Part shown: positions 1 to 64,000 of the stretch, one piece after another
Layout: each line of letters begins with the position of its first letter
How positions within the stretch are numbered: the first letter of the stretch is position 1
Origin: Ciborinia camelliae
Taxonomy: Eukaryota; Ascomycota; Leotiomycetes; Helotiales; Sclerotiniaceae
Length of the DNA stretch: 64,000 nt
Assembly: GCA_025890175.1 (NCBI GenBank)
Contig: JANPYM010000011.1
Span: 1,716,299-1,780,298 of the forward strand
Direction: 5' to 3'
Translations under genes and position numbers: made by a program
Notes under the pieces: generated by a model
What the model was told of the DNA's origin: nothing
What the model saw: the letters and a program-made list of their open reading frames with translations, nothing else
Databases searched by the model: none

Positions 1-1480
1 TGTATCTGCAAGTGGTAAGGGAGTCAAGGAGCGACGGAGAAAACAACAGAAACGACTATATCGTGAAAGAATGTTGAGACTGAAAAGTGAGAAGTCGATG
101 AAATCTTTTTACGACAGGAGTCAATACATCATATTATCTAAGTTATCCCAAATGAAACGAAAATGCGGGAAATTTCAATTCGGTAGGACTGCCGATCTAT
201 CCACAAATTAAACCCATGGGCCAAGATGTTACCCCAAGATCTGCCCCTTGAATCCTTGATGTTACGCTAACCCCTTCATCATTAGCTTTGACAATGCATC
301 CCGATTGCGGAAATTAATCCGCAGGAAGTCAAAAAATGATCAACAACTACAATTACAGAGTACGACAATTTCTATAGTTCGATGGTTATATGTGGACTTT
401 TAAGGATTAATGAAAGCCGCAGAGAATTGATGAAAGGTAACCCCCACTCATGTACAAGTCACGCTACAGAACATTCCAGGGGTATTCGGATCGCTAAGCG
501 AATATCCGAGCCTTTGGAACCCGAGTACTACTCTACTCTCACATCCCATGCTTCCGACCGATAACTCCGCATCTCTCCCTACGGCTTGTGGAACCATATA
601 CTCGTGTGAATTGCGATTTGCGGCACAGGTCTTACCGGTCAAGATCTTGCTTGGTCTTTGGGTGAATAATCGGCTTGTCTTTTACGGAGTGCTGGGTTTT
701 GATACTTGGCTTGATATTGACAACCTAATATTCTACAAGGTTCCGAGTAATACGAGTCCGATATCCTGATTTTAAGAATAGGGGGGGGGGAAGTTACTTT
801 TATGGATGGAGTCCATTAAACTACTTGTATAATCCCTCACTGAGACTGCATGGCGTCAATCAAATAACCTTAATTAGTACCGGATATTTCAGGAAGGTCC
901 GTTGGTTGCCCATCTACTGCAGTATCTAAACTTTCTTAATGCCAGTTCCGACTTCCCCATAATCCCAAGGCTCCTTCTACATCGTAAGAATGTAGATGCG
1001 GCGTCGCCATTGCATAAATTCAACCTTCATTGTGATATGGAAGTGGAAATCCAACGCTGGCGAGCACTTATTTTGTGGTTTGGGCAAGGTCAATAGTATT
1101 CTTTATACATTTTTCAGTTGGTGTGGGTAATCACAGAACGCAGACGTTCACATAATCAAGTAATATGCCTCTTCTTGTTAGAGAGAGGTCTTTCGAGGAG
1201 ACATTTTGGAATTTAGCCTCAAACAGGGATTGATATGCTTGCCAATTGCTTGGCAAAATCTTAACATTGTTTTGTTTAAATTTGAAAAGGTTTTAGCTTT
1301 TATACAATCTTTATCGAGAAAAGGCGGGCGCTGGGTTTAGGCCGGCCCCTATAGTAGATTATCACTGAGGCTGCATGTGGCTGCATACAATCTCGAGAAA
1401 TAAAAATCTGAGTTTGGCTTACTTTTGATATCAAAATCTTATGTATGACAGTATGACGCGTGCAATTTCTATCCACCGAA
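1..1480. other. No gene recognised
   Basis: Both strands hold only short open frames (up to about 73 codons) with no recognisable motif, no plausible intron-joined reading and no CT-rich leader. A G-run lies near 780. I see nothing here that I can support as a gene. Confidence 0.5.
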
Positions 1481-1559
1481 GAGAGTTTACCAAGAGAATC
1501 CAGAAATCTCTCTCTTCTCAAGCTTCATCCAAATATCATCCCAATAGAATATAGCGCCC

Positions 1560-2890
1560 ACCAAAATGCGTTTAGGAGATTTTAGGAGATGGAGTTTCCT
1601 TGCTTGCAAGGCACAGGCGCGGATTGAATGCTCGGAAAAACTGCTCATCGTTAGAAATGGCCCGGAGAAGTAACCAATGCACCAGGAATCAGGATCACTT
1701 GCCATCAACGGAGTCTTCATCAATTCAATCATTGCAAGATCTTTGCCCAAACTGCGAGTACCATATCCGAAGGTAGCAAGGTACCTACTTATCAAAGACT
1801 TTCCCAGCTTCTCCGTTATTTTCCAACCATCTCTCCGGTCTGAATTCTTCCGCATCCTTTCTATAAACTGCTGGATCCCGGTTCACCACACCATATAGGC
1901 AGTGCTAGTAACTTCAGTTCCAACTGGGATAGTCTTCCCATCAATTGCAAGGGGAGCATGGTCTGGTTGGACGAGACGTGGGAAGATATTAGGAGCGGAA
2001 GGGCATAGGCGGACGGATTCTTTGACACAGGCAACATAGTATGGACAGTATTTGCAAACTTCTGCGGCGGCTGGAACCGGAGTAGATAAAAGAGCACTCA
2101 GTTGGGTTGGAAATAAGATATGCCATCATTGCGCCCAATAGTTGTTCCGGTGGTATCGGCACCGGCTGTGAGCAAAAGCATACATTCGGTTCGGATATGA
2201 TCTTTGGTAAATGGCTGACCTCGGGCATCACGGGCCTCGTAGAATCTGATTTTGTTAGCGTCTGTTGAGACATTCAAGGAAGGTTAGCATAAGATTGGAA
2301 GAATCAACTCCGCCGTTGTCCTTTCCTTCATCAAGTTCCTTCTGTCTAGCTTTCATGATTCTGTTTGTCCATCTGATCAACAAGCTCATTCCTCCCTTGT
2401 CCTTTTCGTTAGACACAAGAAATTTTCCAAATCAAGTCTTCTCGATGAACTCAACAGAAGGATACATTCTGCCAACAATACCAAAGTAGAAAACCCCCTG
2501 TGGAGTTCCTCAATCAAGTCATCAACATCATTAGCGGTATCCACAAACCCGAAAGCTTCTCAGAATCCAACCAAACTGATAACGTCGAGTGCAGCGAAGG
2601 TTGCCCATCTCGAAATAGCTAGCAAATGCTTTATTTTGCTGAGCAAACATATCATTCAATTTTCTGATCCATGCAATGACGATGTCATCAATGAGAGATT
2701 CGTTCTTGATCATCCTCTATATTTAGTATGGTCCAGCGATTAGACGGCGGAAATGAGCATGGTAAGAGTGTTGTTGCATGTTGAAGACTGATTCTCCAGT
2801 GCCAAGTGCACCAGCCACATACCATTTTGTCTTAACAGCTTGGCGATGATAGATTTGTGGGAGGGAGAGGGCTGAAGTAATCAACAACTC
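1560..2890 (-). pseudogene. Cytochrome P450 pseudogene
   Basis: Fragments of one P450 are readable in order on the minus strand but in different frames. Near 2820-2740 a stretch resembles the B-C helix region (WYVAGALGTGESVF, then HFRRLIAGPY), followed by in-frame TAA and TAG stops. At about 2710-2590 comes a fragment with LIDDIVIAWIRKLND. At about 2250-2130 is the I-helix oxygen-binding motif AGADTTGTT, after which the frame shifts. At about 1790-1730 is the heme-binding loop FGYGTRSLGKDLAMIE. The usual pattern is FGxGxRxCxGK; here the loop is one residue short and the heme-ligand cysteine is absent. Loss of the axial ligand plus frameshifts and stops means it cannot make an active enzyme. 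The layout recalls fungal pisatin-demethylase-type CYPs, but subfamily is a guess. It lies upstream of the IDO-like gene and may be a dead member of the neighbouring RiPP cluster. Confidence 0.75.
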
Positions 2891-4611
2891 AGAGAGATTC
2901 TGAGGATATTTGCTATTTATTCATTAATATGAAGAGTTCTTTGAATCTTCAGCGGGGTGTCTCGCAAAACCCGTGCCCATGATTCCTTTGGAAGCCGGGA
3001 GTGAGTGAGATTTTGTAACGTGCACCTCTGAATCAATGAATCATCAACTTATGGAACCGTTCTGTGGTAGATTCCGATGACAAATTGGAAAAATTCATAT
3101 GGATGGATTTTGCGGAAATAATTAGAAGTAATCGCGTATCTGCATTTGTTGCAGAGGCGCAGTGAGAAATTCTTGTAATTCCGTGGAAAAGAACATGGAA
3201 ATGTCTGTCTTTGTTTCTCCAATACTACATGGAGGTCTTTTGCCCAATAGGTCCCGACGAGACGGAATGAAATTGCACTTTAGACCAATAAAAGACCATC
3301 TGCATCCATTTTTAGCCTTAAAAGAAGGCAATTCACGCTAAATACCGCCCGTCCGCATTTGCCACGAGAAAACGTGAATCTTACAGCTGTGCTCAAACAA
3401 GCATCTGAGTCAAACCAAAGACTACAGCAGGCATGTACGTGTGTCTTTGAATAGCAATGATCATCTCCAAACGCCGAAATATAAGATGCCATGCTAGGAT
3501 TCACATAGTTGACTCCTCGGCAAGAGTTAAGTCTGTCGTAATCATTTTCATGGTTATTAAATTTGATACTTCGTGATATTAAAGATATACGCTGGAATAC
3601 CATAGGTCCACACAATAACTGCGGAAATACATAGTAAGATCCTTCATACATGCGCCCCTTTCGTTCATCATCATGTAGTGAGCCTCAAGATGTAATCTGC
3701 AAGAGATAGAACTCCCTGAATGGCCTTGGATCTGTTATACCCGATGCTCCATTGGATTCTGAGATACTGTCGCCATATCTACAGCGTCTGTTTTGCCCAA
3801 ATACGAGCTGTCCGATGAGGCTTCACGTCAGTTTGGCTGCACTAGCCCGAAGTTCTGTTAGCATTTTATCGCTTAACATGCGGTGAATCAGGAGAACTCG
3901 ACACGTGCTCATCTCAGAAGGAATTATGGCTTGCCAAAAGTTCGAGTTGATGAACATTCTCCTGGGGATCTTCTGTCCTCCTGCTTTAGGTGACTTGTAT
4001 TCGATATTTCCACAGATATTTTAGTATGATGCGCAAGTTATTTTATGCGTGGGAATAAGGCGCCAACCAAAAGCTTTAGCCCACTTGCTTATGCTTATTA
4101 CCTAAGTAGGTATGCATATGTGTAATTGCTAAGCTGACCACACAGAAAACGCCCAGTAAAGTATCCGTGAAATGATACAACCTCGTTTTAAGCCTCGAGG
4201 CGAGGCTTAACCTCTTCGCTCTGACCTAGTCTCGTCAGAATCATCATCTTACTTCATATCACCTCACCACATTAGCATCCTGAAACTCCGTAGGAATGGA
4301 ATCGTACTGTGATTGAACTCCCATCACGACTCCTGCTAACGACTAGCCAAATTGAGGAATTAGGTATGTAAATAAACACTCTCATAGTAACTCAGCTATG
4401 TCAAACTGTGAAGAAAGTCTCATGGTACGTACCGCTGAGGAAAGAACCTCGAGACATCCTTAAATATCTCCCTATCCTCCTTCGAAGTAACACTATTCAA
4501 TCATCAAACAATCATCCTTTCATTATTGATACCTCCTTGAACACAAAGACTTTCTCTTCGAACAAGATTTTTTAGTTGTGTCATCCTATTCATCCTACCA
4601 ATCTTTTCAAA
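2891..4611. other. Intergenic, upstream of IDO-like gene
   Basis: No coding stretch can be supported. A minus-strand open frame of 123 codons around 3280-3650 has no recognisable motif. From about 4440 to 4611 the plus strand becomes CT-rich and looks like the promoter and 5' leader of the gene starting at 4612. Confidence 0.5.
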
Positions 4612-6092
4612 ATGTCGAACTTCAATTTGATCATAGCGAATACTCAACTATCTCTACTTTATCTGTTTCCTGTCGCCATCTTTGGGCTCGTCCTCAATCT
4701 ATATCGCAAAGCTATCCTTGGAAGGTCAAATCAGCAAAAGGCACACCCTGAAAATGAATATGCAGCCTTTGATAAGACAGCTACCTACAAGCCTCATGCC
4801 ACCCAGAACTCTCTCCAAGACTTGATCGATATAGATGGAGCTGGCACATGGCCTCCTACGACTGTGTATGGCGATGCTTGGCCAGAGGTCCTTCGACCTT
4901 TCCACGACATCTACCAGGCTATGGCACCTGCTCTGTCAACCGCAGAACTTAGCGGTGACGATGTGAAGAACTTTCAACGATGCTTGGACTTCCGTGTGCA
5001 GATGAGAACACTCTACAACGATCAAGTCAAAATGGAAGAAATAAAAGCCCTCTTAGACGCAGCAGAAAATGACGAGAGCGTTCTATCCCGTGCAGCTTGG
5101 AATGGCTTCTTCGCTTGCATCGCATTATCTCGACACTCCTTCCGGTAAGTACCCCTATTACCAGTTGCGCAACACTGAATCTCTCGCTAACAAAACGAAG
5201 ATGGGGAACAATTCCCATAGTTAAACTTGCCCAAGAAGAAAAGGTCATTGACTTCCCTGCCTGTCTAGACCTCGCCTGGCCATACCTCAAGAGACGATAT
5301 GGAGTTACATCCCAGGGAGGTAATGTCGCAAGTAACTATCTGTGCAACTTCGACGAAAGAGGTCAAATTGTCTACCCCATCAACCCTGGCATGGACGAGC
5401 TCATCCAATCTGCCGAATACCACTTCGGTCATGTCTTCCCTCACATCGAAAAAGAAGCTCTCCCAATTTATCATATGGTTACTAAAGCAATCCAACAATA
5501 TACCAATGGCGACCGCACCGGTACCCTGCAATCCCTCAAAGGTATCAACAAGGAGTTGCGCATACCCTTGAAAACATACTATGAAACCATGAACGAATCC
5601 AAGATCTCGCGAAAAGTTTGGATGCATTACGCACAAGGATTCCAAGGCTGGGCTGCTGGTGATATTGACCCTGTCACCGGGGAATATACCGAGTACGACG
5701 GCCTTTCCGGTAACCAGCTACTATTACCTCAGATCATGGATGCTTTCTTGGGTCTCGATAGGTACTTGAATGAGGAAAATACGCAACGCTATATGCCAAA
5801 CCTACAACGCAAATTCCGCGAAACAATCGCTCAGCATAGCTTCCGCAATGAGGCCAAGAAAAATGGAGATGATGACATCGAGAACGAAATGAACAACATT
5901 GTCAAGCAGATGAGAGTTTTCAGAACGGCACACAGAGTCAGAGTTAAGCCATACTTGAGCGTGCCAGCGCCAGAGCGCATGATCATGACAGCAGGAAAGT
6001 CTGTGCTAGAAAAGGATGATGTTCACGATTACGCGTCGGCGATTGAACCTTTGGATAAAATGTTGAGCGATAGACTTTTGGCGACGAAATAG
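4612..6092 (+). CDS. IDO/PrnB-like heme dioxygenase-family protein
   Basis: Two exons, 4612-5144 and 5201-6092, give 474 aa. The 56-nt intron starts GTAAGT, has a GCTAAC branch site, and joins the frame at Arg178. I chose the ATG at 4612 for its AAAATGTC context; the open frame runs further up only through a TTG. Residues about 13-30 form a hydrophobic segment (LSLLYLFPVAIFGLVLNLY region), so the protein is probably membrane-anchored, unlike ordinary cytosolic IDO. The C-terminal half has an indoleamine 2,3-dioxygenase superfamily layout: a GLSGNQLLLPQIMDAFLG segment, a YMPNLQRKF segment, and FRTAHRVRVKPYL, in which His422 would be the proximal heme ligand. Family members oxidise tryptophan-type indoles; PrnB in pyrrolnitrin synthesis is a divergent relative. 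Substrate is unknown. It sits 2.2 kb from the RiPP precursor and could be a tailoring enzyme, but co-membership is inference. Confidence 0.6.
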
Positions 6093-6473
6093 ATTAGACT
6101 GGGGTATGCTTCTGTCGTCTATGCATGAAAAGATATCAACCCTCATAGCAGGCAGTGTCATTCCGCTCCAAAAATGCCTGTTTACCTTACTGCTTTCTTT
6201 TGTCTCCAGGATTGGCGATATGGCGGTCGTTTGTATTTTGCTCTTCTAGATACATGTTAGACTAGGGATATAGATCAAATTAATAAAATGATGATTGAAA
6301 CGAACCTTCAATAAGAACCTTTGAATGCCTTGGGTGAGTCCACCTGGCGATCCTTGGTGATTCTTAGTGATGCTATCTTCGAGGTGAGCCAAATGAGGTT
6401 GAATAAAAATTACGCCACTTATATGTGGCGTAACCTTAGTGTGGTTGGGTGGGCGCTAAATGAGCTTAAGTAA

Positions 6474-6682
6474 TCTTATAAACTCCCAAATCCTAATATC
6501 TCCGTGACAGACAACGGGATTCTTTAGATCACATCAACCCTGATAAACCACACCAAAGAAAGCTTCATACATCGTTCTTACATATTCTTAGATATCCTTC
6601 TTCTACCATGGGTTATTTCTCAACATTAGTTCAGTGCTTGCAGTTGAAGATCTCCGGGGCTGTAGTATTAGACGAAAGATAG
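6474..6682 (+). promoter_or_regulatory. Possible orphan promoter, leader and 24-codon ORF
   Basis: A TATAAA-like site at about 6477 is followed by a CT- and CA-rich leader typical of fungal 5' UTRs, then an ATG at 6608 in a CCATGG context. The frame stays open for only 24 codons and stops at 6680-6682. No continuation by a clear intron was found. It may be the 5' remnant of a lost gene or a small peptide gene. Confidence 0.25.
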
Positions 6683-8026
6683 GATTTCAGTACTTTACCC
6701 ACTTCCAAGATCTTACAATATATTCAAATATTCTCAAACGAGCCTTCATTGGATGAACTACACAAGTTTATTTCTCCAGACACTGAACGTTAGTACGTCA
6801 CCGATTACAGTGATCATTGAGCTGACCATCCATCGTTTTCTGCTGACAAGCAAATTAAGCTGACCCACCTCCAAGACTTCAAGTTGATTAGTACGCATCT
6901 TGGTTTCCGGAGATATTCTTATGAATGCTGACGATTTACGACTAACCCTCAAAGTGTTCGGCCCCTCCGTCATATTAACTGGTGAGATTGTTTCAATTTT
7001 CATCTACTGATAAAGGAGGAGTTCATCAGTGTCTTGACCAACTACTTTACCAAGGAGTTCTGGTGTGGATTTCTTTTAAAATCATTGGCGGGGGGGAGGG
7101 GGTAACAAAATCATATTACTGTTATTTAAGACAATATACACTCAGACGTTTGATTCAAACTCGGTAATTAGATTGGTATCCTTGGAAGTTTTTGAGGATA
7201 CTAAGCTAAATATCACGCTTATGTTATATCGAAACAATTACATGTAATATTTTCATGGGCAGGAAACCAATATATCAAAATGATGTGGCATTGAGTCCAC
7301 ATAATTGAGATTCCTGCATAAAATGGGAAACGAGAGGCATTTTTCTGGGAGTCTGAAAAAATATGGGGTTTATTCTTGATATCTATCTACCCATGGCCTG
7401 TGAGAGCTCTTTTGTTGGAACTTGGTAGCTCTCACTTATATTTCTACATTCCTACTCCTGATTGTATTATGAACCTGTCGTTCCAGACTTGAATTCTTCT
7501 ATCCATATCCTTTCATTCCCATCCAATCATGCGTTCTGTTAAGTTTGAGTTCATGGCAAGAATGGCATGTACAGTTTCCCTGGTTGATGACCTCGGGAAG
7601 TATTGACCTAAGGATTCGAGTATATAGGTATCGTCAGCGTAGTCTCATCCGTTAATCATCTGAAACTAGGACCTTCTATCGTTCATTGCCTATCAAAGTT
7701 CCAGCGATACTTTGTATTTTGCACCTTATTCTCACTGGGAAGTATCAGATGAGCTTTTCAATAGGTATTTTACCCTTCATTCAAACCCAACGATTATGTC
7801 TTCGACTCCCCGCGAAGCTCCGTCTCATCTCAATGATGCCCATATTTTCCGCCGTATCAATTGTCATGTATGCAAGTTGCCAGCTATCAAGCCGAGCCTG
7901 CCCAGAGATAATATCAAGATATGTGAAATCAAGGGGAGCCACAATAAGATCACAATATTTTAGAAAGCACGTTAATTTCAAAGAAAGACAAAAAGCAAAA
8001 CTTCATTCTCCCATCCGAATTCTAGT
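6683..8026. other. Intergenic, no gene recognised
   Basis: AT-rich sequence with short open frames on both strands, none with a recognisable motif or convincing splice structure. A run of G occurs near 7090-7100. Confidence 0.4.
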
Positions 8027-8244
8027 CTAAGATTCAGATCCTTCGCAATCACCACCATTTAAATGACCAGACCATTCTCGGACACGCTCGCGAAGGGAAG
8101 GCAAAACGAAAGCGCCTAAACCAACATCATTATCATCACCGCCAGAGACTGCTCCTTCGATCGATCGATGATTCTTGAAGCCGGGTTAGCAAAAACGTAC
8201 TAGCATGAGATACAGGTTATGTACTTACCAGAGAAGTCAAGAAT
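8027..8244 (-). other. 3' region of RiPP precursor with intron 8174-8228
   Basis: Just after the precursor stop codon the minus strand shows a textbook small intron of 55 nt: GTAAGT donor at 8228, GCTAAC branch site, and AG at 8175-8174. The exon beyond it (8173-8027) is open for 48 codons and ends in TAG, with a composition that looks coding (a GGDDNDVG stretch, then LPSLRERVREWSGHL). It is not in phase with the precursor frame, so by the simplest reading it is a spliced 3' UTR. A phase-0 join would instead continue the +1 frame of the repeats. Confidence 0.45.
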
Positions 8245-8679
8245 CTAGTTGACTGGGTATACGATAGCAGCGTCGGCATCTTTGACAGCAGCACGCTTTT
8301 CTGCCGGATAAACAATGGCAGTATCAGCATCTTTAGCGCGCTTTTCGGCGGGATAGACTATAGCAGTGTCGGAATCTTTCGCTCTTCTTTCGGTGGGATA
8401 AACGATAGCGGTGTCGGCATCCTTAGCACGCTTCTCAGCGGGGTATACAATAGCCGTATCGGCATCCTTTGCTCGTCTCTCGGCAGGGTATACTATGGCT
8501 GTATCGGCATCCTTAGCACGCTTCTCCGCTGGGTACACAATAGCTGTATCAGCATCAACAGCACGTCTAGCGTCTACAGGATAAACAATAGCAGTATCAG
8601 CATCTTTTGCAGGGTGGGCAATCGGAGATGCTGTGGCGAAGACGGCGAGAAGTGGGAGGAGAATGGTTGAGTAATGCAT
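8245..8679 (-). CDS. Secreted Kex2-processed repeat precursor (dikaritin-type RiPP)
   Basis: The 144-aa protein starts with a signal peptide (residues 1-18, cleavage probably near ATASP). It then carries eight near-identical units of about 15 aa. Each has a core DADTAIVYP; the sixth is DSDTAIVYP and the eighth DADAAIVYP. Core tyrosines are at 33, 49, 64, 79, 94, 109, 124 and 141. Seven dibasic Kex2 sites (RR or KR) end units one to seven; the last unit ends at the C-terminus without one. This architecture, a signal peptide followed by tandem cores with Kex2 linkers and a Tyr in each core, is that of UstA, PhomA and related dikaritin precursors and of KEP proteins. UstYa-type oxidases cyclise such cores through Tyr. 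A UstYa homologue lies 2.4 kb away on the opposite strand. The AIVYP core is not one I recognise. A non-RiPP role such as a pheromone-like or wall peptide remains possible. Confidence 0.85.
   Translation of the reverse strand: MHYSTILLPLLAVFATASPIAHPAKDADTAIVYPVDARRAVDADTAIVYPAEKRAKDADTAIVYPAERRAKDADTAIVYPAEKRAKDADTAIVYPTERRAKDSDTAIVYPAEKRAKDADTAIVYPAEKRAAVKDADAAIVYPVN
8248..8610 (-). repeat. Tandem 45-bp core-peptide repeats (8 units)
   Basis: Units encode A-K-D-A-D-T-A-I-V-Y-P-(A/T)-E-(K/R)-R. At DNA level they differ mostly at synonymous third positions (for example GCC/GCA/GCT for Ala and GTA/GTT/GTC for Val). The copies are therefore not freshly homogenised, and the peptide is under constraint. 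The first unit carries VDARR and the last AAVK instead of the consensus flanks. Confidence 0.85.
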
Positions 8680-8837
8680 TTTGATTGCTATTGTGGTTGC
8701 TTTGTTTGGTTTGAGAGTTGAGATAATTGGGCCAAAGGCTTATTGTTGAGGTTTATTGAGCTTGTTGGGAGTGAAGTGAAGTGAAGGAGATGATGATGTT
8801 TTTGATAGAGAGGTGGATGAAGGGGTATCCTCATCCT

Positions 8838-8843
8838 TTTATA
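8838..8843 (-). promoter_or_regulatory. TATA box of the RiPP precursor
   Basis: On the minus strand the sequence reads CTATAAAAGG about 160 nt upstream of the ATG at 8679, followed by a leader rich in CTTCACTTCA-type repeats. A strong TATA box fits a highly expressed secreted-peptide gene. Confidence 0.45.
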
Positions 8844-8849
8844 GATCCA

Positions 8850-11045
8850 TCCTCCAAGCTGGTGGGATATTGATGTTAGTGCTCTCTATGAAAGTTGTTG
8901 GAATTTTGCAACATCAACAGACCGAGTATCTCGACAAGGTTTGCTTTCCTCTTGAAACCCTGTGTGGATATGAACTCCTCTCAGCCGTCTATACGAAGTC
9001 GAGGCGCGTGAACATAAGGAACTTTCTGCATGTTCAGCATTTGTTTTCATATCAAAGAGCAACAACAACATCCCTGAAGCATGTTTTTCTGTAAATGTTT
9101 GGATCTCCTCTTCTAACCAAGTCAAACGCCAGGTCTTACATCAGCTGTACCCCTTGAGATATATGTGTCACTGGTTGGCCATGAAATGCCGAAAAAGTCC
9201 TTTGCTGGGAGGGCTGTGCGCGTCTCTTGAGATGCATATTGATGAAGATAACATTGATTGAGGTTTATGGCTTCATCATCGACTGCAGAAGGTACGACAA
9301 CGGGTTGGGATGGGACACTCTCATGCATGAGTTACTGTTGAGTTTGCCCTGCGAGGTTTCGACTTGAGGCCAGCCATGATGAGCTTCTCGTTCTTGGGCC
9401 CTCCGTATTCGAAGCCATTGTTCTTGTTACTTGCACTTCTTCCCGCTCCTTGAAGCGCATGATTTTGTTGAGGAAGTGTGTGGAAAGGCACGCCATAAAG
9501 CCAAGACAGCCGTCTAACCAACTTGACGAGTTTCTATCTTAGGGGCCGAAAGGAGTCCAGCCAAGCTGGCCACCTTCTGATGCCCAAAACTCTCATGTAA
9601 AAACTCAAATTCAATCTATGTATGCAACAGGGCTAGGTAAGTGCAAACTCTTCCAAGGCAGCAGCAAGGCAACAGCCTACCATAAGATTGGGACGTTGTG
9701 GAGAATATCCTATTTCCACAAAAGCTACCATACAGGAGTCTATGCAGACTTTTCTCTGTATAAATTGGACGGATGCGACCCTGATAACTTAACGTAATAC
9801 CAATATCCCCACACTTTGTTACACGTGATTAATTAAAGACGATGCATGTTCCTGCATACATGTCTCAGTTTAGGCAACTCGCAACATCGAAGTTCTTCAT
9901 TCAGCTGCTTCTGGGCTTGAAGAGACTCCACCAAAGCAACGTTGTTCAATACGACTACGTTGGTGTGAAGCTCGGCAAAGATAGTCTAGTGAGCCACTCA
10001 TACCTGTACATCCACAAGACGTCTATTTCGAGCCTACTATCCCGCAAACTACCTCATTTCTTGATGTAACCAGTCAGCGTGGTTTCAAGTATGTTTCTTA
10101 GCTACTACTTGTGTCTTGCCTCGTGGCCGACAAAGTATACTGGTAATAGAGCTTTGTAACACAGCCGAATACAGCGGTGAATAAGAAATAACATAACAAA
10201 AAACGGGCAGTAAGCACTAGACTTGCCATGCGACGATAACCTAGGTAGGTCATCATCTTATGCAGTAGATGAGAACATGGTAAAAATACTACATGGACGA
10301 ATAAGCCCATGAGAATCGAGATTGCTTTTGATGTTGCACCGCTCGGGGCTTAGGATATGCTATGAAATATTATTGGACACCAATATCTGCAGCGAATCTC
10401 AAAGAAATTCTAGATTCGAAGGGTGACATAATTTTTGGATGTCCAATTATGGTTGAAACGTTAGGATGGGCTGTCTTCGGATGTCTTGCCAAGAAATTTG
10501 TCAAGACCTTGACTTTCTAAAATACCACCCACACAGCCATTAAGAGCTCGTGTGACACTTCTCGAAGACCATTAGAAGTTCTCAATGGAAAATACCGTAA
10601 TTAACCGGACTGTGGCGACTCGCGAGTGTAACATCATTGTCCAAAACCAATCATCACCATCTGTGATCAGCTGACGTGACACAACATCATCCGTTTATAT
10701 ACAATTCTCCGGGCGTTTTCACTGGAGGCTTTTCAGCCGTAGCTGATTAATGTCTACCGATAAAATACAGATACAACAGTTAAGTCGTGACTTTGATGGC
10801 GTAATGTCGTTTGCGCTTCATCAATTCTTTGGTGATGGAGATGAAACAGTCTGAAGATGGCGTAGTTCTCCATGTTCCCTGATACGATGGATTGAATCGC
10901 CATCTAGCAGCCTGTATATGGTAAGTTGTCATGAAGCCTCTGGTAAAGTGTAATACCCCCTCCCCGATTACCCCATTCTCTATCTTTGCAATTATCTCAA
11001 CATCTATCTGTTTCCTCTTCCTCAAAATTCAACACTTGTTCAATT
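8850..11045. other. Intergenic between precursor and UstYa gene
   Basis: This 2.2-kb stretch is the shared upstream region of two divergent genes. Minus-strand open frames at 8886-9521 partly abut one another but have no recognisable motif or consistent splicing. Upstream of the UstYa gene there is TATATA near 10697 and a CT-rich leader from about 10990. A regulator-binding site common to both genes could lie here, but none can be named. Confidence 0.4.
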
Positions 11046-12234
11046 ATGCCTTTCTTCTCGCAGCAATCTTGGGCTTCCAAAAGCCTTGAGGGGTACCGAT
11101 CAGTACAAAATTCGTCAGAAGAGAGGCGACCCGACACCGACGATGCAGCATCTTCAGATGCTACCCTCCTGGAGAAAGAGGTCCAAGATGCACGACGCAG
11201 AGACTCATACTATAGTCGCCATTCTCGATTTATTCAACTGAATGGTCTTGTTTTCTTGTTTTATATTGCAACCATTCTTCTGATAATCAAACATTTTCGA
11301 TCGCAGGCTCTCAAGGGACCAAACGTGATTCATTGTAAGAGAAAGCTCACATCTGACTTTGGAAGCGAAACATCCAATTGACTGACGTCAACTTAGCTCC
11401 TGCTTATAATGCAATAACATGGCAAGAACAAGCTTACACCGAAACCGACACACACCACGGTCCATTTTCAGGGTATCCTCGACCCGAGATTGATCAGAAC
11501 TGGCACGAGCTTCTAACTGGTCCGTAGCATATCCTCGAGGCCCCATTGGTATTAGATATGAAGACTAATCACTTCTCTTAAGCTTATAATATCGAGCTGG
11601 AACCCGAAATAATGCAGCGCTTCGACCGCGAAGACACGGGGGTCAAAGTTCCGGGCAGTAATAAATACATCGGAACTCTCAACGTTTTCCATGAACTCCA
11701 CTGCATTGTAAAGCGCAGCATAACCCTACAATATTGTGTATACTAACGAAACTCCAGAAACGTCTGTACTCTTATAGTTATCCTGAGGTATACTGGGCAG
11801 ATCTCAGTGAAAAACAGCGGGAAGTGAATCGTATACATAATGGTACTGCCAATCCACAGATATTTTGGAATGATAAACTAACAGGGAAACCATAGAGCAC
11901 TGTCTTGACTTTCTCCGCCAGGCAGCCATGTGTCATGGAGACATTGGAATTGTGACATATGAATGGTCTGAAGATAGCTTGATGCCAGTGACCAATCAAA
12001 CTACACATCAATGTATTGACTGGAGACGATTGAATGACTGGAGTAAAGAGAGAAGTGTTGATATGATGAAACCTGGTTGGCTCGTTCACCCTACAAAAGG
12101 TATTTTCAAAGTCCTAGGAAATAATTGAACAACAGATTTTTGACATAAGTGCAGGTCCGGCTTACCCTGATGGAGAGGGGAGTCGCCTCGGGGTATTCAA
12201 AGGTGCTGATGAGGTATTGAGCCATGGACATTGA
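11046..12234 (+). CDS. UstYa-family (DUF3328) oxidase
   Basis: Six exons give 301 aa: 11046-11334, 11397-11519, 11583-11707, 11758-11842, 11896-12099 and 12155-12234. The N-terminal tail is cytosolic and charged. One transmembrane helix lies at about residues 64-82 (LNGLVFLFYIATILLIIKHF), and the rest should face the secretory lumen. The family's two hallmark motifs are present: HELHC (174-178) and HNEHC (206-210), the second split by intron 4. They are followed by LDFLRQAAMC and a THQCIDW segment near the end, all typical of UstYa/UstYb proteins. These proteins catalyse oxidative cyclisation of Tyr-containing cores in ustiloxin, phomopsin and asperipin pathways and are thought to be metal-dependent. 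The frame is fully open when spliced this way, so the gene looks intact. The nearby precursor is the obvious substrate. The last 26-codon exon is the least certain part. Confidence 0.88.
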
Positions 12235-13399
12235 TGTGTTAACGATCATATGAGTTGTGTTTGATGATAATGCGTTGAGCTATTTTTGGCGATCGAATGG
12301 GCATGATTTCAATTTCAGAAAGGAGTTTTATGATAGAGTCAATTACATGGAGAACTCGAATTGAAAATGTTTAAGAATTAATGGTTCCTAGAAACAAGTA
12401 ATGTGGGCAAGAGAGAAGGAGGTTCCTACTCCGTAACTCTACTTTTCCATATGTTCCTTCCTATCTTATACAAGACAATGGTGATGCTGGTCTACAAAAT
12501 AAAAAATTGGTGAATGATAAGATATGCAACAAAGCTCGAAAGTCATGTTCAATTGATATAAGAAAGACATGGTGAATAATGAGATCGGCAACAAAACTCT
12601 GCAATTACGTCAATCTCACATGAGAAAGACAAGGTGAATAATGAGACATGCAACAAAGTTCATAGACCATGTATTATGATATAAGGGTGATTAATAACCA
12701 AAAGAGAAAGGTCCAATCCCGAGTCCCCCGGGATTATTCCTTAACCTCAGTTAGAGACTAAATCTCCAAGTTGGGTGTGATGAAGATAGAACTCGCCACT
12801 TCAGCTAGGTTTCCAAAGTCTCGAACTTGACTTCAAAACCTGAAGATGCCTCGTGGAGGAGGTCACAAGGTTTACCGTGAAAGTCATGGTCTGGGGGTTG
12901 CCAGGAACGCGTGTGGAGATTGGTCATGGAGTACACCGTCACTGGAGGCCCATGAGCCTGCGAAGTCTGAGGGATGAAGGACTGAATTGGCTTGGTGGAC
13001 AATTGCTTAAAGAGAGCTTGGAGATTGTTGGATTCTTGGGTTACTTCCTCGGAAACTGTCACTTGTCAGGTACCTTTCGACGTCACGGCAATGGCTAGTA
13101 GTGGCGGATGAAGGAATGTCAGAACAACGCTCTGTTCCTCGTTTTATCCCCATGAGATGGGAGCTGTTGACAAGGGATAAGCATCATGTGAAAATATGAC
13201 TTCTCGCGTGTGGCAGATGGATCACCCCTCCCATGCGAAAGCATGTAGAATGATTCCTAACATGGAAAAGATTTAGATCGTCGTTTCTAGTTGCAATTTG
13301 ACAGCCTGATATCTGACCGTAAAGACGCTCCCGGTTCGAAATCCAATGACTTGATATGATGGAAATGAAAGCACTCTTTGCATGAGATATATTAGTCTA
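12235..13399. other. Intergenic, no gene recognised
   Basis: Three imperfect repeats of a pattern like GAAAGACAAGGTGAATAATGAGA(T) occur between about 12500 and 12640. An 85-codon minus-strand frame at 12805-13062 shows no motif and no convincing start. Nothing else stands out. Confidence 0.4.
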
Positions 13400-13582
13400 G
13401 AAAACATGCAGGGTTGTCACTTCAAGCTGGCCACCGCAATTGAGTTGGGAATAAGAAACGATCATCATCATAACTTGTTGATTGATGGTGCTCTGTGGCA
13501 CTACGTGCATTGTAATTTTTCTGCCATGTATGTACTTATACAGGCAAATATTGATACATCCTGATCATACACAACCTCACAT

Positions 13583-14278
13583 CTATAAGACCGGTTGTCT
13601 CTCCCTAAATTGATCTTCCTTCATAAAACCCTCCTGCAGAATGTCAGATTCGGTAGCTCCCTCTGCCTCCTCTCCCATAATAACCTCCGAGTCCTTCGCC
13701 ATAGCTGCATCATATTTCCTCACTTGCTCCATAATCTCTTCCTTTGTAATTCCATACCCATGCTCATCCAGATAAACTTCCTCCTTTGGCGGCAAACCTA
13801 TCTTTTCCCTCTGAGCCCTGAATCTCTCCTTCACAGTATCCGTCTGCATGATCCTCCATCTCAGTTTCCAACCTCCCATTCCCAACTCCTTTAGTCTGCG
13901 CGTCTTCTCCCCTAATAGATATTCATCCAACCCCCCTGCTTTATCAATTGTCCTCAACACCTTTGTAGTGACTCTCAATTTGATCTGCTTTCCCAAACTT
14001 GGGCTATAAAGATGTTTCCTCTGCACGTTCGGTCGCCAATGCCGTCTGGTTTTGATTTCGTTTTTCTCCGAAACTATGTTTCCATAGCGAATCTTTTGGA
14101 GGCCGTAGAGACCAAAATTGGATTGTTTGTAAAATTGAGAGGGGCCGTATGGATACGGTGGGACGCCGGCGTGCTCGGCTGCTAATCGTAGTTTTGTGGA
14201 TTTTGCGAGAATTCTAGCTGTGGAGGTAAAAGTTCGAGTGAAGGAGAGGGAGGGGTGGATTGGTGGGAGTAGAGGCAT
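13583..14278 (-). CDS. MRPL24: Mitochondrial ribosomal protein bL28m (copy 1)
   Basis: The protein is 231 aa starting at the ATG at 14278; the frame extends upstream only to a TTG. The N-terminus is basic and Ser/Thr-rich with no acidic residues for about 30 aa (SFTRTFTSTARILAKSTKLR), a mitochondrial targeting sequence. The core has the L28 signature: GNIVSEKNEIKTRRHWRPN followed by KQIKLRVTTKVLRTIDKAGGLDEYLL. Fungal bL28m (yeast Mrpl24) carries a long C-terminal extension like the acidic one seen here. It belongs to the large subunit of the mitoribosome. This copy is identical to the one at 15300-15995 and is most likely an assembly duplicate of the same locus. Confidence 0.88.
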   Translation of the reverse strand: MPLLPPIHPSLSFTRTFTSTARILAKSTKLRLAAEHAGVPPYPYGPSQFYKQSNFGLYGLQKIRYGNIVSEKNEIKTRRHWRPNVQRKHLYSPSLGKQIKLRVTTKVLRTIDKAGGLDEYLLGEKTRRLKELGMGGWKLRWRIMQTDTVKERFRAQREKIGLPPKEEVYLDEHGYGITKEEIMEQVRKYDAAMAKDSEVIMGEEAEGATESDILQEGFMKEDQFRERQPVL

Positions 14279-14817
14279 GGTGGATGAGGCGACGCTGAGC
14301 GTCAATTCTAGTCGTGTATGGCGTCAATTCTAGACTCGTATTGACTGATGCTTCGAGATTATCACTGGTGGCTAGCAGTTCATCGATATTCGCGGTAGAA
14401 TTGCTTCTTCTGACCCATTTCAAAATAACTTCGTCGTTATCGCCATAATTTTTAGTTCTGATAGATAAACATGCCTGAGGCCATAATATCAAATTTATAC
14501 CTACCTACCTAGGTACCTAGATGGATCCAATGGGCCTGGACCCCACTGATGCTCGCAATACAAATCCATCATCGAATTAAGCTTTTTATTTCACTTGTCT
14601 TCAAGTTTGCGCTTCATTTCCTAACTCTGTCATGTTCAAAAATCTCCCAACCGTTAAAGATGTTGTATCGTGTCCCAAGTGGTGACGTGACCATCTAACC
14701 TTAGGGTTATAATCTCAGTTTGCAACTTTACTTTCACCGTTTCCAAACATACTCCCACTATGCATAACAAAACCAAATTTATCGCCAAATAGATTTTCTA
14801 GTACTTGCTTCATAAGA

Positions 14818-15106
14818 CTATTCCTCCATGATAGCAAACATTGCCTGTACCCGTGGAATCTTCCATTCGGGGTTCTCCCTGCGCTTAAATTCCTTCAATC
14901 TCTCACATGTCGTCTCAACCACAGGCCCTAACAGGTCATAAATACTCTGGTGGATCCCAGGCATGTTTCCTTGCAATGTCTTTGCTAGGCCGATGATTCG
15001 TCTTCGTTCACTGAAGGTCCCGCCATCCTCATCTCCGGCGACATAGGTGATAGATCGAACTGATGATAGAACCCGAGCGATGGTATGCACGGTCGAGCCT
15101 GTAATT
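14818..15106 (-). pseudogene. 2EXR-protein 3' fragment cut by assembly gap
   Basis: The last 90 or so codons of the protein encoded at 16535-17230 are repeated here and run into the N gap at their 5' side. This is a truncated assembly copy, not an independent gene. Confidence 0.85.
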
Positions 15107-15116
15107 NNNNNNNNNN
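15107..15116. other. Assembly gap (10 N)
   Basis: Ten N bases separate the two copies of the 1,707-bp repeat. A fixed 10-N spacer marks a scaffold join of unknown true length. Confidence 0.97.
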
Positions 15117-16823
15117 GAAAACATGCAGGGTTGTCACTTCAAGCTGGCCACCGCAATTGAGTTGGGAATAAGAAACGATCATCATCATAACTTGTTGATT
15201 GATGGTGCTCTGTGGCACTACGTGCATTGTAATTTTTCTGCCATGTATGTACTTATACAGGCAAATATTGATACATCCTGATCATACACAACCTCACATC
15301 TATAAGACCGGTTGTCTCTCCCTAAATTGATCTTCCTTCATAAAACCCTCCTGCAGAATGTCAGATTCGGTAGCTCCCTCTGCCTCCTCTCCCATAATAA
15401 CCTCCGAGTCCTTCGCCATAGCTGCATCATATTTCCTCACTTGCTCCATAATCTCTTCCTTTGTAATTCCATACCCATGCTCATCCAGATAAACTTCCTC
15501 CTTTGGCGGCAAACCTATCTTTTCCCTCTGAGCCCTGAATCTCTCCTTCACAGTATCCGTCTGCATGATCCTCCATCTCAGTTTCCAACCTCCCATTCCC
15601 AACTCCTTTAGTCTGCGCGTCTTCTCCCCTAATAGATATTCATCCAACCCCCCTGCTTTATCAATTGTCCTCAACACCTTTGTAGTGACTCTCAATTTGA
15701 TCTGCTTTCCCAAACTTGGGCTATAAAGATGTTTCCTCTGCACGTTCGGTCGCCAATGCCGTCTGGTTTTGATTTCGTTTTTCTCCGAAACTATGTTTCC
15801 ATAGCGAATCTTTTGGAGGCCGTAGAGACCAAAATTGGATTGTTTGTAAAATTGAGAGGGGCCGTATGGATACGGTGGGACGCCGGCGTGCTCGGCTGCT
15901 AATCGTAGTTTTGTGGATTTTGCGAGAATTCTAGCTGTGGAGGTAAAAGTTCGAGTGAAGGAGAGGGAGGGGTGGATTGGTGGGAGTAGAGGCATGGTGG
16001 ATGAGGCGACGCTGAGCGTCAATTCTAGTCGTGTATGGCGTCAATTCTAGACTCGTATTGACTGATGCTTCGAGATTATCACTGGTGGCTAGCAGTTCAT
16101 CGATATTCGCGGTAGAATTGCTTCTTCTGACCCATTTCAAAATAACTTCGTCGTTATCGCCATAATTTTTAGTTCTGATAGATAAACATGCCTGAGGCCA
16201 TAATATCAAATTTATACCTACCTACCTAGGTACCTAGATGGATCCAATGGGCCTGGACCCCACTGATGCTCGCAATACAAATCCATCATCGAATTAAGCT
16301 TTTTATTTCACTTGTCTTCAAGTTTGCGCTTCATTTCCTAACTCTGTCATGTTCAAAAATCTCCCAACCGTTAAAGATGTTGTATCGTGTCCCAAGTGGT
16401 GACGTGACCATCTAACCTTAGGGTTATAATCTCAGTTTGCAACTTTACTTTCACCGTTTCCAAACATACTCCCACTATGCATAACAAAACCAAATTTATC
16501 GCCAAATAGATTTTCTAGTACTTGCTTCATAAGACTATTCCTCCATGATAGCAAACATTGCCTGTACCCGTGGAATCTTCCATTCGGGGTTCTCCCTGCG
16601 CTTAAATTCCTTCAATCTCTCACATGTCGTCTCAACCACAGGCCCTAACAGGTCATAAATACTCTGGTGGATCCCAGGCATGTTTCCTTGCAATGTCTTT
16701 GCTAGGCCGATGATTCGTCTTCGTTCACTGAAGGTCCCGCCATCCTCATCTCCGGCGACATAGGTGATAGATCGAACTGATGATAGAACCCGAGCGATGG
16801 TATGCACGGTCGAGCCTGTAATT
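15117..16823. repeat. Copy 2 of the 1,707-bp duplicated contig end
   Basis: It starts immediately after the gap and matches 13400-15106 base for base where I compared it. It continues without interruption into unique sequence after 16823, so this copy carries the complete downstream gene. Confidence 0.9.
15300..15995 (-). CDS. MRPL24: Mitochondrial ribosomal protein bL28m (copy 2)
   Basis: It encodes the same 231-aa protein as 13583-14278: a mitochondrial targeting sequence, then the L28 core, then an acidic C-terminal tail. This copy is contiguous with the intact 2EXR gene upstream, so it is the better reference for the locus. True biology is probably a single gene. Confidence 0.88.
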   Translation of the reverse strand: MPLLPPIHPSLSFTRTFTSTARILAKSTKLRLAAEHAGVPPYPYGPSQFYKQSNFGLYGLQKIRYGNIVSEKNEIKTRRHWRPNVQRKHLYSPSLGKQIKLRVTTKVLRTIDKAGGLDEYLLGEKTRRLKELGMGGWKLRWRIMQTDTVKERFRAQREKIGLPPKEEVYLDEHGYGITKEEIMEQVRKYDAAMAKDSEVIMGEEAEGATESDILQEGFMKEDQFRERQPVL

Positions 16824-17230
16824 CCATCGCCATAGAAGTTACTGAGGTGGTGTATATCTAATCCACCGATCGCGAAGTTATGGACGTCTTTCATAATGCT
16901 GCTCTCCATGCCATTGCCGATTTTCATCAAGCTGTAGGTGATTTGAAAACGCCGTCGCACCCGCAGAAGAACTGTATCTATCCTCGGGTCGAAAACAACG
17001 ACTCCCAATCTTGGATAACGGGCCAAGTTTTTCTTATGAAACTCAAGATATGTTCTTCGTGAATCGCAATTCACGAAATACAAAACATGCGGTTTGAATT
17101 TTCGGAGACGTCCATATCGTAAGTTTTCAATTGGAACGATATGTCCTTCTTGTACTTCTAGTGCAAGATGCCATATGTGAAGTTGCAACTCGACAGGAAG
17201 CAAGCCGAATTGTGGAAAGGTCGACATCAT
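16535..17230 (-). CDS. 2EXR domain protein
   Basis: The protein is about 231 aa from the MM pair at 17230/17227. An upstream in-frame ATG at 17287 would add 19 residues without domain content. The N-terminus reads FGLLPVELQLHIWHLAL, the F-box-like helix of 2EXR proteins (pattern F..LP.ELR..IW..AL). It is followed by HVLYFVNCDSRRTYLEFHKK, resembling the usual 'L.VN.ESR...L..Y' segment, and VVFDPRIDTVLLR, resembling 'F.P..DTL.L'. This three-block order defines the family, which is large and poorly understood in Leotiomycetes. No catalytic residues are expected. It is divergently transcribed from another 2EXR gene with about 360 bp between them. Confidence 0.75.
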   Translation of the reverse strand: MMSTFPQFGLLPVELQLHIWHLALEVQEGHIVPIENLRYGRLRKFKPHVLYFVNCDSRRTYLEFHKKNLARYPRLGVVVFDPRIDTVLLRVRRRFQITYSLMKIGNGMESSIMKDVHNFAIGGLDIHHLSNFYGDGITGSTVHTIARVLSSVRSITYVAGDEDGGTFSERRRIIGLAKTLQGNMPGIHQSIYDLLGPVVETTCERLKEFKRRENPEWKIPRVQAMFAIMEE

Positions 17231-17590
17231 GCGTTTAGTGGAGGAAGGTATTTTGATAGAGATTAATTGTTCCACACCCGTTCTCATCCCGAACGTAGAA
17301 CTATTTCAGAGATTACAATATTAATCGGAATCATTTGGATTGGGTTCCGGGAGGTCTTGGGATGGAATAAATACCTATACCAACTGTTGCAAGTGAGGCG
17401 TCGAGGTCAGCAAGGGGACATGGGGACAAGGGTCAGCTGCGGTCAGCCTCATCGGTTTTACGTATGTTTGATTGGTCCTACCATTCACATCAACGACAGC
17501 TCAAAATTTCCGAGTTTTCAATATCTCCATATAAAGATTCAAGCACAAACGCAGTTGCAAACCTTCACACATCTCCTCATCGAATGCAGT

Positions 17591-18301
17591 ATGCTATTCT
17601 TTTCAAATCTTCCCACTGAACTCCGTATCAAAATCTGGGAGCATGCTCTTCCCGGCGGAAGAAACATCGAGATCCATCCAGTCTTCACTGGCCGCCGAGA
17701 GATCACATGGAAAGTTGTGCATTGTCAATGTCGCTGTAATTTCCTCCCCTCTATAGCCCACGTCAATACAGAAGCTCGAGCCGTGTTCCTCAAACACTTC
17801 ACCACTTGCTTCGACACGTACATCCAATGGAAAAACGACACCATCCTCGTCACGGCACACAATCTAGGATTCGACGTAGGCTCCAAAAAACTAGAAGCAC
17901 TGGATAGAATCTTCTCGGAAAACTCAAGAAGCTCGGAGTTGTCCTCCTTCGCCGTTACAACAAACTGCACATGGGTTAATCACGCATTGCCCCAATTTTT
18001 AAAATGCCGTACGCCATCAAACAAGAAGACGTCCGAGCCGCGAGGTGTTCTCAATTCTGAAGATACAGCCCTCGAATTTCTCGCAGTTTCGGGTACATGG
18101 CGAAGAACCGGTTTAGACGGACTGAAATTCGAGTTTTTTGATGAGCCTTTGGGCTACGAGGAACGGTTTTCAAGGCTCAAAGCACAGCAATGTATGATAC
18201 CCTGGAGGGCTAGGTGGGACCAGGAGGGAGAAGAGAGTCTGCCAAAGTATCGGATCGCCATGTTCCAGAGGAACGCTCCGAATTGCTTCAAGGATGCGTA
18301 A
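17591..18301 (+). CDS. 2EXR domain protein, divergent partner
   Basis: The protein is 236 aa starting MLFFSNLPTELRIKIWEHAL, again the F-box-like 2EXR helix. It continues with LPSIAHVNTEARAVFLKHF, the 'VN.E.R' block, and YIQWKNDTILVTAHNLGF, the 'D.L.' block. The open frame runs further upstream to 17267, but the domain begins exactly at the 17591 ATG, so I take that start. A 5' leader with CA-rich sequence precedes it. Sequence identity with the 2EXR protein on the other strand is low beyond these blocks, so the pair is old or arose from separate family members. Molecular function is unknown. Confidence 0.75.
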   Translation: MLFFSNLPTELRIKIWEHALPGGRNIEIHPVFTGRREITWKVVHCQCRCNFLPSIAHVNTEARAVFLKHFTTCFDTYIQWKNDTILVTAHNLGFDVGSKKLEALDRIFSENSRSSELSSFAVTTNCTWVNHALPQFLKCRTPSNKKTSEPRGVLNSEDTALEFLAVSGTWRRTGLDGLKFEFFDEPLGYEERFSRLKAQQCMIPWRARWDQEGEESLPKYRIAMFQRNAPNCFKDA

Positions 18302-19793
18302 TGGTTATCAATCTAATTAGACACAGTTATGAAGGCTCTTTATGTTCGTCGGTGCAGTTCTTCTTTGAGAGGCCAAATTGAGGAAAGATTTTGTGCAGTG
18401 GCCAATGGACAAGTGGAAGGAATGTTGTATCTTTGGGGAATGAAGTCTATGTGGGCGGGATACTCGATTTCTCTGAACGATGACTAGGTTAAGGATGGTA
18501 AAAGTTCAATACAATATCATTACTAAATAGGTTGAAAAGGCAAGATATTCAAGATATTCTTTAATGTTCATTACTTAAGCTAGGTTTGACAACGTTGGTG
18601 AGAAATTCATTTTAAAAACACGGTCCGCCGTATTAGTTCAAGTCTTGCTCATTCCTTGTCGGTGAAATTGCAATCAACTTTGCCAGGCATTCTTTCCGAT
18701 ACTCTGGGGTCACTGTAAGTTTCCATCACGCAAAGAAATTGGTTGGCCCTGGCTTCTTGTGTATATAGAGACATGACTGTGACAACAAAAAACTGTGCAA
18801 ACTCCAAATTCTCAAATACGGAAGAGTTTGGGTGGCGAAAAAACATGTGTAGCACTCACTGGCACTTGGTTCTAGAGAGCACCCCAAACGTAACCCAGAG
18901 CCACATACCTTTAGTGCCATGGTTAGAGCCACAAGACAGCTCCTGATGGTATCGATGAAGGAGAACTGAGTACTACGTCCATATCTACAGGCATCTAATT
19001 AGAACATTGCCCTCCATGATGAGCTCCAATTCTCCAGCCCAGAGCTTGGGCAAATCAGTGCTAACGTCAGGCCAATATGCCTTGCTTGACCTATATGAAT
19101 GGATTGGACTGGTTGACCTATTTTGAACGGCACCACACAACGTATTCCCTCAGAACTTGAATCTTTTAGAATTGGTCTCCGTGGATCAATATCAGTGGAG
19201 CAAAAGAGCTGCAACTGCTTGTTCGAAGTATCATTCTCTAAACAACAATCAAGTAACAAGCGGCGATGGTCTCCGCGCTCTACGTCTCTAAGAAACAATG
19301 TGCAGAGGGGAGACATTCTGTAATTTGCCAATATAAAATATTGGCAATGTATTGATCATGATCATTAGCATTGAAGTGTGTTCCGTATAGTAAGTCGAAT
19401 CCAAAAAATAATGCATCTTGATATTGGTATAATCGCATTGCCAATATAGAGAATCCATCCTTATTCTTTGAAAACATCATATGAGACTTTTTTTTTCCTT
19501 TTCCCGGCGATGATGCCTGACTGGAAGTGACTTGTTATGCATGATAACAATTGGCCTTGCAGCAAACACACCTCCTTCGGGGGACATTTGAGGTCGGCAA
19601 AATCTCGGTAAAACCACCATCGTCATCTGTACAAGAGAGGTGAGAGGGCACAACACGAAAACAAAGCTACATGCGCCAATGGACAAAACAGCTCACACCT
19701 CGGATGAATATGTGGAAATAAGATTTACTGAGAATCAATGAGTGGACTTTCAGCTATAACCTTTAACTCATTCAAAGCTGGCAGCTAGACGCC
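18302..19793. other. Intergenic, no gene recognised
   Basis: Short open frames on both strands have no motif. The region contains the 3' flank of the 2EXR gene and the promoter of VPS39. Confidence 0.45.
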
Positions 19794-22700
19794 ATGCTTT
19801 CCGCCTTTACAGCTCGACCTATTGTTGAGCTCCGCCAACGAGACAAATCGAAGATCGAGTCTATACTTGCATTCGGTGGGTTTGTAACTCGGGCGAGGAA
19901 CCTGAACTAACGCTATACAGGCGATCGATTGCTAGTAGGTCTGAATACGGGTAGTTTACGCATATATCAAGTCAACGAGACCCCGGGCAATGTCGGTTTA
20001 CTTCGAGAGGTCGAGAAGTTCTCTACCAGAGCAATAGAGCAACTAGCACGAATAAAAGAAGCCAACGTTTTGATATCTCTATCTAACTACTATGTCTCGA
20101 TACACGATCTACAGACGTACGCTTTGCAGGAGCAGTTGACGAGGACTAAAAATGCTTCCACTTTCGCCGTTACATCAAACATCGTGAAGGACCCAGCTAC
20201 GGGAATACCAGAGATTATATCTAGGCTTGCTGTGGCCGTAAAACGAAGATTATTGATATGGTCATGGCATCAATCCGAGCTATCGTCTGAGACGACGGAG
20301 ATTACGCTCGCAGAATCTATTCGAACTTTGACGTGGGCATCTGCGACCAAGATAATTTGCGGCATGAACTCGGGATATGTCATTGTAGATGTTATCACCC
20401 AGGAAATTGAAGATATCGTTGGACCAGGAGCTATCGGGGGCGCTACCAGCAACCAAAGCGGTAGATTTGGCGGCATGGGCTCTGCGAGCATGGGTTATAT
20501 GGGCCTGGGAGGCTATATACCCAAACCACTGGCAACGAAGCTTGCGGATGGAGAAATACTTCTTGCAAAAGATATAAATTCTCTTTTCATAACATCTGAA
20601 GGAAAGCCGATGGAAAAAAGACAAATTCCCTGGCAGCCAGCGCCGGAGGCTATTGGATATTCATATCCATATATTATTACTCTCCAAGCACCGTCTAAAG
20701 GAATGCTGGAGGTCAGGAACCCGGATACCCTATCTCTTTTGCAATCGATACCGTTACCGAATGCAAACCAATTACATTTTCCACCTCCAAACATAAGTTT
20801 AGCACATGCTGGAAAGGGCTTCCATGTTGCCAGTGAGCGATGTATATGGCGAATGGGCGCTACGGATTATGATTCACAGATTGACGAACTCGTTGCGAAA
20901 GGGCGTTATGATGAGTCACTTAGTATTCTTAATATGCTCGAAGATGCTCTACTGCAGAATAAGACCGAACGAGTGCATCAAGTGGAAGCTCTCAAGGCGA
21001 AACTTTATTTTGATCAACAAATCGAGCAAGCTCAGTCTCTATTTAATCAACGTAGATACCGTGCAGCGATCGATATATTTATCGCTATAGAAGCACCTCC
21101 AGAACGTGTGATTAAGTTGTATCCGAAAGCTATAGCGGGTGATTTATCAATCATTGAGGAGAAGAATGGGGATATTGAAACAGATAACGATGAAACCAAT
21201 GGTAGTACAAACAGCGACTCGGATTCCAAGGAATCCCTGAGGCCAGCAGCCGTGAAGAAGTTAATCAGAAATCATCAGAAATCTAGCTCGGATACGTCAT
21301 CAGTCAGGTCTCTTATGAAGCATGATCATTCAGACAATGATAATGCAAGTATCAAAGCAGTCCCGGTTGAAGATGGCCCGCTCGAGGGCAAAGATCTCAT
21401 TACAGCGGCTATCGAGCTAAACTCTTTCCTTGTAAATGCGCGAACAAGACTTAAGAAATTCCTAGATTCTGAGACGGGCAAAATAATCCACCCGAAAGAA
21501 AATGGTCGTAATGGAACACGCGAATCCACATTTGAGTCTTTGCTAGTTGCTCCCGAGTCCGAAGCTGAAGCTGAGAAAGACCGCGAGCAAAAATTGTTGG
21601 AAACAGCGAAATTAGTAGATACTACTCTTTTCCGTTCCTATATGCTATCAATGCCGAGTTTGGCGGGACCACTGTTCCGATTGCCAAACTTTTGTGACCC
21701 AGATGTGGTTAATGAGAAGTTGTTAGAGACCGGAAGATATAATGATCTTATCGATTTCTTCCATGGCAAAAAGTTGCATCGTCCTGCACTGGAGCTTCTC
21801 AAGAAGTTTGGTATGGGCGAAGAGGAAAATGAAGAAGCTCCAACACTGTATGGACCTCAAAGAACCGTTGGATATCTTCAACAATTACCTCCTGAGATGA
21901 TTGATTTGATTCTTGAATTCGCTGAATGGCCTCTACAAGCTGATCCTGATCTTGGTATGGAAATATTCCTAGCTGATACGGAGAATGCGGAGACATTGCC
22001 AAGGGAGAGAGTTCTCAACTTCCTGCATAGCATCGATATCAATCTCGAGATTAAGTATTTGGAGCATGTGATCAATGAGCTTAATGATTTGACTCCTGAC
22101 TTCCACAATCGACTTGCTGGTGCATATATGCAAGAATTGAAGCAACGGCAAGACAGAGACTCCGACGAGTGGAAAGATTTGATGGGACGAATGGTATCAT
22201 TCTTACGGTCGAGTAAACAATATTCTTGTGGAAAAGCTTTTGGGTTGATAGACAGAGAAGGTAGGCACTAATTTCCAAAGATGCAACGTCAAATCACTAA
22301 CATCCACTATAGATCCGTATTTCTACGAAGCCCAAGCTATCGTATTAAGTAATATAGGTTCACATAAACAGGCACTTGAAATATATGTTTTCAAGATCAA
22401 GGACTTTGAGAAGGCAGAGGAGTGAGTTCTGGCTTGACTTGTTATTAAGATTGCTTATGCTAACATATTCAGATATTGCAATCGGGTCCATATGAACCAG
22501 GAAGCTTCAACTTCATCAAAAATCCCGACTCATCGCCCATCCACGTCCGAGCCAGATGACCCTCTACCTTCCATATATCACACCCTTCTTTCTCTTTATC
22601 TTAAGCCAGTACCTCCATATGAACCAAACTGGCCACCGGCTTTGGATCTTTTGTCGAAACATGGATCACGTCTACCTGCATCTTCGACTCTTGATCTGAT

Positions 22701-23046
22701 TCCGGAGACACTTCCTGTGGCGGAACTCGAATCATATTTCCGTGGTCGTATACGTGCCGCGAACTCCATCGTCAGCGAATCTCGGGTGGTGGCAGGGTTG
22801 AGAAAGAGTGAAGTTGTACGCGCACAAGCAACGTTATTGCTAGGAGATGGTTTACCGAATGGTCAAGGGGGGAGAAATAGGAGAGTTGTCGTAAGTGATG
22901 AGAGAGTATGTGGTGTTTGTCATAAGAGATTAGGAGGCAGTGTTATCGCTGTCATGCCGGATAGCTCCGTTGTACATTATGGGTGTTTGGGTCGAGCCAA
23001 TGTGCAACGTCCGCCTTCATCGCGGGGTTCGTGGGGAGGACGATGA
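19794..23046 (+). CDS. VPS39: Vacuolar sorting protein Vps39/Vam6 (HOPS subunit)
   Basis: Four exons (19794-19875, 19921-22260, 22313-22421, 22473-23046) encode 1,034 aa. The start is the ATG at 19794; the 45-nt first intron ends TACAG. Residues about 10-300 are a citron-homology (CNH) domain (FGDRLLVGLNTGSLRIYQV, later PYIITLQAPSKGMLEVRN). The middle has the helical VPS39/TGF-beta-receptor-associated region (AKGRYDESLSILNMLEDALL and FNQRRYRAAIDIFIAIEAPP), with an acidic Ser-rich insert around 420-500. The C-terminus ends with a CxxC...HxxC zinc-binding motif (C990, C993, H1012, C1015). Vps39 binds the Rab7-type GTPase Ypt7 and, within HOPS, tethers late endosomes and vacuoles before fusion. 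Length fits fungal Vps39. Confidence 0.92.
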
Positions 23047-23141
23047 TATTTAGTTCGTGCGAATGGTGGTAATTACATAGCGCTGGAGTTTTGGGAGCGA
23101 TCGGAATGTAGCATCGAGCATTATAATCATGAAGAAAACTT

Positions 23142-23492
23142 TCAATCTTCCTCTTCCACAATCTCCTCGCCATAATTATCTTCTTCCTTTGCTTCATCAA
23201 TTACCCCACCATTGACCTTGGATCCATTTGCATCTCCAGCCTCTCTTACTTTATCTTCCTCCATTCGCGCCGTCAACTCCTTATTAATCCTTTCTTGCAT
23301 ATCCACCGTAGCCTTTCGTAATGCTCCTAAATATGCGGTTTTATCGCTCACTTTGCCTGACGTAGCCATGGGTAATTTGTGGACGTGCTCAAACTTTTCG
23401 CTGTTTGGAGAAGAATATGTTGCCGAAAGGATCTGGTACGAAGTCTCAGGTTCAGCCGCAGAGGCAGTGGTGGTTGTATCTGGTATCGCCAT
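23142..23492 (-). CDS. GON7: EKC/KEOPS complex subunit Gon7
   Basis: The protein is 116 aa. I start at the ATG at 23492, because the longer frame adds only a poly-lysine stretch from a purine tract. The family signature is visible: LSATYSSPNSEKFEHVHKLP, then KTAYLGALRKATVDMQERINKELTARMEEDK, followed by an acidic tail. Gon7 is the small fungal subunit of KEOPS, which makes the t6A modification at position 37 of ANN-decoding tRNAs and also affects telomere maintenance. The gene is convergent with VPS39, with 95 bp between the stop codons. Confidence 0.8.
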   Translation of the reverse strand: MAIPDTTTTASAAEPETSYQILSATYSSPNSEKFEHVHKLPMATSGKVSDKTAYLGALRKATVDMQERINKELTARMEEDKVREAGDANGSKVNGGVIDEAKEEDNYGEEIVEEED

Positions 23493-24177
23493 AACTATCT
23501 TCCTCTTCTTCTTCTTTTTCTTTTTCTTTTGCTTCTTTCTTTTATATTTGCGCAATCAAAAGGGACGTGAAGATGAAGAAAATGCGATTGTTTGGAATTG
23601 AGGTGAATAATTTATTATTGGGTCGCGGGTTGGGTCACATAATTTTTGTTTGGTGCCGGAGACTAGGTTTATAATCCCCCGCGAAACTCCAACTGACAGG
23701 CCTGATGCCCATAAATCAGCAAATAATAAAGCCCACCAAGCCTAGATAGTAGATACCTACTAGCCTACTAGCCTACCAGCCGACCAGCCTACCACTGACC
23801 AGGTACCTACCTACCTAGTATCTACTACCTATTACCTACTACATACTCCATACAGCAATAAGTAGTAAGCAACATCAAAAGACCCCAAATTTAATCAAGG
23901 GATCGGTGGATTTGTTTCTATCAGACATGGATTAAAGTCCCAGATACTCCATTTTCTAAATCCTTTTCAATATTTAAACCTCGACAACCAACATCATTCA
24001 TCGGTACCTATAGATTCATGATCAAATCTTCTTCATTCTTCGTTCTCTTGCGGAAATGTTTAAGAGTCAAGACACAGCGTCGCTCGCTCGCTACAATCGA
24101 CGCCCCGCTGTTGTACCCTGAAATATACGGAAGACTAACGCAAAACATATAAAAGTCCCACTTCCAGCAGGATAACC
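23493..24177. repeat. Intergenic with TACCTAGGTA/CTAC-rich motif cluster
   Basis: Between the GON7 and HbrB starts. From about 23735 to 23850 the sequence is dominated by overlapping CTAGCC, TACCTACCTAG and CTACTACC words. It belongs to a motif class dispersed across the window (for example near 14505, 27405, 36385, 45690, 50345 and 54470). The remainder is the divergent promoter. Confidence 0.5.
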
Positions 24178-26861
24178 ATGTCACAGTCGACAGGGCATTC
24201 TTTGCCAAGGGCACCAGGGAGCTTCTCTCCGATTGTGCAACAGACCTCGTCGACTCAGCGACCCCCACTGCGACGAGTTGAGTCCTCATCCTCTGAAGAT
24301 TTACCTCCACCTCCTTCCCTTTCCAGCAAAGTTCGTCCACAGTCGCAGAATGTGCCTGCCCCTCCACGACCCTTTTACTCCCAATCGACCAAGAGCAACT
24401 CAAGTACTACCAGTCTACAAAACTTCTCGCGACCAACCCTCGCTCAAGTACGAACTGATACCGGTGGTACACCATTGAGGAATGCCTCGCCTCTCACTTC
24501 TGTAGCTTCAAAATCATCCATTAGCGATTTCAAAGGCCACGGACGCAGACATTCACGAACTCAAGGTTCTTTCGAAGCTTATTTGCCCACAGCTGCATCG
24601 TCTAATTTGGGAAATATGTCGAATTTAAACACAGGACTTTCTGCGAGTCAAATAGCTGCTCAAGCTGCTATGCAACACCAAGCACAGCATGCACGCCAAC
24701 GATCCCAGACTGTGCCAGTTCCGCAATTGGATTCCTCGTCGAATAGCTCTGGAAGTCGAAGACCTTCCAAAGGTCCCATCTCACCACCGTTGTTGAGTTT
24801 GACAGAGGCTTCAGCTCCAAGGGATACTTCGTTTGGTGGACAGGCATATCATAATGGGTTGCTTGGAGGGCCATCGAGTGCTGCTCAAACAGCTGCCAAT
24901 ATAGTGTTCCCAAAATCCCCTGGATCGTCACCGGCATTGACACCTACGGAATATGACCAGCGCAATCAAGCTCATGCTCATGCTCAAGCTCAAGCTCAAG
25001 CTCAAGCTCAATTGCAAGCGCAGGCGCAGGCACAGGCACAAGCGGAAAAGCCTGCTAAGGCGGAGAAGTCCAAAGTCAAATTATTTTCAAGGCCTGGAAA
25101 GATTAGTATAAGCAAGGATAAAGAAGCAAAATCCGGAGCTCTTCCAAGTCCTAGTATGTTTACTTCTATAAATTGAACATGAGAATACAAAACTAACCAC
25201 CGTGTAGATGCTTCAGGCACTCCAAGTATGTACAGCATGGCGAATTCTTCTTCGGCGACGATACGACCAATCGATTCATCACAACCAGAAAAGGAAAAGG
25301 ATAAGGAGAAACATAAACATCACTTTTTATCTCGGCAGAAACATAAATTGAGCAGCAAAGAAGATCATCATTTACCATTATCATCTGCGGCATCGAATTC
25401 CAAACCCGTAGACCCAAGTGCGCCTAGTAGTTTATATAATTTCAATCTCCCACCAAGTCCAGGTCATTCATCTACAAGTTTTGCGAAAAGCATGAGTGGG
25501 TTGGACCTGAGGCATGGTGGAAGAGCATTGAGAGAAAAGAAAAGGGAAGAGAAAAGCGAAACTTTGAGAGAAGGGGAATTATCATATCAAATTAGTAACG
25601 AATGGCCTGGGCCATCTAGTTATGGCTCAGTAGGTGGAGGATCATACATGGGTTCCGGTGGATCAAGCAGCCTTGGCTATCCTTCCAGTCTTAACGGAGT
25701 TGACACATCAGATTTGGGAAAATATGGATTCAACAATATGGCAGCAGATGATGTATGGCCATTCTTGAGAGCAAAACTACTGATTATATTCGAGGGTGAA
25801 GATTTGCGGCTATGTGTGGAGGATCTCAATCGTCTAGTCACGTCAGTCTCCCCCCTTAACATTCTCTACTATACTTACAATACTACAGAACCCATATTCA
25901 ACGATGTATACAAAAGAGATGTCCAAGTGCTATTGTAGAAGACCTACGAGATTTACTCGAAACAGGCTTCAGATCCCTTGACCAAACTTTACGTCGAACT
26001 TCTGATGAGCGCCTCATACCTCACCTGGTGGAAGTGTGGCTCTTTACTTTTACATCCGTTCTACCCTACATGCAAGCCGTCTTTCTCCCGCTCGATATCG
26101 AATTTTCCGGTAATGGCCCCCTCATGTCACCAGAAACGGTACGCGAGGCCTGGGGCTCTCCCCCTTCATCTCACTCCAATTCCACACCCAGCATCCCTGC
26201 ACGTAGTGCCCCTGAAGTTCGCAAAATAGTACTCATAGCATACCGGGATACTATTATCATCCCTCGCTACGAAACGCTCAAAGGGTTATTCTCACGCCTC
26301 TCTCTCGATTCTATAAGTTTAAGCCTTCCAAATTCGGATATTCGATCCATTAGTCCTGATAGTGGAAGACCAGGTACAGCCATTAGTCAAGATCCTAGCA
26401 TTCACGGATCCTATTCTTCTCAAAATACTACACTTCTCGGATGTGGGAGTTCAATTGGTGATGCTTCAAGTTCACGCTCACGTGCAATCTCAAATGTGAG
26501 TTATGGGTCCGAACAATCTGCAAGCGGGGGTCTAGGGATCTCTGGGATGCCACCACCACCAAGACCTTTTTCCCCGAATAGTACCCATCCGGCAGTTGGG
26601 TATGGATTAAGTGCGAGAGAGAGGAGGCAAGCGAACGTAGAAGACTCTTCGAAGAAACTTACCGAGACCGTGGGCAGAATGTTGCAGTGTATGAGTGTAC
26701 TTAGTAGTGTGGGCGTAGGAGCTGGTGATGACTCTGCACAAGAGAAAATGGAAGACTTGGGACGAGGACTTAAGTTGAATTGGTTGGGAAGAGGTCGAAC
26801 GGGAAGAAATCGGAGGGGAATGGTCGGTGGGAGAGTGGGACAATCAGGTGCGAATTCTTAA
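24178..26861 (+). CDS. HbrB-domain protein, TORC2 subunit (Bit61/PRR5-like)
   Basis: Three exons (24178-25153, 25208-25841, 25889-26861) encode 860 aa. The first 490 residues are disordered, Ser/Pro-rich, with an Ala-Gln repeat around residues 263-290. The HbrB domain begins near residue 504 with VWPFLRAKLLIIFEGEDLRLCVEDLNRL. It continues after the second intron with DLRDLLETGFRSLDQTLRRTSDERLIPHLVEVWLFTFTSVLPYMQAVFLPLD, matching the conserved core, and then IAYRDTIIIPRYE. HbrB proteins are accessory subunits of TOR complex 2, needed for Ypk/AKT-type kinase signalling and hyphal polarity; Aspergillus hbrB mutants hyperbranch. The disordered tail after residue 690 is Ser-rich and probably phosphorylated. 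Confidence 0.88.
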
Positions 26862-27680
26862 TGATTTATGAAAGGGGAACTTTATTCGGTGTTTGGAATC
26901 TTATTTTTGGGGGGCTGGGTCATGATGGATGGATGAGTGGGTGGGTGGGTGGGTGGGTATAAGGTTCATTCGGATATTAGGTGTCTTGGGTGGTGTGATG
27001 TCTTCTGGCATCGGTGGTTTGCTCCGTGGTTTTTCATTCACCTGCATTGTTCATTTTATTTGGGTTGGAAGGATAGAAGAGTGAGAGAATGAATACACCC
27101 TCAATGGAATGGAATGGTTTGGTTTGGTTTGTAAGATATGATATTAGCATGACACGCCGGAATAGATATATACATATATATATACATATAGGCATGTAGG
27201 CATGATGGAAGAATAAGAATAAGAATCATCACACAGAGCCTGACCTGAATACAGGAAGTTTAGTTGAAGCATGCATACATATCTGAGACGATTATTGGGC
27301 GAACACAAATCGCACAGAATACATCGCATCGCATCGAGTTCCTGTTGAGATTGAGAAAGAGAATTATGCATGGCATATAGTTTCATGGATGATGGGGTGG
27401 GGTACCTAGGTACCTACCTAGGTATCCATAGATGAGAAAACTACCTAGGTACGCAAACCCATCTTCTCATCTTCTCATACTCTCCCTAGGTATAAATATT
27501 CACTCCAGTTGATAGAGAAATCTCCACTCCAAGTATACCTTCCTCCCTCCCTCCAAATAACCAAAGAAAATAACCAAATATATAATAAATAAATAACGAA
27601 TCATAAATCACAAATCACAAATAATAAATCATAAATCCGTAAGTAGAATCTTTCTTACCTCATTATAAATATCATTTTAC

Positions 27681-27711
<31 letters not shown>

Positions 27712-28126
27712 CATATCATATGAGGGGATTATTTGTTTTTGTTTTTGTTTTTGTTTTTGTTGTTATGGTATTGGTATTGGTATTGGTATTGGGATTGGGA
27801 TTGGGATTGGGATTGGGATTGGGATTGGTATTGGTATTGGTATTGGTATTGGTATTGGTATTGGTATTGGTATTGGTATTGGTATTGGTATTGGTATTGG
27901 TATTGGTATTGGTATTGGTGATAAGTTTTTGATTATCTTTTTCTGTTATTTTTATTTTTATTTGGGTATTTTTACTTCTACTTACTAGGTGGGTGGAGAC
28001 TTCAAGCTTGTAAAGTTGGATGGATGGATGGATGGATGGATGGATGTATTGTATGATATCCTGAGAATCTTATTCTTGATTTGTTGATTGATTGAAGCAC
28101 GTTTATAAGTTTATTATTGATCCAAA
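26862..28126. other. Intergenic, rich in simple repeats
   Basis: Holds the 3' flank of the HbrB gene, a GGGT run at 26938-26957, TATATA tracts near 27170 and 27680-27715, a TTTTTG tract at 27733-27762, the hexamer tract listed separately, and a GGAT tract at 28019-28046. No gene is seen. Confidence 0.6.
27766..27920. repeat. (TTGGTA)/(TTGGGA) hexanucleotide tract
   Basis: About 25 perfect hexamers occur in three blocks: GGTATT, then GGGATT, then GGTATT. The block switch is clean, so the array evolved by local expansion of two variants. Because the unit is a multiple of three, both long reading frames through it are artefacts (alternating Val-Leu or Trp-Tyr). Confidence 0.9.
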
Positions 28127-30475
28127 TCAATCTCCGGACAAGTACTTAGCGAGGACCAAATATTGACTCCGAGGGTAAATTTGGACTATTTGCGAGAGCG
28201 AGAGATTGGGCTCAGAAATGTGATCGTTTTGATCACTGTCCAGTATGGGCGAGCCGTTATTTGATTGTCCCATCTCGTGAATTTCGACAAAACGAGGCTG
28301 CTCGTTCATAATACGAGCAGGCCTGGAGGATAGTCGGATCACCCGTTCGCTTCTATTGGTGAAGGGTGGTCATCGCTAGGCGAGAAAAGATTGAGAATAT
28401 CCTCCTCTGTGGGGGAGGCGGCTTGGTACAGAGATTGCTCTGGATGAGTGTCGTCCAAGTTGTCGCTATCGTGACTTGAATCTGAATCTGATTCTGATTC
28501 CGATACCAATTCCGATTCATTGTAGTTGTAGTTGTCAACCATCGAAAATCGCAGGGACAGAGCGACTCTGGCTTTATCTTCAAGGCGGGCAAACTTCAAG
28601 ATCTTAGCCAGGACACGGAAAGTTGCTCGTCGTTCCATCCCACAGAATCTTCAAGATCTGCAATGCAAAGATTGAAAGCTCGTTCGACTTCAAGTTTGGC
28701 CGCTGTAAGACCTTCGGCATTGCTGAAGCCAATTTGCATCTTCGCTAGAGTAATCACTGCGTCAAGTCTGACCGATTCAATTATATCTGTTCTTTTAAAT
28801 TAAATCCATCGAGCGGCACATCTAGTTTCTGGACTATCTCGGTCTTGGTAGAACTAACTCCCTGGCTTGGATTTCGAGTAGATTTCGTAATACGACGTGT
28901 CTACCATTTCGGGAAACACGCACCGACGAAGAATACCTACCACCCTCCTTTCATTTTCACAGGATCTTTCAGCATTGGTTTAATGATTTCCTTCATGGTT
29001 TATTTGGCTATTTTCGTGGCTCGGGCGTCCCGTCTGTAGATGAGGCACTATTCGTACTTCAACATTGTAGCAGACCAGTCACTGAGCTCTTGCCAATACT
29101 CAATGACCTCGTCGTCGAAATGAATCAAGATATCGACCCGTCTGCCCAATACGCCGGATTTGCAAAAAGAATCCCATTTTCCTGTGATATTTTCGGACCT
29201 ATACCATAGCCATTCGTACTCGAGCGTCGGCGAATATTGACAAACAATCTTCAACCCTTTTGCAAATTCTTCTTATTTCGTGTATATATTGACAACATTG
29301 TCTAACAGCTCGATTCTATTTTTACTATACCCAATTTTCTCCGAATCAAATGCAGACGTTAAAGTAGTAGTTGATTCTTCTATAAATGGATGATCATGGT
29401 AGATTTTATTCTTCGCTTTTATGTGAAGTAACAATACTGCACAGCAACGCTCACTGTTTATTTCTGAGCCCAGCCGTCGTCCTCGGCGTGCTCCTGTCCC
29501 AAAGCCTTATCGACGTTTCCAAGCACATTACTCCATGTAGACTTTGATTTCCATAAGACTTGGGAGAAGATCAACTGAATATATGGCGCCCCTTTCTAAA
29601 AATGGGTTGGAGGAAACCTCGGTAAAAAACAAGTTCGAATGACTTGCAATTACATTCGAATTCGGCGAGTGATTTTTGGATTCTTTTTCCCTGGGTGCTT
29701 TTCCTGAAGGTCTTGAGATTGTCGTATTCTGACTTGAAAATGCGATATGGAATGATCTTTCTGGGTTCTTCTACCAAGTCCATCGAATCTCGATGATCCA
29801 AATTGATCATCTTAGCGTCTGTTATTGCTCGGATGGTGGTTGAGGTTGAAGCTTGCGTTACCATAACCTGTATTCCAGTATTCTCGCAGTATAAGCCCTG
29901 AAAATGATCCAGCATTCTCTCTCTATCATCATTGTCGGGCATGTGTTCAATGCCATCTAGGAAGATATAAAGACGACGACTTGATTCAGAGCTTTTTTCG
30001 AACTTTTTTATGATCACTCACTCCCACAGATGGTCGACTATATCCTTTTGTGCTTTTTTGCCCGCTCTAGATATTTGGTTTAGCTCTTTATTCAGCTCTT
30101 TGCCAAATCTAGCATCCTGCTCCGCCATTTGGACAATAATTGAGGCAAGTACGTTCTGAAACAACTGTGAATCTGTCACGCCAACTTCAAAAGAAAGCAT
30201 GCTGCAGAAGTAGCCTGATGAGATGTGCCCGAGTAGGTATTCTCGGCTGAATTTCTTCCGTTTAAAACTTTGCTTTCCTGTATGATTCGATAACAATGGT
30301 AGGCAAGAAAGGATTTCCCAGATTCCGAAGGGCCCGCAATTAGAAGAAGTGGTGCACTCTGACCTTTCTCCCACTCTCTATATTTAGTATTCTGCTTGAC
30401 CCAAGAGAGGGTGCCTGGGACAAATTGACTTCTGATAATCTCTATTCGTTTTTCAGTCAATAATTTCAGTCGCAT
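28127..30475 (-). pseudogene. STAND/NACHT-type NLR-like gene relic
   Basis: Read 5' to 3' on the minus strand, a P-loop (IAGPSESGKSFLAYH) occurs near 30340. It is followed by a frameshift near 30270, a helical segment ending at an in-frame TGA (30018-30020), then a Walker-B-like strand RLYIFLDGIEHM near 29960. Downstream, after more breaks, is a C-terminal part at 28740-28340 with DSVGWNDEQ, then (next frame) FRVLAKILKFARLEDKARVALSLRFS. That is the pattern seen near the C-terminus of large fungal NTPase/TPR proteins, followed by an acidic Ser tail. This is the order of a fungal NLR-like signal-transducing NTPase used in heterokaryon incompatibility and innate immunity. Several frameshifts and stops indicate a dead gene unless the assembly is faulty. 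The domain call rests on motifs only. Confidence 0.6.
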
Positions 30476-32491
30476 TCCGGTTTCGGACTGAGTTTGTGCC
30501 GGTTGCTATATGAGCTGCAGTGATAGTGACAGTACCTCCAGTCATGGTGTTTCTTCGAAAAGACAAGAAAGCTGCACCCAAAAAACCATCATGATGGACG
30601 ATTTTGATTTTCAAAATGTGGCTCTCATTTTGTATGAGGCTGCAACTCCGAGAGCCATTTTAAGAAAGTCGCATCAAAGGTTGTATTGGATATCTGACAG
30701 TGTAGGCTGAGCTGACTTGCAATCCTAGCAAATCTTCAAGGTGTAAGATTACCTAAAAGCGATAATAGAAAAAACCATGGATAAATCCTCAATCGATGGA
30801 TAAAATGATACTGGGCTTGTTTCCCCTATCCGGCTTCCAAGCGACTCTGTAAAATCTCTATATGTATTGGCTTCCAGGGGAATGTCAGGGCTGGGCATGA
30901 AGCTTTCTTTACACCACTTCAGATATATAAGTTCTACCCTGCCCTACCAAGACGGGAACAACACAACTTCGATCCCACAAGACATCATGAGCTAGCTAGC
31001 CGTGCAATCTACCTTTTCATATGGATTTTAGCTTCGTTGAGATATATTGTATCTCCCGGTCTTATTATACCCAAGAATAAACACCGATAGGAGAATATAA
31101 GTAGCTATCTATCCCCTCAAACCCATACTACAACCCATACCACAACCCAAGCTACAACCTCAAGCCCCAAAGAACAAAAAATGACAATCTTCAATTCATC
31201 TCAAGCCCCTCCTTCAACACGACCAAATAAGGAATCCAAAAGCCAATCCACCACAACGAGTGAGAGCCGATGCGTGCACCCGGTAGTATCCAAAATATCT
31301 ACATACCTAGGTAATGCAAATCCAAATCCAAAATATCGAACAAGAGCACTCTTGATTGAACCGATTAGATTAAACACCAAGTATTTAAGACACTAGTCTA
31401 GTATCATCGAAACCATACCATGAACACCGCCATGCCATATCAAACCCCGAGTATGTAAGTATGTATGTACAAACAAACTCGATATCCCATCTCAAGACAC
31501 CAATTGACTGGACTTGACTTGACTTGACTTGACTTCACTTCAGACATGCGCACTTTATCAAGACTTATTATTCGGGCACCATCATATTGCATAGACACCG
31601 CACCGCACATCATGAATATCAGTCACGTCATGTTAGCTTCGGCATCTATTTGATTACTTATTCATTCGTCGCTGAAGTGTCTTATCATCACACTATACTC
31701 ATTCCGAGTCTGTCATCCCGCACATCTTGTCTGACTTCTGCACCATTTTATCCCACCTCAACTGCAGTTCAGTTCAATCAATCACCCTAGCCCCTCTTCT
31801 CCTTTCTTCCATATATCACCCAATCTATCATCCCCACTCTTAATCTCACTTCCCCTAATTCACTTCACTTCCAGCTACCCGCTCCACTACCCATATCCTC
31901 CAACTATTCCCAAACCCCCAAGCCACGGGTATAGCAAAAGACAAAAACGTACCGCGACCATGCCCATCGCTCCATTGCATAGGAAAACCCAACCCACGCG
32001 GAAAACGAGATAGTATACAAAGAATATTACCACCACACTTATGACATCCCCTTTCCTTTCTCCTTCTCCTCCCCCTTCCCACCCCGGATCCCAACCCCAT
32101 CCCAAAGAATCAAAATTCGCCATTTCTCCCCTTAGCAAAAAGTAGTAAAAAATTTGACAAGACACCAAGGAGGTATGTAAGAGAGTTATGTAAGAACTGT
32201 TCTGTACGCCAACGCTTGTAGATATAGACTTTGTGCATTTCCCCACCGGTGAAAAACGCATGAAACTAAATAAATAAATAATATGACAAGGACTGACAGC
32301 TTCATCATGAAGCTGATGATCAACCAAAAAGACAGAGTGTAGTTTAGGTGGTTGATATATGTTGTCGGATGAAAGTAAAGTCTCTGTTGAATTTCGCCAA
32401 AATTTTGTTGGCTTCTCTCCTCTCATCTTTGGGCATTGACTTGAGGTGGGATGATATAAAGGGGGTAGATCGTCTGAAGTTGGTAAGATGA
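30476..32491. other. Intergenic, no gene recognised
   Basis: Includes a CTTGA pentamer tract near 31508-31540 and a CT-rich tract at 31790-31900. A 71-codon frame at 31181 begins after a leader-like CA-rich stretch and has TATA-like sequence upstream, but its protein has no recognisable features. The right end is 3' flank of the PtaB/LDB1 gene. Confidence 0.4.
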
Positions 32492-35064
32492 TCAAGCCGG
32501 GTTCCCCTTTTGTCTTTTCGTTATACGTGGACTGGGCTTGACATTGTTTTTGGCTATCCCATTCACCTGTCCATCTTCTTCGGCCTTTACTGTACTTGGT
32601 CTTCTTCGTTTGTTACTCGCATTGGGGCTTGTGTTTGCGCTCGGGCCACTTGACGTAGTTCCATGCTGACTTTGTTGAGGTAGCATTCCTGGAGCTTGAG
32701 CCGGGCTTCCTCCCATGTGAGGCGATCCTTCTGGTAGCTGTAAGTGTCCAGCTGCGGGAGAGGCACCAATTGGGAAATTATTCATTCCCGGTGTTCGTGG
32801 GCCCGAAGGATTTTGTGGACCACCGTTGACTCCACTCGCACTGTATTGCACGACATATGCATCTAGGGCATTATACGGCGACAGTGTTGGGTTTGAATGT
32901 GAGTACTGGAATAGAGGATTCATTTGACCCAAAACCTCGACGAGCTAGAAGTGTTAGAATCGCATGCTTGACAGTTTGACACAAAACATACCTCGAGATA
33001 CCGAAATACTGCAGGAGTAATTCCGAAATTAACTTTCAGCTTTGTTTCCGGAAGGTCAAAATCGGGGGGGGCATTGGGCGGGGATTTCATCATCTTTTGC
33101 TTCTTTTTGTTCATCTCAGGTGATGGTTTGCCATCCGGTCCAGTATTCATGGTTTTCCACTCTTTTCCCCAATTATGAAGTGGCCTTGCAGCTTCTAAAG
33201 CCATGCTACGTGGAACATATTCTTCGTGACTACTAGTCACGAATTCGAGTAGCTCGAGTCTCTGATCTCCATCAAAGTGAGCACGTAATACACCATTTGC
33301 AACCAGCTGAATTTAATTAGTATAAGAAATTTAGCATTGGAGGTTTCAATTTATAACTTACGTGAGAGCCATTGTCAAACCAGTAAACGAAGCTTGAGTT
33401 TTGGCTTTCAATATAATGACCATTAAGTGGCAACTCCTTTTCAGTCCCTTTCTCCAAAATCATCTGCATGTTTTTAATGCCACTTTCGAAATGGGTATGG
33501 AAATACCTTGGCAGTGCGGGGGATGTGATTTCGTACTGCTTGTTTGAATGCTCATCGGTAACAAATACGGAATGACGTAAAACCCCTCCACGGGAGAAGA
33601 ATCGTTCCACGAAGCTTCCCCAATATGCCAAATCATCCTTTTGTTTCATGGCCTCAGCAGTCAACCGTGGAATACCATTCGTCATATAAACAGATAATGG
33701 CTTGGTGAACTTGCAGAAACCACTAAGATGGTCACTAAATTGCGCTAATCGCATTAGACATTGCCCCTTTAATTTATCCCCTTGTCTCGTCGCTTGTTGC
33801 ATCATCGCAACATTGTGCTGCTGCTGCTGCTGCTGCTGCTGTTGTTGTTGTTGTTGCTGCTGTTGCTGCTGCTGCTGTTGTTGCTGTTGTTGCTGTTGTT
33901 GCTGTTGTTGCTGAAGTGCTCCTGGAGTTTGCTGAGCTTGTATTGCAGGTGGTTGGGGTGGTTGAGACTGGGGAGTTGACGCTGACTGAGGTGGTTGACT
34001 CTGAGCTTGTGATTGATTTTGGTTCTGTTGTTGAGACACGGCTGCGGCTTGAGCCTGGGCCTGAGCCTGAGCTTGAGCATGAGCTTGAGCTTGAGCTTGA
34101 GCCTGCTGCTGTTGTTGCTGCTGCTGCTGATGCTGCTGCTGTTGCTGTTGCTGCTGCTGCGCGAGTTGATGCTGTTGGAATTGTTGTATTTGCTGGGGGG
34201 TCATTTGAGGATGTCCCGCTTGGCCATTGGGTCCATGGTTTTGGGCATTTTGTTGTTGCATTGCTATCATCATCTGATGATTCTAGAAGTAACAAGCATT
34301 AGCACATAAATTGTGGAATTTGTAAATCGAGCGTACCTGTTGATGTGCTTGCTGATTGACATTGTCCTGTGCCATCTGTTGTTGCGCAGCAAGATGTTGT
34401 GGTAGATTTACTGAGCGTGCCAACCCGGGAGGATTGCCGTGTCGCATTGTGAATTGTTGAGCTGCGTTCATTTGGCTTGGGTTCATCGCATGCATATTCA
34501 TTGGCATTCCATTTGGCATACCACCACTGTATTGCTGTTGCATCAGGACCTGACGTTGCCTAACCGCCTGTGCCTGTTGTTGTGCCAACATTTGCTGTTG
34601 CAATAACTGTGGATGAGCGTTCACTGAGAAGATTTATCGTTAGCATAATGTGCGAGTGAAGAATGGCGTATAGATTGTGACCATGTATTTTTCACGCGAA
34701 GGATATGAGGAGGAAGAAAAAGGTGATAGGGGCACTCCTTACTCATCTGTTGTTGCTGTTGCTGTTGCTGTTGGAACATTGCCGCCTGCGCCTGCGCCTG
34801 TTGACTTGGATTCAAGTGTTGTAAAGCATGTGCATTCGGTCCTCCAGCCCCAGGTGGCATTCCAGCCATCATAGCACCAGCTTGGGTGACTTGAGGACCA
34901 CCTGGTCCAGAAACTCCCATGTGCATCTGCTGAGGCATACCTGAGCCTGGTTGGCCTTGCTGGCCCTGGTTATGAGGCATCCCAGCCATATGACCTTGGG
35001 AAACACCCTGATGTTGAAGTCCTACTTGATATGGTGAGTGTGCTTGTTGTAAACTCGTCATCAT
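32492..35064 (-). CDS. PtaB/LDB1-like LIM-binding transcriptional co-regulator
   Basis: Five exons (35064-34743, 34623-34337, 34282-33362, 33306-32992, 32944-32492) encode 765 aa. Every junction restores the frame. The first half is Gln/Met-rich, with a run of 32 glutamines and a second Q/A/H-rich block. The conserved LIM-binding (NLI/LDB1) domain starts around residue 365: LMRLAQFSDHLSGF, VYMTNGIPRLTAEAMKQKDDLAYWGSFVERFFS, GVLRHSVF, LPRYFHTHFESGIKNMQMILEKG, ending with FDGDQRLELLEFVTSSHEEYVPRS. The C-terminus has a KRRRPSTVKAEEDG nuclear-localisation-like segment. In Aspergillus, PtaB acts with SomA in cAMP-dependent adhesion, biofilm and conidiation; yeast Mfg1 and fission yeast Adn2/3 are relatives. 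Confidence 0.88.
33818..33913 (-). repeat. CAG/CAA tract encoding 32 glutamines
   Basis: A mixed CAG/CAA run lies inside exon 3 of the PtaB/LDB1-like gene. Codons are mixed, CAG at one end and CAA-rich at the other. The tract probably varies in length between strains. The antisense reads as poly-Leu or poly-Cys frames, which are artefacts. Confidence 0.95.
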
Positions 35065-38000
35065 CTTGCTTACGGTCGATTATCCACTGAATGTGGATAT
35101 CGAACAGTATCGATTAAGCAAGTAACATGCGCCTCGAGCCACAGTTTCCACCTCCGCCGTTGTTTGATCGAGATATCTCTGCCACGACCGTGTGCCTCGT
35201 TCAATCTACGTCTCTATAGAAACCGCCAATTGTCTCCTCAGCTATATGCCGTTGTCGTGGGGTGTTGAATACAATGTCGTCGCGAGGATTATACAAGCTA
35301 AATCCCGATCGCGCACGATGATCTCTCTAAAGTGGGTACCCTGTTGGACCGCGAATGGTGTCGGGAATCTGAAAGCAATAATATTCAACGAATCGAGGGA
35401 ATTTGTGCAGCAATTATTAGGAAGTTTGATCTGCAGATGAGTACCGCAGCGAAAGTGCGACGATCAATGTTGTCTGAAAAAGAGCCGCCTCCCAAGGTGA
35501 AAAGCCGTGTTGCTCGTCCTTCCTTCAACCTCGCCGATATGTACTAATCCACGAAGATGTAATAGAATAGTGAACAAATAAAAAACTTTCCCCCAGATAT
35601 GCGCAACGTCTAACTCTCTCCGTCGAATAAGTTTAAGTACAGTTTGCGCAAAATGAAATAAGGAGAATCCGGGGATAAGTATCCGTATACTTCTGGGCCT
35701 GCTTTGGGAATCCTTGCGGGTGTGAATTAATTGTTCTGTGGTTTGGTCGAGAAAGAGGACCCTGTCACGATGCGAGAAAATTGGCGCAACTCCGATTATA
35801 ACTGTGAGTTCTGTAGGTGGGTGAAGGCTAAGTATAGAAGTAAGGTACGGTAGTTGGATGAGCGAGTGGGTGGAAAGGGTGACCGTAATGAATATTATGT
35901 AAGCCTGGGAAAAATCAAGTACGAGGAGGTCCGGTAGAGCTTGTAAACTTGGAAGGACTCGAGTACCGTAGTAATAAGTTGTAACTTGTACCTACATGTA
36001 GTACTCAAGCAGAGGAGAGGAGGATAGATAGGGAGGTGTACCTTTAGGTATGATATATCTATGAGATGAATGAGAGAAGTGAAGAGAAAAAACAAGTGAG
36101 ATTTCTAATGTTGGGGTGAGGTCGATAAAGTAATGTAGCAAATATAATAAGTGTAAGTGTAGGTGCAAGTGTAGGTGTAAGTGTAAAGTATATATATAAG
36201 TGTTAATAAATGATTGAATTGAGTAGGTAATTAAGAATTGGAATCCTATACGCACGTCCACCACCATTTAATACCTAATAAATCAAAATGATGCGACTTT
36301 GAAGTGAAGTTATCATGTGTTGCTTGCCCTCACTCCACTCTGTAGTTGCCAGGTAAATATAGGACAACGGAATACCGTAGGTACCTAGGTCGGTAGGTAA
36401 TAATGAAATTCAAACACCTAGAATCAGATAATAACGATTGTTCTCGTAGCTATATCAGTGGCTGATGATGTTTGTTTTTGGTTCCTCTGCTTTAATGTTT
36501 CATCTTCTTATATACATATACTAGGTATCATGAGCGTATATAGACCGGGAGCGACGTTTACTACCTATATTGATGATCGGCATACTTGGAAGAAACATGC
36601 CACCGTACGCAATAACTTTCTTCCTTTTCTCTTCTTATAATATCAAACCCAATGAACTTTCCTCTCTCCTCTCCTCTCCTCTCCTCTCTCTCTTTTCTTG
36701 TCTTCTCTTATTTACTAAGTTACCTTAGGTAGGTATATTACGAACCTAACCAATCAACCAAAAGTATCAAAAAGGTGGCGGGCAGGATTGATCAACTCAA
36801 CCCTAAAACCGATTACCTAAGCTTAGTAAAATTTGATCATGTGATATACACGCTAAAGTCTATCTTAGTGGCATATCGGAGGTCGCTTAAGAAAAAAGCT
36901 CTGACTTTTCCAATATAAAAGTTTATCTTTGATCGCGAAAGGTTCAGTTTTCTTTTCTTCAACATTCTTTTCAACCTTCTTTTTATGACCTGCAGCAACT
37001 GTCAGAATATATCTGTTGAGATGGTTCTATCACTGCAATGGTCGGTTTAGTGATGAGCTTCAATTCATTTCACTTGACTCTGGTATGTTATAATCCAATT
37101 CTCTCATACCCATCTTCCCCCCAATCTAATGATGACAATTTCAATCGATACTTCTTTTCCCAAATTAATCGACCATGATTAAAATTACGCTGTTCGAGAG
37201 ATACTTACGAGTTGATCTTGTTACTTGCCAGTACATGTTGTCTGAAAGATTCTTCTCAAATTTTACATTTGTTTGCTGTGGTTTCGGAATTTTTTTGCTG
37301 ACCACCATTCAGAATTTTTCTTTCTAGGTTCCAATTTTTTCTTCACGCGCGTAAGAGATCTACGTGCGCCAATGCAACATTATCATCGCGGTACCCTTCT
37401 GCTGCACAACCATGTGGCTCAAGGCTCCGGGATTATGTTGTCATGGTTGAACAGCAATGCTGACAAGCATTGCTGATCCAATTTGATCATTGCTGCAGCA
37501 AATCTGTGCGCCATTATTATTGCTATCTCACTTCGACGAACTAACAAACAGTCTATCGTTGCTGTGTTTTCTGCTATCAAAGGTCAGTTTTTATCACTTT
37601 TCATACATTTTTCCACGCTTCACTATGATGAAACACATACCACATTCGCAGTTTTCACTCGAGTCCTCGCCTTACTTAGAACCTAAATAGAGGATAGATG
37701 AGGGTCAATCTTCCTTGGATGTCTGATCGAAGCTACCAATCTATCATTTTATCACTGCAGTATTTTGATGAACTCAAAGCTAACATTGCTTTCAAGATAG
37801 GAAATTTTGATACGCGATCACAACGATGAAAATACACAAGGGGATGTGAGGAAGCCTGAATCAACCTTGCGCAGCCATTCAACTCCAACTATATAGAACA
37901 TTCGAAACAATACAATAACTATACTCAACGGGTCATTCTCTTGCACATGTGCCTTTCCTGTGGTGCATGTTCATCCATTATACATTATATTATACTTCCC

Positions 38001-38722
38001 AAACACTCTGGCCCTTACCCCCTTTCCCATCGAGGATCGGTTCAACCTGTGGTATAGGCCTATTTTTGGAGGAAGAAGATTGATTTTTCGTCCGATTACT
38101 CACCGAGATATCTTGAACCTTTTCGAGGGTCGTGGATATATTGGTCCATATCTTTTGGTCGACATACTTCGTTGCTAGGTGCAACTGTAATGTAATAATT
38201 GTTATTACTTTTAAACATCTTAGGTTCTTTACTTTACTGCTATCTCTCTTGAAAAAAATCTGAATTAAAAATAAAATATCTTCAACCCACTTGTCTTTAT
38301 TACCTACGTTGATGTGATGTGATATGTTTTGTGAATATCTATCTCGTCGTTATGATCCCACAGATTCTCAACTTCCATCGATGTTAGATCATTAATCCAT
38401 TACCCTGAGACTGCATAGCATTGAAGTCATTCTCCAAAATCATCACCGGATCATGTTGGGCTATCAATGTTGATAGAATTTCACCTTCTGCCATATCGCT
38501 GATATCAAAAGATGTTGATTTCCGGTGTTCCAAATACACATTTTTCAAGATTTCTCAACACACACACACAATACAAACGAAAAAGATGCTCTTCGATTTA
38601 TTCTCGATGCTTTCCGCATCTATCTATCTATATCTATCTATCTATGAACCTAAACCCCTCTTCCTCCTTCCTCATCCCATCCCCTCTCCTCTCCTCTCCT
38701 CACTCCAACCGCTCCCTCTCCC
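35065..38722. other. Long intergenic region, no gene recognised
   Basis: A 3.6-kb stretch between the 5' end of the PtaB-like gene and the 3' end of LYS2. It includes GTGTAAGT/GTGTAGGT-type repeats near 36150-36190, CCTCT tracts near 36660-36700 and 38685-38705, and a TACCTAGGT motif near 36385. The first kilobase is probably the long promoter and leader of the PtaB-like gene, with several short upstream ATGs. No tRNA or conserved coding stretch was found. Confidence 0.45.
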
Positions 38723-41700
38723 TTAAACCAAAGCCCCTCTTCCCCCAACCCTCAACAATGCAATCTTCTGCTCGGCACTAATCTCGACCTCTGGCAAAGG
38801 CAAAGCCTTCGCATGCGCTCCCTTCCCTCCAGGCAAAGGCAAAGGCAAAAACCCAATGCCCGCCAAATAAGCCAAATAGTTACCCATAATCTGCTCGTCC
38901 AAACAACCGCCCGCACTTAAATCCTCGCCCGTAAACTCGGCGTCGGCACGGAGGGAGTGTGCCGCATTGGCATCGTCCATTTCGGGCGCGATGGTGTCGG
39001 CTGGGAGATCCGAGGTGGCGAAATGGTAGAGGGGCATCAGGGCGTGCTGTTCCTTTTCCGGCGTGGGGTCCGCGGCGTATTCTTGGAGTTTCTGGCTCCA
39101 GATGGGGTATTCTACTTCGGGGACGCTGTAGCCGTATGTTTCGAGCGTGGAGAGGTATTGGGAGAAGGTGAGACGGGGGTGAGATGTTACTTGTGCGACG
39201 CCAAGAGGAGTCTTGGCGGGATGGAGTGCGCATGCGATGACGACGCGCGCCACATGGTTTACGGGGACTTGGTTGACTGTGTTGGAAATGCGGGGACGGC
39301 AGGAAAGTTGGATGCAGCCCTTTGCCATGCGGATGAGGAAATCATCGGTGTTGGTTACTCCGGATATTTTGTCTCCTGTGATATATCCAGGTCTGACGAC
39401 GGTACCCCGGAGACCGCGAGAACCAGCTGTGCGGACGAGGTATTCGGCTACCCATTTAGTTTGGCCGTAGCCTGTGCCGAGACCCTTTGCTGAACCGGAG
39501 AGGTCATCTTCTTCGGAGACTGGGACGCCGGATCGTGATTGCTTGACGAAGTGGTCGGTATCGAGAACAGAGGTAGATGAGACGAAGGAGAGACGCTTGG
39601 GGATACCAGTTGCGCAAAGGGAAAGAATATCGAGAGTTCCCTTAACGTTAGCGGGCTTAAGGTTTTGATATGGGTAAACCCAGTGAACTTGAGCTCCATT
39701 ATGTATAATTACGTTAGCAGTCTCGGAGACGGTCTTCCAGTCCTCCGGAGAAAGGCCGAGTTGTGGTTCTCCAAGGTTACCGACAACGCAAGAGATGCGG
39801 GATGTCCAAGAAGGGTCCCAGACTCCATAAGCTTGGCAAGTTTGGATAACGCGATCGAGGGCTGCTTTGGAGTCGAGTGCGCGCACATGAGCAATTACTT
39901 TAATAGGTTGAGAGCGGGAGAGAAGGTCGCGCATAAGGTAGGAACCGAGGAAACCGGTGGCACCAGTGAGAAAGACGGTAAGAGGAGTGGTTGGTGTGAT
40001 CTTCTCGTCTGCTGAGGGGAATGTTGATGGAAGAGTTTTGGCAAGAGCATGGGCATCTCCTGCATAATCCTCGGCGACTTCAGCCTCCTCTTTTACATCA
40101 CCGTCAGATGAGGATCTACGTGCGATCTCTCCGGCGAATCCCTTCAAGGTAGGGTTTCGGAAAACAACACTCATGTTGATGTTAATGCCAGTCCATTTCT
40201 TGTTGACCTTGAAAAGCATTTGTTGTGCCAAGATACTGTGTCCACCAATATCGAAGAACGAATCGTCAGGATTAATGGTTCTTTCGTCAATAGTAGGAAT
40301 CAACGATCCCCAAATGGCTGCAACCTCTTTCTCGGTATCTGAGAGTTCGGAATATGCTCCAACCGGTCTTGCTGCCGCCAACTGTGCAGCATCTGGGAAT
40401 GGAAGTGCAGGCTTGTCCTTCTTTCCATTTGGATTCAGGGGGAATTTGTCCAAAGGAATGATGACTTCAGGAATTGCGTAGGTGGGTAACTTGGTCTTGA
40501 GATATTTCTTGATATCTTCACCGAGAGGCCAGAATCTTCGAAGTCTTCCTTGAATTCCTTCGCCACCGGAAGTATCATCTTGAAGTCCTAATTGTTCTAA
40601 CCACTGTGCCCATTTTTGCATGTCGGGTACGATGTAGCTGACGAGTGTTTGCTCTTCGTCCTTGTTTCTTCTGACCAAAGTGACGTTATCCATAACCATG
40701 ACGTGATCTGAGAGATATTTGTCAATTTCACCAAGTTCAATTCTGAAACCACGAATCTTGACTTGATCATCTGCTCGACCAACACACTCTACATCTCCGG
40801 TTTGAGTATATCGGCCCAGATCACCTGATCGATACATTCGATCTCTTGGACCTTTATAGAACTCTCTCCATGGTTCTTCGGATAAGGATTTTGCGTTCTT
40901 TCCATCTTCCTCAACCCACTTGGAGTTATCAACAAACCAACTGTCAATGAACTTGGCTTTGTTGAGTTCGTCACTTCCAAGATAGCCTTCAGCAAGTCCA
41001 GCAGCACGAACGTAAATCTCGCCAATCTCGCCAATATTACAAATACGGTTTCGGTTTTCACGATCGACGATCAGTAGTTGCACATCCTTCATACCCTTAC
41101 CAGCGGGAATGACATTTCCCATGTTCTCTAAATATTGTGGATCCGAAGCTCTGCTTGGAATCTCGTAGTAACTGACTGCACGCTGTGTTTCCGTTGTTCC
41201 ATACATGTTCACAATGAACACATTTGGAGCCAACTTTTGAAGAGCCTTGCAATCCCTCTTAATCAAAATATCTCCGACGAAAAAGGAGTGATGAAGGGCA
41301 GGAAATTCAGCACTAGCTCCACCAACTAGAATTTGACCCATTGCAGGTGTCAAGTGAGTAACAGTCGCACCATGCTCTCTCATCCATTCAGCCAATCTTT
41401 CATGCTGAATATCATCCTTTGATGGAACCAATAACTGGGCGCCGAGGAAAAGAGGTGTAAAGATATCTCTTTGAATAGGATCATGTGCAATACCACTCAA
41501 CATCGTGAACTTATCGTTCTTGGACAAACCAAATCTCTCCGCCATCCAGTCAAAATAGTATGCAAGAGAGTAATGTCTTCCTCGAACACCCTTTGGACGA
41601 CCTTCGGAACCCGAGGTAAATGACAAAGTTGGTGTGGAATCTGGTCCAACAATGACACCTGGACTCTTGGCCTTCAATGATTGCTGGTCCTGGAAAACAT

Positions 41701-42238
41701 CCTTTCCTTGATCATCGCCACCAACTAAAGTACCGTCGTCTTTCAATTCGAGACCAGGGATGTGGGTCTTCAAATCCAAATTCTCGGCGATGAAGTTGCG
41801 TACTTTCTCAGTCAACTCTCCAGCTTCTCTAGTGGCTTTATCGATGACTACCAAAGCCCTTGGTCTCGCAACATCAAGATAGATGTTTTGTCGATCAGGG
41901 GGATAAGAAGGATCAATAACTGAGAAAATGGCACCGGCTTTCAAGATACCCATGACTGTGACGACCAAGTCCACACCACGGTAACTATATGACATGACAA
42001 CTTCATCCCGCTTGACTCCACGCTCCACCAAATGGTGAGCTAGGATATTTGAAGCCTCATTGATTTGTCGGTAGGTGAATTCTCTCCTTGGGGAAGATGC
42101 TGAGGCAGTTTCCACTACACAGAGTCTTTCAGGGTGGGCTTCAGCATTTGCAGTGAAGATATCCTGGATTGCACCACGGAAAGCAGACCAATGAAGATCT
42201 GATGTTGGATCTGGTAGTTCGAAGTTTGTTGATGCCAT
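38723..42238 (-). CDS. LYS2: L-2-aminoadipate reductase (alpha-aminoadipate reductase)
   Basis: A single exon encodes 1,171 aa. I start at the ATG at 42238 (MASTNFELPDP); a farther ATG adds 36 residues with no homology and lies in the leader. Domain order is adenylation (about 1-600; LSFTSGSEGRPKGV core, YRSGDLGRYTQTGDVECVGRADDQVKIRGFRIELGEID), then a carrier domain (FFDIGGHS, phosphopantetheinylated Ser668), then an NAD(P)H thioester reductase (GATGFLG at 759-765, with a Rossmann fold and a TKWVAEYLV helix). The enzyme activates alpha-aminoadipate with ATP, holds it as a thioester on the carrier, and reduces it to the semialdehyde in fungal lysine biosynthesis. It needs Ppt-transferase (Lys5-type) activation. 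Length matches the family. Confidence 0.96.
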   Translation of the reverse strand: MASTNFELPDPTSDLHWSAFRGAIQDIFTANAEAHPERLCVVETASASSPRREFTYRQINEASNILAHHLVERGVKRDEVVMSYSYRGVDLVVTVMGILKAGAIFSVIDPSYPPDRQNIYLDVARPRALVVIDKATREAGELTEKVRNFIAENLDLKTHIPGLELKDDGTLVGGDDQGKDVFQDQQSLKAKSPGVIVGPDSTPTLSFTSGSEGRPKGVRGRHYSLAYYFDWMAERFGLSKNDKFTMLSGIAHDPIQRDIFTPLFLGAQLLVPSKDDIQHERLAEWMREHGATVTHLTPAMGQILVGGASAEFPALHHSFFVGDILIKRDCKALQKLAPNVFIVNMYGTTETQRAVSYYEIPSRASDPQYLENMGNVIPAGKGMKDVQLLIVDRENRNRICNIGEIGEIYVRAAGLAEGYLGSDELNKAKFIDSWFVDNSKWVEEDGKNAKSLSEEPWREFYKGPRDRMYRSGDLGRYTQTGDVECVGRADDQVKIRGFRIELGEIDKYLSDHVMVMDNVTLVRRNKDEEQTLVSYIVPDMQKWAQWLEQLGLQDDTSGGEGIQGRLRRFWPLGEDIKKYLKTKLPTYAIPEVIIPLDKFPLNPNGKKDKPALPFPDAAQLAAARPVGAYSELSDTEKEVAAIWGSLIPTIDERTINPDDSFFDIGGHSILAQQMLFKVNKKWTGININMSVVFRNPTLKGFAGEIARRSSSDGDVKEEAEVAEDYAGDAHALAKTLPSTFPSADEKITPTTPLTVFLTGATGFLGSYLMRDLLSRSQPIKVIAHVRALDSKAALDRVIQTCQAYGVWDPSWTSRISCVVGNLGEPQLGLSPEDWKTVSETANVIIHNGAQVHWVYPYQNLKPANVKGTLDILSLCATGIPKRLSFVSSTSVLDTDHFVKQSRSGVPVSEEDDLSGSAKGLGTGYGQTKWVAEYLVRTAGSRGLRGTVVRPGYITGDKISGVTNTDDFLIRMAKGCIQLSCRPRISNTVNQVPVNHVARVVIACALHPAKTPLGVAQVTSHPRLTFSQYLSTLETYGYSVPEVEYPIWSQKLQEYAADPTPEKEQHALMPLYHFATSDLPADTIAPEMDDANAAHSLRADAEFTGEDLSAGGCLDEQIMGNYLAYLAGIGFLPLPLPGGKGAHAKALPLPEVEISAEQKIALLRVGGRGALV

Positions 42239-43317
42239 GGTTGTGAGGTTTTTGGATTGTGGGGTGGGGTTTCCAGTGGAGGGGTAAAAATTGAGCAAGA
42301 TTTTAAAATGATGCTTGAACTGTTTTTGATTTGAGAAGGATTTCAACTACCTACTTCAAATCAAAACAAGTCCAATGTACGTTTTATATAATCTTCACCC
42401 AATTTTTAGGTGTTTGAATTAGCGGTATCCGGAGGGAATGGATCAACGTTGGGATTGTGAAGTGTTGAAGTGAATCACTGATAAATTTAAGATAGGACAG
42501 AAGAACCGATCGATAAGTTTGGGAGGTGAGTGGAATGTGACTTGGGTTGTTTTTTTGTAAAGAATGAGAAGAGGAAGAAGAAGAAGAAGGATAGCGAGAT
42601 TCTAGAGAGAGGGAGATCTTGACACGGAATTTATAACAATCGAATGGGGGATGGAAAGAAAAGATTGGGAGTCATACATATATTAAGGTTACACCTCCAA
42701 CACAGAAAAATATAAAAAAATATCCCGAATATCAGCCAGCTACTTCACTTGAAACAAAACATTTTTGATTCCCTTGATTCCGTCATCGGAGCTCACGTGG
42801 TCAATATATTTTTCAATCCAATCACCCCTGCCAAGATCTCCAAAAAGATGATATGGAGAAATGTTTTTCCGATGCTATTTCTTTCCGATTTGGGGTAAAA
42901 CCAATAAACAATTTAAAGGCTTATTTACAATATATTATAGGTAGGTACCTATAACTTCAACCGTGTTCCACTTAAATGAAGACTAAAAATAGAGTCGGGG
43001 AAAGAGAGATGGACGGGACACTCTAGACACATTGATTTTCTCCTATGCATCTGAGTCGGAATTGCAAGATCTCGACAACTATAATACTTTGTTCCAATTC
43101 TATCCTTTTCTCAGATCTTTTCCTTCTCTACTGTACTTATCCTCTACTCCATATTTAAATTTGATTTCTTTGGCTGGTAAACTTAAGCTCAGCTAAGGTC
43201 TTCCAGAAGGCTATATTGTACCTACCTACCTTTGATACATGGGTGACGGCATATAAGTCAGCTCATTCACGAGTGTGGTTTAATAGATTGTATACTGTCT
43301 CTATTCCTTTTCCCGCA
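42239..43317. promoter_or_regulatory. Shared upstream region of LYS2 and a membrane-protein gene
   Basis: About 1.1 kb between two divergent starts. It contains a GAAGAAGAAGAAG purine tract near 42570, a CACGTGG E-box-like site near 42795 and a GTAGGTACCTA motif near 42942. A TGACTC/TGAGTC-type Gcn4/CpcA site, expected for a lysine gene, was not obvious to me by eye near the LYS2 start; TGAGTGG near 42529 is only partial. Confidence 0.35.
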
Positions 43318-45180
43318 ATGCCTGTTCAAAGAACCCTTTTCGGGAGACCGATCCCTCATGTTCCTCCTCGCCGCATGGCTGTTCTTCTCGGAACTATAGC
43401 AATTTTCGCTGTCATAACATTAGTCTTTACTCTTCCCAACTCGATACCATCAGGCCCATCACTCGGCAGATTCACAGATCATCGCATGTCATTACCAAAA
43501 CTCCCTAAACAATTATCTTCACCGAGTATCCTCAATCCTTTCCGACAAGCAGCACACGCTCCACCAGTTCAGAAGAATAGCACATATGGTGAATCAAAAT
43601 GGCATGCTAATTGGAACTGGCTCAGTCCATTTTCATCATCGGTGACACTAGACGAAAATCGATCGTTACTACCACCTCTTGCGGAACGTCCAACAATTTA
43701 TACATACTATGATCACACATTGGAAAAGAAAGACGAGTTGAAGGATGCGGAGAACGCGCTTCTGGTTACATGGAGAAGGGCATGGTGGGCACAAGGTTTC
43801 AAGCCCATAATTTTGAGTCCTGCAGAAGCCATGAACAATCCATTATATCCCGAATTACAACGACTTGGAGAAATCGATCCTTCTTTGAAAACCGATCTCA
43901 CCAGATGGTTAGCTTGGGAAAATATGGGGACTGGATTACTTTGCAATTATCTCACACTCCCAATGGGCCCTCATGAAGATCAAACCTTGAGTTATTTGAG
44001 AAGGGGAGAATATCCATCATTAACGAGATATGATGAAATGGGAAGTGGTATCTTTTCAGGATCAAAAGTGGATATCACAGCAGCTGTCAAATCAGCTTTG
44101 GCAAATTCGAATCTGAAAGATGCCAAAGATTTTATCAGCGCTGTACCAAAAGATACCTTCAAAATTGATCCTTCCCACGATTCTTTGGCCTTCTACCAGA
44201 TGAACATAATAGAGGAGAAATATCCACAAATTTCGAAGGAATTTGAAGGAAATAACGCAGCGGGTATGCAGCTTTTAAACAAGCTCATGGTATCTCATCT
44301 CCACCAAACCTGGCAAAATATCTTCACCAAGGGAATTTCAGTGGTCAAACCGGAACCAGAACATATGTCATATGTTATCGAGCCAGCTCTACAACTCGCT
44401 GAGTATCTTGCTCAGTGTCCCGAATCGCCAATGCCAGCATCGTGTCCTCCTAACCGGCCAAAATGCAAACCATGTGTTGCTTCATCTCCGATGACAATCA
44501 GCACTCCTGCTTTCTATCGCAATACCTCAGGCCTCTACACCATCGGAACTGTCCCCCATCCCTACACAATGGCCACATTGAGCAGCTTCCAAGAAACCAT
44601 TGATGTGCCATGGATCAGACGAAAGTCGACTCGCGATGCCTGGCTCTCAATTCTCGCCAAAGAACTCCTTGGTACAGGCGTTTCCGGCACCCCACGTATC
44701 ATAAAATTTAAGGAAGCAGTCGCAAGTCCACACGGAACATCGCATTCCCTCTGGCTCACAGCTGAAAAAGACATCCCCTCCGATCTCGACTGGCATTTCG
44801 GCTTCACCATCCCCCGCAACGCAACCGACACAGGAAAATCGGAAACCCCGGTTCCAGGACCAGAGCGTAGACCTAAACCCGTCCATGATCCAAAAGATGG
44901 ACCAATTCCAACCGACGAAGACAAAAAGAAGGAAGAATTCTTGTTGGAAAAAGCAAAGCTGTTTGGTGGGAGTCAGAAGGTTGAAGATTTAAAGATTAGG
45001 GGGGCGGTTGAGGCGTGGAGTTTAGCGGATACCGAAGCGTGGAGATTTGCGAGGGCATTTTTGGCGAGGAGTAGAGTGGAGAGGTTGAAGTGGGAAGAGG
45101 AAGAAAAGAAATATGCGGGTGGTGCGGGCGCGGAGAGGGGGAGAGAATCCGGATGGGGGAGGTGGTTTGATGATAAATAA
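43318..45180 (+). CDS. Type II membrane protein, glycosyltransferase-like
   Basis: A single exon encodes 620 aa from the ATG at 43318 (MPVQRTLFGRP). Upstream in-frame ATGs exist, but this one sits at the hydrophobic anchor's natural N-terminus. One transmembrane helix at residues 20-39 (MAVLLGTIAIFAVITLVFTL) follows basic residues, so the bulk should face the Golgi lumen. Residues about 145-220 read RPTIYTYYD, then ALLVTWRRAWWAQGFKPIIL, then RWLAWENMGTGLLCNYLTLPM. This resembles the nucleotide-sugar-binding half of GT-A proteins, in which the last segment normally has a DxD; here that motif is not evident. A CPPNRPKCKPC cluster (C376, C383, C386) follows. Conserved fungal protein; enzymatic activity is unproven. 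Confidence 0.7.
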   Translation: MPVQRTLFGRPIPHVPPRRMAVLLGTIAIFAVITLVFTLPNSIPSGPSLGRFTDHRMSLPKLPKQLSSPSILNPFRQAAHAPPVQKNSTYGESKWHANWNWLSPFSSSVTLDENRSLLPPLAERPTIYTYYDHTLEKKDELKDAENALLVTWRRAWWAQGFKPIILSPAEAMNNPLYPELQRLGEIDPSLKTDLTRWLAWENMGTGLLCNYLTLPMGPHEDQTLSYLRRGEYPSLTRYDEMGSGIFSGSKVDITAAVKSALANSNLKDAKDFISAVPKDTFKIDPSHDSLAFYQMNIIEEKYPQISKEFEGNNAAGMQLLNKLMVSHLHQTWQNIFTKGISVVKPEPEHMSYVIEPALQLAEYLAQCPESPMPASCPPNRPKCKPCVASSPMTISTPAFYRNTSGLYTIGTVPHPYTMATLSSFQETIDVPWIRRKSTRDAWLSILAKELLGTGVSGTPRIIKFKEAVASPHGTSHSLWLTAEKDIPSDLDWHFGFTIPRNATDTGKSETPVPGPERRPKPVHDPKDGPIPTDEDKKKEEFLLEKAKLFGGSQKVEDLKIRGAVEAWSLADTEAWRFARAFLARSRVERLKWEEEEKKYAGGAGAERGRESGWGRWFDDK

Positions 45181-45212
45181 ATTTTCATGAGAATATGCAT
45201 GGGGAAAGATGT

Positions 45213-45475
45213 CTTGAGTGGATGGATGGATGGATGGATGAACGGATGGATGTATGGATGTATACAAACATGTCTTTGATGTTTCATGCGTTTAAGCGGG
45301 GCGACATGTGTATTTGATTTTTCTCTGTACAATGGGTAGGTAGGTAGGACGATATGGAAAATATCACTTGGAGTTTTATGGGTTGTGTATAGCATCTGTA
45401 CATCAATATTAATATCAAAATCAAAATCAAAGCCAAGATCACATCACATCACATCACATCACATCATTGGCGAAA
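45213..45475. repeat. GGAT tetramer and ATCAC pentamer tracts
   Basis: A (GGAT)n tract with substitutions at about 45219-45262, and (ATCAC)n at about 45440-45466, lie in the 3' flank of the membrane-protein gene. The same ATCAC pentamer recurs at 50405-50470 and 54220-54240. Confidence 0.8.
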
Positions 45476-45797
45476 CTTCTCTCATCGTTATCTCTTCTCA
45501 TCTTCTCTTTTCGTTTTGGGAATAGGTAGGAAAACTTGGTATGTTTTTTCGATTGAGTGATTTAATTAATCCATAGCAAAAGATCCAACCCGCCCGCCCG
45601 CCCCCCCCTTTTTTTCTCTCCCACCAACGGGATGTTAAAATCCCCCAATTTACCATACCATACCATACCATACCGTACCGTATCTATCTAGGTAGGTAGG
45701 TGGGTACCATAAATCGCAATGCAGTAAGTAATAAGTATCCTGTTGAAGGATAAAAGAAAGAAAGAAAGAAAGAAAGAATGAACAAACACAAGGAAAT

Positions 45798-45807
45798 NNN
45801 NNNNNNN
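45798..45807. other. Assembly gap (10 N)
   Basis: Ten N bases lie between an AAAG tract and a C-rich homopolymer, just downstream of the SET-domain gene. Simple repeats on both sides probably caused the break. The true length is unknown. Confidence 0.97.
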
Positions 45808-45844
45808 CTTCCCCCCCGTCCCCCCAAAAAGGTAAATTATCCAT

Positions 45845-46851
45845 CTACAAAGTATCTCCACCCATCTCCCCGCTCATCTCCCTACTCGTTACGCCTCTCC
45901 GTCCGTGGATTTGGATTTCTGTTTGGGTTTCTCTTGGGATTTCTCTTGGGATTTCTCTTTGGACGTTGGGGTTTCCTTGGTTTGCGTTTGCGTTTGCGTT
46001 TCCGTTTCCGTTTCCGTTTCTATTGATGGTTTCTAGGTTTCCATTTCCTTCTCGTTCTCGTTGTCGTTCTTCCCCTCCTTCTTCATTTTTCACCACATTC
46101 ATCTTCCCATTCCTATTCCCATTCCCATTCCCAACCCCATTCTCCCTCCTCTCCTTCCTCTCCCTCTCCTCCAACCCCCGTCTCACATGCGCACTCAACC
46201 ATTTCCCCTCCAGATCCCTCGGGTTCATCTGTCCGGCGCCCGAGATCTCGCCTACGCACGAGGGCGTCGCGCACGCGCAGGGAAACGGCTGCGACATGTG
46301 CCATTCGGTCGAGGGGTAGAAGAATGTTAGTTCGGTGCCCGGGGTGAGGCCGTGTTGCGTGGTTAGGATCGTTTGGTTTTGCGGGTCGAATATCTAGGGG
46401 TGGAGGGGTTAGATGAGGTGGGGGAGAAGAGGGGGGGAAGAGGAGGGGAGGGGAAGGGGAAGAGGGAGGGACGCACAAGAGATGGTTCGCAGGAATGATT
46501 GATGTATAATAAATCCGAATTGAGATTTAGATGCGTGTTTGTATCGGTCTGGACGGTTGCGTATGTAGCTTCGGGGGCTGGTGTACAAGGGGGGGAACTC
46601 CTAGGTTTACATTATTAGTCTCTTGAAGAATAGAGTCATGATTCGGGTGTGAAATTAGGTGGGAAGTTAGGGGTGAAAAAGAAGAATCGGGGAGGAAAAT
46701 ATATATATACCATTTTGGCAAAGATAGCAAAGGGCGGAAGTGTCACTCTGGAGATGGATTTTGTGGTATACCCATTTTCATCCTCGCCGTAGATTACTTC
46801 TTGGATTTCGGGGTGCGAGGGTTGGGGCCAGAAGGGTTTGACGGGTGCCAT
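45845..46851 (-). CDS. SET-domain protein with apparent homopolymer frameshift
   Basis: Three exons (46851-46711, 46600-46477, 46393-45845) give about 270 aa if one base in exon 2 is ignored. Exon 1 ends LPPFAIFAKM. Exon 2 has the SET core YATVQTDTNTHLNLNSDLLYINHSCEPSL, with the invariant NHSC. Exon 3 adds LTPGTELTFFYPSTEW, typical of the SET end (ELTFFYPSTEW), and a cysteine cluster C-A-C-x4-C (CACATPSC), then a low-complexity Asn/Gly/Glu tail. Exon 2 starts after a clear CCTAG acceptor in frame with exon 1 (EFPP), but a run of seven C at 46589-46595 (G on plus) puts the rest one base out; six would keep the frame. Family members are small fungal SET proteins of unknown substrate. Either a homopolymer error or a very recent null allele. 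Confidence 0.7.
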
Positions 46852-48219
46852 GGTTTTTGGGGTGATGGGTTGTGTTGGATTGGATGGGTCGTGTTGATGT
46901 AATGTACCTAGATGTTGGGGGGAATTGGAAGTTCCGGATTGGGAAATACTGAGGATATATATGTGCGGGGTCTGGGTGATGAGATTGCTGGTTCAATGGA
47001 GTGGGTGTGATTCTTTCAAGATAGATGATGGAGAATGTAGGATTCCTTCTGGAGATAGAGAATGTCTATTGTATTCTTTTTGAATCGTATAAAGGAGAAA
47101 GAAAAGAGGTGGAAGAGAAAGAGAAACAGATACAGAGACAGTTCTTACTTAACACATGCCAATCAACCTACCTTTTGAAAGCTTTCGTCCCGGACGGACC
47201 TGCCTACCACTAGCTATTAGCTCTTAGCTAGCTGGCTTACCTGACCTACCCTCGTTCACCGGCCAGAAGGATCTTTTCCCGTCCCTTCTCTGATGTGATG
47301 GATGTTTCCATAAACGTGACATAACACAAATGACACATCTTACACCTCTCGTCCAGTAGGAGATATGACTCTGTCCCTCATGTGAACCATAATAAATGGA
47401 AGTAACAAAGCCTTACGAGGAAGACGCATGGGAATGTAAGGTACCCGCCTTTTCGCGGGGTAGAGCTTTGAACCGAGGTATCTTCAGATGGGATGGATGA
47501 GGAGGAATGGAAGAATGGATGATCCATGGTGGGGCAGGTGAGGTCGTGTTTAGCAAGACTTTCCTTCCTGGTCCCGAGAAAGGTGGTTTGAGGAAATGAA
47601 AGGGGGGCTGTTGAGGATACATTTGTTGCCTTTCCAGATGCAGCCTGCATGTTACCTATGTCTCTCGGTGCAAAAGAGGGGTAGGATCATATGCGTTGTT
47701 TGCCAAATGAAGGGGTACAATATGTATTACGTAAGCACTCTACATCACGGGCATCTCGAGTATCAGAATATCTCGGATCTTGGCATTCATGTCATGTACC
47801 CGTTTTGATCTTTTGATTCTTCTCATCTGATTTGAGTGCTCAGGGAAAGGAAAGGACAGCAGCTCACAACATTTGAGGATTCAAATCGAGATACCTAGAG
47901 TATAACTTGATATCTGGTGCACTACAGGTAATGATCTCGAGTGACGTTATTTCGGAGAAGAGCTCCTGTCAACTTGAATGCATACCTAACCTTATGCAAA
48001 CCAAAAATTGCAGGATATGATATTTATATTATACACAAGGTGATCGATGTAGGTATCTAAAATGAAATCAGGCATTTGAAAGATAACTTTGATTTCTCCT
48101 TCTACTTTTCTCTCTTCCATATTCCTCTTAACAAATTTACTACTTCACTTCCTCATTTACTCCCATATCCCTCAAGATCATTACAGTAGCTACCCGACTA
48201 CAGAATCAGAACAGCAACT
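46852..48219. other. Intergenic, no gene recognised
   Basis: Promoter of the SET gene, then sequence with only short open frames. A minus-strand 90-codon frame at 47378-47650 lacks any motif. Confidence 0.45.
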
Positions 48220-49157
48220 ATGGAAATCATAAAGGCAAGTAATTACCACACCCCCATTCTACCAAACGCTTTTAACAATCCATAGTTAGGAATGATAGGA
48301 GCCGGTTCAATGGGCGGAGCAAATAACGCCTCTCCTTGCCGAAAATTGCATCTCAGTCTATCCAAGATCCCTCCTCTACCGTCGATTCTCTCATCCAATC
48401 CGCCCAAAACCAAAACATCACCACTGGAACCCTATCCAAACACACCGAATATAAATCCCTATGTGATTCTCTATCCTCCCCAAAAGTCATCTTCTTTTCC
48501 TTGTCTCATGGATCAGTAGGCGATACTGTTATTGATGGACTCTATCCATATCTCAAAAAAGGAGATATAATAATCGATTGTTCCAACGAAAACCGGCTCA
48601 ATACTCAACGAAGACAGGGGAAATTAGTTGCACAAGGTGTATACTACGTAGGACGCGGTGTATCTGGTGGTTATCAAGCTGCACTACGAGGACATAGTAT
48701 GTGTCCGGGTGGTTAAGAAAAGCCCTAGAGATCGTTCTTCCTTTATTGGAAAAATGACCGCGAAAGCTGGGGATGGTACACTATGTGTAGCGAGGATTGG
48801 AGAGGGTGGTGCGGGTCATTATGTCAAGATGATTCATAATGGGATTGAACATTGATAAGTGCAATAAGCGAAGCATGGACGTTTATGAATAAAAATTTGG
48901 GTGATGAGATAGGGAAGGGATTTAAGAAGTGGTCTTCTAAGGGTGAATTGGTATGTTTTCAAGTCTCTACCATTTGTCAAGAAAGATTGATACAATCGAT
49001 GAACATACGATATCTATGCCAACACAAGGAGAAAAACACCTCCCTCATAAAAGTCAGCGCAGACATCTGCGAACAAAAAGATAAATCCAGCAATCACGTC
49101 CTAGCCGACCTCCTAGACGACGTACAAGATAAAATTGTCCAAGACATCGCCGGATAA
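48220..49157 (+). pseudogene. 6-phosphogluconate dehydrogenase-like pseudogene
   Basis: A start ATG at 48220 is followed by an intron with a GC donor (GCAAGT), ending CCATAG at 48286. The sequence then reads LGMIGAGSMGG, the Rossmann glycine motif of 6PGDH/HIBADH proteins. A frameshift near 48325 moves the reading to SLSHGSVGDTVIDGLYPYLKKGDIIIDCSNE, then GRGVSGGYQAALRGHSMCPGG, the 6PGDH substrate signature (usually GVSGGEEGAR.GPS.MPGG). Further frameshifts occur at about 48713 and about 48855; between them is GGAGHYVKMIHNGIE, the catalytic Lys-containing motif. A last piece near 49050 resembles SADICEQKD and ends at an IVQDIAG stretch. The C-terminal dimer domain beyond this is missing. At least three breaks and truncation indicate a decayed copy, probably of a paralogue of GND1. 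Confidence 0.85.
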
Positions 49158-49872
49158 GACACGAGAATCCAGTTCCACACGCAAGCCACATCTCTGCACA
49201 CCCACTCTCTCCAGCGCCCACGACCTACCTCCACATCATATCCGCCTATCGACGACATCGCCAACACTTCCACGATTCCTTCCAGCCCTTTAAAACCAAG
49301 ATCAGAGATCAGACATCAAGAGAAAAAGAAAAAGAAAACTCCCATCAAGCACATAAAAATAGCAGTTTACATCACCAACTTGGCTTCGTATGGATGTTCA
49401 AGAATTGATCGCATGTGTAGTGATTATCGATCGATAATGCTCATTTGCTAATAATAAATATATGGAATGTCGGGTTTGCAAATATCGTTGGGAGCGGAAG
49501 CCCGGGTTGGATTGTTGTTTCGTGGGGTTAGGTCTCTTTATTTTTCTCTTGCATCTACATCATCACCCTTCTAACAAAAAGTTTTCTCCCCCTCAACGAA
49601 AAGTTTCCCCCCCTGTAAGAGAATCGTCCTAAAGGTAAAGGGAGTGAAATAATATAATATAATGTCAGCACGCCGAGTATCTAGGTCTAGGTCTCGGTCT
49701 CGGTCTCAGTATCGTATCGAGATAACTTTGGAATGGGTATATCGTATTTGACATTTGATATTTGATATTTGATATTTGATATTTGAAATATAGTGGGGAT
49801 ATGAATGTGGAGTTGCAGATTGCAGACGCGGTTTTAGGAGGGGGAGGTGGAGTTGGAGGGTTTGGGATAGGG

Positions 49873-49986
49873 GATGAGGGGGGAGGGATGAGGGGGGAGG
49901 GATGAGGGGGGAGGGATGAGGGGGAGGGATGAGGGGGAGGGATGAGGGGGGAGGGATGAGGGGGGAGGGATGAGGGGGGAGGGAGG
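49873..49986. repeat. G-rich 14-15-bp minisatellite
   Basis: About eight tandem copies of GATGAGGGGGGAGGG occur with one-base variation in G-run length. Closely spaced runs of three to six G on the plus strand make it a candidate G-quadruplex former. Confidence 0.85.
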
Positions 49987-50155
49987 TACTTATGTTTGAT
50001 TGATTGATTGATTGATTGATTGATAGTAAGTGTGTGGATGAGGAGGAGATGGTGATGGGGAGTGATGGGGAGATGGTGATGGGGAGTGGGGGCTTGATGG
50101 AACGGGGTTTGATAGTTTGATATGATATAATATGGGCTTGGTTTGATAAAAAGAG

Positions 50156-50160
<5 letters not shown>

Positions 50161-50200
<40 letters not shown>

Positions 50201-50470
50201 ACATAACAATGCCACCACTCTTATACATACACCATATATAAGTAAAACCAATTTCACAGATAAAAATTTTGTATATTGAGATCATTAACAATGACTCCCT
50301 CGTCTTTTACACTCTAGATAGATATCGAAATAGATATATAGATACCTAGATACCTAGATAGATATTTACGTTGAACGTGTTGATCCATTGATCTCTATTT
50401 GAATGATTAGCATCACATCATATCACATCATATCATATCACATCACATCACATCACATCACATCACATAT
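50161..50470. repeat. (CT)n tract and ATCAC pentamers
   Basis: A CT dinucleotide tract of about 19 units spans 50159-50197. ATCAC/ATCAT pentamers run from about 50408 to 50468. The translated Arg-Glu frame across the CT tract is an artefact. Confidence 0.85.
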
Positions 50471-50554
50471 CCGATAAAACGGACAATAAAAGAAGAGAGA
50501 ACACATACTCAGACAAATCCGCAACACTCTCCACCATCATCTAAGTCCCATGAT

Positions 50555-50926
50555 TCACAACCAAAATACTGATTCTCCCCATCCATCGTCTCCATGGCAT
50601 AGAGTATTGCTTGCGACGGCACGACCAATTCCACCATCTCCACCGGTGATTAAAGCCTTCTTGTCCTTGAGTTTGCCGGCCGCGAGATACGGCTGATATC
50701 CACCATCGTCGGCTGGAAGGTGATCGTTGATGGCTTCTTTTGGTAACGAGGTTTGTTTGCCTGGTGTGGATGATTGGTGGGAAACGGGTGGTTGGTGATC
50801 TGTGAGATGCATCGTTAGTTTATCGAATAATATTGATGTTTAGATGAGCTGTTTAGCTGGAGGGAAATCTTCTCGAAGGGGAATATCTAACGTACCCTGT
50901 TCGAAGTGACCTTTATCGACAGACAT
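50555..50926 (-). pseudogene. 5' fragment of a short-chain dehydrogenase/reductase
   Basis: Exon 1 (50926-50896, MSVDKGHFEQ) is joined by a GTACGT...CACAG intron to an exon starting at 50799. That exon reads PADDGGYQPYLAAGKLKDKKALITGGDGGIGRAVA, the N-terminal NAD(P)-binding motif TGxxxGIG of SDRs, preceded by the linker typical of glucose/ribitol-dehydrogenase-like fungal SDRs. After that motif the frame runs into unrelated residues; a shifted frame continues for a few codons and then homology stops. The catalytic Ser-Tyr-Lys region is absent. This is a truncated relic of about 85 codons whose promoter side is still intact. Confidence 0.7.
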
Positions 50927-52656
50927 ATTTAGCTGTTCGAGTGGGGTTGGTCGAGTAGATTTGATAGATTGAAGTTGATGAGATGATAGAAGAGGATTTT
51001 TAAGTAGACGAAAGACGGTTGGTTGGTTTATGGGAATAAAATTCTCAACCAATTCACGCAGAACTTCATGTTTTCTTATATTTAACTGTTGTTGTATGAT
51101 GTAGGTAGAATAGGTAGAATAGGTAGAGTAAGTAGGTACTTCCAAGAAAGCTGTTTGACGATACTTGATTCAAAGGGGGACCAAATGTTCCGATGGACCC
51201 ATCGAGCCTTTATATAAAAAGGATTGACTGGGTTAGTTGATACCATTATGAAATATGAGATCAATGCTTCAATGCTTGATACTCAATGGAGGGGTTAGCT
51301 CCTGTGGATTTCCGCCTCTTTGCCCTTTTGAGACGAAAACCCGATGATGTACAGAGGGTTTATGGTAGTATAACGGTGGCTATGATGAATGAGGCAAGAG
51401 TCCAGAAAGTCCAAATTGAACTTGAAGTTTGTATGGAGCATATGGAGCTCAAAGGCAGGTTAATGTCAGAGCAGAGGTCTTTTAGTTCCTCATCGAGGGG
51501 TCGATCCGGAAGTCATTGCCGAAAACTCGGTTAGCAATGCAGTGCTGCACGATAAATAAATGCTTGGCCCCGTTGATCGTTGATCAAAGCAACGATGAAC
51601 ATCGAAAACTCCATCTGAATTCATGGGATGGGTATTTGAAATCCCAATCATGAATAAGTTATTAAAAGATGAAGGTATCTCTTTATCATTTTTATAATTT
51701 TCCTTCATTGCGACAACGATTTGACAGAGAAGAGGTTTTATACTGGTCTGGTGTAAGTCATGATAGCACTGGGAGTACCACATACCTGTCTCCTACTCCA
51801 GACCTACAAGATATCTTGTACTCCGCCGGCATTGAATAGCCATTATCATGATTCAAATACTCACTCTGGTGTCTATATACTATAGACTTATAAGGTCAAT
51901 ATCTCTCGTGTAGTCATGAGTTCGTATCCAGTCCTAAGTTGCTATTGTTGAGAGAGGAAGGGAGAAGGTACTTCCATTGCGAACAATTCCTCATGGGCTG
52001 AAATCTTCTTGGAGTATGACATTCCCAGTCGTTGAACAGGCCAAGTCCAAGTTTTCATTCTTTTCCTTTGCTTTTACCATATCCTGCCAGCTTCTCTATT
52101 TGTACATTTTACTTTGTTTTGTAAACGGAAAAGGCAACAAAACATATCTACCTATGAATTGGTTCATGCACGAGCCACATATATATATATCTTTCAGCAC
52201 AGCCACAATGACTCGACTGAAACCTCCTTTACGTCATTCGCGATATCAAGAAATCAAGTTTTCCTCTTCTCTTCGATGTTTACGGAAATCAGAAAATTTA
52301 CAAATCATATTGAGCCACAGTACCTTGGAAATTATTTCAGTTGCTGAGCCACACAAGTACCGTCAGCCAAGACTATTTTCCCCAGCATTTGAAACCTGAT
52401 TTGCATACACAATATATCCAAATAAGACATCTCCTCTCCTCCCATTCGTGTGAAATTCCCAATACCAACTGACTGACCAGGGTTTCATACTTGATATTTA
52501 CTTATCAGATTGACCCGACAGCTCAGCTCCACCGTCATATGTGTACATCACTACCGAGTGAATCCCAATATCACAATAATCACCACATCAAACTTCCCAG
52601 TTTGAGAGTATCAGTACCACCCTCCTCTCCATAATTTCTTATAAAGACTTTCTAAA
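50927..52656. other. Intergenic, no gene recognised
   Basis: Includes the upstream region of the SDR relic with GTAGAATAG repeats near 51100-51130. A 140-codon plus-strand frame at 51977-52399 has no recognisable motif. From about 52430 a CA-rich leader leads into the gene at 52657. Confidence 0.4.
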
Positions 52657-53661
52657 ATGTCCCCTCCTGTTTCCATACCCATCCCATTAACATCATCTTC
52701 TCAAACTCAAATCGTACCCAAGATTAAAGACGACTCCCAATTACCAGATAAAGCAACACTGAGAACTCTCTCTTCATTTATTAAAAGTTATCATAACACT
52801 CCTATTCAATCTACTACTGAAATACCATTACAATCTACACCTACTACTACTACAACTTCACAAACTCCACCTCAGACTCTCCACCAAAACCAACCTCAGA
52901 CTCCAACTCCAACTACTACCCACCAAAACCAACCTCAAAACCAACCTCCACCTCCACCTCACCCTCAACCCCCAGATCCAACCCCAACCCCAATTCCCAA
53001 AATGGCCCACACAACCACAACCGTAACCACACGACCATCCTTCTTCTCCCGTCTCCGCGGCGGCAAAACCCACCATCGCACCTATGAGAATTCCACCCAC
53101 GGAACCCATCACCATCACAACCAGGCCGGCAGCACCACGACCGGAACCCGTCGTCAACGAACATGGGGACGACGCACGGCGGCTGCGCAACCTGCCCATC
53201 ATCATCATCAGCGCAAACCAAGCGTTGGGGATAAGATTAGTGGGGCGATGATGAAGTTGAGGGGAAGCTTGATGAGGAGACCGGGTTTGAAGGTTAGTTG
53301 AATGTTTTTTGGGGGTTTTGGGTTTTTGAATATGCATTTTATTGGATTGGATTGGAGACCGGGATTTTATTTGATATTCCGTTTATTTTCCCGTGTTGAG
53401 ATATATATCGCCTTTCAACCTTCACATTTCAACTTCCATATTTCATTCCATTCCATTTCATCTCATCACCCCCCACCATATTGCATCTTGCAACTTCCAT
53501 CATCAAACTTGCACCCCCCCCCCTTTTTCCTCCTCTTCCCCCAACTATCCAACAACGCCTTCTACCCAGCCTATACTAACACCCCCCCACCATAGGCAGC
53601 AGGAACCCGAAGAATGAGAGGAACCGATGGAAAGGGTAGTCATCACGTTACTGCATACTAG
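52657..53661 (+). CDS. Small basic His/Thr-rich conserved fungal protein
   Basis: Two exons (52657-53292 and 53596-53661) encode 233 aa. The GTTAGT...CATAG intron is 303 nt, long for this window, and splices in phase to a short last exon ending GTRRMRGTDGKGSHHVTAY. The first 115 residues are Pro/Thr/Gln low complexity. A second in-frame ATG at 53002 in excellent context (AAAATGGCC) begins MAHTTTTVTTRPSFFSRLRGGK, the start I would expect from related fungal proteins, giving a 118-aa form. The conserved part continues with a GDKISGAMMKLRGSLMRRPGLK block joined to the last exon. I recognise it only as a small basic fungal protein; function unknown. Two start sites could give two isoforms. Confidence 0.6.
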
Positions 53662-53784
53662 ATCAGATCATTAATGTCTACATCTACATCTACATCTACA
53701 TTTTAGTAGCATAGCAGACCAGAGCAGAAGTAGAAACTTCTATTTTCTTTACTTTATCTTACCTACTTTACCTTACCTTTAAGA

Positions 53785-54405
53785 ACCTTGTATTATATCT
53801 ACCTACCTACCTATTTACCTACCTACCTATTTACCTACCTATTTACCTACCTACCTACCTACCTACCTCCTTACCTCCTTACCTACTGACCTACAAATGG
53901 AAAAGATTTCACGAATTATGAGTGTATTATACGGATGGGCGGACGGACGGGTGGATGAATAAATCTATGGAAGGAAGGTTCAAGGATGCGATACCCAGAA
54001 CAAAACAAAACAAAACAAAACAAAACAAAGCGAAGAAGCGCAGAGCAAGCAGAGGATGAACTATTTTCATTAACGGCGTTGGATCACCACCTTTGCAAAT
54101 CAAATCGTCCCGTGTTTTAGTATTAATTAGTGGACGCGGACGCGGACTCGGATTCGGAGAACGGTGGGGAAGAGGGGAAAGGGGGGGACTTTGTATCTAG
54201 AAGTATCTAGAAGTATTAATCATATCACATCACATTGCATCAAATGAAATGAAATAAAATGAAATCACAATGCATGAGTTCACATCATATCACATATCAT
54301 GTCTTCACATATCATGTCTTCACATATCATGTCTTCACATATCATGTCTTCACATATCATGTCTTCACATATCATGTCTTCACATATCATGTCTTCACAT
54401 CACAT
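53785..54405. repeat. CTAC tract, AAAAC tract and 15-bp minisatellite
   Basis: A CTAC/TTAC tetramer tract (53795-53890) lies in the 3' flank of the His/Thr-rich gene. An (AAAAC)n tract is at 53998-54027. From about 54287 to 54400 there are seven to eight perfect copies of the 15-mer CACATATCATGTCTT, flanked by CACAT pentamers from which it probably grew. Frames through it (THVF-type or LHISC repeats) are artefacts. Confidence 0.85.
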
Positions 54406-55811
54406 CACATAACATATCATGTTTTCACACCATACATCATCATGAATATTATTATATACCTAGGTAGGTACCTAGTTATAGAGCAAAATCATATATTTGA
54501 ATTTCTTCTACCTATCTGCCTGTCTGCCTATGTATCTATATATGTACCTATGTACCTATGTACTATGTACAAAGATGGATTTACAACCAGGCTAAGTTTT
54601 CCTCTCCCAGGAGATACCTAGATACAAGGTAGGTAGGTATCTACCAGTCCTAGTTCTACATACATACATATATACATAAATTATGCCATACCATGCCATA
54701 CCATGCCACACCATGACATGCAGTACCTAGGTAGGTAGGTAGGTAAGTAGGTAATCATAAGATATAAGAAGAGCAAGGCCATGAAAATTGATTTTGAAAA
54801 ACCCACAACAACAACATAACGCACACATGCAAATAACGATGAAGTAAACCCTTCCTAAATTCTAATTATAAACCTAATCGACATGATATCTGTCATTCGT
54901 ATGTGAGCCAGCAAATACATATAGCCAGCTATGATATCATGTTTCTAAACAGCAATGTACATATAGTATGTTCATCCGGTATATGAATGGTGGACGAAGT
55001 CTCAGGTGAGGTGAGAAACTTCATCGTGCAATGTATACCATATGATATGCAATTAATCTCCTCCCTTGAAAATTATCAATTCATCATCCATCGTAATATC
55101 CTCTCATCGCATTAATCTCATATTTCTCATCACAGTCTTCCACAATTCTCATGTATATCCTCCAATCTCCTTCAAATCAATCATACAGCAACAAAATTAT
55201 TCCTATTTCCATCTGAAACAAACAAGGTGTGAAGACAAGTCGTTTACTCATCCACAATATCGATTTACTACATTCTTGTTCAATCGGACAAGATGTGGTA
55301 GTAGAACGCACCAAAGAAATACATTAAAAAAGCAAAAACAAGCTCGTAGCGTAGATATCATCTCAGGTCATTCGTTCATCGTACCGTATCGTATAGTAAC
55401 AATCCATTATTATACTCCAACATATAAGCAAAGTCCAACAATAAAGTAAAAGCAGAACTGTAATAAGGTGATCAGATCAGATAATAGCTTTTGGAAGCAC
55501 GAATGCTGGCAGTGTTGGGCTAATCAATCATCTAAGCAAGGTCTCCTGCTACAGCCCGAAAAGAAAGAGAAGAGAAGAGAAGAGCGTAAGAAATTCGTAG
55601 CATTATTAATGAACCAGGTAATAACAGCAAATAAGTCCGAATCGAGAGAAACTCCAAAGAAATTGTAGGGTATCTCAACAACGTGTAGTCTGAATCGAGT
55701 AAAGGTAGATGAAATCGTAGGTCGAATAGATTCTAGTAATGTCTCATACCGACATCATACATGGTTTCGTCCCATCTGAAATCCTTGGTTAGCAAGAAAA
55801 AGATAGGTCTC
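54406..55811. other. Intergenic, no gene recognised
   Basis: Holds CCTAGGTAGGTACCTAG words at 54466-54478 and 54723-54748, and ACATACATA and CCATGCCATA repeats near 54660-54710. A 127-codon plus frame at 55066 shows no motif. The right end is 3' flank of the next gene. Confidence 0.5.
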
Positions 55812-58049
55812 TTAGAAAACGATGAGATCCTCGTTACTCTCAAAGCTATGAAAGATTTGGGCGTCTGAAGGTGTCTGAACTAACTGTAACTCATCCATGT
55901 CCATCATTGAATCGTCCAGATCCATGATGTTTCTAGGTTGAACAGAAGCTCCAACCTCCAAACCTTCAACACCAAGGGTTGGCGATGACTGGCTTGTTGA
56001 GAGTGGTCTAGATGGAAGACCGACGATAAGTGGTAGTGACTTCGATGCTCTCTTTAAACTTGTGGATAAGTTTTGCGGCGTCTCCTCTGCTTCTCCACTT
56101 GACTCATCGTCCGTGGTGAGTAAACCCTCCAAAAGCTCCTTGTTCTCATTATGGTCCTGCTTGCGCTTCTCCCGCAGAGCAAAATTAGCTTTGTTGATAT
56201 CATTGCTGTCTTTGGCTTTGTGAGCACGGTAGGGAGCAGGCTCTGGATCAGGAAAAATCGGAAGATTTCTCCTAAGAACTTCTAGTTGTGCCTTACTTGG
56301 AGAAGGATTCTTCTTCCATTTCCTATTGAGAGGAGCAAAGCCTGAATCACTTGTAGAACCAGATAATGTTTGGACCGCAGCAACAAAATTGCTAACGGTT
56401 TTCTCTCTAAGCAAGCCCACTTTTTGTACTAAATCCCGAAGATGCTCAGGTTGATGCTGGTCCTTGATCACTTTAACTGGACTACCAGCGAGCATACCTT
56501 GATAAACTTCGCTGTCTTTGTCAAAGGTGTTGTGGTCAAGAACAGATGGCGATCCTGCATCTACCTTTTGTAGTCTTCTGCTTCTATCTCGGTCGGTATG
56601 GTTGCACTCAAGACGCAGTCTTGGCGTCGATTGAGCCAATGGGCTCGACGTGAGCAATGAATCCAGATCATCGAAGGCTTTGTTATTTCGGTGACTTGAA
56701 GAAGGAGGCATGACGTGATCACTCGAGCTTGGCAGCTCAGTGAACGGATCGGTTAAGGCCGCCGAATGCTGGCTATGCACCGATTTACGATCGCCATTGA
56801 GTGGTTTCCTCGGGATTGTAAGGTTTCCTGTTAACTTCTGGACCTTAGTATTGTCCTTTAAATTATATTCTATTGGAAAGAGTTAGCATCGCGAAATCTA
56901 CACAGAAGAGAGATTTGAATTGGAGTTACCTTCGTTGGTTCTCAAATCTTTATCGCTGATAGATTCCGAGCATCTGAAAATTTGTTCTTGGATTGATGGA
57001 GAGTTAACGAGAGGGGGGTTGACCAAGGAATCCTCTTGACTGTTGTCATTCTTCCGACGACGAAAGCTTCCTTGTAGAACATTCTTCACTTTGAGAAATG
57101 CTCCACCTTTCAGACGTCGCTTCTTTTCAACGACCAAGGTATTTGTCGATCCGGGCTTGAGCTCTTCCATTGCTCTGAAGGTTTGAGCGATGGAAGCATT
57201 GATGGCGTTTGGATCGGAAGGGCTAACGACTGGTTGTAGGGGGCTTGCTCTATCGTCAAAACCGCTTGAACTTCTTGCGATTGGTTCCTTTGGGAACCTT
57301 CGATGATGTAAATCCTTAGTTGGACTTCTACGTCGAGCCGGCTTAGATAAGCCAGACTTCCTCCTAGAAGACTTTCTAGGAATAGGAGGTGCCGAGCTCT
57401 TTCGTGCGTGAGACGGTGGATTTTCCGCATGGTCACCATTAGAGTTATTAGATTCAGTAAGAGTGCCCTTTGCTGCAATCCACATCTCCTTTTCGCTGAA
57501 ATTAAGACTTGGTAACTGTGGTAGGGTGTTCTCAATGGTAGGGGTCGCATCGCTTGGATGATCCATGGTAGTCTCATCTGATAGTCCATTGTTGTGCTCC
57601 TTTGGGCTTTCTTCAACTGTTTCCTGCTTTTCAATGTTTGTTGTTGAGTGAAAAGCTGATAGTTGACGGGTGCTTAATTCTGCTGATAGTCCCATATTAG
57701 CTTGGTTTCCAAGTCGAAACACGATTGAGTCAATTTCATGATGCCAAGCAGATAAAATAGTATTCAAAGAATCTCTCAGGAAACATCGTGAATTTGAATT
57801 GAAATGCTAGATCGTTTGCTAGATGATCAAGCATGATCGGAGATGTGTTTTAGGGGAAGAGGGCAATTGAAGTGATAAGATTTGAGAGCAATTGTTTGGA
57901 TTGACCTTTGGAGTAGAAGAAATCAAATAATAGAACAACTGACCTCTCTTGCTTGCTCTGTTCTTCTTTGATTTTGCATATTGGGAGTCTCTCAGGGCAG
58001 CAAATGATCCCATGAAACTCTTCTTCTTCTTTCTTCCATAAGTCTCCAT
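55812..58049 (-). CDS. Disordered protein of unknown function, 668 aa
   Basis: Three exons (58049-57944, 57772-56930, 56869-55812) join in frame: GTCAGT...GAGAG, then GTAACT...ATAG. The start METYGRKKKKSFMGSF is highly basic. Residues about 145-260 contain Ser/Arg/Lys-rich blocks (RKSSAPPIPRKSSRRK, KPARRRSPTK) typical of kinase-regulated, possibly nuclear or cytoskeletal proteins. A short ordered-looking block lies at about residues 445-475 (LRDLVQKVGLLREKTVSNFVAAVQTLSG), and a helical one follows (KAQLEVLRRNLPIFPDPEP). The C-terminus has an acidic MDLDDSMMDMDEL motif. I recognise no domain family. Three consistent exons and codon-level order argue it is real. Confidence 0.65.
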
Positions 58050-59199
58050 GATGGAGATTATGGGTGGCTTGTTTGAGGAGAGAGATGATTGTGGATCTAT
58101 GATGGATATTGTGTCGGAAGAAAATGCGCAGAGAGGCGGTGATGGCTAGATGCTATAGGCAGCGAATGTTGTTAGCTAAGGCAAGATCGATGGCGTGTAA
58201 AATTGAAGACAATGAGGGAAGGAATGAGGGAATTAAGGGGTAGCGGGTAGATTGCTGAATTGTATATCAGATGTCAATCCATTTTGCAACCATAGCTCAG
58301 TAAGTAATTGTGTGCTTGAGAATGAATCTCGCCAAAGGTTTGGAGAGAAGAGTAAGGTATTGCTGTAATAGAATACAACATTCGGAGACTCAACTTCCAA
58401 GAGCAGCTTCAACAATAATTGATTATGCGACTCAGTTCAAGTCTCCGATGGGTTGAACACTGTGGAATCGGATGATAACAGTAGTATTGTTGAAATAACA
58501 ATGGAGAAGGAGGGAGAAGGGGTGAGATTGACGCGATCTTACCTCAAAGGAGCAGTGCGATTGTCTGTATTTCAAACTTCAAACCCTGACAGTAGCACTT
58601 CCGTCTTATCAACTAAGCATAGGAACCATAGAAGCTTTGACGTGATGTTTGACAATGGAAATTATGATATGAAAAAGTCTGGATGCTGGTGGTGGTTGTG
58701 GATTGTAGAAGTTGAAGAAGAGAATATTTTGACAGCGTGGGGTAAGTAAATTTTGACAAGCAGGCAATGTGAACTAAAGTACCCTGCCAGGTATGTGGTG
58801 GACGGGGATGGGTAAGTACAAAACTTAGGATTAATAGTAGTGAGGTCCGGATAAGGAAGTAGTATGAAGGGGAGTACCTAGCTTAGAAATCTGATCTGAT
58901 ACCTTCAAGTTGTTTTGACAAAGGTAACCTCAAGCCATTCTATTAATGAGCATAAAAGGTAAGATGGCCTTGAGACAGATGCTAAATTGATTGTTTTATC
59001 AAAGAAAGACTCCAAAGATCATGAAGACTTTCTCGAGCACCACTCACAGTCGTTGTCTTGCCGACCTTACCTTACCAACCTTTCCTCAAAATATTTATAA
59101 AATATAGACCATATTTTGACATCACAGCTACCTCTACTGTTGCACTTATCCAGAGGACGCAGCAGTATTCCTTTTCCTTTGACCCAGCTGCAACAACTA
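58050..59199. other. Intergenic, no gene recognised
   Basis: Promoter region of the disordered-protein gene and AT-rich sequence. A 98-codon plus frame at 58453 has no motif or leader. Confidence 0.45.
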
Positions 59200-59870
59200 T
59201 TTGGATCCTTTTTCTTTGTGGGGCTAGAGAAAGACTGGGAAGCTTTTGAAGATGCTGCAAGAGCCTTATTCTTACTATGAACCGGTTACAACAACTGTTA
59301 GAATCTTTATGCCTCTCTGGGAAAGCTTGAGAGATGCCAGATAGCTTCTGGAATAGGAGCAGTAGCTTTTTTACCAAGTTGAACAACTGCAACAACTAAT
59401 AGATTACCCAGTGCCTTCCTGCAGAGTTCAAGAAAGGCCAAATAGCTTCTAGAACTCAGGCTCCAGCAGTGGCCTTTTACTTTAAATCAGCTACAGCGAC
59501 TATTAAGACCCTTGGTACTTCTCTGCAGAGCTCGAGGAAGGCCAGATAACTTCTGGAACCGCAACAGTAGCCTTTTAACTCAACTGCGGCAACTAATAAA
59601 CACCCCAATGCTGCTCCGCAGAGCTCGAGGAAGACTGGATAGCTTCTGGAACCGCAGCAGTGGCCTTTTTACTTTAAATAAGCTACAACGACCGTCAGAA
59701 CTCGTATTACCTCTCCGCAGAGCTCCATGAGGTTCGTACAGCTTCCGAGGCCGCAACAGTAGCCATTTTACTTTGAACCAGATGCAACAATGAACAGACT
59801 CCCCAGTGTCACTTCGCAGAGTTCGAGGAAGGCGGGGTAGTTTCTAGAACTATTTCTAAGACCAGAAATC
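59200..59870. repeat. Degenerate tandem array of ~100-bp units
   Basis: Six to seven diverged units share the order GCAGAG(C/T)TCGAGGAAG, then ATAGCTTCTGGAACC, then GCAACAGTAGCCTTTT, then an A/C-rich AACAACTG stretch. The ATAGCTTCT-like landmark recurs at about 59242, 59347, 59447, 59548, 59641 and 59738, a spacing of 93-105 bp. The best-preserved units are the central ones (59520-59710). No reading frame is open throughout. Confidence 0.75.
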
Positions 59871-62800
59871 TTCTCCAGCAAAAGATGCCATCTGCCATCT
59901 CAAAAGCAATAACCTACAGCAGAAAGATCGCTCAAATACCCACCCGCCTTGGCTTCTGTCTGTGCCATCTTATTTGCATTAACTATGAAGTATAACCTAC
60001 CAAAGCACAATACCGAAGGGAACTGTACAGCAGCCGCAGGCCAGCAGAGGCATTATCACATTCTGCAACAAAAGCAGTAGCAACATACCCCAGCAGCAAC
60101 ATATTCAGCAGAAATATACCCAGGCATTCCTTCATCCCCAAGCTTATCAGCAGCAATTGAATTAGCAAGTCGCTACATTCAACTCTCTCAATACACTTTT
60201 GGGCAGCATAATAACCTTGGACATCTATTAATTGTTTTGCGTGGATACCCAGCAATGACATACCCACCCAATCATTTGTCCGTTATCAAACATATCACAC
60301 CATGGTTTGCTAGTAAGTCCACTTCGCACTGTTGAAAGCTCGAGGGTATTGTCAATTTCCATTCAAAACTCCTGAAAACTCTACTCAGGCTACCCATCAA
60401 TATTAGACAACTAGCTAATAGTCCCCCCCATCTTCTAGAAACCCACTTTCGGTCTACCTCCGACTAGACTTCATAGTATACTTTACATTAGACTCAGGTT
60501 ACCCGACGTTTTCCAACCATGGATCATTTCTCCTCTTATATTTCGCCACACATACACCAAGGAATGTTTAACTTTCCTGGCGCAAAATCTTAAAATCGCG
60601 CACAATCGCACAAGAGCCTCAGCAACCCCCTCTCTTGCTTCTATTCATACTTTGCCAGCAGGGGTAACAAACAGTTTGGAGCACCGGAAAATTGAACATA
60701 CCTCCACATGAACCCTGAAGGCTTTCCCATGGATCAAAGAGTAATGCTTACATAAATAGTGGATAAGGAATGCTCCTCAATAACTTTTCTTCAAGACTTT
60801 GGTTTGGTGCATGAGATATTTCCATTTGCATCAGTAAACAAGAGCCTCTTCATTTAGTCGGACTCAACAGAGGCATTACAAAAACTGGTCTGAACACCAA
60901 GGTCAAATCACCATTTTTTATAATCAGGATCACACCTCTATTTCTATGCTTACAAATTTATTGTATCAATTAAATGGAAGGTGGTAATTCTATTTATCTT
61001 GAATTTATCCACCATCATCCATAAGTCAAGGACCATGGATTCTAAAGATTGACACAAGGAAGAAGGGATGACTCAGGTGCTTTCTGAAAGACTTTGCACA
61101 AAGAAGCATCATGCATAACATTTGTGAGTGTCAGTTACTCTCTCTGTTTCCTATTGCCTAGTGTCTTAAAATTCTAATAAATTTATTATTTTACAGGAAC
61201 ATACAACCTGGCCATCAACCATTCCCTTACTAGCACATTTATGTTCAAAAATATACACAATCATCACAGCTCTTGATAATATTTTGTACATATGAATAAA
61301 CCTATTGACAGGTACAGTACCACTCCTTCACAATTTTTTGTTGGTGTTGACCACATCACAACTATATTTTTTGTTACCTGGCCCCTGATTAGCCGAATTC
61401 TTAAATGTCGGTCTTCCGGTTGGAGGCCAAAAGTGAATGAAGTTCTTTCTTTCAGTCTTTTGCCATACCTAACCTGGCCTGATCATTTAAATAGCAGCTG
61501 GTTTTTGAGAAGTCCTTGACCAAAGAAAAAGCTTTGAATCATTTACTGAATGATATACAAATTATGTTGCTGTCTGCCTTTGTTTTATTATGCAAGCAGA
61601 GCATTGGCTAGTTACTAAACTATGAGTTTTTGTTTCAACTTCCAACACAATTTGTACACAGACTTCAAGTTCAGCAGGCAACTCAACTATGAAAGCTTTG
61701 TGTGTTTTTGAATTTACAATACCAAGTGGTCAACTAAGGGTGATTTAATGCAAAGTGGCTACCCTATGGCTTAATTTCTCAAGCTGCCTCTCTGAAATGA
61801 TCTCCATGTTGTACTTGTCAAGCCCACTCTTTTGTTTGTCATTTTGAATCCAGAAAGTCCTGGCAATCTATACCCAGAACATTTATACTAGAAATATTTG
61901 TCCCGGCTTATTTTCTACTGCATGAAGTGTTTTAAATACATCAATAAGTACACTATGCCTGTATTTGACTGAGAGTACTACTCGTGTAGGGGGGATCCTC
62001 ATCCAAGTACTACTACACAATAAGGATAACCAAATACGTTCACCAATATCATTGTTGGACCTCTTGTATGGCTCTGCCTCATACCCGAACCCATTTTCAA
62101 AACCAGACAGCAGGCCATGTTATAAAAATGGCAAATTTGATATTAAAAACAAAATAACTCGAAATCAGGAGGTCGAGAAGCGAGAGTTCAGTAAGTACAG
62201 TGGTGCTTGAACAATTGCACCATCCAACCCATGTTCCAAACACTCTTCCCGTAAGTGGGAGTGCTTACTCCGCCACTCCACCAACGCTTCTCCGGCGATG
62301 ATATTCTGGGAGCGCTTCTCCGCGGAGACTATCCAAACGTAGGAACAGGAGCACATGTTAAGTGCTGACATGCGTATAAGAGCCTTGCCGGCACATGTCG
62401 TTTGATTGTATTGGGTTGCAGGTATCTGGAGTTGATGCCATCGCCGCGGAGCCAAAAACATAAAAGATTCGAAGGATGGGACTCGAGACTATTGAGCCAT
62501 CAGGAGGGGCTGTCCCATTTTATACTAATGAAGAACGATATGACTTAGGAAAGCATGCATGTGGAATGGCAGACCGGAGATGGGCTGGGAATAGGGCTAC
62601 TAGAGTATTGGAGGTGGTTTGATTTGAATTCGGCTTTGGTTCGGATTGTTTGCACAGATACGATAATGTTATGGTGATCATTACGGTGAACCACAAGGTA
62701 GTCAGTCTACTCTCAAAGTCTTCAGATTTCAATGGTTTATTTATTAATCTATGTGCATTTATCATAGATTCATATTAGACAGCAGATCTTTCCCCCTTTA

Positions 62801-63378
62801 TATACACATGCCACTTTGAAAAACTCTACATGGAACAGAGGAAGAAATTGCCAAGCTAATCATTCTTTTTCTTCCCTTATCTTACAAACCAAAAAGGGCA
62901 GTCAGCATTCAGACAAAATCATCTAAGGATTGTTCCGAGCCGGGAAGAATCTATTCGGTCACCGTAGCTATCAGCAGAATAACCTTATCGATTATTGGAT
63001 GACATTGACATATTGTTTGATACACATAGAAATCATATTTGGAATCTGGGATTTGAAAATTAAATGTTTACATTGACTAAATCTTTATAAGATAAACTTC
63101 TCTCTCTATTCATTGTTCATTATTCTTATAGAACTTTTTCTATACATTATCTCTCATCCAAGGGTTGTTTCATCCAATCAGAGCTCCTGGATTCATAAAC
63201 CACACGATTTTACCCGACTCATAATTTCCTAACTTTGCACCTCGGTCTGGATCATAAAATTCCCTTTTACGCCACCTCCTCACGGTTTCCCCATATCAAC
63301 TTGATCGGCACTCTTCAAACATCTTTCATTTCTCAATAGAATCAATCTTCCCACAAAATCCTCCACTAAATATCCAAA
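59871..63378. other. AT-rich gene-free stretch and HEM2 upstream region
   Basis: From about 60300 to 62160 the sequence is strikingly AT-rich with no long open frames, consistent with decayed repeat DNA. At 62190-62460 composition changes to GC-richer sequence with a small inverted repeat (TGGTGC...GCACCA at 62200-62221) that could be a transposon end; no second end was found. CAGCAG-rich sequence occurs at 60020-60150. The last 500 bp are the HEM2 promoter and a CA/CT-rich leader. Confidence 0.4.
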
Positions 63379-64000
63379 ATGTCTTTCTCTAGCCTTGTAC
63401 AGGATCTATCATTCAGAGATGCTGCCAGTGAGCGACGGCCACCGATTCGAGCTTCAGGTTCCGTTTCGACGTATGATGATCGTGCATCGTATATCTCTAG
63501 AGCCGACTCGCATGTCTCTAGAGCCAGATCATATGCAAGTACCGCTGCGACGAGCGTAAGCATATCCGGAGATATTGGTAGTCAATTGCACGGTGGCTAC
63601 TGCCACCCGTTGGCAAGATCATGGCAGGCTGAGAGACAATTGACCAAGGTGAGATTTACTTGGCTACGTACATACTTCTCAGCTTCTGACAGCCTTCACA
63701 GTCAATGCTTATCTACCCCCTCTTTATTTCCGACATCGACGACGAAGAAACCCTTATCCCCTCTCTTCCGGATCAACACCGCCGAGGCATCAACAAAGTC
63801 GTCCCATTCTTAGAACCTCTGATTCGCAAGGGCTTGCGATCGGTCATCTTGTTCGGTGTACCCATTGCGCCCAATGCCAAGGATGCTCTTGGAACCGCCG
63901 CAGATGACCCACAAGGTCCCGTTATTGCTACCATCCGACTCCTCCGTCAGCGTTTCCCACAACTCTTCATCGTAGCAGATGTCTGCCTCTGCGAATACAC
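63379..64000 (+). CDS. HEM2: Delta-aminolevulinic acid dehydratase, 5' part
   Basis: Exon 1 (63379-63648, 90 codons) and exon 2 (from 63702, running off the window) are joined by a GTGAGA...CACAG intron. After a Ser/Arg-rich N-terminus, GGYCHPLARSWQAERQLTK is followed by SMLIYPLFISDIDDEE, then GINKVVPFLEPLIRKGLRSVILFGVP and LRQRFPQLFIVADVCLCEYT, diagnostic for ALAD; the VADVCLCEYT segment contains the zinc-ligand region. The enzyme condenses two 5-aminolevulinate molecules to porphobilinogen in heme synthesis and is a cytosolic homo-octamer. The 3' part is outside the window. Confidence 0.93.

Follow-up and report, generated by a model that had tools for sequence, protein, structure and literature searches.

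Dikaritins are fungal RiPPs for which a DUF3328 (UstYa) protein with two HXXHC motifs is described as class-defining (PMC12048977). An older five-gene definition comprised a tyrosinase, a methyltransferase, several DUF3328 proteins, and a transporter or peptidase, and working clusters that lack some of these genes are known (PMC12048977). The pairing of a precursor with a UstYa gene has served as the rule for naming nine clusters in Venturia inaequalis (PMC9632046). Asperipin-2a reportedly needs one DUF3328 oxidase, and the four-gene cluster as published lists no tyrosinase (PMC6514808).

Repeat precursors (KEPs) have been delimited by a signal peptide and three or more repeats that lie between KEX2 sites and account for no less than 15% of the protein (PMC6339444). 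A survey of 7,878 KEPs found DUF3328 genes within 15 genes of 1,758 of them, with the count highest at the next gene (Umemura 2020, PMC7329392). Tyr-containing repeats occurred in 65.6% of the DUF3328-near KEPs, against a comparison figure of 38.2% (PMC7329392).

Here we describe a locus of Ciborinia camelliae at which a precursor of this kind and a UstYa gene adjoin each other. The window is the whole stretch of DNA analyzed, which spans 64,000 nucleotides of contig JANPYM010000011.1, and its numbering is used throughout (Table 1). The two genes probably constitute a minimal dikaritin-like RiPP unit with a Tyr-acting UstYa protein and a secreted product.

Table 1. Positions of the features of the gene pair within the window
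Feature	Position	Strand	Basis
Repeat precursor (KEP) gene, 144 aa	8245..8679	-	ORF and eight DADTAIVYP-type cores
Putative signal peptide, about residues 1-17	8629..8679	-	Sequence inspection
Array of eight cores and seven KR/RR-containing spacers, residues 26-142	8254..8604	-	Repeat analysis
Region between start codons, 2,366 bp; short ORFs only, none recognized as a gene	8680..11045		ORF list, UstYa model
UstYa (DUF3328) oxidase gene, six exons, 301 aa	11046..12234	+	Gene model, homologue, Pfam
UstYa exons	11046-11334, 11397-11519, 11583-11707, 11758-11842, 11896-12099, 12155-12234	+	Gene model
UstYa exon 3, coding for the first HXXHC motif (HELHC, residues 174-178)	11583..11707	+	Gene model
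UstYa exons 4 and 5, separated by intron 11843-11895; junction spanned by the second HXXHC motif (HNEHC, residues 206-210)	11758..12099	+	Gene model

A repeat precursor with a selected Tyr-containing core

The precursor with eight Tyr-containing repeats and dibasic sites that a sequence-only reading of this DNA had noted was confirmed by an intact ORF with seven KR/RR sites. Its hydrophobic N-terminus (MHYSTILLPLLAVFATASPIA) resembles a signal peptide as judged by eye. The protein thus has the makeup of a KEP: its 144 aa include eight cores of nine residues each and seven KR/RR sites, and a signal peptide is suggested by inspection. Six cores read DADTAIVYP, one reads DSDTAIVYP, and one reads DADAAIVYP, so that Tyr is present in all eight. 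Each of the seven spacers holds one dibasic site (RR or KR). The outermost edges of the array lack such a site, as PAK stands ahead of the first core and VN and the stop codon come after the last. Tandem Repeats Finder placed an array at 8290-8611, with a 45-bp unit present in 7.1 copies. An identical core is carried by all five repeats of a relative of the precursor (P0001). Position 8027, from which the sequence-only reading counted the locus, lies 218 bp past the stop codon of the precursor.

Comparison of the eight core copies gave a pS of 0.70 and a pN of 0.025. Relative to the consensus core, 32 nucleotides differ but just two amino acids change, whereas 20,000 neutral simulations gave a mean of 21.4 changes and a minimum of 11, so that the observed value was never reached. 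The core peptide is therefore under strong purifying selection, and seven of its nine positions are fixed across the copies. The same synonymous/nonsynonymous test ruled out a chance repeat as the origin of the array. An alpha-type mating pheromone was also ruled out, since the pheromone peptide of Leotiomycetes has two conserved cysteines (PMC6339444) and there is no Cys among the 144 residues of the precursor.

An intact UstYa gene on the opposite strand

The start codons of the two genes are 2,366 bp apart, and the genes are divergently oriented. All five introns of the UstYa gene have GT..AG borders, and the predicted protein scores 169 bits with Pfam UstYa, for which the cut-off is 25. 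The gene model is further supported by a Monilinia laxa homologue of equal length that is 87% identical. These results bear out the reported presence of an intact UstYa-family gene with both the HELHC and HNEHC motifs. Its homologues assign the gene to a clade that is spread over many Pezizomycotina. In a transcriptome study of Monilinia, a DUF3328 transcript that may or may not correspond to this gene was raised in M. laxa (PMC5987419).

No PDB chain matched the sequence of the UstYa protein at E ≤1. The M. laxa homologue (P0002) was also modeled, with 48 of 74 homologues aligned, which gave a mean pLDDT of 70, a pTM of 0.54, and a predicted long helix at 60-90. Because a Foldseek search of the PDB with this model gave no match at E 0.001, we draw no fold-based inference for the UstYa protein.

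Genomic surroundings of the gene pair

The recognized neighbors of the pair are housekeeping genes (IDO, mitochondrial L28, 2EXR, and VPS39). The genome search yielded 12 tyrosinase and 4 S41 peptidase matches, none of them on the contig of the pair, and one match to the kexin-type P_proprotein domain. The window holds one DUF3328 gene, and no methyltransferase, transporter, or other usual dikaritin accessory gene was found among the 29 of 96 ORFs scanned in it. Thus, the term “compact cluster” used in the sequence-only reading fits two intact adjoining genes, but not a fuller cluster.

A chance pairing of the two genes is unlikely, since the sequence within 2.4 kb of the 43 UstYa-like genes makes up only about 0.56% of the genome. 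Furthermore, among 20 other stretches of the same genome that were examined, four have a repeat precursor 1.1-2.1 kb from a UstYa match, and UstYa-linked precursors, whose cores differ considerably, seem to number five or more in this genome. The presence of UstYa genes beside repeat precursors elsewhere in the genome supports a dikaritin-type reading of the pair.

Measured against the published descriptions of the class, the pair has a DUF3328 protein with HELHC and HNEHC, a precursor 2,366 bp away, and Tyr in eight of eight cores. It does not have the gene set of the older five-gene definition, as the contig carries neither a tyrosinase nor an S41 match, the window only one DUF3328 gene, and the 29 of 96 ORFs scanned none of the remaining genes. 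Nevertheless, the proposal that the pair is a signature of dikaritin-type RiPPs is supported by the selected repeats, the KEX2-type sites, the adjoining UstYa gene with its two HXXHC motifs, and the published pair rule.

The sparse surroundings could also mean that the locus is a reduced remnant of an ancestral UstYa/UstYb cluster from which the partner oxidase and further genes have disappeared, and that a finished product is no longer made. In seven other species, UstYa genes of clades A and B seem to occur on one contig, whereas the window has clade A alone, and the missing tyrosinase and S41 matches on the contig point the same way. However, neither gene is disrupted, and strong purifying selection acts on the repeats of the precursor. 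Likewise, only clade A rows were found for Pseudogymnoascus and Hypoxylon, the nearest relatives after Monilinia, and one oxidase may therefore be normal for this branch. We consider the remnant explanation very improbable.

Relationship of the core to published motifs

Le Marquer et al. (2019) list DADAATXYV[A/V]D (motif 3) as a conserved KEP core (PMC6339444). This motif aligns with DADTAIVYPAE without gaps and at equal length, with 6 of 10 specified positions identical in the pattern D-A-D-x-A-x-x-Y-x-A-[D/E], and both belong to repeat proteins of the KEX2-processed type. The sequences around the Tyr differ (TXYV[A/V]D versus IVYPAE), and the likeness is modest, as 1,526 of 100,000 shuffles were as good, without correction for the comparison of five motifs. 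When the motif 3 consensus was searched against the 46-Mb genome, two candidates arose at first look and the sole match was this precursor (E 4e-5). In a protein database, a query derived from motif 3 had no match among the best 7,992 candidates scored. The EDYXI pattern of ustiloxins and phomopsins is absent from the core, and its best fit there (two of four positions) was reached by 46,729 of 100,000 shuffles. Comparison with KEP and dikaritin cores, as the sequence-only reading had suggested, reveals a modest resemblance to motif 3 and little to EDYXI.

In the literature, the string AIVYP matched only papers that are unrelated by title, and Le Marquer et al. is the sole fungal-peptide paper among the matches listed for DAD-type strings. 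No paper naming this core was found in the dikaritin, UstY, KEP, and Monilinia literature, supplementary tables aside. Even so, calling the core undescribed is too strong, because motif 3 aligns at 6 of 10 positions and this precursor is the only hit of its consensus in the genome. The core is a candidate, unproven member of the motif 3 KEPs.

Proposed pathway and competing explanations

By analogy with known families, the signal peptide would take the precursor into the ER, and KEX2 cleavage after each KR or RR would free AKDADTAIVYPAE-type peptides. The UstYa oxidase, anchored in the membrane, would then act on the conserved Tyr. The most likely chemistry would be an oxidative ether crosslink, with the loss of 2 H, between the Tyr and a nearby aliphatic residue. 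The Ile two positions before the Tyr is a candidate partner, and no tyrosinase would be involved. The trimmed peptide product would be secreted, and we can only guess that it acts as a metabolite on the host or on competitors.

Alternatively, the precursor might release linear, unmodified signaling or interaction peptides, with the UstYa gene as an unrelated neighbor. Most KEPs (6,120 of 7,878) have no DUF3328 gene within 15 genes (PMC7329392), linear and minimally modified KEP peptides have been detected in four agaricomycetes (PMC9769878), and one paper defines KEPs as unmodified peptides (PMC7099791). In addition, no other tailoring gene was recognized near the pair. We nonetheless regard this explanation as unlikely, given that the precursor would lie this near a UstYa gene by chance in about 0.6% of cases, a Tyr-containing core fits the DUF3328-associated class better (PMC7329392), and UstYa genes flag precursors elsewhere in the genome.

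A UstYa protein that does modify the peptide could perform another oxidation (hydroxylation, chlorination, or desaturation) that forms no Tyr ether ring, as DUF3328 proteins reportedly hydroxylate and chlorinate in cyclochlorotine clusters (PMC12048977). This seems less likely still. The Tyr stands between I-V and P in eight of eight cores, as expected if it reacts, but this conservation is weak evidence on the point because seven of nine core positions are fixed anyway.

If the pair does yield a product, the two-gene unit would be among the smallest fungal cyclic-peptide systems and would offer a clean test of the capabilities of a lone UstYa protein. A core motif that has been surveyed as conserved but unexplained might also gain a chemical identity in this way. 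The five or more apparent UstYa-linked precursors, with their differing cores, would be a useful set for examining the residue choice of these oxidases. A more specific proposal, which we offer as possible but doubtful, is that a single clade A UstYa protein acting without a tyrosinase or UstYb closes a ring by joining the Tyr oxygen backwards to the preceding Ile or Val (A-I-V-Y-P), which would define a distinct dikaritin subclass related to the DADAAT..Y.. family of Pezizomycotina.

Comparison with known systems

The ustiloxin and phomopsin clusters resemble the pair in having a signal peptide, many repeats between KR sites, a UstYa-family oxidase, and a Tyr in the core. However, their repeats share EDYXI, in which the Tyr is ahead of the aliphatic residue, whereas here the Tyr follows I-V. 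Their pathways also include a tyrosinase and at least two DUF3328 proteins, in contrast to the one DUF3328 gene of the pair and the lack of a tyrosinase match on its contig.

Among KEPs, type G-6 has DUF3328 genes near 46 of its 49 members (Umemura 2020, PMC7329392, Table 2) and, like the precursor, carries Tyr and several Asp residues in its repeat. Eleven of the 19 genera of G-6 are among the genera with homologues of this UstYa protein, a larger fraction than any of the six other types in the comparison reached. The G-6 genus list does not include Monilinia, and the link is circumstantial, based solely on genus names.

The asperipin-2a cluster (aprA, aprY, aprT, and aprR) differs in its core, FYYTGY, which has three Tyr residues and gives a bicyclic product, and in its transporter and reductase genes, none of which was recognized beside the pair. 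It is similar to the pair in being very small, and its published gene list has a single DUF3328 oxidase and lacks a tyrosinase. Alongside these systems, the locus is a believable but fairly typical cyclic-peptide gene pair.

Conservation of the repeat precursor

The sequence-only reading had proposed a secreted precursor with eight Tyr-containing repeats between dibasic sites, and this was confirmed. The protein has a hydrophobic N-terminus (MHYSTILLPLLAVFATASPIA) and eight cores (six DADTAIVYP, one DSDTAIVYP, and one DADAAIVYP), and each of the seven spacers between them includes KR or RR. DNA divergence among the cores is near the synonymous limit (pS 0.70), with a pN of 0.025 (ratio 0.036). 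Their 32 nucleotide differences from the consensus yield 2 amino-acid changes, compared to a mean of 21.4 and a minimum of 11 in 20,000 runs of a neutral simulation. Therefore, the repeats are old and the core peptide is under selection. Five equal-length spacers are also conserved, more weakly than the cores (pN 0.095).

Among the 854 candidates scored from a 5.8-billion-protein database, there was one relative of the precursor, P0001, which is encoded on a 1-kb contig and has five cores, all identical to DADTAIVYP. A search of the C. camelliae genome with the precursor gave a single match. On the opposite strand, a 153-aa open frame (8209-8670, +) crosses the repeats and probably arises as a side effect of their codon pattern.

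Coordinates of repeat precursors and the UstYa gene (L-numbers denote 10-kb stretches around other UstYa genes of this genome; positions are those within each stretch)
Feature	Position	Strand	Description
Repeat precursor	8245-8679	-	uninterrupted reading frame, 144 aa
UstYa-family gene	11046-12234	+	six exons, 301 aa, five introns all GT..AG
Repeat precursor L010	2061-2372	-	core type NAYQMFSDIERR
Repeat precursor L019	8333-8590	+	core type SADEDLIEQYKR
Repeat precursor L020	7354-7827	+	core type EPDRSVVGTGSDRYKR
Repeat precursor L021	7848-8483	+	core type AV.IPNADG..DAAELW

The UstYa gene and its surroundings

An intact UstYa-family gene, claimed to lie 2.4 kb away on the other strand and to encode HELHC and HNEHC motifs, was likewise borne out. 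The two genes are divergent, with start codons 2,366 bp apart. The UstYa protein scores 169 bits in Pfam (cut-off 25) and carries the motifs at residues 174-178 and 206-210. Because its top database match, from Monilinia laxa, has the same length and is 87% identical, we consider the gene model sound.

Domains were scanned in the spliced UstYa and in 29 chosen ORFs (20 of them at 1-27 kb) from the window's 96 ORFs of 100 aa or more. No peptide-tailoring enzyme besides UstYa was recognized in these 29 ORFs, a scan that small exons could escape. Recognized neighbors were an indoleamine-dioxygenase (match in frame 5073-6089), mitochondrial ribosomal L28, two 2EXR proteins, VPS39, Gon7, and HbrB. 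Among the best candidates scored, none of the genome's 12 tyrosinase and 4 S41 peptidase matches lies on this contig. Of the proposed compact cluster, the adjoining precursor and UstYa genes stand, but as a pair and not as a full cluster.

The L28-bearing stretch of 1,707 bp occurs twice (13400-15106 and 15117-16823), 100% identical across a 10-N gap, and is most likely an assembly artefact of untrimmed contig ends. A large ORF (38723-42346, -) has AMP-binding, PP-binding, and reductase domains and is presumably an alpha-aminoadipate-reductase-like enzyme. The 671-aa open frame at 43165-45180 (+) has no Pfam match at E 0.001.

Repeat precursors near other UstYa genes

In the 46.2-Mb genome (27 contigs), joining UstYa exon matches on the same strand less than 900 bp apart reduced 58 matches to 43 genes. 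The zones within 2.4 kb of these genes make up approximately 0.56% of the genome. A repeat-precursor finder gave matches in 5 of 20 stretches of 10 kb around UstYa genes, and 4 were retained. By visual inspection, all 4 are preceded by a signal-peptide-like start, and the UstYa match closest to each is 1.1-2.1 kb away. The fifth (L017) was dropped, being an Arg/Pro/His-rich, other-frame reading whose 600 bp of preceding sequence showed no signal-peptide-like start. In L019 (about 8333-8700), a DEDLIEQY array appears to continue in a different reading frame past its first part, through either an intron or a frameshift.

Random placement of KEX2-processed repeat proteins (KEPs) at the published 5.25 per strain, an ascomycete average and not this genome's own number, would put 0.02 in 200 kb. 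Because 4 of the 20 stretches hold a precursor against this expectation, UstYa genes mark repeat precursors in this genome, as Umemura 2020 found across fungi: a DUF3328 gene lay within 15 genes for 1758 of 7878 KEPs, with the count peaking at the next gene (PMC7329392).

Relatives of the UstYa protein

A word-based search (412 candidates scored) returned 74 UstYa homologues, 14 without an organism name. Because no Botrytis or Sclerotinia occurs among the named rows, the distribution of the gene looks patchy within Sclerotiniaceae. Identity to the window protein is 54-57% in Hypoxylon and Pseudogymnoascus and approximately 24-40% for own-genome paralogues (longer matches in the 20 stretches), much lower than these values and the 87% of M. 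laxa. The HXXHC residues are invariant or almost so in the 48 of 74 homologues aligned.

Both a quick tree (75 rows) and a careful tree (64 rows, after dropping 11 short, long-branched, or unnamed homologues) group the window UstYa with M. laxa inside clade A, which in the careful tree has 21 rows (bootstrap 99, SH-aLRT 94) and includes Hypoxylon, Pseudogymnoascus, Cordyceps, Beauveria, Colletotrichum, and others. In seven species, equal contig size suggests that a clade A protein and a clade B protein (bootstrap 96, SH-aLRT 89) come from the same contig (homologues P0012/P0027, P0013/P0044, P0019/P0036, P0024/P0020, P0028/P0032, P0033/P0042, and P0067/P0051). Two of the seven have near-consecutive locus tags, Cordyceps javanica (V2A60_005670/005672) and Tolypocladium (TPAR_07846/07844, the former in the quick tree only). 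As a counter-case, the A and B rows of Colletotrichum higginsianum are on contigs of unequal size. These pairs of seven other fungi resemble UstYa/UstYb. The UstYa search of the genome found clade A alone in the window and no clade B member there. The apparent sharing of contigs suggests a conserved UstYa/UstYb pair, with one member only in the window.

Proposed processing route

The signal peptide would take the precursor into the ER, and KEX2 would cleave it at KR/RR; the membrane-anchored UstYa would then oxidize the core Tyr, after which the product would be secreted. The genome has one kexin-type P_proprotein match, on another contig (C21). Because Pro comes after Tyr, the Ile two residues before Tyr would be the natural bond partner. 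It is possible that UstYa performs another oxidation on the peptide, since hydroxylation and chlorination are likewise reported for DUF3328 proteins (PMC12048977). The main rival remains that the precursor gives linear KEP peptides, which occur in agaricomycetes (PMC9769878). A small cluster with a single DUF3328 oxidase and no listed tyrosinase has a precedent in asperipin-2a (PMC6514808).

Relation to published KEP motifs and clusters

The view that the core is unlike known cores goes too far. Le Marquer et al. 2019 reported new conserved Pezizomycotina KEP cores, DADAATXYV[A/V]D among them (PMC6339444), and gapless comparison with DADTAIVYPAE shows agreement at 6 of 10 specified positions, with IVYPAE standing in place of TXYV[A/V]D around the Tyr, a level of agreement matched by 1,526 of 100,000 peptide shuffles before allowing for the five motifs compared. 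A genome search with this consensus found the precursor as its sole match (E 4e-5), favored by both being A- and D-rich; the protein database gave no match among the best word-sharing 7,992 candidates scored. The core is probably a variant of this surveyed motif, which is apparently chemically uncharacterized.

In Umemura type G-6, 46 of 49 members have DUF3328 nearby and the repeat has Y and several D (PMC7329392). By genus names alone, 11 of 19 G-6 genera are common to the named window-UstYa homologues, compared to 3/20 for G-3, 5/19 for G-5, 3/18 for G-8, 4/11 for G-10, 4/35 for G-2, and 3/17 for G-7. This overlap, above that of the other six types compared, hints that G-6 and the window pair may be one family.

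The dikaritin-type reading as a whole is partly supported. Naming precursor/UstYa pairs dikaritin clusters is routine, and nine such clusters were named by the same pair signature in Venturia inaequalis (PMC9632046).
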